A stretch of 64,000 nucleotides of DNA from Basidiobolus meristosporus CBS 931.73. Lineage: Eukaryota > Basidiobolomycota > Basidiobolomycetes > Basidiobolales > Basidiobolaceae. Location: the NCBI GenBank assembly GCA_002104905.1, contig MCFE01000222.1:59402-123401 (forward strand), in the 5' to 3' direction. Below, in pieces: positions 1-64,000 of this stretch. Both the position numbers and the translations under genes were made by a program. Numbering within the stretch: position 1 is the stretch's first letter; each line of letters begins with the position of its first letter. Under the pieces are notes generated by a model. That model had not been told where the DNA came from, made no database searches, and saw only the letters and a list, made by a program, of their open reading frames with translations.

Positions 1-233
1 ACTTGCAGGTTGGTTTTGTTTTTGATATCATCTTGGTTCTTGCTAGTGGGAGGGGTATCGCCAGTTTTGGGTGAACTGTTTCCTTTGGCGCTTTCCATAT
101 GCATTCTTTTGTTCTCCCCTTTGGGCAAACTCCCTCGCGCATATTATTTGTACCTATATCAACTAAAATCTCCTCTAATAAACTTTGAATGTATCCCATG
201 TCTTCCTCTATCCTTGTCCTGGTAATTGTTTAA

Positions 234-1268
234 TCACACTTCGGTCTCAGTGATGATCGGTGGATCATCATGAAACGGTTTCAGATGGGCTGGTGCTATG
301 TTGCTGATTGTCTTATTATTCAGGGTGATGGTGTACTTTGGTCCGTGGTCCGAACTGATAACGGTGCATGGGCCAATCCATCGGGGTGTAAATCGTGGGC
401 GGAACTTGAGGCCTGCAACGGTTTGGTCGTACCACACCTTATTGCCTGGTTTCCACTTTTGTCTCGTTAGTTTCTCATTTTTGGGTGGAGGGGGAAGGTG
501 CTTGTCAACATTTTCAAATACTTTTATGTATAGGTGGGCGATACGGTGTATCAACCTTTCTATATAGTTGTTATGTGTCGTCAGGGGGACACCTTCCATT
601 GTCAATCCAGCTTCCTCCCGCCACTTGGGTCTTTGTCCATATAGGATTTCATATGGGGAGAAACCCGTCGTTTTATTTGGTGTGGTGCGCATTGCTAGGA
701 GTGTCAGTGGGAGCAGCTCAGCCCATGATTGGGGAAGTTCCCAGTGAAGCTTCTCCAGTATGCGGCAACACGTCTGGTTCATCCTCTTGGTTAATCCGTT
801 AGTCTGGGGGTGATACGCGGCCGTGAAGACTTGTTTCACGCCCATCATTTTGCACAGGTGGGCCACGGTGTCGTTCAGGAAGGAACCACCATTGTTGGAC
901 AGGAGTATCTGAGGATATCCATGTCGGCAGATGAGGTGTTCTAGAATGAATCGGGCGGTTGTCTTCTGATCTTTATTGCGGATGGCTTGGGCTTCTACCC
1001 ACGTTAAGAAATAATTGGTAGCAATTATTATGTATCGTTCTCCTTTCTTCGTTTTCATAAAGAGGCCAACAAAGTTGATCCCTACTCGGTGGAAGGGCAG
1101 GTCAACCGGTATTGGTGCGGTTGTCCCTATCTTCTGACTCCGGTTGAATCTTTTGCAAGTGGTGCATCTTTGTAACGTATTTGTAACGTCGGTCATCATT
1201 TTTTGCCAATAAAACGTTTTTCTTAACATCTTATATGTCGTTAGGGGGTTAGCGTGTCCTAATGACAT
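234..1268 (-). pseudogene. gypsy pol: integrase
   Basis: The integrase that would insert cDNA into the genome. The N-terminal zinc-binding region (HMSLGH..., CTTC) is followed by the catalytic core and a C-terminal region of the kind seen in gypsy integrases (KPGNKVWYDQ, IGPCTVIS). All three catalytic acidic positions are altered: GIDF reads GINF, the SDNGG position reads SNNGG, and the expected Glu after HPQTNGLT is Lys. Each change fits a CpG to CpA transition. The same frame reaches upstream of the first ATG to 1568. Confidence 0.88.
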
Positions 1269-1589
1269 ATGTCTTTCTTGTATGATTTCTTCACGGGCTG
1301 CTAGTGGGGGTACCTCGGCTCTGGACTGTCCTTGGAGGAACCATAATTGATTTTCTTGTACTTCGTACTGACACCATTTCCTTGGAAATTCTCTCTTCTG
1401 TTTGTTTGTAACGACATGTTTGGGATACCTCCCTTTCTTTTTAAAGCAGATTACGTCCTCGTACTCATCACTGACACGTATTTGGCAAACGGGATAGCAA
1501 CTGAGGAAGTCTGCGTCCTGGTGTTTCTTGCCAGCGCGGTGAATTATTTCAAATTTGTATTGCTGTAGTCATAGGGCCCAACATGCTAG

Positions 1590-3452
1590 TCAGCCGGTAA
1601 AGTCTTTAGTTTTCATCAGCCAGACCAGTGCGCTGTGGTCCGTTACTATCGTGAATCGGCGACCATGTATGTATGTATGGAATTGTTTAATTGAATAAAC
1701 AACAGCCAGACATTCTATCTTGGTAACGGGGTAGTGGCGTTTGTGTTTGTTTAGCGAACGGCTCACGTAACCAATTGGGTGGAATTTGCCGGGTTGGTGG
1801 TATTGTCCCAGTATGGCGCCTATACCGGTGAGGCTTCCATCACAGTTAATAAAAAATCTTGCATCCCAATTGGGAAATTGTAACACTGGCGGTGACGTCA
1901 GGGAATGTTTCAGCTGATCAAATGCTCTCTTTTGAGGCTCCGACCATACAAAACACTGGCCCTTTTGCGCCAATTTGTATAGGGGGGCTGCTATTGTTGC
2001 GAAGTTTTTGACAAAGCGGCAATAGTAGCCGGCTAATCCTAGGAATTCCAACACTGCATTAATGTCCTTTGGTGCAGGTGCATTTTGAACGGCTTTCAGG
2101 AGTGACGTAGATGGGTATATTCCATCTGCCAAGATCTTGTGGCCCAGGAACAACAATTTTGTATACAGGAAATGGCACTTCTTGGGATGTAGTTTGAGTT
2201 GGTTCTCAAGGAGGGATGTCAGGATACATTGCACGTTGTGTATATGTTCTTCTACATTGGGGGAATATATCGTGATGTTGTCCAGATACACAAGGGCGTA
2301 TTCCCATCGTAGATTTCCTAGCACCTTGTCGATCATCCTTTGGAATGTAGCGGGGGCATTGCACAAGCCAAAGGGTAGTCGGTTCCATTCATATAATCCA
2401 AACAATGTTATAAAAGCGGTTTTGGGTTGATCTTCCGGGGCTACTTCTACTTGCCAATACCCGGAGATTAAGTCAAGAGAGCTAAAATATTTAGCTCCGA
2501 TTAATCTGTCCAAGAGGTCGTCTATTTGCGGTAGCAGATACACGTCCTTCCGGGTGACGGTGTTCAATTTCCGGTAGTCGATGCAAAAGCGTTGCTTTCC
2601 GTCTTTCTTCGGGACTATCACTACGGGGGAGGCCCATGGAGACTGGCTCTCTGTAATGATGTCGTCTTTTAATAAAGTTTCAATCGTCTCTTTGATATAG
2701 TCTGTGTCAATTTTCGAATTCCTATAGGCTTTTTGCTTGATGGGGTATTTGTTGGCGAGGTGGATTTGGTGATATACCCCAGGTATATGACCAATTACTT
2801 GGTTCTTAGAGAATACTTGGGCAAGAGGACGTATTCCTTCTAGGAATTTGTCTCGTAACGTAGGCGGTAGACCGGGGTCCACATCTAGTTTGGGGAGTTC
2901 TTCTTCTGGTTCTTTGTTTGGAGGTGGTCCTTGGTCGTTTCCGTTGACTTCCTCTAAGTTTAACAATGGCACTCCTCTAGGCAATGTCACCGTGTGTTGC
3001 CCGTTGTTAACCACTAAGCATTTCAGGCTTTGCGTTTCAAATTTCGGTGGTATCCATACTTTAGGGATTGAGATTCCTTCCAGTTGCTTGGATGCTTTCG
3101 CTGCGGTTATCATTCTTCCGCTCGTTGAATAAGCTATTGGTGTTTCTAATGAGATCACTGTCTCACTGGCGGGTGGTATTTTTATCACCTTTTGTGTGAT
3201 GATCGGAGGCTGCGACGGTTTCACCTCTTTGATCGTCACACTGTTGCTATGCGCCTTGCTCTCATCGGTGATATGAATCAGTGGGATACTCTCGGTATCC
3301 CACCTGAGTTCAGATGCACTGTAAAGTATATCCATCTTATGTTGGATAAACCAACTCTCGCCAATGAGTAAGTCGTTGGCTGCGACGGGTAGGACCACGA
3401 CATCTTGGCGTATTATCAAGTTGCCTAGCCAAATGGGGCAATTAGGCACCAC
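1590..3452 (-). pseudogene. gypsy pol: reverse transcriptase and RNase H
   Basis: A 620-residue open stretch carrying the reverse transcriptase ([27 protein letters not shown]) and RNase H (FINCDGSLTGIGAILG, TDHSALVWLM) domains that copy element RNA into DNA. The catalytic box reads YLDN instead of YxDD. The change is GAC to AAC in a CpG context, while the second gypsy copy at 5725 still has YLDD. The frame ends in a TGA at 1590-1592 and a second in-frame TGA lies at 1569-1571; the frame then stays open into integrase. Confidence 0.9.
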
Positions 3453-3491
3453 ACCTACCGTTGTATCCAGTTGGTCATTTGCTAGCCGTAC

Positions 3492-4010
3492 TCAAATGGT
3501 GTTGTTGGGGACTATATTTAGTTTTAGACATTTTGCTAATGACTCTGACATGATCAACATAGAGGATCCTGTGTCAATAAGGGCAAGAATCTCCTTATTC
3601 TCTATACGTACCTTTAAGTATGTACCTTTATTCGGTTTTTGCAGGACCGTCTGGTTGACATGGAGGGTTGTTATCTCCTTCAATCCCTCTATCAGTTCCT
3701 TGACTAGAGCCGGGGCCAGTCCCAGTAAATTGGTTATTGGGAGGGTTGCCTTGGTTTGCTCTAGTACCTTCATTATGGGGAATAGGCCATGGGAAGACGT
3801 GTTAGTGTTCTTTGTTTGCTTTAACACTTCTTCCCAAGGTTCATTCCGTACTTCTTCACCTAATTCCGCGCTCTTTCCTTTTGACGGAACCTCTACTACA
3901 GGTTCCTTCGCCTCCTCTCTAGAAGCATCATGTTGACGCTTCTTCTTCCGCACTTTGATTGTCCTGACCAGAGGGCTTAGATTGACTGAGTCCCGTTGGC
4001 CTCCTGGCAA
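3492..4010 (-). pseudogene. gypsy pol: aspartic protease segment
   Basis: The protease domain that would cleave the Gag-Pol precursor. The active-site motif ALIDTGSSMLIM is present with its Asp-Thr-Gly, preceded by a charged linker. The frame ends at a TGA (3492-3494) but continues in the same frame into the reverse transcriptase segment, so this is one broken polyprotein and not a separate gene. It is displaced one frame relative to gag. Confidence 0.8.
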
Positions 4011-4849
4011 GGGACTCTGTCTTTTGACGCCTTCTTCTCTTTTGTGTCCGGTACGGCTTCTCTTCCGTACCGTTTTTCACATTCATGGGCCCGGTGACCT
4101 ACTTCTCCACACACATAACACGGATACTGTTGTTGCGGTCGTTCCATCTGTTGGGTCAGGACTTGAACCTGGGCCTTTAGATCTACAACAGCTTCCCAGA
4201 GTTTATCACCTTCTTTGGGGACTTCTTGGACATTGTTGATTGAGAGTTCTTGGACCTTTCGCCGTAATTCCTCTAACTCACGGTCTTTTGGGGAGGCGAT
4301 TTTTCCTTTCTTACGGGGGATCCCTGTCCTTCGATCATTTGTATCACTATAGGGTAGCCCCCATAGCAAGATGACCCCTCGTACTCGTTTGACCAACTCT
4401 TGCAATGTTTTACATCCCTGTTGTTCTTCGGACGCCCTACGTCTTATTTCGTCATCTAAGCCCATGATGTAATACCTCATGAGCTGTTGTTTGGCGATTT
4501 TGTCCTTCGGGAGACATCAAACTCGTTGGAGAAACAGTTCAGTGTAGGCTTCATAGCTTTCACTGCTTTTCTTCCGCAAGGACAGTAGAAGGGCTTTGTA
4601 GTGGTATCCTTTGGCATATAGAAAGCGTGTCTTGTAGGCTTCTTCTAGTGCATCCCAGTTGTCTTTGACTGCGTCTTCCAACCCATAATGCCATTGCCAT
4701 GCTGACCCTTCCATATGTCTTGCGAACTCTCTTACTTTCTTATCGTTGTCCCATCCTGCATCAACCGCAACTCTCTCAAACTTATCAAACCACTCAAGGG
4801 CTTTCTCTCTCTTTCCCTTGTATGTTTTTAGTTTGATTGTAGTAGTCAT
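3977..4849 (-). pseudogene. gypsy gag (capsid plus zinc knuckle), one internal TGA
   Basis: The structural protein of the gypsy particle. The N-terminal part (4849-4517) has the retrotransposon gag pattern with EWFDKFERVA, AWQWHYGL and YEAYTELFLQRV. The C-terminal part (4480-3977) ends with a CCHC zinc knuckle, CYVCGEVGHRAHEC, that would bind the RNA genome. The two halves are in the same frame and are split by a single TGA at 4517-4519. The base context suggests a decayed CGA arginine codon. The 3' end overlaps the start of the pol frame. Confidence 0.85.
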
Positions 4850-4890
4850 TACCTCACTTGTGCTTATTTCCGCAGAGACGGCACCAAATA

Positions 4891-5278
4891 TGTGGGTTAT
4901 TACTGACTGTACTTGGTGAGTGGGAGAGCTTGTAGGTCAAGTCAGTACCACTTGGTTCAGAATAGCTTCCAATAGAAGGTAGCAAGGTAATAAAGACTTC
5001 TGTTTATTTCGTCCAAATCTCGTTGTTCTTCCTGGTTCAATTGGGTAGATATATATATCACTTGGGGGGGGCTTAGACAATAGACAATGTGTTATAAAAT
5101 AGGGGTGTGAACACCTTCCTGTTATGGTAAGTGTTCTAACTAGATAAGGGCAGGGATAGGAGGGGAGGACGTGTGGGGGAATCATAGGGAGGGTACTGGA
5201 GGACTTCGGGTAGGACTCTGGAGGGAACTCTTGGGAGAACTCTTGGGCGAAGAGTGGGTACTACATTGAGTACTCACA
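4891..5278 (-). repeat. 5' LTR of the minus-strand gypsy element
   Basis: The block begins TGTGGGTTATTAC and ends GAGTACTCACA on the plus strand, giving the inverted TG..CA termini of an LTR. It is followed internally (plus 4874-4888) by a primer-binding-like TGGTGCCGTCTCTGC on the minus strand. Part of the same sequence recurs in opposite orientation at 10570-10710, which supports its identity as a repeated LTR. Plus 4991-4996 holds AATAAA within the LTR. Confidence 0.75.
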
Positions 5279-6655
5279 TACCCCATCAAGCAAAAAGCCT
5301 ATAGGAACTTGAAAATTGACATGGACTATATCAAAGAGACAATTGAAACTTTATTGAAAGATAACATAATTACAGAGAGCCAGTCTCTGTGGGCCTCCCC
5401 CAATAGTCCCAAAGAAAGACAGAAAGCAACACTTTTGTATCAACTACCAAAATTGAATGCTGTCACCTGGAAGGACATGTATCCACTACCGCAAATAGAC
5501 AACCTGTTGGACAGATTAATTGGAGCCAAATATTTTAGCTCTCTTGACTTGATCTCTGGGTATTGGCAAGTAGAAGTAGCCCCGGAAGATTGACCCAAAA
5601 CCGCTTTTATAACATTGTTTGGATTGTACAAATGGAACCAACTACCCTTTGGCTTGTGCAATGCCCCTACTACGTTCCAAAGGATGATCAACAAGGTGCT
5701 AGGAAATCTACAATGGGAATGCACTCTTGTGTATCTGGATGACATCACAATATATTCCCCAAGGTAGAAGAATATATACACAACATGCAACGTATCCTGA
5801 CTGCCCTCCTCAAGAGCCAACTCAAACTACATCCCAAGAAGTGCCATTTCCTGTATAAAAAATTGTTGTTCCTGGGCCACAAGATCTTGGCAGATGGAAT
5901 ATACCCATCTACTTCACTCCTGAAAGCCGTTCAAGATACACCTGCACCAAAGGATATTAATGCAGTGTTGGGATTCCTAGGATCAGCCGGCTACTATTGC
6001 CACTTTGTCAAAAACTTTGCAACAATAGCAGCCCCCCTATATGAATTGATGCAAAAAGGCCAGTATTTTGTATGGTTGGAACCTCAAAAGAGAGCATTCA
6101 ATCAGCTGAAACATTCTCTACGTCACTGCCAGTGTTACATTTTTCCAATTGGGATACAAGATTTTTTATTAACTGTGATGGAAGTCTCACCGGTATAGGC
6201 GCTGTACTGGGACAATACCACCAACCCGGCAAATTCCACCCAAATGGTTACGTGAGCTGTTTGTTAAACAAACACAAATGTCACTACCCTGTTACCAAGA
6301 TCGAATGTCTGGCTGTTGTTTATTCAATTAAACAATTCCATACATACATACATGGTTGCCAATTCACAATAGTAACAGACCACAGCTCACTGGTCTGGCG
6401 GATGAAACTAAAGACTTTACCAGTCAACTAGCACATTGGGCCCTCTGACTACAAGAATACAACTTCAAAATGACTCATTGCGCTGGCAAGAAACACCAAG
6501 ATGCAGACTTCCTCAGTTGCTATGCCATTTGCCAAGTACATGTCAGCAATGACTACAAAGACATAATCTGCTTTATAAAAAGAGGGCAGTATCCCAAACA
6601 CGTTGTTACAAACAAGCAGAAGAGAGACTTTTGAAAGAAATGGTGTCAGTACAAA
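5279..6655 (+). pseudogene. second gypsy copy, RT/RNase H fragment
   Basis: A plus-strand relative of the decayed gypsy element, starting abruptly inside reverse transcriptase right next to the LTR of the first element. Recognisable pieces are the RT N-terminal part (5309-5593, TGA at 5591-5593), the YLDD box near 5725, the RNase H segment (FINCDGSLTGIGAVLG) and the RNase H-integrase linker. At least two frameshifts and stops break it. The copy is interrupted at 6655 by the Harbinger transposon and resumes at 10073. Confidence 0.85.
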
Positions 6656-6883
6656 AGACTTGTTCCGTTGGATAGTGCCACATAGTGCCAGCCTGTTTAT
6701 GGTGCTGGATTGATCTGGCACCCTACGGCACCATCTGGCACTATAATTTCTACCATGATGCCAGTGGTATGATACAGTTACTGGTAATTTTACTCAATCT
6801 TACTTATGTTGCTCAGAATAGTGCTTTTCTTGCTTTATTTACTCTTCATAATGCTCTAGACACATTTCTCTCAGTGGATGTCT

Positions 6884-7723
6884 TCATGTATGAACATACT
6901 GTGCATTAATAAGTATCTTAACTATTTTACCTATTCTGCTGTTTTCTCCTATATATGACTTTCCTCTGTATTTACCTGCCAATATGCTGAATCTCTTCAG
7001 ATATCCAAATGTGTGCTCTACCCTCACTCTGAAATGACTAAATATCTCATTGTAGAGCTTCTGCTTCCTGCTAAGCACACCATTTCTTGGCTTCCTATAA
7101 GCTGTAATACATCCTAATCTCTGACAATCCTCTCCTATATAGGCTAAGTCTGCCATACATTTCTCCCCTCTACTGAATGCAGGATGATTCTCTACCCAGA
7201 GTGCTTTGTCATGGCTACTTCCAGCAAATGGCCCACTAAACCAGATGATGTTACCCTCAATGTCAGACAGTGCTTGAAACTTCCCACAGTGTGCCTTGTA
7301 CTTGCCAGAATAAAAGTGTCTCTGCCCTCTAGAAGGTCTGTTAATCCTCACTGGGAAGGTATCCAAAATACTCCTGATATGGAACCTGTTGCTGAACACT
7401 CTGGGATATGGAAGTCTATTGGAGCTTCTGAGCCTAGTATTCCAAGCTTGCTCTAAGTCATTCATACCCTCTGCAAGGTGGTTCTCCATTGCTTTCAGCT
7501 GGGAATGAAAGCTTCTAGGACTTTTGTTGCCATGGATGGTGGGATGAAACCTTGTAGGGCAATAGTTCTTGTAATAGCAGAGAAGCTTAACAAGGGATCT
7601 CTTTGAGTAGATTGGGGTTGATGGTCCACAGTACTTGGAATAGATCTCCTCTAGTGGGTCAAAAGGAAATCTAGTGGTAGTGATGGGATTGATGAGGAAA
7701 GACCATGCAGTTGAGTAAGTCAT
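6884..7723 (-). CDS. Harbinger DDE transposase (HARBI1-like nuclease)
   Basis: A 279-residue protein of the DDE_4/HARBI1 nuclease family, which cuts and rejoins transposon ends. The catalytic triad is visible as Asp in SILDTFPVRI (about residue 121), Asp in MADLAYIGEDC (about 192) and Glu in RVEHTFGYLKRF (about 236). GSSHDKALW and YRKPRNGVLS are other family landmarks. The frame is uninterrupted, so the protein may be intact. It is somewhat short for the family, and an N-terminal exon cannot be excluded. It lies wholly inside the TIR-bounded element and diverges from the plus-strand frame at 8316. Confidence 0.85.
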   Translation of the reverse strand: MTYSTAWSFLINPITTTRFPFDPLEEIYSKYCGPSTPIYSKRSLVKLLCYYKNYCPTRFHPTIHGNKSPRSFHSQLKAMENHLAEGMNDLEQAWNTRLRSSNRLPYPRVFSNRFHIRSILDTFPVRINRPSRGQRHFYSGKYKAHCGKFQALSDIEGNIIWFSGPFAGSSHDKALWVENHPAFSRGEKCMADLAYIGEDCQRLGCITAYRKPRNGVLSRKQKLYNEIFSHFRVRVEHTFGYLKRFSILAGKYRGKSYIGENSRIGKIVKILINAQYVHT

Positions 7724-8315
7724 ATTAAAATTGGTGGATGATTGTATGGAGGCGGTTTGAATTGATTTGGCATGATCTGCGTTATATATCTGATTTTTAA
7801 TACATTATGGTTAAATCTCCATCAATTGCCATGTATCTCATCATTATGTTGCAAAAATCATCCGCAAACAATGCCTTGGTACTTTTATTGATGCTTTAAT
7901 CATAGGTCTATAATCAAATAGGAAATCTGCAATTGATGTGATCTGATCTGTGTCAACGCAATCCAAGATGCATCATGCATAATATATGGAAAATTCAACA
8001 ATCACATTAGTTTTCATATATATTTCATATAAGATCAGGTTGATGCCAATATACTGCTGTATAAGTATCCTAGTCCGTTGCTATGGTCCCCATACCAAGC
8101 CTCAACTCATCTTTAGTACAACCCAGACAAAACCCATCCCCCAGCTCACAAGCGCGGTCCGGACCGGAAAAGTCAATGTTGGATCCTTTGAGTTCTTGCC
8201 AAATAATATTAGTATGGCCCAAGTGTCTATGATGAGCCTTCATACAGATATTTGGGCACTACTGATTAATCTAGCAGAACTAAATACCTCAGAGAGTTGA
8301 CAAAGATGGAAGAAT

Positions 8316-8708
8316 TTGAGTAGAAAGCTGTGGCATGAGTTCTACATCAAGATGCCAGCCAATGTATGTAAAAAGATATATAACAAGACAAGTATTGAAA
8401 TCAAGAATGAGCTGAGAGTGAGGGGATTTGACAAAGAAGCTGCGCAGGAACAATTTTGCGCGCAATTTGCACAGTACGGGCCAGACGTGTCCATTAGTGC
8501 CTCAACTTTGGGAACCAAAGAGATTTTGAATGAGTTTTTGCCTCAAATGACTAATATACTACGTGATATATTAGTAGAGCTAAGTGGCTTCTCAGAGCAA
8601 TATACACAGGACTCATCCAGGCAACAGCTCCAAAGTATCAGCCAGAGGGTAAGTGAATACCTTGAGGAATCAGATGGTGAGCTTCAGGAGGAAGAATACA
8701 GACCGTAA
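8316..8708 (+). CDS. Harbinger accessory protein candidate, unrecognised
   Basis: A 130-residue open frame inside the Harbinger element, divergent from the transposase. It is rich in charged residues with a helical look (LWHEFYIKMPANVCKKIYNK, EFLPQMTNILRDILVEL) and an acidic tail (EESDGELQEEEYRP). PIF/Harbinger elements usually encode a second Myb/SANT-like DNA-binding protein, and the position fits that role. I do not recognise a clear Myb repeat, so the assignment is by context only. Upstream exons are possible. Confidence 0.45.
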   Translation: MSRKLWHEFYIKMPANVCKKIYNKTSIEIKNELRVRGFDKEAAQEQFCAQFAQYGPDVSISASTLGTKEILNEFLPQMTNILRDILVELSGFSEQYTQDSSRQQLQSISQRVSEYLEESDGELQEEEYRP

Positions 8709-10072
8709 GCAACATTGTCCAGATCATGCCAGCACCCCTTGCTGGATTCCCTGCCATCTCTTGCAACCACAGCACGCCGGTGCACGTCTGTCCAGACCAT
8801 GCCAACACCCTTCACCAGAACGCCCCGCATTGAGTCAACACGTGTTGGGTCAACGCAAGTGCTTCAGAGCAAAACTACAAGAACTTGCCAAGCTGCTCAT
8901 TTAGTCACAAGTCCATTGGAGCGGACCAAGTCACATCAACATGCAGCATCACATTGAACTCAGCCAAGGGCCATCTCAATGCGTCAAGGCGCACCTGCAT
9001 GTGCCATTTTGCCTGACCATCAGCAAGTTACTTCTGATGAACTGACTGATGATGACCAACATGAAGTGCCTCAACCACCGGAGCCCTTAGCAAGTAAAAG
9101 AACGCGTCAGCACGTGGCACTACAGGCCGGTTCAGGTGGTTCAGTTGGAGCAATTCAGCGCGGCTAAGCTGCAGCATTGCACTCATCAACTAGGAGGCAA
9201 AATACTGACTACAAATACACAAGTAGCCAAGATGATAGTCAGCCAGGAAGTAGTATAGGTGTGCAAAGTGAGTCACTACCAAATGCTTCAGTAGTAATCC
9301 CTGTGAGAAAAAAACCCAGGAGAAGATGATGCAATTGCTGTGAATTGCTCACATACGTAATGATCCCAACAACCCATTTTTTTTGCAATCCAAATTAAGC
9401 CATTGCAAATCAGTGATCATCAAATTTTTGATATAAATAATATCAAGGTTGTCTCACATTTGAGACAGGACCCCTATAAATAAACACCCTGCATATATAT
9501 ACGTCATCTGTAATACCAGTGCAGCTATTGGATCTGTTTTGCACCTACACAATTGCTTGCGTGCTAGCTATGACACCTTGTCCAATCACTAGGATCAGGG
9601 ATTTACTTGCTCAATGGGCAAAATGAGATATTTGATGGCAAATCAGGTAGCTTTTTCAGTAGTCAATGAGCCAATTGGAGGCTGCCACCTTCAGGATAAT
9701 TTTGGACCAATTAACCACTGAGATACCGTCCAATTGGAGTTAGGGTAACCAAAATGGTAAGTATCAGTGTGGTTTATAGTGTAATACACACTTATTTCCA
9801 TTTACATTAAAGAAATATATCCAAATACCGGATTTTACCTGCCATAATGGCGGTATCCAATTGCGCATGTGATGCAAACATTACAAGTTGGCGTGATCAT
9901 CCGTGCCAACCTAATTGTGTCAGATTGTGCCATAGTGTGCAAGATTGTCCCGCATAGTGCAAAATTGTTCAAGAACAATCCTGCTTTCTGGTAGCTATAA
10001 TATTGCGCCTGATTGTTCTTTACAACTGCGGATTGCGCCACACGCCCTGGCACAGTATGATGGAACAAGTCT

Positions 10073-10571
10073 AAAGTACAAGAAAACCAATTATGGTTCC
10101 TCCAAGGACAGTTCAGAGTTGAGGTACCCCCGGTAACTGCCCACAAAGAAATCATACAAGAAAGACATATGTCATTGGGACACGCTAACCTTCTAACAAC
10201 ATACAAGATGTTAAGAAAGATGTTTTATTGGAAAAAAATGATGTCCAACGTTGTGAATACGCTACAAAGATGCTCCACCTGCAAAAGATTTAACCGGAGT
10301 CAAAAGATAGGGACAACTGCACCAATACCGCTTGACCTACCTTTCCATTGGGTAGGGATTGACTTTGTTGGGCCCTTTATGAAAACAAAGAAAGGAGAAC
10401 AATACATAATAATTGCTATCATTTACTTCTCAAAGTGGGTAGAAGCTCAAGCTGTCCAAAATAAAGACCAGAAGACAACCGCCTAATTCATTCTAGAACA
10501 CCTCATCTGCTGGTATGGATATCCTCAGATACTCCTGTCCAACAATGGTGGCTCTTTCCTGAACAACACAG
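10073..10571 (+). pseudogene. second gypsy copy, integrase N-terminal fragment
   Basis: Continuation of the gypsy copy split by the Harbinger element. It encodes the zinc-binding part (HMSLGHANLLTTYKM, CSTCKRFN) and the start of the catalytic core with an intact first Asp (VGIDFVGPFM), then a stop (TAA at 10484-10486) and a SNNGG box with the second Asp changed to Asn. At about 10571 it jumps into LTR sequence, so the second half of integrase and the U3 part of the LTR are deleted. Confidence 0.85.
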
Positions 10572-10710
10572 GGGACAAGAGGATTTGGACAAAATAAACA
10601 TAAGTCTTTATTACCTTGCTACCTTCTGTTGGAAGCTTCTCTGAACCAAGTGGCACTGACTTGACCTACAAGCTCTCCCACTCACCAAGTACAGTCAGTA
10701 ATAACTCACA
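10570..10710 (+). repeat. gypsy 3' LTR remnant
   Basis: The reverse complement matches plus 4891-5030 of the intact gypsy LTR, ending ATAACTCACA at 10710. It is the terminal part of the 3' LTR of the second gypsy copy, after an internal deletion. Immediately to its right the sequence is copia gag, showing that this gypsy copy sits in a copia remnant. Confidence 0.8.
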
Positions 10711-11254
10711 CTGGACTCTAGGGCTGATACAAGGCCCTGAAACTTGTCTATCAGGCTATTCAGGATTGTAATTATCACATCCGCATCAGTAGTTAGTATG
10801 CCCACAGATTCCATTTCAATTACCAGCAGGGTAATTCTGTTAATTAGATTTTTCATTTCTTCTCCTGGCTGCATCTTTGTGGTAAATAATTTTGGTCTCA
10901 GATACATCTTCTTGGCAGCTGAACATGACTGGTAGGTGTCTTCCAATGCTTTCCAGGCATTCTTTGCTGTTTTTGCTCTTGAACATTGAATCAGCAATTT
11001 GTCTTTAACATTAAGGCAAATGCAGTTAAAGGCACTTGGTTCTTTCTTCTGGTACTTTAAGGCTTCCTCTCCCAAGTTTGTAGGAGGGCATTCTTCTCCT
11101 GTGACAATATCCCAAAGGCCTCTTTCTTGTAGCAGCATCTTCATCTTGACCTTCCACACTTGGTAGTTAGATCCATCCAAATATTTTCAGCAGAGGGAAA
11201 AGTTCCAGTAATAGCAGTAGTACACATTGCAGAGAGTGACAGCTTGGGGCTCAT
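10711..11254 (-). pseudogene. copia gag remnant
   Basis: On the minus strand from an ATG at 11252-11254 (inside a primer-binding-site-like GGCTATGAGCC) it encodes the first half of copia Gag, close to the intact element at 12068: NYQVWKVKMKMLLQERGLWD and KDKLLIQCSRAKTAKNAWKA. A small indel near 11185 shifts the frame (SAENIWMDL versus SAEKLDGSN in the intact copy). It is cut at 10711 by the gypsy copy. Confidence 0.85.
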
Positions 11255-11258
11255 AGCC

Positions 11259-11606
11259 TGTTGTAAGAGTCCTGGTGATATTTGAAGTGATTTGGAGGAC
11301 AAGTAGATTATGTGGTCTTCACATGATGATTTATTGAATGTAAAAGTAGTATTTATACTTTTACATGGTCTTGGCACTACAAACATGTAGAGTAGATCAA
11401 GAAAGGTCCCATGAATATGTGTGCAAAGTTTGAGGCTGTTTGGAAAACTTTGAGAATTTTCATGCTCTAGGTACCTGGTATTTTGGTGAGAATATTCCAA
11501 GTAAATACCAACAAGGAATTTGGTCAGTATTCTCTAGCATTTGAGGATAATGATCTAAGTGACTATTTTAGGTGAATATTTAGGTGGAATTACAAATTTT
11601 ACAACA
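11259..11606 (-). repeat. copia LTR (minus orientation)
   Basis: Begins TGTTGTAAGAG and ends TTTTACAACA on the plus strand and matches the LTRs of the complete copia element in reverse orientation. It is the 5' LTR of the gag remnant at 10711-11254. It contains the same TATA-type promoter segment in reverse (near 11345-11355). Confidence 0.85.
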
Positions 11607-11713
11607 GAACCTTCTTATTTGAAATTTCTTGATATTATATAAAAGTTCTTCAAGGTGTGTAAAGTGTTGAGATGCTCCAGAGTCAGTATACCACATCTGA
11701 GAGTCCTTGTTTG
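11607..11713 (-). pseudogene. copia protease fragment, left part of a split copy
   Basis: On the minus strand it reads through the copia aspartic protease segment with the DSGASQHFTH motif. The same copy continues at 16401 on the other side of the complete copia element. The GTTTG at 11709-11713 is the left target-site duplication of that insertion. Confidence 0.75.
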
Positions 11714-12063
11714 TGTTGTAAAAATTTGTATTTTCCACCTAAATATTCACCTAACTTAGTCACTTAGATCATCACCTTCAAATCCTAGAGAATACTGACC
11801 AAATTCCTTGTCGGGATTTACTTAGAATATTTTCGCCAAAATACCAGGTACCCAGAACATGAAAATTCTCAAAGTTGTCCAAACAGCCCCAAACTTTGCA
11901 CACATGTTCTTGGGACCTTCCTTAACCTATTCTATGTGTTTGTAATGCCAAGACCATGTAAAAGTATAAATACTACTTTTACATTCAATAAATCATTAAG
12001 TGAAAACCACATAATCTACTTGTTCTCCAAATCACTTCCAATATCTCCAAGACTCTTACAACA
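11714..12063 (+). repeat. copia 5' LTR with promoter
   Basis: Begins TGTTGTAAAAA and ends TCTTACAACA, an inverted terminal pair. TATAAAT at about 11965 is the likely core promoter, so transcription should start downstream of about 11990. It differs from the 3' LTR by C/T at about 11811, G/A at about 11833 and T/C at about 11936. Confidence 0.9.
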
Positions 12064-12076
12064 GGTTATGAGCCCC
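12064..12076 (+). promoter_or_regulatory. copia primer-binding site, half-tRNA-iMet type
   Basis: Directly after the LTR the sequence is GGTTATGAGCCC. This is complementary to the anticodon stem-loop of initiator tRNA-Met (GGGCUCAUAACC), not to a tRNA 3' end. Priming by a tRNA-iMet half is known for Drosophila copia and yeast Ty5. The ATG in the middle of the site, complementary to the CAU anticodon, is also the first Gag-Pol start codon downstream of the TATA box. Confidence 0.75.
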
Positions 12077-15000
12077 GAGCTGTCACTCTCTGCAATGTCT
12101 ACTACTGCTATTACTGGAATTTTTCCCTCTGCTGAAAAGTTGGATGGATCTAACTACCAAGTGTGGAAGGTGAAGATGAAGATGCTGCTGCAAGAAAGAG
12201 GCCTTTGGGATATTGTCATGGGAGAAGAATGCCCTCCTAAAAACGTGGGAGAGGAAGCCTTAAAGTACCAGAAGAAAGAACAAAGTGCCTTTAACTGCAT
12301 TTGCCTTAATGTCAAGGACAAATTGCTAATTCAATGCTCAAGAGCAAAAACGGCAAAGAATGCCTGGAAGGCATTAGAAGACACCTACCAGTCATGTTCA
12401 GCTGCCAAGAAAATGTATCTGAGACGGAAATTCTTTACTACAAAGATGCTGCCAGGAGAAGAAATGAAAAATCTAATTAACAGAATTACCCTGCTGGTAG
12501 ATGAGATGGAATCTGTGGGCGTACCAACTACTGATGAGGATGTGATAGTTACCATCCTGAATAGCCTGACAGACGAGTTTCAGGGCCTTGTATCAGCCCT
12601 AGAGTCCAGAACTGAAGATTTGACCTTAAATTACATATATGGAAGGCTCCTGGATGAAGAATTAAGAAAATCAAGCGCCAATAAGAAGGAAGAAGAAAAT
12701 GCTTTAATAAGCAATGATAACCAACAAAGGAGGTACCCAAGACCCTACAAAGGCAACAGCAACCTATTTTGCAACTACTGCAAAAGGAAAGGACACACAT
12801 CAGACCGGTGTTTCAAAAAGAGAGATTATCAGCAAAAGAAGCCTGAATATGGAAATGCTGCAACAACTGAAGATAGACTATTCATATCTGCACTAAATAT
12901 GACCACAAACAAGGATTCTCAGACGTGGTATATTGACTCTGGAGCTTCTCAACACTTTACACACCAAAAAGAACTTTTTACCCAATATCAAGAAATTCCA
13001 ATTAAGAAGGTTTTCATGGGTGACGATAGAACACTTGATGCAGTGGGAGAAGGAACTATTGAAGTAAACCTTAGAAGCAGTGAAGGAAGCCATACACTGA
13101 CCTTTAAAGAAGTACTCTATGTACCAGAAATAGCCAAGAACCTACTCTCTGTAAGCAAGGCCACAGCAGAAGGACTCAGTTTCAGTTTTGACAATTCTGG
13201 ATGCAGGATCACTGATCAAAATGGTGCTCATATTGCTTCGGGCATCAGAGATCAGAACCTATACAAGTTGACTTATATTCCATCATATCTGGAAGCCAAT
13301 ATAAGTAACTTAAATGAAGAAACACCAATGCTTTGGCACAGGAGATTTGGACACATCAATTTTGATTATTTGCGTAAAATGATCAAAGATCAGCTAATTT
13401 CTGGAGTGAAAATTGATCCCCCAGCTAATTTGGAGCACTGTGAAGCCTGCATATATGGGAAACAAGCCAGACAACCGTTCAAGAGCTCTGGGTTAATCAA
13501 AACTAAGAAAAAATTAGATCTAATTCACTCAGATCTGTGTGGACCTATGCAAAATTTATCCTTAGGCGGGATGAAGTATTTAATCACTTTTATTGATGAT
13601 TATACAAGATACACATGGGCCTACTTCATGGAGAGAAAGGAAGAAGCTCTGTCTAAGCTCAGGGAGTTTAAAGCCATGGTGGAGAGAGAAACTGGTGAAA
13701 AAATCAAGAAAATACGCTCTGACAATGGTGGAGAATATACCTCAAAACTCTTCATCCACTTCTGCAAAATTCATGGGATAAAGCAAGAGACTACTGTACC
13801 ATACTCCCCACAGCAAAATGGAGTAGCAGAACGAGCTAACAGATCAATAATTGATATGGCAAGATCTATGATCCATGATCAAAAATTATCCTATGATTTT
13901 TGGGCGGAATCAGTTGCCACTGCTGTATATCTTAAAAATAGGAGTTATAACAGAATACTTCGTGATTCTACTCCATTTGAAGCATGGTATGGATACAGAC
14001 CAAGTGCAGAACATCTAAGAATATTTGGGTTTACAGCATATGCCAAAAAACTGGCCGGAAATCAGTCAAAATTTGAGCCAAAAAGTGTAAAATGCATATT
14101 TTTGGGCTACTGCAATGAGAGTAAGGCATACAGACTCTACAATACCGAAGCAAAGAAGCTGATCAAGTCCAGGGATGTGTTGTTTGATGAAAATTCAAAA
14201 TTTTCACAAAAAATGACATCAGATGATGACGAAAATTTGATCTCGAGTCCACCAATTGTCAGGATTGAATCAGAGCAAAACAATGAAAATTTTTTCACTC
14301 CAGAGGACTCTACAACCGTGGTTCATCCAGAATCAGTGCCCAGGAATATCCCAGAAGTGATCATTCCAGTATCAAATGCCCGGAGATCTAATCGGACAAG
14401 AAATAGCCCAAATTACTATATCAATGAGGGTACAAACTTAGCCTATGCCTATTCAGTCCATGTTGATGAACCCCAGACTGTAAAAGAGGCCCTAAATAGC
14501 CCTCAGACAAAGTTTTGGAGATCTGCAATGACTGAGGAATATCAGGCACTGATGGAAAATCAAACTTGGGACTTAGTCAAATTACCAATCAACCAAAAAT
14601 CAATTGGATGCAGATGGGTCTTCAAGACAAAATACAAGGCTGATGGTACAATTGAAAGATACAAAGCAAGACTTGTAGCCAAAGGATACTCTCAAACAAA
14701 AGGACTTGACTATACTGAGACCTTTGCACCGGTAGCCAAGTTTAATTCCATCAGATTAATATTGGCTATTGCAGCCAAATATAAGTTTTTTATTCATCAA
14801 ATGGATGTAAAAACTGCATTTTTGAATGGAGAACTTGATGAGGACGTGTATATGGACCAGCCTGATGGGTTTGTTGACCAAGATAACCCCCATTTGGTCT
14901 GCAAGCTTAAAAAGTCACTATATGGTCTCAAACAATCACCGAGAGCCTGGAATTGCAAGATAGATTCTTATTTGGAATTTTTGAGTTTCAAAAGGAGTAA

Positions 15001-16039
15001 TGCTGACTATAGTATATACTATAAGCCAGATAGAGCAAATCCAGTTCTATTAGCTCTATATGTGGATTATCTTATTATAGCCGCCAATAACCTAGAAACA
15101 TTGGAAGAGACTAAATCCAGCCTATCTAAGGAGTTCAAGATGTCTGATCTAGGAGAACTTAGTTACTACTTAGGGATTAAGTTCTCCATAGACAGAAGTA
15201 CCCAGACTATTACCCTAAGCCAATCCAAGTATATTCAAGATATACTAAAGAAGTACAAAATGGAAGACTGTAAACCGGCAGCTACCCCAATGGAGACAAA
15301 CTTTAACTTAGTCAAAACTCAACCAAATCAAGAGAGCTTGGTGCCATCTGAAAGCCCTGACTTTCCTTATCAATCTATGGTCGGCAGTCTGATGTATATC
15401 ATGCTTGGAACACGTCCAGATATCTCATATTCAGTGGGAGTTGTCAGCCAACATAATCAGAATTATGGATCTGATCATATTGCAGCAGTTAAGCGGATTT
15501 TTAGATACCTAAAAGGAACTGCTGATATCTGCTTAAGATACACTTATAAGGACTCAGAACAAGATCTTGTGGGATACTCTGATGCAGATTGGGGACGAAA
15601 TTTAGAAGACAGAAGATCCACCACAGGATACACCTTTCTTTACTGTCAAGGAGCAATTTCATGGAATTCAAGAAAGCAACCAACCGTAGCACTTTCTACT
15701 ACAGAGGCAGAGTATATGGCAGCCTGTGAAGCTACAAAAGAAGCAATGTGGTTAAGAAAGCTCTTTACAGATTTAGGCCTATGTCAAAAAATGCCTATTA
15801 CTTTATTTCAAGATAATCAAGGATGTATACAATTAGGTAGAAATCCAACTTTTCATGCTAGAACCAAGCACATAGATATTAGACATCATTTCATACGTGA
15901 AGCTATAGAGAATAACTTAGTTAGCTTAGTTTACTGTCCTACAGATGAAATGATTGCAGACATATTTACCAAACCATTAGCTAGAGACAAGTTTGAATAT
16001 CTTAGGTCAAAATTAGGACTAGTCAGTATGAACATTTAG
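12068..16039 (+). CDS. copia Gag-Pol polyprotein
   Basis: A 1323-residue single-frame polyprotein in copia order: Gag with a CCHC knuckle (CNYCKRKGHTSDRC, about residues 235-248), protease (WYIDSGASQHF, about 288), integrase with zinc-binding HRRFGH and CEAC and catalytic Asp (LIHSDLCGP), Asp (IRSDNGGEY) and Glu (NGVAERANRS), then reverse transcriptase (MDVKTAFLNGEL) and RNase H (YSDADWG, STTEAEYMA, KHIDIRHHF). I chose 12068 and not the upstream in-frame ATG at 11936 because 11936 lies in the LTR before the TATA box. The RT box reads YVDY in place of YVDD (Tyr codon 15068-15070, residue 1001), a change expected to abolish polymerisation. Confidence 0.93.
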   Translation: MSPELSLSAMSTTAITGIFPSAEKLDGSNYQVWKVKMKMLLQERGLWDIVMGEECPPKNVGEEALKYQKKEQSAFNCICLNVKDKLLIQCSRAKTAKNAWKALEDTYQSCSAAKKMYLRRKFFTTKMLPGEEMKNLINRITLLVDEMESVGVPTTDEDVIVTILNSLTDEFQGLVSALESRTEDLTLNYIYGRLLDEELRKSSANKKEEENALISNDNQQRRYPRPYKGNSNLFCNYCKRKGHTSDRCFKKRDYQQKKPEYGNAATTEDRLFISALNMTTNKDSQTWYIDSGASQHFTHQKELFTQYQEIPIKKVFMGDDRTLDAVGEGTIEVNLRSSEGSHTLTFKEVLYVPEIAKNLLSVSKATAEGLSFSFDNSGCRITDQNGAHIASGIRDQNLYKLTYIPSYLEANISNLNEETPMLWHRRFGHINFDYLRKMIKDQLISGVKIDPPANLEHCEACIYGKQARQPFKSSGLIKTKKKLDLIHSDLCGPMQNLSLGGMKYLITFIDDYTRYTWAYFMERKEEALSKLREFKAMVERETGEKIKKIRSDNGGEYTSKLFIHFCKIHGIKQETTVPYSPQQNGVAERANRSIIDMARSMIHDQKLSYDFWAESVATAVYLKNRSYNRILRDSTPFEAWYGYRPSAEHLRIFGFTAYAKKLAGNQSKFEPKSVKCIFLGYCNESKAYRLYNTEAKKLIKSRDVLFDENSKFSQKMTSDDDENLISSPPIVRIESEQNNENFFTPEDSTTVVHPESVPRNIPEVIIPVSNARRSNRTRNSPNYYINEGTNLAYAYSVHVDEPQTVKEALNSPQTKFWRSAMTEEYQALMENQTWDLVKLPINQKSIGCRWVFKTKYKADGTIERYKARLVAKGYSQTKGLDYTETFAPVAKFNSIRLILAIAAKYKFFIHQMDVKTAFLNGELDEDVYMDQPDGFVDQDNPHLVCKLKKSLYGLKQSPRAWNCKIDSYLEFLSFKRSNADYSIYYKPDRANPVLLALYVDYLIIAANNLETLEETKSSLSKEFKMSDLGELSYYLGIKFSIDRSTQTITLSQSKYIQDILKKYKMEDCKPAATPMETNFNLVKTQPNQESLVPSESPDFPYQSMVGSLMYIMLGTRPDISYSVGVVSQHNQNYGSDHIAAVKRIFRYLKGTADICLRYTYKDSEQDLVGYSDADWGRNLEDRRSTTGYTFLYCQGAISWNSRKQPTVALSTTEAEYMAACEATKEAMWLRKLFTDLGLCQKMPITLFQDNQGCIQLGRNPTFHARTKHIDIRHHFIREAIENNLVSLVYCPTDEMIADIFTKPLARDKFEYLRSKLGLVSMNI

Positions 16040-16050
16040 CTGAGTGGGAG

Positions 16051-16400
16051 TGTTGTAAAAATTTGTATTTTCCACCTAAATATTCACCTAACTTAGTCAC
16101 TTAGATCATCACCTTCAAATCCTAGAGAATACTGACCAAATTCCTTGTTGGGATTTACTTAGAATATTTTCACCAAAATACCAGGTACCCAGAACATGAA
16201 AATTCTCAAAGTTGTCCAAACAGCCCCAAACTTTGCACACATGTTCTTGGGACCTTCCTTAACCTATTCTACGTGTTTGTAATGCCAAGACCATGTAAAA
16301 GTATAAATACTACTTTTACATTCAATAAATCATTAAGTGAAAACCACATAATCTACTTGTTCTCCAAATCACTTCCAATATCTCCAAGACTCTTACAACA
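16051..16400 (+). repeat. copia 3' LTR
   Basis: Nearly identical to 11714-12063 and preceded by the purine-rich tract GAGTGGGAG, the expected plus-strand primer. It is followed by the right copy of the GTTTG target duplication at 16401-16405. Confidence 0.92.
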
Positions 16401-16575
16401 GTTTGTGGTCATACTTAGTGCAGATATGAATGGTCTATCTTCAGCTGTTTTAGTATTCCCAGATTCAGGTGTTTTCTGCTGACTATCTTTCTTTTGGAAG
16501 CACCAGTCTAATGTGTTTCCCTTCCATTTGCAGTAGTTGAAAACCAGGTTCCTGTTGCTTTTAAAGGGTCTTGAG
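16401..16575 (-). pseudogene. copia gag zinc-knuckle fragment, right part of the split copy
   Basis: Minus-strand copia sequence covering the knuckle region (NYCKWKGNTLDWCF) and the following linker up to the protease part found at 11607-11713. The N-terminal half of gag is missing, because the sequence jumps from the knuckle region to an LTR at 16576. Confidence 0.75.
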
Positions 16576-16920
16576 TGTTGCAAGAGTCTTGGAGATGCTG
16601 GAAGTGATTGGGAGAATAAGTAGATTATGTGGTTTTCACTTGATTTATTGAATGTAAAAGTAGTATTTATACTTTTCATGGTCTTGGAGCTACAAACATG
16701 CGGAATAGGTTTAGGAAGGTCCCAAGAATAGATGTGTAATGATTGGGGCTGTTTGGATAACTTGGAGAACTTTCATGTTCTGAGTACCTGATATTTTGGT
16801 GAGAATATTCCAAATAAATCCCAACAAGGATTTTGGTTAGTATTCTCTAGGATTTGAAGGTATTGATCTAAGTAACTAAGTTAGGTGAATATTTAGGTGG
16901 AATTACAAACTTTTACAACA
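16576..16920 (-). repeat. copia LTR (minus orientation)
   Basis: Starts TGTTGCAAGAG and ends TTTTACAACA; a divergent reverse-orientation copia LTR of about 345 bp. It serves as the 5' LTR of the copy split by the complete element. Confidence 0.82.
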
Positions 16921-17106
16921 CCAAGAACATGTGTTCAAAGTTTGAAGGTTTTTGGACAGCTTTGAGAGATTTCATGTTTTGGGTACCTGACATTTTAGTG
17001 AAAATATTCCAAATAAATCTCAACAAGGAATTAGGTCAGGATTCTTGATGATTTTTAGGTAATGATCTAAGTGACTAAGTTAGGTGGAATTACGAAATTT
17101 AAAACA
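16921..17106 (-). repeat. partial copia LTR
   Basis: Further copia LTR sequence in minus orientation (CAAGAACATGTG..., TAAGTTAGGTGGAATTACG), missing the promoter-proximal half and abutting the preceding LTR. It is the right boundary of the transposon cluster. Confidence 0.7.
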
Positions 17107-18301
17107 CCATTCCTATCTAAAGCCTCGTGGTAAACGCCACATGCACCATACGGACCCACAGTATCCGCTTCATGTAAGGATTATGGGGCCTGGTTGCCTG
17201 CATCCACTTAGCTTATGAACAGGACAAAGATCAAGGTTGTGAGTGGGGGAGGATGCCATTTTGAAGGCCATGGTGAAAAGGAAGGCAAGCCAGCCAAAAA
17301 AATCCAAAACAAAATTGGGATATAATCAGCACGGAGATCGTGAGGAATGGCTCAAAAATCATCTCTCGATCCGTCATCAATGGGATAGGGATTCATCATT
17401 ACAAGACATCTTTTGGTTTCTTAAGAATTCCATCCGATATTTATGGAGAGGAAAATTCCTCGAGGACGTCGGACCAATCGGCATCTCCGGATAAATGGGA
17501 ATCCTCCTAATCGAAATGAAGCCCACCAATTTCCAGGGATTTCGATTTTCAGAATGTGTGGGTGGTGTGGGTTGCAGAGGCCCAAATCATGATCCATCTG
17601 CTGGTGGTAATGATGGTTACTGGAGATCATTAATTGCTTAGCCAAATTAGTCCACTTTCCACGCAACGAATTTGGATAATTTTGGGTAAGGCACACCATG
17701 TTAGGCAAGCGCAATTACCGATGGTGAGGCTTGCCTACACACGATGCAAGGTATATGCGAAGCAAACCAGAAGTCAGGTTGAAATGAACCATCGTAATTC
17801 CCCCCCCCATTGAAGCCAATCATAAATTCCCGTGGGTAAGGGGAGGCTGGGGAGTTCAAGTGGGCTCATTGGTCTGGTCTGGGCATGGATCACACCTCGA
17901 GTGCTATTATCCACAGCCATCAAACCGGATTTTCATCTGGCTCTCCTCATCACTCGTCCCTCTCACGTAGGTACCCTTATCACTTGGTCAATAGAGCCCT
18001 CGTTGCGACCGGCCACCGTCTCAACCTCCCTCGAAAACCCAGCGTTACTCTTATCCGCCATATCGACACGTACTTTGTGGAAAACCGCTTCTCAACGTCA
18101 GCTTGTACCGCCTTCTAATCCGGTCATTCAATCCGACAGAAACCCTCTCCACAAAGTCATCTCCCACACCCACCCGACCCTAAACCGAGCCCACTCCTCT
18201 TGAAGTCCACCCTGGCCAAATCCCCACAACCAAACCTGACCCACATCTCCGACTCCCGTTGATATCCCACCTAGGCAACGTGACCCCTCCCGCACTTCAC
18301 C
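17107..18301. other. intergenic, upstream of the PAK kinase gene
   Basis: No gene was recognised on either strand. Short open frames here have no family signal. The sequence becomes C/T-rich toward 18300, as is common in fungal promoters and 5' leaders. A short palindrome GAGGAAAATTCCTC lies at about 17449. Confidence 0.5.
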
Positions 18302-20566
<2,265 letters not shown>

Positions 20567-20785
20567 CCGCCATGTACAAGAAGTATACCCCCGCCCACCA
20601 CATTGACTAATAGTTTGCTCGTTCACTATCGGATAGTACATTTAATTCAGGGAAATCAATAAAACCAAAACATGCACCAGTTCCTACTACTACTAGGCTA
20701 TCCTTAGTTTAGAAAATCTACTAGACAGCCCACCGTGATGCGAGCACGAGATGGGCGGGACAGAATGGGCCACCACTGCGCAGGC

Positions 20786-21052
20786 TTAACGAAGACGTCT
20801 GGCCTCACGCTCGGATTCCATCAAGACCAGGATGTCGTTCTCACGGACGGGGCCCTTGACGTTACGGATGATGGAGCGGGAGGTGTCGTCCATGAACTCG
20901 ACGCGGACTTGGGTCACACCACCACGGGAGCCGGTACGGCCGAGAACCTTGATGACTTTGGCGTGCTTGACGGGGGCTTGCTTTTCCTACGAAGGCCGGG
21001 CACAAGGTCAGTTGGGTCGAGGTGCGGTGAGCGATGGATGGATACGTACCAT
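20786..21052 (-). CDS. RPS28: 40S ribosomal protein eS28 (RPS28)
   Basis: A small-subunit ribosomal protein placed near the mRNA exit on the 40S platform. Minus-strand exons are 21052-21050 (the ATG alone) and 20986-20786, separated by a 63-bp intron (GTACGT..GTAG), giving exactly 67 residues, the usual length of the family. The sequence is highly typical: [20 protein letters not shown] and the C-terminal [12 protein letters not shown]. It shares a 285-bp intergenic region with the divergently transcribed RPS4. Confidence 0.97.
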
Positions 21053-21337
21053 AGTTACGACAGACTGAGGAATCGACGAGAAAGGGGGAGTGACTTCCCT
21101 CGCAACACATACTTAATGTTTCCGACCGATCTGACGTCATGGAAAATTTTCGCGAGAAGAAAAAAATCGCGGCCCATCGACGGTGCGTTCGGGGGGGTTT
21201 TTTTCGAGGCGGTGGATGGCCAACCAGGATGGAGCAAAATGGGGTGGTTCGATTTAGTGACCTTGATGACTTAAAAGTCTTCGGGGCCACCGGGTGGTTC
21301 TTTCTTTCCTCTTGGTTATCTTTTTGATTTGCCCAAC
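21053..21337. promoter_or_regulatory. shared divergent promoter of RPS28 and RPS4
   Basis: The 285 bp between the two start codons must hold the promoters of two genes whose products are needed in equal amounts. It contains a G-rich run next to a T tract (about 21190-21204) and pyrimidine-rich stretches (TTTCTTTCCTCTTGG at 21300-21315), common in fungal ribosomal protein promoters. No specific factor site was assigned. Confidence 0.6.
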
Positions 21338-22208
21338 ATGGTATGTGTCGCTGAGTGTATGATGGATGGATCGGAAGTGAGCCGCGTGATATTGATCTGT
21401 TTTCCTTGTTGATTAGGCTCGCGGACCCAAGAAGCACTTGAAGCGTCTCAATGCTCCCAAGCATTGGATGTTGGATAAATTGACCGGCACCTATGCTCCC
21501 AGACCCTCTGCCGGTCCCCACAAGCTCCGTGAATGCTTACCCTTGGTGATCTTTTTGAGAAACCGTCTCAAGTACGCTCTTACCAAGAAGGAGGTTCAAA
21601 GCATCCTTATGCAACGTCTCGTCAAGGTCGACGGTAAGGTCAGAACCGACACCACCTATCCTTCTGGCTTCATGGATGTCATCTCCATTGAACAAACCGG
21701 AGAGCACTTCCGCCTCGTCTACGATACCAAGGGACGTTTCACCGTCCACCGTATCTCTGCCGAGGAGGCTGGCTACAAATTGTGCAAGGTCAAGAAGGTT
21801 CAGATCGGTGCCAAGGGTATTCCTTTCGTCATCACCCACGATGGCCGTACCCTCCGCTACCCCGATCCCCTTGTCAAGGCCAACGACACCGTCAAGCTCG
21901 ACCTCGAGACTGGCAAGATGACCGAGTTCATCAAGTTCGACATCGGTAACGTCGCCATGATCACCGGTGGACGTAACATGGGTCGTGTCGGTGTCATCAC
22001 TCACCGTGAGAAGCACCACGGTGGCTTCGACATCGTCCACGTCAAGGATGTCTTGGACCGTCAATTCGCTACCCGTCTATCCAACGTCTTCGTTATTGGA
22101 GAGAGCAACAAGCCCTGGATTAGCTTGCCTAAGAACAAGGGTGTCAAGCTTACCATCACCGAAGAGCGTGATCGTAGAAGAGAAAGACAATTGGCTGGCT
22201 CTGCCTAA
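21338..22208 (+). CDS. RPS4: 40S ribosomal protein eS4 (RPS4)
   Basis: A small-subunit ribosomal protein with an S4-type RNA-binding domain, a central eS4 domain and a KOW motif. Exon 1 is the ATG alone (21338-21340), followed by a 76-bp intron and exon 2 at 21417-22208, giving 264 residues, close to the family norm. Landmarks are [20 protein letters not shown] at the N-terminus, the S4 segment [19 protein letters not shown], and the KOW region [17 protein letters not shown]. The G/C-rich third positions of preferred codons suggest high expression. Confidence 0.97.
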
Positions 22209-22634
22209 TTTACTCCACATTTCGAGCAATAAAGAGACGTTTTACATTGTTTCCCAAAGTTTTTTCCTACGAAAGATGCGTGGTTTTGATTGATTTAGGG
22301 AGGGGTGGCTGGCGTGCTGGCGTGATGAAAAGAAATCATGTTTGAAAGTCGGTGGAAAATTTTCATGGGGAATCTTGATTAAATCTATGCCGGAAGTATG
22401 TTTTGTTGTACGCATTACGAAGCCATTTGTTTTGTTTACAATTCTATGAGTGCTCTGGCTGAGAACCATGATTCGTCCACCAATGATTTGTTGACATTCC
22501 AGTACAAACAACAGTGAATGTTTGGGCATTTTTGTGACTGATATTTGAAAACACATCGATATCTACCATTTCTCTGTATCCGCTGACCGTTCTCTTTAGA
22601 TAGCTCTCAGTGTTGTAAATTATTCCTTTCAAAA

Positions 22635-25600
22635 ATGTCTAGCTTTTCAAATGCAAACGGTGTCTCTGGGCGCCGTTCGGCCGACCCTAATAACGGGCGT
22701 CGCTCTGTTGACGCTCAGAGACGTAGAGAAAGGATGGCCAAAGATCCCAGGCATCAAGATGCCGAGAAGGAGAGCAATATCCAGGTTGTCATCCGTTGTC
22801 GGTAGGTATTCCCTTAGGTCCACTTTGCGGCTGGACACATAACTCACCCCTATCGCACACAGTGGCCGCAACGAGAAGGAACTGAGAGAAAACTCCCCGT
22901 CAATCGTGCAGAGTAACAGTCTGCTTGGAACTGAGATTCACTTGTCCGCCGGCCCGTATGAAAAGACGGCTAAAAAATACACATTCGACAAAGTATTCGG
23001 CCCCGAGGCCACGCAGGAACATGTTTACGAGAACGTGGTGAAGTCTTTCCTTGAAGAGGTAGGCCACTTTCTCCATGCTCTACACTGACTGCTACATACT
23101 AAAGAATCCTTCATCGCATTGATTTTTGTCCATCAGGTGATCATGGGGTAAGTTGCTTGGCTTGATTTGTGGATTTTCACCAAACATGTTGGTAACCTCA
23201 TCTTCTCTACTCTTAGCTATAATTGTACTATATTCGCTTACGGCCAAACCGGTACCGGTAAGACATACACCATGGAGGGAAACCTCGAGGAGACCGACAA
23301 CACATTCTCGAAAGATGCCGGTATCATACCGCGTACTCTGCACCGGCTGTTCGAAAGATTAGAGTCGGAGACTGCCGAGTACTCGGTGAGACTCTCCTTC
23401 ATCGAGCTTTACAACGAAGAGTTGAAGGATTTGCTGACGGCTGACGAGGACTCCAAGCGACTGAAGATTTTCGAAGACATCACCAGAAGGGGGGCGATCG
23501 TTATTCACGGCTTGGAGGAATTCCTAGTAAACAATGCTATGGATGGGATCAAGCTCCTACAAAGAGGTTCCTTGAAACGAAAGATGGCCGCCACCAAATG
23601 CAACGACAAATCAAGTCGTTCCCACAGTGTTTTCTCCCTCACCGTTCATATCAAGGAGTCCACGCCAACCGGTGAAGAGCTCCTCAAAGTAGGCAAATTG
23701 AACCTTGTCGACTTGGCCGGTTCCGAGAATATCGGTCGCTCCGGTGCCGAAAATAAGCGTGCCAGAGAGGCCGGCATGATCAATCAAAGTTTACTTACTC
23801 TGGGAAGAGTGATCAACTCGCTCGTTGAAAAATCCCCTCACATCCCGTACAGAGAGAGCAAACTTACCCGTCTACTCCAAGACTCCCTAGGTGGCAAAAC
23901 GAAAACCTGTATCATCGCCACCGTCTCGCCAGCCAGACTCAACTACGAGGAAACTCAAAGCACTTTGGATTATGCCAGCAATGCCAAGAGCATCCGCAAT
24001 AAGCCTGAAGTCAATCAAAAGCTCACCAAGACTGCACTTATCAAGGAGTATGTGGACGAGATCGAGAGGCTCAAATCGGATCTTATGGCTTCCCGCGAGA
24101 AGAACGGGGTCTTTCTTACTTCCGACAACTACCAATCGCTCGTGGACGAAAACCAAAGCAACAAGGAGCTCGTAGAAGAGCTGAAAAAGAGCATGGATTC
24201 GATTCAGGAGCAGCTAACTCAGGTCACCGAGGAGTTTAAGCAAAAGATGGATCTGCTCAACAGCACTTCCGAACGTCTCGCATCGACGGAAAAGGAGTTG
24301 GAGGCCACATCCGAGTCACTTCAAGTCACTTCCCAGAACCTGGAGGTTACCAAGCAAACCCTGGAGGAGCAAATAGTTCTCACTGAGGCTCACATGGAGA
24401 CCGAAGAAATGCTGAACTCGCTAGCCAACGGCCTTGTGGCTACCCTGAAGAAGAGCGCCGAAGATTGTCAGAATCTGCATGCAAAGATTGACCGCAAAAG
24501 CGCCATCGAGATGGAGAACAGACGTCTTTTCAAAGAATTCCAGAGAGCTCTGACCTCACAATGCGAGGACCTGGAGGCCGAAATCCAGGAGTTCCAACAT
24601 GCCCAAACCATGTTTGTGGAATCTTGTATTAGCCATTTGAACGAATTTATGGGCAACAAGCTGGAGGAGCTTGTGCAGCATCAGTCATTTGTCGACGAGG
24701 CTAACCAGGCCATCTCCCAGCAAGCCGTAGAGGCTGAGGCCCTTGGCGAAAGCTTCAAAGAGGGGGTTGCAGCGCGCCACCAGGACACCTCCGATGCACA
24801 CACCGCTCTAAAGGCGTCCGTTCACAACCAAACGGCTGCGTTCCAAAAGACTGGCAGTGGACTGTTTGAAACCTTCCGACAGGAGTTGACCAAGTACCAC
24901 AGCGGATTTATGGCTTGGCAGCAAAAGATGGAAAAGAGCCATCAAAAGTCGACCAGCAACACCCAAACGCAGATGGAGAAGCAGAGCTCGCAGATCGCCA
25001 CGCTCAACCAAATCGTTCAGACCGAAGCTGAGCAAGAAATCCAGAGACTCCGCAAGCAGAACGAGGAATTATCCAAAGCCCTCGTATTGGAGCGGGAAAG
25101 AAACGACAAATCCAAGCAAGAGCTGCTCACCAATGTGGCGAGCATGATCAAACAGTATAGCTCCAAGCGTCACGAAACGCTCAAGTCCTCTCTTGGACAG
25201 GTAGAGGCTTCATTGACGAAGAATAGCTCAGTTCTTGACGCTTTCAAGACTCGAATCACCACCAAGGCCACCAAGGCTTCTGCGGAGATATCCAGCTTTG
25301 CCGCGAACCTGGATTCTTCGGCTCAGCAGATAGCCACCACGATTGACACCGAGTCCAAGCGAATGGAGTCCCATCACACCAGCAGCAGTGGGTTGATCGA
25401 CGAGGCCAGCAGCCGATTGATTTCATGTGTGGAGAACGCGCGGGATTCCACCGCGCGAAGCCTGAATTCGATGGAGGACACCAACCAACGGATGATGAAT
25501 GACTCCAACGAGTACCAGCAAAACCACCTGAAGGCCGCGCTGGATCTTCGCTCGGACTTTGTACAGAAGCTCAACGCGAGCAAGTCCGCCGACAACGAGC

Positions 25601-25875
25601 TGGAACGCACTCTCACCGAGAACAAGGCTGAGATGCAACGCGATTTCTCGGGGATCATCAGCGCCCTCGGGGATCTACGGGACTCCACCCAAGAGCACAT
25701 CACTCACACGAAGAGCACGCTCGAACGCTTCGTCGTCAAATGCGATAAATCCACCGGCTTGACTCCCAAGCGACGCAAGTACGAACACACGGACACTTGG
25801 TCGCTCACTCGTCCTCATCAGAACATCCTGGAAGAGCTGAGACAGACCGCACGTGTCTCCTCCTCAGCACAGTAG
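22635..25875 (+). CDS. bimC: kinesin-5 (BimC/Cut7/Eg5) mitotic motor
   Basis: A plus-end-directed tetrameric kinesin that slides antiparallel spindle microtubules apart. Exons are 22635-22801, 22863-23058, 23137-23147 (11 nt) and 23217-25875, giving 1010 residues. The N-terminal motor domain has the P-loop GQTGTGKTYTM (about residues 134-144), switch I NDKSSRSHSVFS and switch II DLAGSE. A long coiled-coil stalk (about 400-900) follows. The C-terminal tail carries a BimC box (TGLTPKRRKYEHTDTWSLT), the Cdk phosphorylation site of kinesin-5 proteins. The 11-nt exon supplies VIMG, needed to keep the conserved EEVIMGYNCTIFAYGQTG segment. Confidence 0.95.
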
Positions 25876-26255
25876 TGTCTCTACCCTTCCCTTCCCTTCC
25901 CTTCCTCCTGCAACCCTTACTTCAAGTCACAAAGTGCTGGTCATTAAAAACGGGTATTCTTCAACACGACGCTGTACAGATATGTACCAAGCTGACAACA
26001 AACCCACATCATCCACATTCCCCCTACAGTCGAGGGTGGTAATAGCAACGGTGACGGTTTTATTTATATTTGTGTTTAAGGTTGTGATCGTGGTTTTGGT
26101 ATTGGAAATTGTAATGGGAATGGGAATGGTGATGGTAGTGATTAATGTACTGAAGTAATGTGGTTGGACAACCAGGGAACGCAAAAATGCTTGAAGGCAT
26201 TCCTGGAGAGAACGAAAGCAAAATTACACGAATGGGGGGTTATCTGGCGGATCCA
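25876..26255. other. intergenic between convergent kinesin-5 and SEC7
   Basis: Shared 3' flank of two convergent genes. It starts with a CCCTT-repeat pyrimidine tract (about 25884-25912). No gene is visible. Confidence 0.5.
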
Positions 26256-29200
26256 CTATTCTTTTAGGAAGTGGCGACCGATCTTCTCGAAGAATTGCTC
26301 CAGGACCTCTCGGATCTCTGGTCGATCCACCGGGATCATCTTGACCGCGAGCAAGTAGAACCCTTGGATCTCTTTGCGCAGCTGGTCGAGCTTGGGTCCA
26401 TCCCCAGCCTGGGCCTCCCATGGGATGTCGATGAGCTCTTTGTAGATGGTCACCACGACCCTGGACCAGATGGCGATGTCTCGGTTGTATTTGACCTGGT
26501 CCTCAAGCATGGAGATGTATCGTTGGAGAACATCAGTGGACTCGCTGACGATCAACGGGAGGATTTTGTCCTCCGTCGCCAACTCGGCGTCATGTTCGTC
26601 GCCGTACATCTTGTACAGGTCGAAGGTGAGCTGAAGATACGACGACAGGCCTAGCATCTCTTGTCTGACCAGGTTTGGCATTTGCTGCACGTAGCCAGCC
26701 TTCCACAGGTGTAGGCGGAGCTCGTAGTTCGTGTTAAAGTCGTGGGCAGTCTTGTATGATTGATGTATACATCTGATCACCCGGCCACGAAGATTGGGTG
26801 GGAGCGCTTGCAGCAGCGGAGCTTTGGGGTTGGACGACAGGTCAACGATGGCTTGGATCACCATCAGGTGGTTGGAGCACTTCAACAGCGCGTACATGAA
26901 GTCGATCTTTTTCGCATCCTTATTCTGATCCCGACCGGGGTCCAGCAGAAACAGCTCCGTGGGGGTGGTCAAGGCAGAAATCTCCGCGAGGGTGGTGAGG
27001 CAGAGGTCCCAGAGGGGTGGGGAGAATCTGGTGACGTTGTCCTCGATCATCTTCTGCAGGCTGGCGATCCCCTTCTGGCTTAGATTCTCGCTCTTCGTCT
27101 TGGTGAACTCGACGGTCATGTTCAGTATGACGCGGGCGAAGTCCAGCTCCGTGGAGAGGACTTCGTAGTAGAGGCAGTACAGCTCGATCATGGAGTCGAT
27201 CGCTTTGTTCCATATGGGGATGAGATCCTCGCGACGCTGGAACCCTTCGTCTTGCAGATCCTCGAACACCGGAAGCAGAACACTGCGGAACACCGTGTTC
27301 CAGAATGGCACGTTGAAAAGCTTCCCGGCGGACTTGAGCGAGTCGAACAGGATCGAGAGCGCCTGCTCACGGACATCGCTCGCGGGCGCGTCGACAGCTA
27401 TTCTTGAGAGTCCCGAGAACAGCGGGAACCACTTCAAGAACAACCGCTCCTCCTCAATTGTAGCGGCATCCGCCGCCTCCCCAGTGAGGGAGTTGCGGCG
27501 AATTAACGCGGGGGAATTCTCGCTGGTGGCCTCGGTGACGAGTCGGCCGACGCAGTAGTGGAGTAGGGCGATCGCTTTGTGGATGATCTCAGAGTTCCCT
27601 TGGAACACAAAGTCCACCACGCAGCTGGTGAAGTCGACAAACACCGGTCCGATCAGCTCGAAATACTTCTCGGCAACTCGATGGACCGTATCAAAGGCGC
27701 TCTTCACCAGGGCGTCGTTCCCGCCCTCGGCGATCCGACTGCAGACGAGGAAGATGATCTTCCAGCCGGATTTGATGTTATTGGACCTGGCGCTGACCAT
27801 GTTGTTCAGCGATTGAATGATCAGGTCCTGAATGGCCGCCGACTTGTTGTGGTGCACGATGTACTCGAACGGCTTGAGGAACTCGTTCTGGGTGTGGTAG
27901 TGCGCCAGCTCGTCCCGCTCCAAGAACTTCATGCTCAGCTGCCTCAAGGAATCGATCGCAAACGTTGCCACATCTGGGTTCGCATGGCACCCGATGGTGT
28001 TGAAATGGGGCTGTAGGATACTCCAGATCTGCGCCCACTCGAACCGAATACGGCCCATGTTGTAGTAGGTGATCTCGACGATCTTCTGCATGCTGAACAT
28101 CCGTGGTCCGCTCCGGCTTCCGTTCACCTCGTCCAACGAGACCTTGCACAAGGCGCGGTAGAAGTGAAGGATGGCGTTACCGCTGAGGTTCACGCTGCGG
28201 GAAAAGATCCGATCGATCACCACCAATGTCTCCTGCGATTGAAGCTCTCGCACGAAGATGGCCAACGCCGGTCGAGCCTTCAGGTCCTCAGCACCGTAGC
28301 TGTCGTTGTGGGCGGCGCCTACCAGCGACCCGAACCAGCTTGATTTGCGGGTGCTGCTGGAATCGGTGCTGACGGAGGAGGTGTGGGATTCCATCGAGGA
28401 GCGGATGGCGGAATCGCCGATCAGCTGGAGTCTCTCCATCTGAGAGATGATGTACAGGATGATCTCCCACGAGCTCTCGAGGTACTCGTCATTCACCTGG
28501 GCAATGGAGAGGAGGCTTCGGACGGCGGCAATGTTCTTGAACTTGAGGTTTTTGACCTGGCTGAGCGCCGTCAGCTTCGCTAGCGAGGAAATAAATGCAT
28601 CGCGCTCCACCTCCAGACGATAGAGGCAGCAGAGGCGGATGGCCCCCTCGAACCCATTCAGACACAAACTGATGGTCTCGGAATGCAGGGAAGAGTGACC
28701 CTTCCCATCGTCGCTGGTGGTACGCGCATCCGTGGCATGCTCAAAAATGAGGCTAAGCGTTGCCATGAGGGGACACCAGGCGACAGCAAACATGGGTTTG
28801 ACGTGGTCGGCATGGGTTGCGCTTCGATACACCGCGGTGGGGCGGTGCTCCGAGAGCAGCGAAAGCATCTTCTGCTCGATGTGGACGACCTCCTTCTCGT
28901 AGAGCCCCTGCTTCTCCTTCATGCTTGTCGAGGTCGAGTCTTTGCCGGCCTCCATGGCCTGCTCGTCGTTCATGACGATCTCGTTGCTAGAGATGTCCTC
29001 GAAGATTTCGCCCAAGAAGTCGGTGGAGAGGTCGGCGCTGATGCCACGGTTGTTGTGTATGAAGGCCTGCTTGTCCATTCTGTTTTTGACTTGGGACGAA
29101 TGCTGGTCCGTGTTCAGCATGATGATCGAAAAGGCGAGGATGTAGGCGGTATCGGCATTCGCGAAGAGATCCGGGTTGGCTTCACAGTAGCAGTCGGCAA

Positions 29201-31815
29201 ACTTCTCCATGATCCGGTCGATTTTCTGCGCCTCGCCGGGAAGTCGGAACGACTGGAGGAACTCTCGGAGGGCAGCCACGAAGTTGAGCCCTTTGAAGCT
29301 CATTTGCTCAATGAACGCGTGCATCACTTGGATATTCAAGGAGTCCCCGTCGCCCAAGTACTCTCCTACGGCTGTCTTGCTGAAGGCCGGGGTTTTCTTC
29401 AGAAAAGTGGCAATCGCCGTAGGGTCCTCGGATACAAACCCGTTCTCCATCAGAAACCTGAGCCCCTTCTTGGGATTCAAGTTGAACTGGCGAACGCCTT
29501 TGCTTAGCGTCTGCTTGCGGGAGGTAATGACCTCGAAGCGAGCAGGATCGTCATCCGGGGGGAAAGTGGGAGACAGCGAGGAGGGGCTTCCGCTGCCATG
29601 GTACTGGGAAGCAAAGTTCTTCAGCGAGATGGAGTGCAGAGGGTTTTTGGAGACAATGATTGGGTGTTGTTGAAAGCCGTCCTCGAAAGTGGGCGAGTGA
29701 GGGGGAACCACCTCGACATCCTCGTTGGGCTTCTTCTCCTCGGGCGAGACGCGTCCCCCAGTGGAATGGGGGTCCTTTCCCCAATCGACTAACGACTCGA
29801 TAATAGATACCAGGCACTTCAGCCCCCGAAGCTTGAGTCGATTCTCCTGGACAATGGCAAGGTCGGCGGAGTTGTCGAGAAGAAGGCCGGCCGCATGCGT
29901 CCCGATAATTCCACCAACAGTAGAGCCGGGCTTGCTGGTTCTCCCCTGCGCTATACGGGAAAGGCTGTTTACGATGCGTTCGAAGATGCTGGCTGTGGAG
30001 ATGTCGCAGTCGTAATTCAAATAGATATCAACCAGTGCTTGCGGATGTGAGCAGATCTTGTGCAGCCCTTGAAGAACCATCTGCTTCTGCTTGAATGTTG
30101 CGTTGGGCATCTCTAGGATCCGCAAGTAGATCTCGTTAAACATCAGCTCGATCTCCGACTTCAGGTGGCCCCTGAAGACGTGGAGGATGATCAAGAAGAT
30201 CGATAGGGAGAACTCGAAGAGATGCGTTTCGCTGGAAACCCCGTTCTTGGACAATGAAACGCAGAGGTGCTGGCGTATCAAATCCACAAACAGGTCCTCG
30301 GTTTGGAATGTAGGCCCGGAGTTGTTGAGCATCGAAAGAATCAGCTCGAGAACGAGGCCACGAGCACGGTCAATGGTCGAAATGGTGCTTTCGGCCGGCT
30401 CTTGGTTGGGGAGCTCCGGTGCAATGGACAACTGGCACAATTGGCGGAACACAACAAATACATCGTTCTGTAACACTTTGCTGTAAACACTGGCCAAATC
30501 TGGCCCCGCGCCTCCTTTCTGGACTGCCTCCGTGGGTGCATCAGCTGTCTGCTCAGCTTGTGGTTGAGGGACATCGTCCTCAACACCGTTAGCGTGGCTT
30601 TGGGCTTCATCCAAGGCTTTGGGAGGCTCCGTTTGCGTTGCTTCTTCAGCGGTGGTCACTGAAGAGTCTGAAGCGAGGTGGTATTTCTTGAAAATGGATT
30701 GGAAATCCAGTTCCGGGTATTTCTTGGCCAGCTCGGAGAAGTACTCCATGCGCGAGACCGTTAGGTTAACCATCTGGATTAAGGCTGCTTTGGCAGTCAT
30801 CTGATTGATCGGACTCGAGGAAAATATATACGCATTGCAGCAAGTTTGAAGGGCTTTCATCAAAGGAATTCCGTGGATTTCGCAAGATGTACCGGTCACC
30901 AGAGTTAGTAGTGCTTTAATTACTTGGAGTTCCACAGTGTCTTCGGTTTTGGCTCCGGTATATGACGCGCAAATTGTATCTATTATATTCTCAGCCAAGT
31001 CGTCCTTTTTCTTGTGGGACTCCAGGGTCGACTCCGCTAACTCTGCTAGCTCTCTGATGTAACTCAGGTCGTTTGTACTACTGAAGCAGGTGGTTGGTAC
31101 ATTAGAAGAGGTTAAATTGTTCGAAACAAACAAATCTATAGTCGAAACAGGTGGGGTTCCCTTGAGATATGAGAAGGCAGCCAGCTTCTGAATGGAATCC
31201 AAAGCAATCTCCCGAATCCTAGTGGGCATTGTTGGTGTACAAGCAAGTTTAAATGGAATCCAGTAATTCGTGGCTATCGAAGTGATGTCAAGGTTGTTGT
31301 GTGTCTGTGGGGGTTCTGTAGATGGGGAAGCCGATGAAGACTGCCCTATCTTTGCGTCCTGCGATTCAGAAGGTACCTGCTCATCTTTGGCCACTGTTTC
31401 TGGATGAGCAATCCTCCGAGGCTTGTACAGGCTCACTTTCCACATCTTCCGAAGCCTCAACTTTCTCTTCAGACGAGGGTTCAGCTTTCTGTTCAGGCGA
31501 GGGCTGACCTTTCTCTACAGACGAGGATTCAACTTTCTCCTCAGACGAGGGTTCAGTTTTCTCCTCAGACGAGGGCTCACCTTTCTCCTCAGACGAGGGT
31601 TCTATACCCTCTTCTAGCGAAGGTTCTATATTCTCTCCGGAAGAAGGCTCGACTTTGAGAGGAGTATCTTCGGTGGGAACGAGGTTGCTTGGCACCTCTC
31701 TCGAGACCCGTAGATTTTCACTGGTGTGCTCGCAAGCTTCTTGGAGCTCTTTCTGATGGGCAGCTTCAGCCTCCTTCAGCAAGCGCTCGAGACAAAGTTC
31801 AAGAGTTTTGTTCAT
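26256..31815 (-). CDS. SEC7: Sec7/BIG-family Arf guanine nucleotide exchange factor
   Basis: A trans-Golgi Arf activator driving vesicle budding. The minus-strand model is 31815-31437, a 43-bp intron (GTGAGC..ACAG) and 31393-26256, giving 1838 residues, in the Sec7/BIG1/BIG2 size range. The N-terminus has about eight copies of an acidic octapeptide (EPSSEEK-type). DCB and HUS regions follow, then the Sec7 domain at about residues 750-930 with the glutamic finger in VGEYLGDGD and the FRLPGEAQKIDRIMEKFA helix, then long HDS helical repeats. The intron is short and was chosen because it joins the two frames in phase; a frameshift is the alternative. Confidence 0.92.
31490..31665 (-). repeat. 24-bp coding tandem repeat in the SEC7 N-terminus
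   Basis: About eight in-phase 24-bp units (plus strand CTCCTCAGACGAGGGTTCAG followed by four variable bases) encode acidic octapeptides such as EPSSEEKT and GEPSSEEK. In-frame length means copy number can change without breaking the gene. The segment is probably disordered. Confidence 0.8.
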
Positions 31816-32045
31816 CGCTTACAAACGCTCTAGCATGTGTCGGAGACAGGTATACTTAATTAAGGCAATAAAATAAGCCCGGTTATTCAGCAATTAATGA
31901 TTTCAAAAGAAATGGTTTATATGAATTTTGCTGAGCTGATGACGCGATTAGTCAGTTCGGAGTTTATAGGTTGATTGAATGTACATCATATGGATTTCAG
32001 CAAGAGAGGGAGAGGAGTATGTAACATATTGATGAATGGGGATGA

Positions 32046-32870
32046 TCACTTATTGCTAATAACAAGCTCTAGAAATTGCTCATAGTTGATGTAAACCCAG
32101 CCATCTGAATCGGTGTCAAAGTTACGGAAGGAGTTGGTGAGGGAGTGGATGGTAACACAGACTTGAATAAAGTTGTCAAAGGTGATGTCTCCTTTGCCTA
32201 GTGGTGGTCGGTGTTAGTAAATGCATTGAAACCCCCTAAGCAAAATATAAGTATTACCTCGTCTGTCATACTTGAGAATTAGCGTGTTTACCAATCGATC
32301 GCTGATGTTGTAACCAAACGTGCGCAGTGCGTATTTCAGCTCCTCAGCGTCAATGGAGCCACTTCCGTCACGGTCAAAGGTGCGAAAACACGCACGCCAT
32401 TTTTCAATGTATCTCCACAGGCCGACAAACTCATAGATATCAATGTAACCGCTCTGGTCACGGTCAAACATATTCATCATGAGCCGCACGGTCTCAAGAT
32501 TGAACTGGGACATGTTGTCTAGAGGCAGGGCCTTCTATTACCAAACCGGGAAGCAAGAGAAAAGGTTCCAGTGGCTACGTACCGTTGAGCAACGCGTTCT
32601 GGAGCTCCTCAGTGGTGAGCTTTCCGTTACCGTCACTGAATACAGAACGGATAAGTAAGCGGACTTCCTTTGAAAGACCAAACAAAAAGTGAATACCTGT
32701 CTACCGCGGCAAACCAATCTTGCAACTGGCGATCATGAATGGCGGGCGGTTGCGTGGGACCAGTAGGACCTTCGTGGCAGAATCGTTAGAATGGGTAGGA
32801 AAGCATAGCAAGGAAGCAACTCACCACCGGCATAGCTGCCTCTGTCCATAGGGGTGTTTCTGTAAGCCAT
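32046..32870 (-). CDS. PEF1: penta-EF-hand calcium-binding protein (ALG-2/peflin-like)
   Basis: A calcium sensor of the penta-EF-hand family, linked in other organisms to ESCRT/COPII adaptors and, in yeast, to budding under cation stress. Minus-strand exons 32870-32825, 32769-32697, 32635-32583, 32518-32258 and 32197-32046 give 194 residues with all phases matching. EF loops are visible as DSDGNGKLTTEE, DRDQSGYIDIYEF, DRDGSGSIDAEE, a degenerate DRRGKGDITFDNF and a C-terminal DTDSDGWVYINYEQF. The first 25 residues are Gly/Pro/Tyr-rich but short compared with peflin. A 420-bp divergent promoter separates it from the GH36 gene. Confidence 0.92.
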
Positions 32871-33290
32871 GTTTAATGATACAAGAGAATATGGCTCAGG
32901 AGTTATAAACAAATGCTCTCAATCGTTCAAACTTCACTTGATCTATTTATGTTACGCTTAGCACATCCAGCAATGATGCCAAGAATAACCAATTGTATCC
33001 GAATGATCCAATGAATGCCAATGTTTCTGAAATAGAATCCAATTGCGTTGAATTCTCTAAAATTGGAGCCTCAGCCAAATGATAGGTGAGAAACCATTGG
33101 AAATGCCACCAATTACCAAGACATCCAACCTCAACATTGTCACTCCCAAAACCTACCATCTTCAAACACTCCCACTACATCCACAGACACTCCACAACCT
33201 ACCATCCACAAATCTGGATCCACCAGAGGGCACTCGTAAGCAACGTGATTAAATATCGGCTCAGCACTTACCTTGATCACAACAGCAGTC
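32871..33290. promoter_or_regulatory. divergent intergenic region between PEF and GH36 genes
   Basis: The 420 bp between two divergent start codons must hold both promoters. It contains several CCAAT or ATTGG boxes (for example ATTGG near 33100 and 33063). No protein-coding signal is evident. Confidence 0.45.
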
Positions 33291-35902
33291 ATGTCTAGCT
33301 ATCAACCTATCGTATACCCACCCCTTGGTTCAGTGACTGTTGTCGGAAACAATCAAGAGCTTGCTATCAGAGCATACATCCCAAGCTCACAAGGCGCCAC
33401 AGTGGAGCTTTGGTCCAATATCAACAACCAGGAATGGGGCGGTATTAGTATGGCGCGAGTGCCCTCCCAAGAGTGTGAAACTATGCTCGATTACGTAGCC
33501 TTTGAGGCCACCCTTCAGCCAAGTTCTCTGGCCGACACCACCACGTTCGAATACACCGTAAGATTCAGAGGTGAGGCCGACCCTGTGTGGAGCTGGGCGG
33601 GGCAGAAGGGTGGAAATGCAAAGATCATTGTTTCTGGCGAAGCGGCGCAGGAGGAGATCGAGGTTGAAGGGCTATTTGAGGTGGACGGGCTTCCACAGTG
33701 GAAATTCAATAAGCTCAGAAAAAACGTGTGGAGCCTTGAGGTGACAGCGCAGTTTAGCAATGAAATACAGCAGTTCAACATAGGGAATATCAAGTCAGTG
33801 GTGCAGTGGGTTGGCTTGAAACGCAGAGGGTAAGTTGGCAGAAGTTCAATGGAATAGTATTGACTCTTCCTATGATATTAGACTCTATTGGCTAGAGCCG
33901 TTGACAGGCCTAAGGAATCCTGACTTCTCCGACTTCGACATACAGTATCTGCTGTGGCAGCGCCGAGACGGGACGTTTGGGGTATTGGTCCCTGTTGCGG
34001 ATGAATCTTGCTCAGCTGCCTTGCGGTCCAATAAAGAAGGCAAGATTTGGCTATCAGCCATCAATGATACCAAAGGGACTACAAAGGCAAAAATCCTTTT
34101 GAGCTACGGCCATGACCCGTTTGAGGTCACCAAAAACTGTATGAAGGGAGCTCGAGCAATCTTTGCTCAGGCCGACAATGTTGGCGGGTGGCATGAGAAG
34201 TTGTATCGTCGATTGGGCTATTGCACCTGGAATGCGTATTACACCGACATTTCGCATGAGAAATTGGTGGAACTGGCCGGATCGTTGAAAAACTCCAGGG
34301 TCCCGGTGTCGTACCTGATCATTGATGATGGTTGGCTCAACATATCCCCAAGTGCCCAGCTTAAAACGATGTCGGCCGATCCAAACAAGTTCCCCCACGG
34401 CCTCAAGGCCATAATATCACAGATCAAAGAAGAATATCCAAACATCCAGGATGTTGGCGTCTGGCACACACTGTGGGGCTACTGGGGCGGGTTCTCTCCC
34501 GACCATGAAATCGGCCACAAATACAGAACGGTTCAGGTAAAGCTAAGGAATGGAGGAACTGTGCCATTGGTGCATGCAGATGACATTGAGCGATTCTTTG
34601 ATGATTATCACAGATACCTACAAGGCCAGGGGGTTACGCTTGTCAAGGTGGATGCTCAAAGTTCCTTTGATGCCATCGAGTTCCAGTCGAATGAAAGCGA
34701 GAACCCCCGCACTTGGTGGAAAGCCTACCAAGAGGCGCTGCGGAAGAGCACAGACAAATATTTCAATGGAAGGGTGATCTACTGTATGGCGCAGAGCCCA
34801 CGACTATTATTCCACCAGATCAATAGGAGTGAACATGCTGGTTTAGTAGTATTCAGGTAATCAACAGATTCTTGTCATTTTCCTGACCCCGACCGCGACC
34901 CTGACCCTGGCCACCGAACCATTTAGGAATAGCGACGACTACTTTCCTGACGCCCCGCAGGAAGCCCAGCCATGGCATGTCTATACAAACACAATGAACA
35001 ACCTTTGGACTAGCCAATTCCCTATAAGACCGGATTGGGACATGTTTCAATCCTCCCATCTCTTTGCCCAGTTCCATGGGGCAGCTCGGGCAATGAACTC
35101 TGGCCCTGTCTACATAACCGATCACCTTGATCGATTTGAGCTGGATGTCATTGAAGCACTGGTAGACGGTGTTGATGCCAGAGTTCTATCAAGCAAATCT
35201 CCCGGTTTGCCAGGGAGAAATGAGCTATTCATCGACCCGACCAAGATGGACTTTGCTCTAAAAATGAGCCATGTTGATGACAAGATCGGGGTGAGTGTGA
35301 TCGGGCTGTTCAATTGCCGACCAAATGTAATCATTGGTACCTTCCAACTGCTGGATATTCCAGGAAGTGGCTCGGAAACAAGATACCCCCACGACTTTGT
35401 TCTGTATCTCATGAGAAAGAAGAGGGCTCTAAGACTTGGCAAAGGAACTTCTATCAAGCACATCTCCGTTGGCTTGAAGCCACGCGAATTCGAGATTGCC
35501 ACCTATTATCAATTACTTGCTTTCCGAAACGAGGGAAGAGTTGTTTGTTTGGGCGCATTGAGCAAGTTCAGTAGTGCCTCAGCCATCTCCCACCACCACA
35601 TAGAAACTTCCAAATCCAGGGATGATGTACCGACCTACCGTGTCTCGCTAAAAGTAAGAGTGGGGAAGATTAGCTTCTATGTTTCGCAGCTAAGCAAGCA
35701 GTCCATCCAGTTCTGGTGGAATGAAAAGCAGGTGAAGCCTGAAAAACTCCACTTCGACCCCTCTAATGATCTGGTGACTGTTGACTTGAGTGATTTGAAG
35801 ACTGACACTGTTGATACTGAGACAGTATCTCCATCAACATCGTTGCATATTAGCATCAATACGCCAGGAGGTCCTCGAAGCCCGGAACGTAATGATATAT
35901 AA
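33291..35902 (+). CDS. GH36 raffinose synthase / Sip1-like alpha-galactosidase
   Basis: A glycoside hydrolase family 36 protein of the raffinose synthase/seed-imbibition (Sip1) type, acting on alpha-galactosides such as raffinose. Exons 33291-33829, 33882-34856 and 34927-35902 give 829 residues. Family landmarks are LGYCTWNAYY, LIIDDGWLN, VTLVKVDAQSSFD (the Asp is the expected nucleophile region) and MNSGPVYITDHLD. The first intron (52 bp, GTAAGT..TTAG) explains an apparent frame change at 33830. No signal peptide is obvious, so it is probably intracellular. An in-frame ATG at 33273 is an alternative start. Substrate specificity cannot be read from the sequence. Confidence 0.88.
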
Positions 35903-36385
35903 ACACAAGTGCGATTGTGAAGAAAGCAATGATATATAAATAAATGTGCGATTGTGAAGAAAGCAGTGATAAATGTGCGATTGTGAAGAAAGCAGTGATA
36001 AATGTGCGATGGTGGAAAGGGCTCGATGTTACTCTCAATATGCTACAATGCTAATGTGAGCAGCTCCATATTGTCTGTACACAATCCATTACAGCCAAGC
36101 TCACTGTAATCAAGGAATCCACTACAGCAATCAGCCAGCAATTAGCACACTATGCATGATATCATGTGGGTGGTGTAGACTGAGGGCTGTTTGATCAACA
36201 ATGGTCGCTCATAATTGATACTCGCTTGGGCTGCATGGATTGGAAAAAGGTTCGTAAATTTTGGGTGATCATTGGGTGCTGATCGGGGCGTTCATCGGAT
36301 AAACCGTATCCTCAGCTCGCCATTCTCTTAAATATACCTTCGAAGGTCACTTCCACCCAACTTCCGTGGCACTTGGCAGATTGAG
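35903..36385. other. intergenic with a short tandem repeat
   Basis: Begins with about four copies of a 33-bp-class unit containing GTGCGATTGTGAAGAAAGCA (35910-36015, with unit spacing about 31-47 bp), then AT-rich unique sequence leading to the FAM72 gene. ATATACC near 36336 could be a weak TATA element. Confidence 0.6.
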
Positions 36386-37044
36386 ATGTCTCCTTTTAGT
36401 GCAGTGGTGCGAACCGGTGGGAGCCTTCGTGCTTCCGGTAGGATCTATTTTGACTCTATACCCGAACCTAGTGCTATAGTCGCTAGTCATAACCCCACGG
36501 TATTTCTTCCACTGAGCAACAAGAGGCCAAATTGCACACTCAATTGTCGGGCCTGCCATACTCTGATAACCACGAACGCCATCCACGCGGTCCTACTTAA
36601 CAATGTCCGAACTGAGATCTACGCTACTGGCAGTGCACCTATCGGGTAAGCATCGAGGAATTCCTGGGTTTGGCAGCAAGCTGTTTACCTTTCTGGTTGG
36701 ATTTTAGAGCCGAAGGCATTGGTGCCTCTTACTCTACAAAGAGCTGTCCCTGTAGACTGACCGATTTCGCCTGCTTAAACTGGTACTTTAAAGATACCAC
36801 TTTTGTAAATCACGGTGCAGCAGAGTTCTCATCTCCCTATTTCTCTAGCGGAAACGTTCTAGGAACCGTATTATCTTTTATGTGTGAGAGTTGTGTTTCG
36901 GAACACCCCTGGAGATATCATAAAGAAGCCGTAACGGCAAATGACTTGGTGGACTTTAGCTGCGCTACCACCGGTCTCAGGATAAATTTAACTCCCGAGG
37001 CAGAACCCTCAATGTTACATATTCAAGAGTTTCCTGGCCGCTAG
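36386..37044 (+). CDS. FAM72: FAM72 family protein
   Basis: A small cysteine-rich protein of the FAM72 family, known from animals and some early-diverging fungi and without an established biochemical function; in mammals FAM72A binds uracil-DNA glycosylase. Exons 36386-36645, 36708-36782 and 36849-37044 give 176 residues. The family signature is clear: LNCRACHTLITTNAIHAVLL, CPCRLTDFACLNCGNVLG (the second intron splits the Cys of CLNC) and FMCESC. These paired CxxC motifs suggest a zinc-bound fold. The first 50 residues are lineage-specific. Confidence 0.82.
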
Positions 37045-37286
37045 TATATACCGTGAGACTACAATTCACAAAGTGCGCCAACCATAGAGTAATCTGGTGA
37101 TTGGATTCTCCATACCACCACTTCGCTAATAGAGGACCTCCCAATACGTTCACGATACCTTACCACAATACCTTTCGAATCATGACGATTTTGAACATAC
37201 GTTTAATAAAAGGTTGGCAGCAACATTTACAGAGAAATATAGCCTCATTCAAGCATTTGCCTGAACCTTGAAATTCATTATTCTTC

Positions 37287-38055
37287 GGATTTTACTTTGG
37301 AATTCATTATTCTTGGGCCCTATTCATTCCTTGCAATCTACAGTGCCTACAAGGTGGTTCCTGCAGTATAGGCGATATCGCATCTGTTGCATAGACACGA
37401 TGCGGATGCTAAAATTGAACCAGAGCCATCCTTCTTCCAGTTGCATTTTTCTTCATAGTTCCATCTATTTGGCGAGGCTGCGTTTCTGCATACGTCCTGG
37501 CAGTGCTGGTAATATTTACGCAATCTCTTTAGTGTCCTCTCCTCACACGTCATACCTCACTCGGCCTACTTACCCCTTTGTGTCGGCTGCAGTAGTCGTC
37601 CCCGTTGGAGTTTCTCCCGAGGTTTGTGTTGTGGTAGCTAGCATTGTTGGTTGATCTCGTGGGGGTGTTGTTTGCCGCCTCCGAGGTAGCATCGTTGCCA
37701 TTGCGACAAGTGCATCGATGGCGGAAGTTGTTTGATCCGACGCTGGTGCATTCATTTCCGTTGGTGCCTCTGCGTGATTTGCAGGCCGTGTCGCAGTTGA
37801 GACTAGGCATGAGACAGAGCGGTTAGTATTACACTTGATGCCTTGATCACTTTGAGTGCTCATTGTGAATGTGAATGGCCATTTACCGGAAGATTGGACA
37901 GAAGATGGTTGCGGCATTGTCATCAGTGCTCCTAGTCTGGTAGCCACCATCGTTGGGAGCCCCATGGGTAGTGGTAGCGCTTAACAGGCAGAGGGCCGAG
38001 ATGGTCAAGGCGGAGATGGCGAGTTGCTTCATTGCTGAGTGAATGTTATGAGTAA
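37287..38055 (-). repeat. left arm of a long inverted duplication
   Basis: Reverse complement of about 38795-39563. The outer boundary is marked by TCGGATTTTACTTTGGAATT at 37286-37305 (AATTCCAAAGTAAAATCCGA at 39544-39563). The arm holds a complete three-exon gene plus both flanks, so the unit duplicated as genomic DNA with its introns. Confidence 0.88.
37347..38032 (-). CDS. cysteine-rich secreted protein, copy A
   Basis: An unrecognised 184-residue protein with an N-terminal signal peptide (MKQLAISALTISALCLLSA). Minus-strand exons are 38032-37887, 37802-37574 and 37526-37347. The mature part has two cysteine-rich modules, CPIF..LNCDTACKS..NECTS..RCTC and DYCS..HCQDVC..KCNW..CLCNRC, resembling secreted effector-like or defensive proteins of fungi in style only. 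A TATA box (38077-38083, minus strand) lies about 50 bp upstream. It is nearly identical to copy B in exons 1-2 and introns, but exon 3 carries clustered replacements (NRWNYEEK, KKDGSGSILAS). Confidence 0.72.
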
Positions 38056-38794
38056 CATGTACTTCATCTTTGGGCATTTTATAGCATTCCTGAACGATAT
38101 CAGTGGTTGATGTTGACGGCAACGATGTGATACATTGGGCACAGCGGCTCAAGTATTCCATTTGTCGAGTATTCTAATTGAACGACTCTCTCTCCCCAAG
38201 CTCCTCTAGTATCCTTACAACTTTACAGGCATCCTTTAGGTGACATGTCTGAACAATCACTGGGCAAATAGCTTATTAACGTTACAAATAATCGGGCTAG
38301 ACTGTCATGCTTGTGTAACTACAAAGGCTCTAGTGGCGTCCAACAAGGTTCCAGTATATTGGTAGAGAGCACTGCTGCCAATGAAAGACGGGGAAAGCTT
38401 ATTCAACCTTAACTAGAGTCTCTGGTCATGTTTCAAAAGATCCTCAACCTTTCTGTTAATAAATCGGAGGATCGTTGGACTAAAATGGTAATGTGGTCAT
38501 CCTTTATTTTTGTTACTCAATCAAGATTGATGATTCTGTTCTATAAAAAAAACTTGGTCTTGTTGGCGGGATTGGCCAAAGCAGAAGCTAGGTTGGGCTG
38601 GGAAGTGTTTGCTTCATGTGATGTCGGCGCCTGGATAGTCTCAACAAGCCGTTCTCGTTGACACTACCCATTTGCCATTAGAACTTGCAGCAAATAGAAC
38701 ACCTACAATGTTGTGCCCAATGTATCAGTTACTAGTCGATATATTCAACGGGGAGCTCGAGGATGCTATAAAAAGGCCCCGTTGAAGCGAATAT
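38056..38794. other. spacer between the inverted gene copies, divergent promoters
   Basis: The loop of the inverted duplication. Each end carries a GCTATAAAA box (38077-38083 reversed and 38767-38773) serving the two outward-facing genes. The middle has a 77-codon open frame (38428-38661) with no family signal and is treated as noncoding. Confidence 0.55.
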
Positions 38795-39563
38795 TACTCG
38801 TAACATTTGATAAGTAATGAAGCAACTCGCCATCTCCGCCTTGGCCATCTCGGTCCTCTGCCTGTTAAGCGCTACCACTACCCATGGGGCTCCCAACGAT
38901 GGTGGCTACCAGACTAGGAGCACTGATGACAATGCCGCAACCATCTTCTGTCCAATCTTCCGGTAAATGGCCATTCACATTCACAATGAGCACTCAAAGT
39001 GATCAAGGCATCAAGTGTAATACTAACCGCTCTGTCTCACGCCTAGTCTCAACTGCGACACGGCCTGCAAATCACGCAGAGGCACCAACGGAAATGAATG
39101 CACCAGCGTCGGATCAAACAACTTCCGCCATCGATGCACTTGTCGCAATGGCAACGATGCTACCTCAGAGGCGGCAAACAACACCCCCACGAGATCAACC
39201 AACAATGCTAGCTACCACAACACAAACCTCGGGAGAAACTCCAACGGGGACGACTACTGCAGCCGACACAAAGGGGTAAGTAGGCCGAGTGAGGTATGAC
39301 GTGTGAGGAGAGGACACTAAAGAGATTGCGTAAATATTACCAGCACTGCCAGGACGTGTGCAGAAACGCAGCCTCGCCAAAGCGGTGGTATTATGAAGAA
39401 AAATGCAACTGGAAAAAACACCGCAACGGAATGGTATCTGCATCTGCTTCGTGTCTATGCAACAGATGCGATATCGCCTATACTGCAGGAACCACCTTGT
39501 AGGCACTGTAGATTGCAAGGAATGAATAGGGCCCAAGAATAATGAATTCCAAAGTAAAATCCG
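38795..39563 (+). repeat. right arm of the long inverted duplication
   Basis: Mirror copy of 37287-38055, including exons, both introns and 3' flank. Beyond 39563 the two flanks diverge completely. Confidence 0.88.
38817..39502 (+). CDS. cysteine-rich secreted protein, copy B
   Basis: Paralogue of copy A in opposite orientation. Exons 38817-38962, 39047-39275 and 39323-39502 give 184 residues. The signal peptide is MKQLAISALAISVLCLLSA, followed by the same two cysteine modules with identical cysteine spacing. Exon 3 differs from copy A mainly at KRWYYEEK and KKHRNGMVSAS, between conserved cysteines. The TATA box is at 38767-38773. The function is unknown; secretion is inferred from the signal sequence and the many cysteines. 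Confidence 0.72.
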
Positions 39564-40077
39564 AATTTTGCAATGCATATCGTTGAAAACCCCCATTATA
39601 AATAACCAAAAAAAGCCGAAAACGTGGAAAAGCCTATTATATTTTAGCAGATATGAATAAATTCCCAGAGTTATTTTCCTATGGTGCATATTCTACTTGC
39701 ATCGATCAGATTTGTGTCCCTCTGAAAACCTCACCCCAATCACACCATCATTGCAGCCACAGGCCTGGATTGTACAATCGTATATTTAGCTCGTGGCTAT
39801 TTTAATATACTAGAAGCCGGGTGATGAAAATAGCAATCCATTTCCATCGTGGTTATTCATTATCTTCGTTCCTTGACCTTTTATCTCCTTTTTATCCTCC
39901 ATATCACTCCAGCATATATCTCCCTCTGTTTGTATAGTTTAAACCCTACTGTTGAGTGTCTAGTGAAAAAAGTCCCTTTTGTCACGTTTACCAAATTGCT
40001 GTCTATAAACCTAACCCACGATATAGCTGTTCGCATTTTCCTGAAAACCATAGCATATAGAGTACACAGATCTATCA
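39564..40077. other. intergenic
   Basis: AT-rich unique sequence between copy B and the Spo7-like gene. No gene or RNA was recognised. Confidence 0.45.
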
Positions 40078-40789
40078 ATGGCCCTACGACGCACTTTAAC
40101 CACCCCTAATTCTGAAGAGCTGACCGAAAAACTTATCGTCTCAACACCCCTACTTAATGCTACGTCGGTTGACAATCCAGAGTCCATCACTGAGACTACT
40201 CGCTTTTCGGATTTGGCGATATTCGAAGAGCGGTTAAAAACCCACAAACAGCTACTTAAGCGTGAACGGCGAAGGGTCGAGTGTTAGTACTGCCAGTAAG
40301 CCAACCAAGCCTTAGTCTAATCTCCACCACTTCAGCTCTTTTTCTAGTATTGGTTTTGGCGGTGGCTTACTTTGCTACGGCGATTATATTCTATCCTTCG
40401 AAAGGTGAATCTAGCCCTCCTGTTTCCTTCCGACCTCAATCAGAAGACTAATCACTTACCCTTCGCAGAACGCTACTTGGCACCTGGTCAATAAAGTTTC
40501 CCTGGTGCTCACCGGGCTACTATCGCTCTACGTGTACCATAACGATCGGAGAAACAATGAAAATAGGTAAGCCATGAAGTGGCGATTCCCACGAAAAATT
40601 CACCCATTCATTGGAACCATTTCCATCAGGTTCATCCCACAATGCAACCGCGTCTTGGAAACATACGGGTTGCAGCTACAAGACAAGAGCGAGGAGCTAA
40701 GCTTCAGCCAATACACGCCCTATTCACTACAGCTCGGCTACGAAGACTACAAACAAACCCTTAGGATGAGACGAGCAACCAAGATCTAA
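40078..40789 (+). CDS. SPO7: Spo7/CNEP1R1-like regulatory membrane protein
   Basis: Probable regulatory subunit of the nuclear-envelope Nem1-Spo7 phosphatase that activates lipin (Pah1). Exons 40078-40282, 40336-40421, 40469-40566 and 40630-40789 give 182 residues. The layout fits: FEERLKTHKQLLKRERRR, two hydrophobic segments (LFLVLVLAVAYFATAIIF and HLVNKVSLVLTGLLSLYVY), then a basic turn and FIPQCNRVLETYGLQL. The second intron needs a non-standard GTTTCC donor to keep phase; the better GTGAAT donor at 40405 gives a stop. Family assignment is by architecture and short motifs only. Confidence 0.6.
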
Positions 40790-41295
40790 CATGCACCTCA
40801 ACGGCATTATCCATTACCGCCATTCGCTAAATATGCACCCATTGAAATTGATACCAGTATCTATGAATTGCTCGTCCATTAAAACCCAAATCAAATGAAT
40901 TTCAGATAATTTTGGCTTTATTCATCAGAATCATGTTTAGAAGGTGAAGAGTAGAAACCGAGCCGAACCGAACCGAACCGTAAAAGCAAATCTTGCGTAT
41001 CAACATGAACCATGAAAAGAAAATACAGTTGTACTTTTACATGAGAAAAAGGTGGACCGGAGCGCTTCGGAAAAATGAAGATGGAGGCTTCGGAATATTT
41101 AAAGCGGTTTGTATGGAGAAATGGGCCAGGCGTCAACAACAGGAAGATTATAGAAACATAAGAGAACCGATAAGTGGAGGATAAGAATAGTGATGTGGGA
41201 GAGATGAGAAAGAGAAATGAAATGATTTTGTGGGAATTAATGTCGAAGTTCGTTGGTGGAAGCGTTGTTATTCCATTGTTGGTGAAAGTGGCTGG
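40790..41295. other. intergenic between convergent genes, with a CCGAA microsatellite
   Basis: Shared 3' region of the Spo7-like gene and the RNA-binding protein gene. A pentanucleotide run (GAACC-type, about five units) lies at 40956-40981. No gene was seen. Confidence 0.5.
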
Positions 41296-43401
41296 TTATT
41301 CCTTGGCATCCTCCTTGACCTTCATTTTCCCCATGCTCTCGGTCATCTCATCGGTGGATGCTTGATCTTCGGGATGGCCAGCCGAGCTCCCATTATCCTC
41401 GGCGTACATCGCGGGCGGGATGGGATAATAGCCCATTCGAGGCTGGAACCCTGGTAGATATTGGGGCGGTGGCACTGGCTGTTGCCCAAATTGCGGAATC
41501 ATCCCCTGTGGGAACCTCTCCGGGCCAACCTCGTGGTAGTACCCAGCGATCATCTGGCCAGGCTGAGGAGGGTGTTGGCCAGCCTCGAGCCCGGTGCTGG
41601 GTGAGCCCATGGCCAAGAGGTGTTCGGGGGTCAGTGGGGAGGGGGGCCCACTCTGGCAATAAATGGCTGGTCAGAAACGCAGGAACCATAGTTGTTGGCT
41701 GAACGCAGGATATTTACCATTTCAGAAAACTCGCCACGAGCCCACACTCTTTTCTTGGTGGTTTGTCCCTTGAGCTTCTTTTGGGCCATGGAGTCGGCAA
41801 AGCGGACCTGCAGTGGTAAGTGGGAGCCTGGGAGTACGACGCCGTTGTACTTCTGAATGATAGCAACCGCCGACTCGCGGTCCGACATCCTAGAACGCAC
41901 ACCGTATGATTAAGTCTAGTCTCACCAAGCGCAAACTAGCAGATTTACCTGGCAAAGCCGACGCCTCGGCTCACGCCGCTTTGGTCACGCAGGATGCGGT
42001 TGGAGATGATGTTGTAGGGGTGGAAAAGCTCTTCAAGTTGCTACCATCAAGCGGTCAGATCGGGTGTGCTCGCAGATGGGGAATCAACCACTTACTGATT
42101 CGGTCATGTCCAGAGGTAGATTGGACATGTAGATGTTGGTTGAGTGGACGTCCTGCAGGTTCTTGAGGCGAGTGCTGAAGGATTCCTGGCAGACAGAGAG
42201 TTAGATTGGCATCCCTTCATCACCGTTAGACACAAGAATATATGAAAAGAAATTTACTTGGGGTGATTTGTGGGTCATTACCTTCGCAAATGAGACCTGA
42301 TAACCTTTACCGTTCAGGTCATCGATTGCAGCTTTGGATTGCTCGGGACTCTCGTACATAACGAAGCCGTACCCCTTGCACGTACCGGTCTTCTGGTCTA
42401 TGATGGCTTTGGACGAGACAATGTTGCCATAGCTAGAGATCGAATGCGAATGAGCACAGGGTGGAGCGGTGGGTGGCCAAACATTGGGATTACCTCATGC
42501 ACATATCATACAACGTCTCGTCAGTTGTATCTTGACTCAAACCCTTGATGTAGATGTTGGTCGTCTTGGTCGAGGAGTAGACCGATCCGTATTGCGACCC
42601 GAACCTCTTTCCTTGCGAGCCATGTCTGGAAGGACGCCCGGCGCTTGCCAAGGTTGGCGATAGTGGCTGCATAAGCGGGGAACTGGATGTCGAGGAAACG
42701 GCGGAGAGGGTGGGTGAGAGGTGGGTTGGATGAGGCTGGGGGTAAGGTGCACCGGTGGGGTAGTAATAGTAGGCAGCAGGGTGGGCAGGGACGGGAATCC
42801 CGCCTGGTCGGGGGACGTACATGGCTGGTGAGGTGGGTGCATAATACATTGGCATCTGCTGAGGGGAATACGGCGGTGATTGTTGAGGAATACCGTTGGG
42901 TACTGGATATCCAGCAGGCATCATAGGGTATTCAGCATAGTATTGCTGCATCGGATACTGCAAATGCATTTGATACTGAAGATATGGGCTTGAAGGATAC
43001 GACCCCGACTGATCCTCAGAATCGTACTCTCCGGTATGATGGCCCATCTCGGCCATGGCTCTATCTCCTTCATAGCTAGTGGAGGAGGACACCTCTGTTC
43101 CGTTGCCTTTGCTGGACTGGCCATGGTTTGAATCTTGGCTTGAGGCGACTGTGCTCTTCTCATGGTTTTCCGGAGGCCAGACTTTCACCTCCAAGGAATC
43201 GGCGGAGCTGGTGTTCTGCTCGGCTGGGTTATCACCGGAAGGGTTTTCGGCAACAACAGAATTCATAGCTGTGTCGTGGGCGGGTGATGGAGTATTGGCA
43301 GGAAAGCCTGAATGTGGATTGCTATCGCTTGTTTTAACGCAGTTGTTCTGACTGTGAATGCTAGTGTCGTAAGTGGGTATCTGTGTTTCGGAAGTGGTCA
43401 T
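41296..43401 (-). CDS. two-RRM RNA-binding protein (RBMS/MSSP-like)
   Basis: Single-stranded nucleic-acid-binding protein with tandem RRMs. Minus-strand exons 43401-42494, 42432-42282, 42185-42096, 42040-41949, 41889-41718 and 41652-41296 give 589 residues with consistent phases. A long Ser/Gln/Pro/Tyr-rich N-terminus precedes RRM1 (TNIYIKGLSQDT and GYGFVMYESPEQ) and RRM2 (TNIYMSNLPLDM and GVGFARMSDRE). A Pro/Gln-rich tail (FGQQPVPPPQYLPGFQP) ends in an acidic stretch. The two-RRM spacing resembles RBMS/MSSP proteins and fungal post-transcriptional regulators. The low-complexity flanks suggest participation in RNA granules. An ATG two codons upstream (43407) is an alternative start. Confidence 0.88.
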
Positions 43402-44991
43402 GAACAAATAGCACGAACGGTTGGCGAAACAGGCTTTTCAAACGCAATAAAATAGAGGGGAAATTTTAGTTCCTTCTGTTTGCTAGAGAGTGTATTTACC
43501 AACAATAAACCGAGAAAGACTTCTCAAAGAAGGATAATCTGCTTCGACCAGAAAAATAAAACAATGTTCCCTAACCCCAAAATGAAACTCAGAAGTGGAT
43601 GACAACGTTGGGAGATGCTCAAGTCTATCGTCGGGGTACGCAACAGGTCATTGACTTGATCCCAGTATCCAAGAAAAATAGAATAATACAATATATACGA
43701 AATCAAGCAAGAAGTGCAATGGGCTTTATAACCTAGAAAATGGTATAATCAAGAAAGTGCTGACCTTGACGTCTTTGTCCTAATCAGGATACCTGGATGA
43801 GCTTACTTGACAAAACCTATAACGGAGAAAGGCCGCACTAGAAGTATCTCAACAGAGAAACGTAGTACTACTGACTGACTAGAGAATTGATTAAGGCCAC
43901 TTTCATGGGGATATCAAGGGGAGGGGTAGGATCCGCTCAATAGCAGAGAGCATATCTCGGGTTAGATTCTAGGTCGAGTGCTACTGGAGTCGCCATTTTC
44001 ATATGTCAATATCACACTACCATGGTACTTACCTCCATCTGGGATAAATAGCTTGGAAGCGCTTGCTTTCCAGGTTGGATCTTGGATGCTTGATCCGGTT
44101 ATTTACCCCTGATTACCGATACTAAGTTGACGTAATATCTTGATCCATACGCCAGGCAATGATCGATGTGAATGAGCTCATTTTCCAGCTGAATTCAACG
44201 GCAGGAAAGCTGGGGGCTTTACGTACCGTTGAGCGCAGGTAAACAGCCTCGGGTGAGAGCCAAGCCATCAGGAGGGTGAATGGGAAGACACCATAGACAC
44301 CACCTCCACCTTGCCAGGCAATATTCAATGGATGTGTAGATGACTCAATATGAGATAGTCCAGGCCTTGATCGAGTGATTAGTCGAGTCTATAGTCTGTC
44401 ATGCAAGCAATTAGCTGAATCAGTTCATTGATTGAAATAGGCAGCAACTCGGGTCAGCCAGGATGGATAATGTAACTGAAAACATGGATCCATGCGCTGA
44501 AATTGTGTTCGTCAAGATTCACCAAGCTACACGCGCAAGCATAGTCTGTCCTGTTTGGCTCATGTGGGCATGATGCCCGGCACCGGTGACGTGCTTGACT
44601 CTCACTGACGCTTGCCAACAGCAGGGGTTTCACAATAATAATCATGGCCAATTTAGTCAATGGTTTCACACCTGATTGTAATCTGTGATTTCTAACATTC
44701 TGGGTATTGTGCTAGCAGAGTGAATCGGTCCCATATCATTTCTGAGCTCTTGATTCACCGCTCCTCTCATTGGCGAATTTGTCCCCCCAAAGGTAACTCA
44801 GATGCTGGTTGGAAGCATGTGTGAGGAGTCACAAGGGTCGAAGTCAACCAAGATCGGTGGTGGTTTCAAGATGTGTTTCTACCAAAGATCATCTTTGGGA
44901 GTTAGTACTACAGCCTTGGAATTGGTCTTATTATAAATATGCTCCTGAGATATTGCTACTCTATTATCGTATTCTCTCTCAATATTGAGCA
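43402..44991. other. intergenic, no gene recognised
   Basis: About 1.6 kb with stops in all frames and no family signal. The right end holds the promoter of the small peptide gene, with TATAAAT at 44932-44938. Confidence 0.5.
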
Positions 44992-45156
44992 ATGTTCCGT
45001 CCCAACCTACCACTCCTCTGTATCATTGCAATGTTCGCCAGTCTAACAGTAAAGGCTGTTCCAATCACCGTATACCAGACCGACCTTACTCAGGAACAAC
45101 GGGACTCGCTCGCCAGTAGCGATTTCAGCTGGCCTCTCGACGACATTATATTCTAA
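44992..45156 (+). CDS. 54-residue putative secreted peptide
   Basis: A very small open frame with good promoter context (TATAAAT about 55 bp upstream). The N-terminus is a strong signal peptide (MFRPNLPLLCIIAMFASLTV, cleavage probably after KA), leaving a mature acidic peptide of about 32 residues ending SDFSWPLDDIIF. There are no cysteines or dibasic sites. It could be a secreted signalling or effector-like peptide, or a chance frame. The function is unknown. Confidence 0.45.
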   Translation: MFRPNLPLLCIIAMFASLTVKAVPITVYQTDLTQEQRDSLASSDFSWPLDDIIF

Positions 45157-46430
45157 AACATGCCTAGTTTACTGGTCACGCACTCTGACGCCGTTACCGC
45201 ACTGCCTTGGAACTCTCGTAAATATTGCTACTGATCATTGTCTCCCGTAATCCTCGTATATATTCTGTGAATAGCAAAACTTGCACATATATTCATTCCT
45301 ACATTTTGTGAAAGAAATCATGCATCATTTTCCCCATCATTACAGCACGACTTAATCACCCCTTAATTCCCACATATTTTCAATAAATCCGAACTAAGGA
45401 CATGGGCCATCACGTGATTTTGCGATTACAGAATAATGCAACTGGGATTGATCCTGCAGTATAATACTAGTGTTGCCACAAGAATATAATGCCGCGAACA
45501 TTGATTCAAGAATACAATGTTACTAACCATTAGCGAACTTGATCTCGTGACCTGGAGTATGCAGAACCCGGATTTGCCATTCATATTCCCAATATAGCAG
45601 GAATGTCAGAATCGGTGATCTCATGTTTTCTGGTCAATACTTGCTTCTTTTCATTAAGTTCAAAGCTTAACTGACGCTGAATTGTCCGAACTGAGCAGGC
45701 AGTGCATCCGATAGAATACAACTGGGTGGTCTTGTGATGCTATGTAACTTCCAGCCAACTTCACCCACGCTTTATTGTATACCGGATCTAACTCGTCGCT
45801 ATTCTGTGGCTATCCTGTGGAGGCAACCAACAAATTCCTAAACAGCCTAATGGTTGTCAATGATCCCATTCAATGTCACATACAATGCATATCGTGTGGC
45901 AAGGTAGAGTGGTGGTTTAAAGATCGATTCTATTCGCCCATTGTCGACATGTACGTAAGGATGTATCGATTCATGGTGCGATTCATGGTGCGATTCATGT
46001 GCGATTCATGGTGCGATTCATGGTGCGCATGCTGGAATATCAGTTTTTCAGAAAATCCGTTGCCATGGTAGTCGGGGTGAATGTGCAACAAAAATCTCAT
46101 CACAACCACTGCCTACAGTTTCCCAGTGATTCCGGATTTGAAGCAGGTTTGACCGGTCGAATTCCAGAATAAAGAACAAAAGACCCTGGAACAAGAATGC
46201 AGCTCAAGTTAATTCATCGTTTTCTATTTGGGCATTCAAGGAAAGCGATCCTTTTAGCCAATTCCTAAGAATCGGGCTTTGCCTGCATGCTCTGATTGAT
46301 CTTATCGAGTGCTAATAGCGGAGTTCATGAAGAACAAAGTGGGCAACATGGCGCAAAACTATATAAATTCAACATGGACTGCCCCTATCCCTCCCTTTGT
46401 TAATCTCAACCATTTCTTCCTACTGACACC
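45157..46430. other. intergenic with a short tandem repeat
   Basis: No gene recognised. At 45969-46026 there are about five copies of a 12-14-bp unit, GCGATTCATGGT. TATAAAT at 46362-46368 is the probable promoter of the next gene. Confidence 0.5.
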
Positions 46431-47322
46431 ATGTCGAACATTCGGGTTAGCTCAAGAGAGGCCTTGCTTCTATCCGACATAATGGCCAATATGGATGCGC
46501 TAAGTTTAAGTCCCCCCTCCAGAAAACGCATGCCCAATACACAGTTCGCGGAAAACATCATGGTCGAACAAGTAGTTAGAGAAATCATGTCGGCTTCCCT
46601 AAGTCAAGCCTTCACCACATCAACATCCAACCTAAAAGAGCACAGTGCCGCTTTTGACCCATTTGACAACATACCCTTGGCGACATTTTCATATCACGAG
46701 ATTCCCATTGTCGATGAGGACTTTTTACCACACTACGCACCCGAGCTTCCCTGTTCTCCGCCTCCGTCGTATCCCAGTGGTGAGTATCCTTTCCAAAAGC
46801 CCAAATCAATCGCTCCACAATCGGCTGCACGTGTGTTGGCCGAGGCAAGGGAGGCGATGAAGGGGAAATTCCATCCCACACAAGTGCTATTTACGCATTA
46901 TGTGCACGAATTGCTGATGAATCGGCAAGGCCTCCCTTTCTCACCGACCAAGCGTCCTTCAATCAAAGATCCTCACGGCATCTGTTGGCCTCTAAAAGGG
47001 GAGAGGCGGAATCGAAAATACCATTTCGAGAATTACCTACCTCCGCGATTATCTGGTGCTCGCGAAATTCGCTCCAATAGAGCTCATATGAGATTGATGG
47101 CATTGGAGGAGAGCATGATAAAAGGTAAGATCGATGATCATTGCCCACATTGTTGCCATATTTACCGAGCCAATTAATCCAGCTGGGAAAATCTGCTCTC
47201 CTTTACGACCACACTTCTCACTGCCGAAGCGCGTCGAGTCTTTCTGCACAAATATTCCGAGTGGGTTGCGCCATGCTTGCTCTCTGGAAGACCTAGTATG
47301 GGAAGCATACTTGGATGTGTGA
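46431..47322 (+). CDS. unrecognised protein, two exons
   Basis: Exons 46431-47124 and 47183-47322, joined over a 58-bp intron (GTAAGA..CCAG), give 277 residues; reading through the intron gives 248 residues. A TATA box lies about 65 bp upstream of the ATG. The N-terminus is Ser/Met-rich with a short helix. The middle is proline-rich (ELPCSPPPSYPSGEYPF). A basic region follows (LKGERRNRKYHFENYLPPR). There is no signal peptide, membrane segment or catalytic motif that I can name. The region is likely partly disordered and nuclear or cytosolic. Confidence 0.6.
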
Positions 47323-48302
47323 AGTCTGCGTCCTGTACAAATCCATCTGCCTTCGCTTTTCCACTAATATTGATGTTGATTCCTGTTCCTTCGCTCTTTC
47401 AATAATATCGATCCTGTAGCAGTTGTGAATATTTTTATCTGAACACTTATCTGCCCAGTTATCTGCCCAATAATCCTCCAGGTGGCTTGGTTCGGATACT
47501 TGAATTTAATCATGAACGCCGAATGTTGAATGTTACATATCACTTCTGTTTCGTTCTTGATCACTACCACAATAGAACTTGCTTTTCCCAGCGTAATGGT
47601 AGGGTCGTCATAAACATACATCAATTTCTCTACGTTTTCTCTAAAAGCTTAATTGTCCAATTTTATTAATGTATCATGGCGCTATCTTTATATGTCTTAT
47701 AACGCCATTCATAGATGCAATGCCGCCGTGCCGTCTATTGCTTGGATTACACTGGGGTTGCGAGATAAGCCTGATGATTCTCAATGATTGTTGCATTCGT
47801 TACGTAGAGTTTGATGCTGGAGATTCGCTCTAAATCCAGTTGTTACAGGTAAGCTGTGATACCACACAATCCTATTGGCCCAGCTTCTATTGGCCACTAA
47901 TATATATCACAAAGCTGACTCAACAGAAGAATGGCAAGCACTAATCAAACGTCAATATTGGAATCTGATACATTATCGCCCTTCAACTCTCACCATCCCG
48001 TCCAGGCTGGCCTAGTATGAATGATAGTTTGGTACTTGAAAGCGTAGTGTACTGTTTTGAGAGCAAATATCACTGTTTACATGATACTTGCTTAAAGTGG
48101 TATTGGCGTTTAATGGTATGTGTGCATAATGGCTATATACACTGGTACTGATATACTCCCATTCATGACTGTTAACACCTTGGTGCATGTAATGCTAGTC
48201 ATGATAGCACTTCCATCCACTTCCTATTAGTGACTGGGTAGTTTGTTTTGTGGTTTGTTATATTTATACTGTTTCTGAAAACCTGTGAACATCATGCATA
48301 AA
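47323..48302. other. intergenic, boundary to the right-hand repeat block
   Basis: About 1 kb of AT-rich sequence with no recognised gene. It separates the gene island from the retrotransposon block. Confidence 0.45.
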
Positions 48303-48440
48303 TAGGGTAAGACAGTCACCACAGGTAAAATCTTTATTTCAGCTGAAACAAAGAAGCCAGTGCTACTATTGTAGCTTTGATACAAGAGTGTGTAGCCAAG
48401 GTGAATTGGTAGGTATGTTAATAAGGAGAAATGGTAGTTC
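48303..48440 (-). mobile_element. LINE 3'-end fragment
   Basis: On the minus strand this is the last about 135 bp of the LINE family: the end of ORF2 (similar to 55288-55350), AATAAA-like TAAAGATTTTACC, hairpin and GACTGTCTTACCC tail. It is truncated on its 5' side by a copia LTR at 48441. Confidence 0.75.
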
Positions 48441-48801
48441 TGTTGTAAGAGTCTTGGAGATATTGGAAGTGATTGGGAGAACAAGTAGATTATGTGGTTT
48501 CACTTAATGATGATATATATTGATACTGTAAATAGTAAGTAATATTTAAACTTTCACATGGTCTTGGCATAATAAGCATATAGAGTAGACTTGGGAAGAT
48601 CCAAGAACATGTGCACTAAGTTTGGGGCTGTTTGGATAACTTTGAGAGTTTTCATGCTCTGGGTACCTGATGTTTATAGTGAAAATATTCTAAGTAAATT
48701 CCAACAAGGAATTTGGTCAGTATTCCCTGAGATTTGTTAGTAATGATATAAGCAGTCATGTAAGGTAAATATTTAGGTGGAACTAACAAATTTTTGCAAC
48801 A
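48441..48801 (-). repeat. degenerate copia LTR (3' LTR of copy E)
   Basis: Reverse-orientation copia LTR starting TGTTGTAAGAG and ending TTTTTGCAACA, followed on its right by the purine tract and the end of pol, as expected for a 3' LTR of a minus-strand element. It carries a small insertion near 48508-48530. Confidence 0.78.
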
Positions 48802-49396
48802 CTCTCACTCAACTAAAAATTCATATTGACCAGTCCTAATTTTGACCCAAGATATTCAAACTTGTCTCTAGCTAATGGTTTAGTAAATATATCTGCAATC
48901 ATTTCATCTCTAGGATAGTTAACTAAGCTAATCATGTTATTCTCTATAGCTTCACATATGAAATGATGTCTATTACTTATGTTCTTAGTTCTAGCATGAA
49001 AAGTTGGATTTCTACCTAAATGTATACATTTTTGATTAACTTGAAATAATGAAGTAGGCTTTTTTTGACATAAACCTAAGTCTTTAAAAAGCATTTTTAA
49101 CCACATTGCTTCTGTTGTAGCTTCACAGGCTGCCATATACTCTGCCTCTGTGGTAGAAAGTGCTACAGTTTGCTGCTTTCTCAAATTCCATGAAATTGCT
49201 CCTTAAGAGTAAAGAAAGGTGTTTCATGTGGTGGATCTTCTGTCTTCCAGGTTTTGTCCCCAATCAGTATCAGAGTATCTCACAAGATACTGCTCTGAAT
49301 CCTTATTGGTGTATCTTAAGCAGATATCAGCAGTTCCTTTTAGATATCTAAAAATCCAATTAACTGCTGCAATATGATCAAATCCATAGTTCTAGT
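48802..49396 (-). pseudogene. copia RNase H fragment (copy E)
   Basis: Minus-strand C-terminal end of copia pol (STTEAEYMAACEATTEAMWL, and KHID-type replaced by KNISNRHHFICEAIENN). Its upstream part is cut by another copia LTR at 49397. Frame breaks show that it is inactive. Confidence 0.8.
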
Positions 49397-49745
49397 TGTT
49401 GTAAGTGACTTGGATATATTGGGAGTGATTGGGAGGGCTAGTAGATAATGTGGCTTTCACTTAATGACTTATTGAATGTAAAAGTTGTATTTAAACTTTC
49501 ACATGATTTTTGCATAACAAACACATAGAATAGGATTAGCAAGATCCCAATAAAATGTATGCAAAGTTTGGGCCTGTTTGGACAACTTTGAGAATTTTCA
49601 TGCTTTGGGTACCTGATTTTTTGGTGAGAATATTTTATGTATATAACAACAAGAAATTTGGTCAGTATTCTCTAGGATTTGAAGGTAATGATCTGAGTGA
49701 CTAAGTGAGGTGAAATATTTAGATGGAATTACAGACTTTTACAAC
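49397..49745 (-). repeat. degenerate copia LTR (3' LTR of copy F)
   Basis: Minus-orientation copia LTR (TGTTGTAAGTG ... CTTTTACAAC) lying between copy E and the pol of copy F, hence the 3' LTR of a second element nested into the first. Confidence 0.75.
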
Positions 49746-51735
49746 CTTTCCACCCAACTAATTGTTCACACTGACTAGTCCTAATTTTGACCCAAGATAT
49801 TCAGACTTGTCCTTAGCTAATAGTTTGGTAAATATGTCTGCAATCATATCGTCTGTAGAACAGTAAGCTAAGTTAGCCAAGTTTTTCTCTTTAGCTTCAT
49901 GTATGAAATGATGTCTAATATCTATGTGCTTATTTCTAGCATGAGAAGTTGGATTACTACCTAGTAGTATACATCCTTGATTGTCATTGTTAATAGGTGT
50001 TTTTTTGACATAAGCCTAAACCTTTAAAAAGCTTCCTTAGCCACATAACTTCTTCTGTAGGCTCACAGGCTGCCATTTACTCTACCTCTGCGGTAGAAAG
50101 TACTATGGTTGGTTGCTTTTGTGAATTCCATGAAATTGCTCCTTAAGAGTAAAGAAAGGTGTATCCAGTAATGGATCTTCTGTCTTCCAGGTTTTGTCCC
50201 CAATTGGCATCAGAGTATCCCACAAAATCCTTTCTGAATCCTTTCTGAAGTACCTTAAGCAGATATCAGCAGTCCTTTTAGGTATCTGAAAATCCACTTA
50301 ACTGCTTCAATATGATCCAATCCATAGTTCTGGTTGTGCCTGCTGACAACTCCCAATGAGTATGAGATATCTGGATATGTTCCAAGTATGCTATACATTG
50401 AGCTGCTGACCATAGTTTGATAAGGAAAGTCAGGGCTTTCAGATGGCACCAAGCTCTCATGATTTGGTTGTGTCTTGACCAAGTTGGGGTTTGTGTCCAT
50501 TGCGTAGCTGCTAGTTTACAGTCTTCCATTTGGTACTTCTCTAGTATATCTTGAATATACCTAGATTGGCGTAGGGTGATAGTCTTGGTACTTCTGATTA
50601 TGCAGAACTTTATCCCTAAGTAGAAACTTAGTTCTCTTAAGTTGACATCTTCAACTCTTTAGATAGGCTGGATTTAGTCTCTTCCAATATTGCTAGGTTA
50701 TTGGTGGCTGTAATAATATCATCCACATTCAGAGCTAATAGAACTGGATTTACTCTATCTGGCTTATAGTATATACTATAGTCAGCATTACTCCTTTTAA
50801 ACTCAAAGATTCCAAATCAGAGTCAATTTTGCAATTTCAGGCTCTTGGTCATTGTTTGTGTATGTAGAGGCTTTATAAGCTTGTAGACCAAATGAGGGTA
50901 ATCTTGGTCAGCAAATCCATCAGGCTGGTTCATATACATGTCCTTATCAGGTACTCCAATCCAAAAATGCAGCTTTTACATCCATTTGAGGAATAAAAAA
51001 CTTATATTTGGCTGCAATAGCTGATGCTAATCTGAATGAAATTAAACTTGGCTACTGGTGCAAAGGTATCAGTGTAGTCAAGTCCTTTTGTTTGAGAGTA
51101 TCCTTTGGCCACAAGTCTTGCTTTGTATCATTCAACTGTACCATTCAACCTTGTATTTTGTATTAAAGATCCATTTGCATCCAATCGATTTCTGGTTGAT
51201 TGGTAATTTGATCAAGTGCCAAGTTTGATTTTCCATTAGGGCCTGATAATTCTCAGTCATTGCAGATCTCCAAAACTTTGTCTGAGGGCAATTCAAGGTC
51301 TCTTTTACAGTCTGGGGCTCACCAATACGGACCAAGTAGGCATAGGCTAAGCTTTGTACCCTCATTGATATAATAATTTGGGATATTTCTTGTCTAGTTG
51401 GATCTCCAGGTATTTGATACTGGAATGATCACTTCTGGAATATTCCTGGGCACTGATTCAGGCTGAACCATGGTTGTAGAGTCCTCTAGAGTGAAAAGCT
51501 TTCTTTGTTTTGCACTGATCTAATCCTGACAATGGGTGGGCTTCAGATCAGAATTTTGTCATCATCTGATGTCAGTTTTTGTGAAAATTTTGAGTTTTCA
51601 TCAAACAACAAATCCCTAGACTTGATCAGCTTCTGTGCTTCAGTATTGAACAGTCTGTATGCTTTACTCTCATTGCAGTGGCCCAAAAAATATGCTTTTT
51701 ACACTCTTTGGCTCATATTTGGACTGCTTTCTTAG
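49746..51735 (-). pseudogene. degenerate copia pol (copy F: integrase end, RT, RNase H)
   Basis: Minus-strand copia pol with many stops and indels: RNase H near 50100, an RT segment with the catalytic VDD still present at 50718-50726, the region matching VKEALNSPQTKFWRSAM near 51290, and the integrase end near 51700. A LINE 3' end truncates it at about 51735. It is useful as an outgroup for the complete copia element. Confidence 0.85.
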
Positions 51736-52184
51736 GGTTTAGGGTTATGGGGAGACAGTCACCAACAAGTGAGATCTTTATTTCTGTCAGAACAAAGAAG
51801 CCAGCACTACTGTTGTAGCTTTGATACAAGAGTGTATAGCTGAAGGGAATTTGTGGATAAGTTAATCAGAAGTGATGATAGTTCTTCAGTGCTCAAGACA
51901 CTGTTCAGTGGGAAGGAGGGTAGCAAGAGGGTACCAATGATTTGTGAACAACATTAATGAGGGGAATATGATAAGGATTGATATTCATCACAAAGGGAGT
52001 GTGCTGCTTCAGACATTGCTGCCAAAGGTCTAGTCAAGTACATCAGGTAGGCCAGCATAGGTTTTTTTAACTGCAGAATATATTGAGCAAACTTCTTGAC
52101 TTCAGGATCTCCAAGTATAGTTCTCCAGCAGGAGCCAGGTGTAGTGCTGTGTGTTCTCTTTCAGGCCTTGATTAGTGGGGTGTT

Positions 52185-53170
52185 TCAGTGGTAAAGTCTG
52201 AGATATAATCTGGTTCTAAGGTAGAGTAGTCTGATCTTGTAGGGCATATGCCCAAAAGCACCATGAATAGCATGTCTGTAGGGGCATTTGGGCAAATGAG
52301 GCACCAGGGATGTAATGCACCATACTGGAAACTTGTCAAGCTTAGTGCAGTCTCTAGAAGTAAGAGAGAGAAGTGGGCAGCCAAATTCCAGAACAGGGAA
52401 GACAAACTGCCTGAGTAGAACAAGGCAGCAGGGAGCTGACGTTGTAGGAGGAGTTACAGGCAGTAGCTTGTGGAGTGCCTGTCTTGTCAGGATAGTTTTC
52501 TTCTTCAGGTGTGCTCCAGAGTCTAGTCCAGTAGGAAGGAAAGGAAAGCCATGATATGTAGCAGAAACCTGAGCAGGTAGAGTGCAGTTCTCTAAGTTGA
52601 TAGGACAGCCCAAAGGTACTGTCTTTGCAATGGAAAGCTGGAGATTATTCTTCTGCAGATAAAGGTGGATGGTCTGGGTGTCTTGTTGCACATTGTAGGA
52701 GGATATTCTGATGTCATCAGCAAAAAGAGTAAACAGACAGTCAGCTGAGAGTCTTGCAAAATTACTCAGGAAGATGGCAGACAGTATAGGACCAAAAACA
52801 GAGCCTTGAACCACTCCATTAGGAACTGTGTACAGTAGCAGAACATTTGCAAAGGGCCATTCTTCAGGAGTAGAAGCAGGGCTGAGCATAGCCAAAACAG
52901 TGAAAGCAGAAGAGCAGACATGGACTTGATACTGGTATTTGAAAGCTTATTGGAGATTGTGTCCACACCTGTGGCAGTGGAGTTGGGAAGCCTCTTGAGC
53001 ACATTATGTGTTCTTGCTTGATCAGGCACATGTGGGGTTGGCCAAGTCTTGAAGTCAGGATGAAAGCCAGGAGTTGAGTGCTGCTTTGTAGAGAAGAAGA
53101 TGTTAGCCAGCTGTTTTGTTGAAGGTAACTTTCTGGAAGAGAGCCTCATTGCCCTGTAGAGTCTTGACAC
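52185..53170 (-). pseudogene. LINE ORF2 remnant (copy 3)
   Basis: Contains RT motifs GVVQGSVFGPILSAIFLS and LFADDIRISSYN, and the downstream LTSRDCTKLDKF region. Frame breaks occur near 52850 and the APE endonuclease half is absent. It matches the C-terminal 60 percent of the ORF2 at 55288-58041. Confidence 0.82.
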
Positions 53171-53250
53171 TGTTCTTGTTATAGAGTTGGAAGATTGCAG
53201 AGTTAAAGAACTTATAATATGGCCCCAAAGCTAAGTATGCAGAGTGTGGT

Positions 53251-53947
53251 TGTTTTGCATCAACATTTAAAACTTGGCCAATTTCACTCCATTAGAAAAT
53301 GTAGTGCCCTAACTGATTTTCTCTAACTCAAACATAACTAATCCCTGTTATGGTTTATTTATCACTTCTCAGAATCTATTTTTATCTGTCACACCTGATT
53401 AATTTTCATGTGGTCATTATGTACTCAACCAATCTGCAAAGCCTTTCTAAGTGATTAGTCATCTGAGATTTATCCAACCACTTAGCAGTTGCCAATACAT
53501 CAACTGATTAATAATGCAATTTTCATTTACCTTATGCATCTATCAACACCCAAACAGATTTCAATTAGTCCAGCCTCTTGGCGCTTACTAATGCAACTCA
53601 GTCAGGAAAGTATAAGTAAAGTTTACTGAACCTTTTGGTTTTGTGTGTGTCTCAACAAAATTAAATTGTGCTTCAGCAAATTAAGAATTCAACAATTCCA
53701 TTCTAGTTTCCACCCAAGCCTAGCACATCTAGTATTCCCAAGAGCACCATGTCTAGCCTGTATAGCAAACCAACTCTGTTGCCTTTATAGCCCAACTCAA
53801 CTATATACAAAACCAATATTAGACCAGAACTTCTCTGCTGATATTTCTGTCACCCTTGACAATTCTAAGATTCTGCACTTAGTTATTACTTAGGTTCAGT
53901 TAACTCATTCAAGAGATCTATTACACTTTTCTCTTGGATACAACAGA
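53251..53947 (+). mobile_element. non-autonomous element X, plus orientation, 3'-truncated
   Basis: From about 53348 onward this is an inverted relative of element X at 53989-54732 (for example GTTTCCACCCAAGCCTAG versus CTAGGCTTGGATAGAAAC at about 54361). It interrupts LINE copy 3 between GTGTGGT and GAATTGCC. It stops after TCTCTTGGATACAACA, lacking the last about 190 bp including the hairpin tail. The 82-codon frame at 53645 is weakly supported and not called a gene. Confidence 0.65.
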
Positions 53948-53988
53948 GGTGAATTGCCTTGGAGTGATATATGACTGTCAGCAGGAGT

Positions 53989-54732
53989 TAGGGGGAGGGA
54001 AAGTCACCAAGGTAGGTGAAATCTTTATTTGATTTCAGACAAGTCTAACTACAAATAAAGAAGCCAGCTGGGAATAGAAGATTCCCAAAGTAAACACTAA
54101 GCTGAATATGAATAAATCTAAGCTAAAGTTAAGGCAGTGTTGTATCCAAGAGAAAGTGTAATAAAATCTTGAATGGTTTAACTGAACCAAAGGGACAATT
54201 AAGTGCAGAATCTTAGAATTGTCAGAGAGTGGCGGAAATATTAGCAGAAAGATTCTGATCTAATATTGGTCTTGGATATAGCTGGGTTGGCTATAAAGGC
54301 AATGATATTTGTTTGCTAGGCAGGCTAGGCTTGGTGTTCTTTGGAGTGCTAGATATACTAGGCTTGGATAGAAACTAGAATGGAATTGTTGGATTCTTAT
54401 TTTTGCTGAGACAGAATCTTAATTTTGTTGAGACACACACTAAACCAAAAGGTTCAGTACACTTTATTTATACTTTTCTGATCAAGTTGAATTAGTAAGC
54501 GTCAAGGGACTGGACTGATTGAAATCAATTTGGGTGTTCATAGGTGCATAAGATAAATGAAAATTACATCATCAATCAACTGATGTCTTGGCAACTGCAC
54601 AGTGGTTGGATAGATCTCAGATGACTAATCACCTGGGAAGGCTTGGCAGATAGGTTGATAACGTGATGACCATTTGAAAATAGATCAGGTGTGATAGCTA
54701 AAAATAGATTCTGAGGTGGGATCAAATAAACT
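53989..54732 (-). mobile_element. non-autonomous LINE-dependent element X (SINE-like)
   Basis: About 745 bp without a supported coding region. Its sense (minus) 3' end is AATAAAGATTTCACC, hairpin, GGTGACTTTCCCTCCCCCTAAC, almost the same as the LINE 3' end. Its 5' end (TTTGATCCCACC) resembles the LINE 5' end (TTTGATCCCGCC at 63704-63715). This suggests mobilisation by the LINE machinery. It is followed on the 5' side by four TTAGGG-type units. Confidence 0.7.
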
Positions 54733-55222
54733 GGGTTAGGGTTAGGGTTAGGGGTAGGGGGAGGAAAGTCACCAAGTGGTGAAATCTTTATTTTACTTAT
54801 GACAAGTATCTAAAGAAGCCAAGTTAATCTGAAGTAATTCCTAGAAAAATAGGTCTGAGAGATATCTTCCTGGTAAGCCAGGTCTGAGAGTTGAGAAGCT
54901 GAGTGGTACTATATTTCCTAGTTAGCTAGGTCTGAGAGAGGTTTCCTGGAAAGCCAGGCCTGAGAAGTGAGAATCTGAATATATCTGAGCTAAGTTATAC
55001 TGGTTTGCGGTAGCTGGATTGTGGCCGGAATGGCCAGTAGACTGGGGGAACTGAGATGAATTTCTGGGCAATCACTGGCCAAATTTACTAGGCAAACTTG
55101 GCCAATTAGCATTTCAAGGATTTCAGCCAATCAGAGCCTTTACTTTGCCCAATGGTTGATCAAGCCATCTCCCAATGAGCACACATCAATTTATTAATCA
55201 AATTTTGCTGGATCCAGGATTT
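54733..55222 (-). mobile_element. non-autonomous LINE-dependent element Y (SINE-like)
   Basis: About 490 bp with the same sense 3' end (AATAAAGATTTCACCACTTGGTGA) and the longest telomere-like tail in the window (plus 54733-54757, GGGTTAGGGTTAGGGTTAGG then GGTAG). The body has an internal repeat around GGTCTGAGAG (54858, 54887, 54929) and is otherwise unrelated to X. No coding region is supported. Confidence 0.68.
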
Positions 55223-55287
55223 GGGTTAGGGGGAGACAGTCACCAACAGGTGAAATCTTTATTTCAGTTGAAACAAAGAAGCCAGCG

Positions 55288-58041
55288 CTACTGTTGTAGC
55301 TTTGATACAAGAGTGTGTAGCTGAGGGGAATTTGTAGGTAAGTTAATAAGAAGTGATGATAGCTCTTCAGTGCTCAAGACACTGTTCAGTGGGAAGGGGG
55401 GTAGCAAGAGAGGCAAGAATGACTTGTGAACAACATTAATGAGGGGAATGTGATAAGGATTGATATTCATCATAAATGGAGTGTGCTGCTGCAGATATTG
55501 CTGCCAAAGGTCTGTCAAGTACTTCAGGTAGGCCAGCTTGGGTTTTTCAGACTGCAGAATAAAGTGAGCAAACTTCTTGACTTCAGGATCTCGAAGTATA
55601 GTTCTCCAGCAGGAGCCAGGTGTTGTGTGGTGTGTTCTCTTCCAGGCCTTAATCAGTGGGTTGTTGCAGTTGTGAAGTCTGAGGTATAATCTGGTTCTAA
55701 GGTAGAGAAGTCTGATCTTATAGGGCATAAACCCAAAAGCACCAAGAATAGCATGTCTGTAGGGGCATTCAGGCAAATGAGGCACCAAGGAGGTAATGCA
55801 CCATACTGCAAACTTGTCAAGCTTAGTGCAGTCTCTAGAAGTAAGAGAGAGAAGTGGTAAGCCAAATTCCAGGACAGGGAAGACAAACTGCTTGAGTAGA
55901 AGGAGGCAGCTGGGAGCTGAAGTTGTAGGAGGAGTAACAGCCAGTAGCTTGTGGAGTGCCTGTCTTGCTAGGATAATTCTCTTCTTCAGGTGTGCTCCAG
56001 AGTCTAGTCCAGTAGGAAGGAAAGGAAAGCCAAGATATGTAGCAGAAACCTGAGCAGGTAGAGTGGAGTTCTCCAAGTTGATGGGAGAGCCCAAAGGTAC
56101 TGTCTTTGCAATGGAAAGCTGGAGATTATTCTTCTGCAGATACTGGTGGATGGTCTGGGAGTCTTGTTGCACATTGGAGGAGGATATTCTGATGTCATCA
56201 GCAAAGAGAGTAACCAGGCAGTCAGCTGAGAGTCTTTGGAAGTCATTCAGGAAGATGGCAAACAGTATAGGACCAAGCACAGAGCCTTGAACCACTCCAT
56301 TAGGAACTGAGAACACAGCTGAGTGCTCACTTGGGTGCATAATTCTTGCTTGTGGATCCAGAAACAGAGACCTGACAAGGAGGGTGAGAGAAGTGCTGGA
56401 GAAGCATTGCAACTTGGACCAAAGCAGATTTCTGTCAACTGAATCAAAGGCCTTAGTAATATCAAATAGAACAGAGGGATACTTGCACTGGAGAGAGTGA
56501 TCTTGGCTAAGTATGACTGCATATTCCAAGGAGAGGCCAGGAACAAAGCCAAACTGTGCAGGATGAAACTTGAGGGAGTCAGAGTAGAGCTCCTGAGCAA
56601 GCAGAAGCTCAAACACCTTTCTGCAGGTGGACAGCAGAGATATTGGCCTGTAGGAGCTAGGATCCAGGTGCTTTCCTTTACCCTTGTACAGTGGCTGAAC
56701 ATTTGCAAAGGACCATTCCTCAGGAGTAGAAAGCTGGGCTGAGCATTGCTGAAACAGTGGAAGCAGAAGTGCAGACATGGCCTTGGTACTAGCCTTCAGA
56801 AGCTCATAAGAGATTGTGTCCACACCTGGAGCAGTAGAGTTGGGAAGCCTCTTGAGCACATTATGGATTCTCCTTTGATCAAGTGCAAGTGGGATGGGCA
56901 GAGTCTTGAAGTCAGGATGAAAGCCAGGAGTTGAGTACTGCTTTGTAGAGAAGAAGATGTTAGCCAGCTGTTCTGTTGAAGGTAACTTCCTGGAAGAGGG
57001 CCTCATTGCCCTGTAGAGTCTTGATACTGTTCTTGTTATAGAGTTGGAAGATTGCAGAGGCAAAGAACTCATAATATGATCCCAGAGCTGAGTATGCAGA
57101 GTGTGGTGAATTGCCTTGGAGTGGTGTATTGCTGTCAGGAGGAGTTTCTCTGTTTTTGGGTTAGGGAAACTCAGGTAGCTTTGTTGCAGGGCTGAAACAA
57201 TGGATTCCCATTTTCTTGAGGTAACAGCAGTAGTCTTGCATGGCAGTGAGAGGGAGGCAGACACCAGAATCAGATGCTTCACAAAGAGCCAGGCATAGTT
57301 GAGATCATCTGGCAGAGAAAGTAGCAAACTGGCAAGCTTCAAGTAGTTCCCAAAGTCTTTCTTCTGATTCTTGGTAGCTTTGTGGGTGAGCACAGTAAGT
57401 TTTGGCAGCTTCTTCTTCACAACTGGTTGCATAGAAAGGGACCAGGCTGGGTGGTCAGATGCTCTCAAGGATCCTAGCTCAGCTCCAGAGAATTGCTTGA
57501 CTTCATTCACAAAGTAGAGGGCAGCAGCAGAAGGGCAGATCCAGTCAACACATCTTTTCTCAGATTGAGCACCTAGTGCTAGCAGATGGCTTTCTCTCAG
57601 GAAGTTCAGTAGGAATGTAGACCTTGGCTTCATTCTTGCAGTCAGAGTAGTCTTGTTCTCAGGATGGGGAATGTTGAGATCTCCAAGCAAGATAACAGGT
57701 GTTGATATAGATTGCTGGTATTGCTGAACTTTCTGGCATATAACTTGCACTTCCTGAAGGGCAAGACTTGGAGGCAGATAGCAGAGCACCAGACTGATAG
57801 TTGGCAACTGGAGAGCAGCACAGTAAGGGGAGTAAAGAGGAACACAGAGCTGAGGAGTATTGATGGTAGAAGAGATGAAGCAGATAGAGGAGGTATTCTT
57901 TGTTCTAGGAGTAGAAAAGCAATATAGATTAGTCAAAAGTATAGAGGGTAGCTGGACATCAATCAAACACAGGAGGGAAAATCTTGAAAGAAGTCTCTCT
58001 AGAGTTGGTCTTGATGGCTGTATGCTGTTGCAGTTAAGCAA
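55288..58041 (-). CDS. LINE ORF2: APE endonuclease, reverse transcriptase
   Basis: A 917-residue protein, intact in this copy. The N-terminal APE-type endonuclease starts at LLNCNS-like LNCNSIQ and shows LLGDLNIPH (about residue 120), DWICPS and ASDHPAWS (about 195), which nick target DNA. The reverse transcriptase shows YRPISLLSTCRKVFE, FDITKAFDSVDRNLLW, GVVQGSVLGPILFAIFLNDF and the catalytic LFADDIRIS (about 612). The C-terminal about 200 residues are conserved between copies but have no recognised motif, and no RNase H was identified. The clade looks I/Tad/jockey-like; exact placement is uncertain. The stop codon lies only about 60 bp before the 3' tail. Confidence 0.93.
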   Translation of the reverse strand: MLNCNSIQPSRPTLERLLSRFSLLCLIDVQLPSILLTNLYCFSTPRTKNTSSICFISSTINTPQLCVPLYSPYCAALQLPTISLVLCYLPPSLALQEVQVICQKVQQYQQSISTPVILLGDLNIPHPENKTTLTARMKPRSTFLLNFLRESHLLALGAQSEKRCVDWICPSAAALYFVNEVKQFSGAELGSLRASDHPAWSLSMQPVVKKKLPKLTVLTHKATKNQKKDFGNYLKLASLLLSLPDDLNYAWLFVKHLILVSASLSLPCKTTAVTSRKWESIVSALQQSYLSFPNPKTEKLLLTAIHHSKAIHHTLHTQLWDHIMSSLPLQSSNSITRTVSRLYRAMRPSSRKLPSTEQLANIFFSTKQYSTPGFHPDFKTLPIPLALDQRRIHNVLKRLPNSTAPGVDTISYELLKASTKAMSALLLPLFQQCSAQLSTPEEWSFANVQPLYKGKGKHLDPSSYRPISLLSTCRKVFELLLAQELYSDSLKFHPAQFGFVPGLSLEYAVILSQDHSLQCKYPSVLFDITKAFDSVDRNLLWSKLQCFSSTSLTLLVRSLFLDPQARIMHPSEHSAVFSVPNGVVQGSVLGPILFAIFLNDFQRLSADCLVTLFADDIRISSSNVQQDSQTIHQYLQKNNLQLSIAKTVPLGSPINLENSTLPAQVSATYLGFPFLPTGLDSGAHLKKRIILARQALHKLLAVTPPTTSAPSCLLLLKQFVFPVLEFGLPLLSLTSRDCTKLDKFAVWCITSLVPHLPECPYRHAILGAFGFMPYKIRLLYLRTRLYLRLHNCNNPLIKAWKRTHHTTPGSCWRTILRDPEVKKFAHFILQSEKPKLAYLKYLTDLWQQYLQQHTPFMMNINPYHIPLINVVHKSFLPLLLPPFPLNSVLSTEELSSLLINLPTNSPQLHTLVSKLQQ

Positions 58042-58056
58042 CAGAACTTCAGGTAG

Positions 58057-59310
58057 TCAGGCAGAGGTTGTAGCTTCTTCAGAGGCAGCATTGACAATGT
58101 GACCTGCAGAGTCCCAGAGCTCTTCAAATGGTGCATCACTTAAGTCAGCAAGGAGGGAAATGGCATGATTCTTGAGGAAGTATGCCACATCATAGGAGGG
58201 GGCTTGTCTCTTGATGGCAGCAAAGAAAGACAGAATGGCAACATGGGCTGGAGGCTTGTTGAACAGTAGAGAGTCAGAGGATTCAGATTCTTCAGGCACT
58301 ATCTTGAAGTCAGTTTTCAGCCAGTTAAGGTTCTTCTCCACAAAGGCAACAAATGGGTCAGCAATGTTTTGGTCTAGGATAACCTCCAGAATCTTCCCTT
58401 TTCTCCAGGCCAGGTTGACAATTCTTGAGAGCTGAATATTGCATGCCTTGAGTGCTTTCCTGATGTTGGAAATGGGAGTCCAGGGAACTTGCTTCAAGTA
58501 CACCACAGTCCAGGTAGAAGCTGGTGGTAGGTTTGCTGGGGGCTTGTAAGTCCTTCTGTGTTGCAATGGAGCTGCAGTAGTCAGATTGGAGTCCACATTC
58601 TCAGTAGAGGGTTTTCTTGATGTGTCTTGCTGAATGGTACTGGAGCTGGATGTGCTGATAATTCTTGCTAGAACCTTGCCTGCATAAGTCTGAGGTATAG
58701 CTGAGGTGACTGTAGAGGTGGTGGCAGCTGGTGCAGGTGGAGAGGCAGAAACTGAAGCAGGAACTGAGGTCACCTGGGAGAAGGCAGTAGAAGCAGGTTT
58801 TCTGGGAGGAACAGAGTTCACTATCCAGTTGTTCTGTAAAACACTGGAGTAGCTTTTCTGTGGAACAGGATCTTGCTCTTGAACAGGAACAGAAGCAGGA
58901 GGCTGGGGCTGAGCAGTAGTGGTAAGGCAGTGGCACTCCAAGGAAGCTTTTTGCAAGGCATCTCTGGCAGTTTCAGGGCAGTATTGGCTTCATTCTTGAG
59001 CTTCTTGCATTGGGCATCCAGTCTCTTGTTTTCAATAGCCAGGGCAGTATTGGCAGCCTCTAAATCAGCAATTCTCTTCTCAATTGCAAGGAATCTCTGA
59101 AGAAATGCATCAGTAGAAGTGCTGGCATCTGGAGAGCAGTGGCAGGAATAGAGTCCATTGACAGTGGGCTTCTTGGAGGCAAGGAAAGTGGACTGGCAGA
59201 TTCAGGCACAAAAGGAGATATCCTGGCAGGAGGAGAAGGAGTATCCAAGGCAGTACAGAGCATCTGTGGTGAGCAGCAGCAGGGAGGCAGCTGTAGAGGA
59301 GGAGTGTGAG
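58057..59310 (-). pseudogene. LINE ORF1 (E1), frameshifted and 5'-truncated
   Basis: Homologue of ORF1 at 62139-63674. The last 299 residues (58956-58057) are open. Upstream of that, one T is missing near 58974 (three versus four T in E2) and one G near 59131, which break the frame. The N-terminal zinc-binding part is missing because the element is truncated at 59310. ORF1 ends 15 bp before the ORF2 start. Confidence 0.85.
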
Positions 59311-59350
59311 GGGGGAGACAGTCACCAACAGGTGAAATCTTTATTTCAGT
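59311..59350 (-). promoter_or_regulatory. LINE 3' end: AATAAA, hairpin and tail
   Basis: Sense strand reads AATAAAGATTTCACC, TGTT loop, GGTGACTGTC, then a C-rich tail. UCACC pairs with GGUGA. The same block closes E1 (55228-55265), X (53989-54032), Y (54755-54800), copy 3 (51747-51783) and the fragment at 48303-48345. It is probably the site recognised by the LINE reverse transcriptase. Confidence 0.65.
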
Positions 59351-59369
59351 TGAAACAAAGAAGCCAGCG

Positions 59370-62123
59370 CTACTGTTGTAGCTTTGATACAAGAGTGTGT
59401 AGCTGAGGGGAATTTGTAGGTAAGTTAATAAGAAGTGATGATAGTTCTTCAGTGCTCAAGACACTGTTCAGTGGGAAGGGGGGTAGCAAGAGAGGTAAGA
59501 ATGACTTGTGAACAACATTAATGAGGGGAATGTGATAAGGATTGATATTCATCATAAAGGGAGTGTGCTGCTGCAGATATTGCTGCCAAAGGTCTGTCAA
59601 GTACTTCAGGTAGGCCAGCTTGGGTTTTTCTGACTGCAGAATAAATTCTGCAAACTTCTTGACTTCAGGATCTCCAAGTATAGTTCTCCAGCAGGAGCCA
59701 GGTGTTGTGTGGTGTGTTCTCTTCCAGGCCTTAATCAGTGGGTTGTTGCAGTGGTGAAGTCTGAGGTATAATCTGGTTCTAAGGTAGAGAAGTCTGATCT
59801 TATAGGGCATAAACCCAAAAGCACCAAGAATAGCATGTCTGTAGGGGCATTCAGGCAAATGAGGCACCAAGGAGGTAATGCACCATACTGCAAACTTGTC
59901 AAGCTTAGTGCAGTCTCTAGAAGTAAGAGAGAGAAGTGGTAAGCCAAATTCCAGGACAGGGAAGACAAACTGCTTGAGTAGAAGAAGGCAGCTGGGAGCT
60001 GAAGTTGTAGGAGGAGTAACAGCCAGTAGCTTGTGGAGTGCCTGTCTTGCCAGGATAATTCTCTTCTTCAGGTGTGCTCCAGAGTCTAGTCCAGTAGGAA
60101 GGAAAGGAAAGCCAAGATATGTAGCAGAAACCTGAGCAGGTAGAGTGGAGTTCTCCAAGTTGATGGGAGAGCCCAAAGGTACTGTCTTTGCAATGGAAAG
60201 CTGGAGATTATTCTTCTGCAGATACTGGTGGATGGTCTGGGAGTCTTGTTGCACATTGGAGGAGGATATTCTGATGTCATCAGCAAAGAGAGTAACCAGG
60301 CAGTCAGCTGAGAGTCTTGGGAAATCATTCAGGAAGATGGCAAACAGTATAGGACCAAGCACAGAGCCTTGAACCACTCCATTAGGAACTGAGAACACAG
60401 CTGATTGCTCACTTGGGTGCAGAATTCTTGCTTGTGGATCCAGAAACAGAGACCTGACAAGGAGGGTGAGAGAGGTACTGGAGAAGCATTGCAACTTGGA
60501 CCAAAGCAGATTTCTGTCAACTGAATCAAAGGCCTTAGTAATATCAAACAGAACTGAGGGATACTTGCACTGGAGAGAGTGATCTTGGCTAAGTATGACT
60601 GCATATTCCAAGGAGAGGCCAGGAACAAAGCCAAACTGTGCAGGATGAAACTTGAGGGAGTCAGAGTAGAGCTCCTGAGCAAGCAGAAGCTCAAACACCT
60701 TTCTGCAGGTGGGCAGCAGAGATATTGGCCTGTAGGAGCTAGGATCCAGGTGCTTTCCTTTACCCTTGTACAGTGGCAGAACATTTGCAAAGGACCATTC
60801 CTCAGGAGTAGAAAGCTGGGCTGAGCATTGCTGAAACAGTGGAAGCAGAAGTGCAGACATGGCCTTGGTACTAGTCTTCAGAAGCTCATAGGAGATTGTG
60901 TCCACACCTGGAGCAGTAGAGTTGGGAAGCCTCTTGAGCACATTATGGATTCTCCTTTGATCAAGTGCAAGTGGGATGGGCAGAGTCTTGAAGTCAGGAT
61001 GAAAGCCAGGAGTTGAGTACTGCTTTGTAGAGAAGAAGATGTTAGCCAGCTGTTCTGTTGAAGGTAACTTCCTGGAAGAGGGCCTCATTGCCCTGTAGAG
61101 TCTTGATACTGTTCTTGTTATAGAGTTGGAAGATTGCAGAGGCAAGGAACTCATAATATGATCCCAGAGCTGAGTATGCAGAGTGTGGTGAATTGCCTTG
61201 GAGTGGTGTATTGCTGTCAGGAGGAGTTTCTCTGTTTTTGGGTTAGGGAAACTCAGGTAGCTTTGTTGCAGGGCTGAAACAATGGATTCCCATTTTCTTG
61301 AGGTAACAGCAGTAGTCTTGCATGGCAGTGAGAGGGAGGCAGACACCAGAATCAGATGCTTCACAAAGAGCCAGGCATAGTTGAGATCATCTGGCAGAGA
61401 AAGTAGCAAACTGGCAAGCTTCAAGTAGTTCCCAAAGTCTTTCTTCTGATTCTTGGTAGCTTTGTGGGTGAGCACAGTAAGTTTTGGCAGCTTCTTCTTC
61501 ACAACTGGTTGCATAGAAAGGGACCAGGCTGGGTGGTCAGAGGCTCTCAAGGATCCTAGCTCAGCTCCAGAGAATTGCTTAACTTCATTCACAAAGTAGA
61601 GGGCAGCAGCAGAAGGGCAGATCCAGTCAACACATCTTTTCTCAGATTGAGCACCTAGTGCTAGCAGGATGGCTTTCTCTCAGGAAGTTCAGTAGGAATG
61701 TAGACCTTGGCTTCATTCTTGCAGTCAGAGTAGTCTTGTTCTCAGGATGGGGAATGTTGAGATCTCCAAGCAAGATAACAGGTGTTGATATAGATTGCTG
61801 GTATTGCTGAACTTCTGGCATATAACTTGCACTTCCTGAAGGGCAAGACTTGGAGGCAGATAGCAGAGCACCAGACTGATAGTTGGCAACTGGAGAGCAG
61901 CACAGTAAGGGGAGTAAAGAGGAACACAGAGCTGAGGAGTATTGATGGTAGAAGAGATGAAGCAGATAGAGGAGGTATTCTTTGTTCTAGGAGTAGAAAA
62001 GCAATATAGATTAGTCAAAAGTATAGAGGGTAGCTGAACATCAATCAAACACAGGAGGGAAAATCTTGAAAGAAGTCTCTCTAGAGTTGGTCTTGATGGC
62101 TGTATGCTGTTGCAGTTAAGCAA
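59370..62123 (-). pseudogene. LINE ORF2 (E2) with two compensating single-base indels
   Basis: Begins at 62123 like E1 ORF2. It loses one T near 61811 (AACTTCTGG versus AACTTTCTGG) and gains one G near 61668 (AGCAGGATGG versus AGCAGATGG). Between these the frame is shifted for about 48 codons and meets a stop at 61725. Downstream it is open from 61592 to 59370 with all RT motifs, including LFADDIRIS. Either this copy is inactive or these are sequence errors in short homopolymers. Confidence 0.88.
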
Positions 62124-62138
62124 CAGAACTTCAGGTAG

Positions 62139-63674
62139 TCAGGCAGAGGTTGTAGCTTCTTCAGAGGCAGCATTGACAATGTGACCTGCAGAGTCCCAGA
62201 GCTCTTCAAATGGTGCATCACTTAAGTCAGCAAGGAGGGAAATGGCATGGTTCTTGAGGAAGTATGCCACATCATAGGAGGGGGCTTGTCTCTTGATGGC
62301 AGCAAAGAAAGACAGAATGGCAACATGGGCTGGAGGCTTGTTGAACAGTAGAGAGTCAGAGGATTCAGATTCTTCAGGCACTATCTTGAAGTCAGTTTTC
62401 AGCCAGTTAAGGTTCTTCTCCACAAAGGCAACAAATGGGTCAGCAATGTTTTGGTCTAGGATAACCTCCAGAATCTTCCCTTTTCTCCAGGCCAGGTTGA
62501 CAATTCTTGAGAGCTGAATATTGCATGCCTTGAGTGCTTTCCTGATGTTGGAAATGGGAGTCCAGGGAACTTGCTTCAAGTACACCACAGTCCAGGTAGA
62601 AGCTGGTGGTAGGTTTGCTGGGGGCTTGTAAGTCCTTCTGTGTTGCAATGGAGCTGCAGTAGTCAGATTGGAGTCCACATTCTCAGTAGAAGGTTTTCTT
62701 GATGTGTCTTGCTGAATGGTACTGGAGCTGGATGTGCTGATAATTCTTGCTAGAACCTTGCCTGCATAAGTCTGAGGTATAGCTGAGGTGACTGTAGAGG
62801 TGGTGGCAGCTGGTGCAGGTGGAGAGGCAGAAACTGAAGCAGGAACTGAGGTCACCTGGGAGAAGGCAGTAGAAGCAGGTTTTCTGGGAGGAACAGAGTT
62901 CACTATCCAGTTGTTCTGTAAAACACTGGAGTAGCTTTTCTGTGGAACAGGATCTTGCTCTTGAACAGGAACAGAAGCAGGAGGCTGGGGCTGAGCAGTA
63001 GTGGTAAGGCAGTGGCACTCCAAGGAAGCTTTTTGCAAGGCATCTCTGGCAGTTTTCAGGGCAGTATTGGCTTCATTCTTGAGCTTCTTGCATTGGGCAT
63101 CCAGTCTCTTGTTTTCAATAGCCAGGGCAGTATTGGCAGCCTCTAAATCAGCAATTCTCTTCTCAATTGCAAGGAATCTCTGAAGAAATGCATCAGTAGA
63201 AGTGCTGGCATCTGGGAGAGCAGTGGCAGGAATAGAGTCCATTGACAGTGGGCTTCTTGGAGGCAAGGAAAGTGGACTGGCAGATTCAGGCACAAAAGGA
63301 GATATCCTGGCAGGAGGAGAAGGAGTATCCAAGGCAGTAACAGAGGCAATTCTTGTTGGTGAAGCAGCAGCAGGGGAGGCAAGCCTGTTCAGAAACTGGG
63401 CAGGAGAGAGTGCTTGAGGAGAGGGAGTCTTCAGCTTGCCAAGCATGTCTTCCATCAGAGTGATACCAATATTCCTGGTGCATTTGCAGAGAAAAGTAAG
63501 CTTCCTGAGTCTGCCAGCTCTTCCATTCCTTCTGATAGTTCCTTTGTTTCCACAGTTGGGGCAAGAAATCTTCTTGACAGACTTGTCAAAGCAATCAAGA
63601 ACCTTCCTTTCAGGTGTAGTGGGCTCCTGTTGAGGTTTTGGTGGCATATCCAGAGTTTCAGCTTCAAATTTCAA
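62139..63674 (-). CDS. LINE ORF1: zinc-binding, coiled-coil nucleic-acid-binding protein
   Basis: A 511-residue protein, probably the RNA chaperone of the element. An N-terminal Cys-rich motif (CPNC at about 38-41, then NGRAGR and LCKC at about 62-65) resembles a zinc ribbon. Residues about 165-215 form a coiled coil (IEKRIADLEAANTALAIENK). A long Pro/Ser/Thr-rich linker follows. The C-terminal part (WTVVYLKQVPWTPISNIRKA, VNLAWRKGKILEVI) could be an RRM-like fold. It ends 15 bp before ORF2 in another frame, suggesting reinitiation or termination-coupled translation. Confidence 0.85.
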   Translation of the reverse strand: MKFEAETLDMPPKPQQEPTTPERKVLDCFDKSVKKISCPNCGNKGTIRRNGRAGRLRKLTFLCKCTRNIGITLMEDMLGKLKTPSPQALSPAQFLNRLASPAAASPTRIASVTALDTPSPPARISPFVPESASPLSLPPRSPLSMDSIPATALPDASTSTDAFLQRFLAIEKRIADLEAANTALAIENKRLDAQCKKLKNEANTALKTARDALQKASLECHCLTTTAQPQPPASVPVQEQDPVPQKSYSSVLQNNWIVNSVPPRKPASTAFSQVTSVPASVSASPPAPAATTSTVTSAIPQTYAGKVLARIISTSSSSTIQQDTSRKPSTENVDSNLTTAAPLQHRRTYKPPANLPPASTWTVVYLKQVPWTPISNIRKALKACNIQLSRIVNLAWRKGKILEVILDQNIADPFVAFVEKNLNWLKTDFKIVPEESESSDSLLFNKPPAHVAILSFFAAIKRQAPSYDVAYFLKNHAISLLADLSDAPFEELWDSAGHIVNAASEEATTSA

Positions 63675-63716
63675 TTTTTGAGATTTTTGGGTGATTTTTG
63701 ATGGGCGGGATCAAAA

Positions 63717-63730
63717 TTAGGGTTAGGGTT
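63717..63730. repeat. telomere-type TTAGGG units at the LINE 5' boundary
   Basis: TTAGGGTTAGGGTT directly adjoins the 5' end of E2 and is followed by GCGCGCTGTGAC. Two units only. It could be the tail of a lost upstream element or a remnant of a telomeric target or addition. Confidence 0.7.
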
Positions 63731-63774
63731 GCGCGCTGTGACTGCTTTTTACGATCGCAAGGTCAGAATCCTAG

Positions 63775-64000
63775 GAAAAAATAAAAATAGTTAGTAAAGG
63801 TGATTTAATGGATGGATGGATGGATTCGGAGTCAGATTCAATCAAAAAATCAAATCGTTGACTAATTTAAAGAGGAAAAAATAAAAATAGTTAGTAAAGG
63901 TGATTTAATGGATGGATGGATGGATTCGGAGTCAGATTCAATCAAAAAATCAAATCGTTGACTAATTTAAAGAGGAAAAATAAAAATAGTTAGTAAAGTG
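63775..64000. repeat. satellite with 100-bp period
   Basis: Two full 100-bp units and the start of a third, each beginning AAAAAATAAAAATAGTTAG and containing a triple GGAT run (ATGGATGGATGGATTCGG). The first two are virtually identical; the third has lost one A. The array continues beyond the right edge. It is close to the telomere-type units and may be subtelomeric. Confidence 0.85.

What the first reader, a model, noticed from the sequence alone, without database searches (positions are those of the whole stretch)
51732..63730. LINE/SINE family whose 3' tails are telomere-type CCCTAA repeats, arranged head-to-tail
Seen: five minus-strand elements (copy 3, X, Y, E1, E2) lie in the same orientation, one after another, and the sense 3' ends of most carry CCCTAA-type units (E2's 3' end, joined to truncated E1, has only the C run); E2 also has TTAGGGTTAGGGTT at its 5' boundary. 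On the plus strand each addition reads TTAGGG, then antisense element, then the next. Known: telomere-associated LINEs exist (silkworm TRAS/SART, Magnaporthe MoTeR, Drosophila HeT-A). Inference: RNA ending in CCCUAACCC could be primed by a G-rich telomeric 3' end, building serial arrays with 5' truncation such as E1. The alternative is that CCCTAA is just a simple 3' tail, because copy 3 and the 48303 fragment sit among copia sequence. I do not know of a described fungal family with this exact layout.
Basis: partly seen in the sequence, partly recalled or inferred. Interest (0 to 1): 0.86.

Follow-up and report, generated by a model that had tools for sequence, protein, structure and literature searches.

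The report
Fungal jumping genes building chromosome ends
In the fungus Basidiobolus meristosporus, a jumping gene and several short hangers-on that share its RNA tail sit almost only near chromosome ends, facing the same way and stacked one on another, which suggests that they are added to worn or broken ends alongside ordinary telomeres.

Summary
The window's right edge is the end of a 123,401-bp contig of Basidiobolus meristosporus. A LINE and two SINE families (X, Y) lie there head to tail, 5' ends outward, with 3' tails of C-run plus CCCTAA. It is genome-wide: the LINE 3' end has 594 exact copies (559/35 by strand), Y 393 (372/21), X 152 (133/19); a copia control is 449/463. Of listed places on contigs of at least 100 kb and known length, 39 of 39 LINE, 26 of 26 Y and 22 of 23 X lie within 20 kb of an end; copia 11 of 28. 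Eight of 10 TTAGGG caps read start directly on these elements. Where an element abuts a truncated older one, the older one's missing part never resumes beyond it (0 of 18): end addition, not insertion. LINE tails hold at most 1.5 exact telomere repeats in 87 of 90 junctions. LINE and SINEs share a two-hairpin 3' end. It acts like MoTeR/FoTeR and HeT-A but has another endonuclease type: a new variant of a known kind. RNA priming is inferred.

The parts
59310..63735 (-). LINE copy E2 (body; its 5' UTR runs on to the window and contig end); ORF2 is frame-shifted
63773..63998 (-). 100-bp tandem repeats of the LINE 5' UTR (2.3 units, cut by the contig end)
   Evidence: same repeats then a TTAGGG array on C96
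63717..63728 (-). internal AACCCTAACCCTAA-type stretch of the LINE 5' UTR
62139..63674 (-). E2 ORF1 (Cys-rich N-terminus), ends in TGA followed by CTA
59310..59315 (-). E2 3' C run, joined without CCCTAA to about 20 nt and then truncated E1
55229..59289 (-). LINE copy E1, 5'-truncated, 99% identical to E2
55288..58041 (-). E1 ORF2: APE-type endonuclease region and reverse transcriptase (open frame starts after the TGA at 58057-58059)
55223..55228 (-). E1 3' telomere-type tail, joined to SINE Y at about position 60 of Y
54757..55222 (-). SINE Y, 5'-truncated
54733..54756 (-). SINE Y 3' tail with several CCCTAA-type units
53991..54138 (-). SINE X, 5'-truncated; tail TTAG at 53987-53990
51750..53251 (-). 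LINE copy 3 (two pieces with an internal deletion); a further LINE piece at 53948-53989
51732..51749 (-). copy 3 3' tail, CCCTAA-type with variants
48310..48441 (-). old LINE 3' fragment, 89% identical

Best explanation
A telomere-specific non-LTR retrotransposon (LINE) of Basidiobolus and at least two SINEs (X, and tRNA-like Y) are reverse-transcribed onto chromosome ends. SHOWN from sequence: location near contig ends, one orientation (3' end inward, 5' end outward), stacking, 5' truncation at the next element's tail, no resumption of the target beyond the new element, TTAGGG caps directly on these elements, and a shared two-hairpin 3' end followed by a C run and CCCTAA. INFERRED: the element protein recognises the two hairpins; the RNA's 3' end (about C5-6 UAACCCUAA) pairs by a few bases with the exposed 3' end of a worn, broken or briefly healed chromosome; reverse transcription runs outward; telomerase (a TERT domain is present) later adds TTAGGG to the new, often 5'-truncated end. 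The endonuclease is probably weak or not needed (catalytic Glu to Asp). ORF2 is probably made by read-through of an in-frame UGA-CUA as an ORF1-ORF2 fusion.
For: Strand: 559/35 LINE, 372/21 Y, 133/19 X against 449/463 copia. Distance: 39 of 39 LINE places on 24 contigs of at least 100 kb lie within 20 kb of an end, Y 26 of 26, X 22 of 23. Caps: 8 of 10 TTAGGG arrays read start on a family element. 0 of 18 testable junctions resume the target. 102 pieces in one orientation, 1 of them opposite (some loci overlap). 5 of 38 family targets are hit at the very 5' terminus of a full-length Y. Strict tails at most 9 nt in 87 of 90 LINE junctions. Microhomology mean 1.25 vs 0.74 nt, P 0.004. Hairpins. 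TERT. Glu to Asp in 3 of 3 family proteins, Glu in 5 of 5 others.
Against: No RNA or read data. Two arrays lie mid-contig (C558, C726). Junction overlaps of at least 1 or at least 2 nt are not clearly above chance (P about 0.06). With degenerate units allowed, 12 of 90 LINE and 12 of 41 Y tails exceed 9 nt, so some targets were real telomere repeats. Only 10 of 18 right contig ends read carry a TTAGGG array, so distance to a contig end is not always distance to a chromosome end. SINE Y's fold is weak.
Confidence: 0.8

Rival explanations
1. Insertion into telomere tracts by endonuclease nicking (TRAS/SART- or MoTeR-like), followed by breakage of long interstitial TTAGGG tracts, so that mainly junctions with about 2 units or fewer survive.
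For: MoTeR paper: tandem elements are separated by half a unit to more than 20 units, and tracts of three or more units promote breakage (PMC7367193, passages). Some junctions here hold 3-7 units (L074, L103, L111). An APE-type region is present, with G-D-x-N and S-D-H kept.
Against: Most LINE tails sit directly on non-telomeric sequence; the lengths 3 and 9 nt (ending in TAA) are the commonest classes (18 and 19 of 90) rather than a smooth fall; the catalytic Glu is Asp. This rival also yields terminal arrays, so it differs only in how the primer arises.
Confidence: 0.3
2. Telomerase first heals a broken end with one or two repeats, and the LINE/SINE RNA then primes on those repeats; the tail is telomerase product, not element template.
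For: Terminal caps also start with TTAGGG-type register on truncated elements; TERT present; Y often sits on several repeats (12 of 41 over 9 nt).
Against: Would predict a broader spread of LINE tail lengths than 87 of 90 at 9 nt or less (strict).
Confidence: 0.3
3. Head-to-tail arrays are mainly copied by recombination between subtelomeres, not by serial retrotransposition.
For: Some junctions recur on several contigs (duplicates were collapsed), and Y arrays have a near-constant 525-534-bp spacing on C96.
Against: 89 distinct LINE junctions with varied targets and tail lengths; caps directly on truncated elements. Recombination may spread arrays but does not create the junctions.
Confidence: 0.1
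4. Contig-break artefact: ordinary repeats appear at contig ends because assemblies break in repeats.
For: 1311 contigs; several right ends stop inside a LINE (C29, C69, C91, C291). The copia control is also somewhat enriched at ends (11 of 28 against 21% expected).
Against: Assembly breaks give no fixed orientation: copia is 449/463, the LINE 559/35. TTAGGG caps sit on the elements.
Confidence: 0.03

Closest known systems
MoTeR1/MoTeR2 (Magnaporthe oryzae)
   Same: Fungal, telomeric, 5' ends nearest the chromosome end, head to tail, an autonomous and a non-autonomous partner sharing ends, truncated copies, telomere-like stretch in the element (PMC7367193, passages)
   Different: MoTeR1 has a restriction-enzyme-like endonuclease of the CRE/SLACS kind; here an N-terminal APE-type region, and none of the CRE-type motifs scanned for. 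Partners here are SINEs, one with a tRNA-like head
FoTeRs (Fusarium oxysporum)
   Same: Chromosome-end location, tandem repeats upstream, TAACCC at 3' junctions (PMC12857005, abstract and sections 3, 16, 19)
   Different: REL endonuclease; 3' junctions carry about 3-7 (up to 8) repeats, here mostly 1.5 or fewer
HeT-A/TART/TAHRE (Drosophila)
   Same: Head-to-tail arrays, 3' ends toward the centromere, addition to ends (PMC10088271, passages; PMC5537684, abstract start)
   Different: Poly(A) tails and no telomerase there; here C-run/CCCTAA tails and a TERT domain
SART1/TRAS (Bombyx)
   Same: Telomeric LINEs; short telomere-like RNA stretches may anneal to the target (PMC7265360, passages)
   Different: Insert inside TTAGG tracts and rely on poly(A); here no poly(A) tail at the junctions read
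Athena-type Penelope-like elements
   Same: Priming from exposed chromosome ends, then telomere repeats on the truncated 5' end (PMC3846280, passages)
   Different: RT there shares ancestry with telomerase RT; here a LINE-type RVT_1 with an APE-type region

Membership tests
Non-LTR retrotransposon (LINE) | LINE-type reverse transcriptase with intact [FY]xDD | tested here: met
   RVT_1 2.5e-25, LINE-1 ORF2p best in PDB, FADD
Non-LTR retrotransposon (LINE) | 5'-truncated copies with a constant 3' end | tested here: met
Non-LTR retrotransposon (LINE) | APE-type endonuclease with all catalytic residues | tested here: inconclusive
   Exo_endo_phos_2 3.4e-4, below its cut-off; Glu column is Asp in 3 of 3 family proteins
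SINE (family Y) | pol III A and B boxes in a tRNA-like head | tested here: inconclusive
   B box 0 and A box 1 mismatch to recalled consensuses; ARAGORN and Rfam find nothing
SINE (families X, Y) | 3' end shared with a partner LINE | tested here: met
   shared sequence and hairpins
MoTeR/FoTeR group | C-terminal REL endonuclease (CCHC-like motif, RHD/N, R/KPD) | tested here: not met
   motif scan of E1 ORF2 empty (regular expressions only); APE-type region N-terminal
MoTeR/FoTeR group | at chromosome ends, 5' end outward | tested here: met
HeT-A/TART-type telomere system | 3' poly(A) tail at the junction and no telomerase | tested here: not met
   C-run/CCCTAA tails, TERT domain
TRAS/SART | insertion within telomeric tracts, poly(A) tail | tested here: not met
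Penelope-like elements | Penelope-type RT | tested here: not met
   LINE-type RVT_1 and LINE-1 matches; no Penelope reference was compared directly
End-primed (endonuclease-independent) retrotransposition | no target sequence resumes beyond the new copy | tested here: met
   0 of 18
End-primed (endonuclease-independent) retrotransposition | RT uses a free DNA end as primer | not testable with these tools
   needs biochemistry

The most novel reading that the evidence does not exclude
The LINE and SINE RNAs carry a built-in, telomerase-like template of about 1.5 repeats (C-run UAACCCUAA) at the 3' end, so that one LINE protein with several small RNAs forms a second, telomerase-like end-healing system that works beside TERT and helps to keep some hundreds of chromosome ends.
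Probability: 0.35. Interest if true: 0.87.

Novelty: new variant of a known kind. Interest (0 to 1): 0.73.

Why it matters
It adds an early-diverging fungal lineage and a LINE with an APE-type region to the short list of telomere-building retrotransposons. It appears to come with SINEs, so a small RNA plus a reverse transcriptase acting in trans would work at chromosome ends, which is formally what telomerase is. Tail lengths and junctions make the primer-template question directly testable. [quoted passage not shown] the roughly 280 TTAGGG arrays estimated here would fit many ends, though haplotypes may be counted twice.

Tried and rejected
Ordinary dispersed LINE: rejected by location and strand. 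Contig-break artefact: rejected by strand and TTAGGG caps. Tail as a long telomere tract: rejected for most LINE junctions, open for some Y. E2's TTAGGG as 5' boundary: rejected (internal). 'AATAAAG' as a poly(A) signal: it is one arm of hairpin 1. Rfam and ARAGORN on SINE Y loci gave nothing (Rfam on L013 only; ARAGORN on L013, L072, L026). A MAFFT alignment of five 3' ends did not line up the stem arms (X was given without its 5' arm), so pairs were not counted; fold support rests on single-sequence folds, Y's being weak (z -1.85; 10 of 200 shuffles as good). The LINE clade name stays undecided because no labelled references were at hand. C726 exception: the piece fetched upstream holds no LINE match and reads by eye as copia integrase-type sequence, so its 5' end stays unresolved. 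The similarity search with DNA scored 40 of 114 candidates, gave one orientation only, and missed the window's own copy, so exact-pattern counts were used instead.

Literature (listings unless a passage is cited). Basidiobolus with telomere: 3 papers. Basidiobolus with retrotransposon: 9 papers, 7 listed; one was searched for words and holds nothing on telomeric elements there. Five phrases such as 'telomeric SINE': 7 papers, none on SINEs at telomeres by title or start of abstract. Subscription papers and preprints are not covered by that library.
Full report
WHERE IT IS. The window is bases 59,402-123,401 of contig C450 in an 89.0-Mb, 1311-contig genome, and 123,401 is the contig's last base. 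A partial protein from contig C535 is 100% identical to an NCBI protein of Basidiobolus meristosporus CBS 931.73 on a contig of the same length, 287,976 bp. That this is an early-diverging (zygomycete-grade) fungus is recalled.

ANATOMY. On the minus strand lie LINE copies E2, E1 and copy 3, with SINEs Y and X between them. E1 is 99% identical to E2, so activity is probably recent. The full LINE has a 5' UTR with 100-bp tandem repeats, a unique stretch and an internal AACCCTAACCCTAA; ORF1 with a Cys-rich N-terminus; an in-frame TGA; ORF2 with an APE-type region and an RT; then a short 3' UTR. In E2 ORF2 is frame-shifted; in E1 ORF1 is 5'-truncated. SINE Y starts with a tRNA-like head (B box 0 and A box 1 mismatch to recalled consensuses), though Rfam and ARAGORN report nothing there.

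DISTRIBUTION. The 35-mer of the LINE 3' end has 559 forward and 35 reverse exact matches; SINE Y 372/21; SINE X 133/19; a copia pattern from the same genome 449/463. Forward means that the element is antisense, so its 5' end points right. The tool lists the first 100 places of each. Among the 100 LINE places, 39 are on 24 contigs of 100 kb or more: all 37 forward ones lie within 18,240 bp of the right end, the 2 reverse ones 1,365 and 2,136 bp from the left end. Of listed places on contigs of at least 100 kb whose length I had, Y has 26 of 26 and X 22 of 23 within 20 kb of an end (22-23% expected; the X exception, on C1, is about 22 kb away); copia has 11 of 28 (21% expected) and 4 of 28 by the orientation-aware measure. 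Lengths were known mostly for contigs fetched because of LINE or SINE hits. A similarity search scored 40 of 114 candidates, all in one orientation, and missed the window's own copy; of the 30 fetched, 24 lie on contigs of at least 50 kb, 22 of them within 8.3 kb of the left end with the 5' end pointing left, and 2 not: C558 (97,813 of 218,243) and C726 (59,123 of 69,561). C558 is a head-to-tail array inside a contig, perhaps an internalised or misjoined end. C291 carries arrays at both ends, 5' ends outward.

TELOMERES. (TTAGGG)3 has 8002 forward and 103 reverse overlapping matches. Ten caps hold 28.8 matches on average, so about 280 arrays (rough). Of 18 right contig ends read (C1; 17), 10 end in a TTAGGG array, and 8 of these arrays start directly on a family element: truncated LINE (C36, C40, C62), 5' terminus of Y (C52, C83), X (C22, C25), LINE 5' UTR repeats (C96). 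Of the other two, C23 sits on a minisatellite and C1 on a short unique stretch beside a LINE piece. The 17 were mostly chosen because they hold LINE hits. Seven left ends read (C80, C142, C291, C450, C500, C535, C735) have no array. A TERT domain is present on C880 (two matches over the cut-off).

JUNCTIONS. In 30 loci, the window and five contig-end pieces, 102 element pieces were mapped and 1 of them (LINE 5' UTR repeats in L012) is antisense to the array; some loci overlap, so some pieces count twice. Many pieces are 5'-truncated where the next, more distal element's tail begins. If an element had inserted into a longer one, the missing part should resume beyond the new element's 5' end; it does so in 0 of 18 testable junctions (in two of these the missing part matched elsewhere within the 400 bp upstream, not at the junction). 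Of 89 distinct LINE junctions, 38 have LINE, X or Y as target, and 5 of these fall on the first three bases of a full-length Y. On C96 Y copies follow at 525-534 bp, tails joined to the next Y's first bases (L137-L139). Tails after the C run, in strict TAACCC register: at most 9 nt in 87 of 90 LINE, 21 of 22 X and 35 of 41 Y junctions; with degenerate units allowed, at most 9 nt in 78 of 90, 20 of 22 and 29 of 41. Lengths 3 and 9 (ending in TAA) are the commonest LINE classes (18 and 19 of 90), and 73 of 90 have 4-6 C after the constant GTCTC. Overlap between tail and target exceeds a random-join model in the mean (1.25 vs 0.74 nt, P 0.004, 32 junctions, gaps set to 0) but not clearly in counts of at least 1 or at least 2 nt (P about 0.06).

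PROTEIN. RVT_1 at 2.5e-25; Exo_endo_phos_2 at 3.4e-4, under its cut-off; best PDB match LINE-1 ORF2p. Five relatives at 47-79% identity come from unnamed contigs, and another Basidiobolus RT is 49% identical over 59% of the RT region searched. In a tree of 42 RTs they form one clade (100/100) whose sister of 5 rows holds a Mucor velutinosus protein (joint node 100/98, midpoint root). In the alignment the endonuclease's catalytic Glu column reads Asp in 3 of 3 family proteins covering it and Glu in 5 of 5 others, while G-D-x-N and S-D-H are kept; which residue is catalytic is recalled, and a weakened nuclease is an inference. The ORF1 stop is TGA in 100 of 100 listed of 150 matches (99 TGA-CTA, 1 TGA-TTA), although the pattern also allowed TGG (the copies are young, so this is weak evidence). 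After the stop, ORF2 has no ATG before codon 142, past the first nuclease motifs, so read-through is likelier than AUG restart. UGA-CUA as a strong read-through context is recalled.

MECHANISM. Most likely: the protein binds the two hairpins of LINE or SINE RNA; the RNA's C-run CCCUAA end pairs by a few bases with a bare or barely telomeric DNA 3' end; cDNA grows outward and often stops early; the end is then capped by telomerase or receives the next element. The main rivals are nicking inside telomere tracts plus later loss of long interstitial tracts, as described for MoTeRs (PMC7367193, passages), and prior healing by telomerase. I give the end-addition reading 0.8 overall and the built-in template idea 0.35.

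COMPARISON. Like MoTeR and FoTeR it is fungal, telomeric and 5'-outward, with tandem repeats upstream in FoTeR and telomere-like DNA in MoTeR1; but those have REL endonucleases, and E1 ORF2 has none of the motifs scanned. FoTeR 3' junctions carry about 3-7 units, up to 8 in truncated copies. SART1 RNA may anneal through short telomere-like stretches but relies on poly(A). Penelope-like Athena elements prime from exposed ends with a different RT. A 2023 survey of telomeric retrotransposons names MoTeR1 for fungi and does not hold the word SINE. No description of a Basidiobolus telomeric element was found in the searches named.

Noticed in passing
whole genome: TTAGGG and the elements are overwhelmingly on one strand (8002/103; 559/35): contigs nearly always carry the chromosome end on the right. 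Probably assembler orientation; unexplained.
   Followed up: partly
L026, L027, L046, L085: Another repeat ending in ...CACCTACACCCTAA lies in the arrays between LINE and SINE Y; perhaps a further family with a telomere-type tail.
   Followed up: no
window 53353-53945 and about 54139-54737: A ~600-bp repeat in inverted copies (84% identical) splits LINE copy 3 and SINE X; related copies in L025 and L039.
   Followed up: partly
L079 (C142:1-500), P0211: A more distant LINE lineage of the same kind seems to exist in this genome (P0211 is 49% identical over part of the RT).
   Followed up: no
P0212: A Basidiobolus gene model with a carnitine acyltransferase domain also carries a stretch 95% identical to the LINE RT: probably a LINE piece beside a gene or a fused model.
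   Followed up: no
L163 (C558:95,100-96,312) and L013 (C726): Two arrays lie inside contigs, not near an end: possible internalised ends, fusions or misjoins.
   Followed up: partly
window 31457-31650: A 24/72-bp tandem repeat at the edge of a 1734-aa ORF on the minus strand.
   Followed up: no
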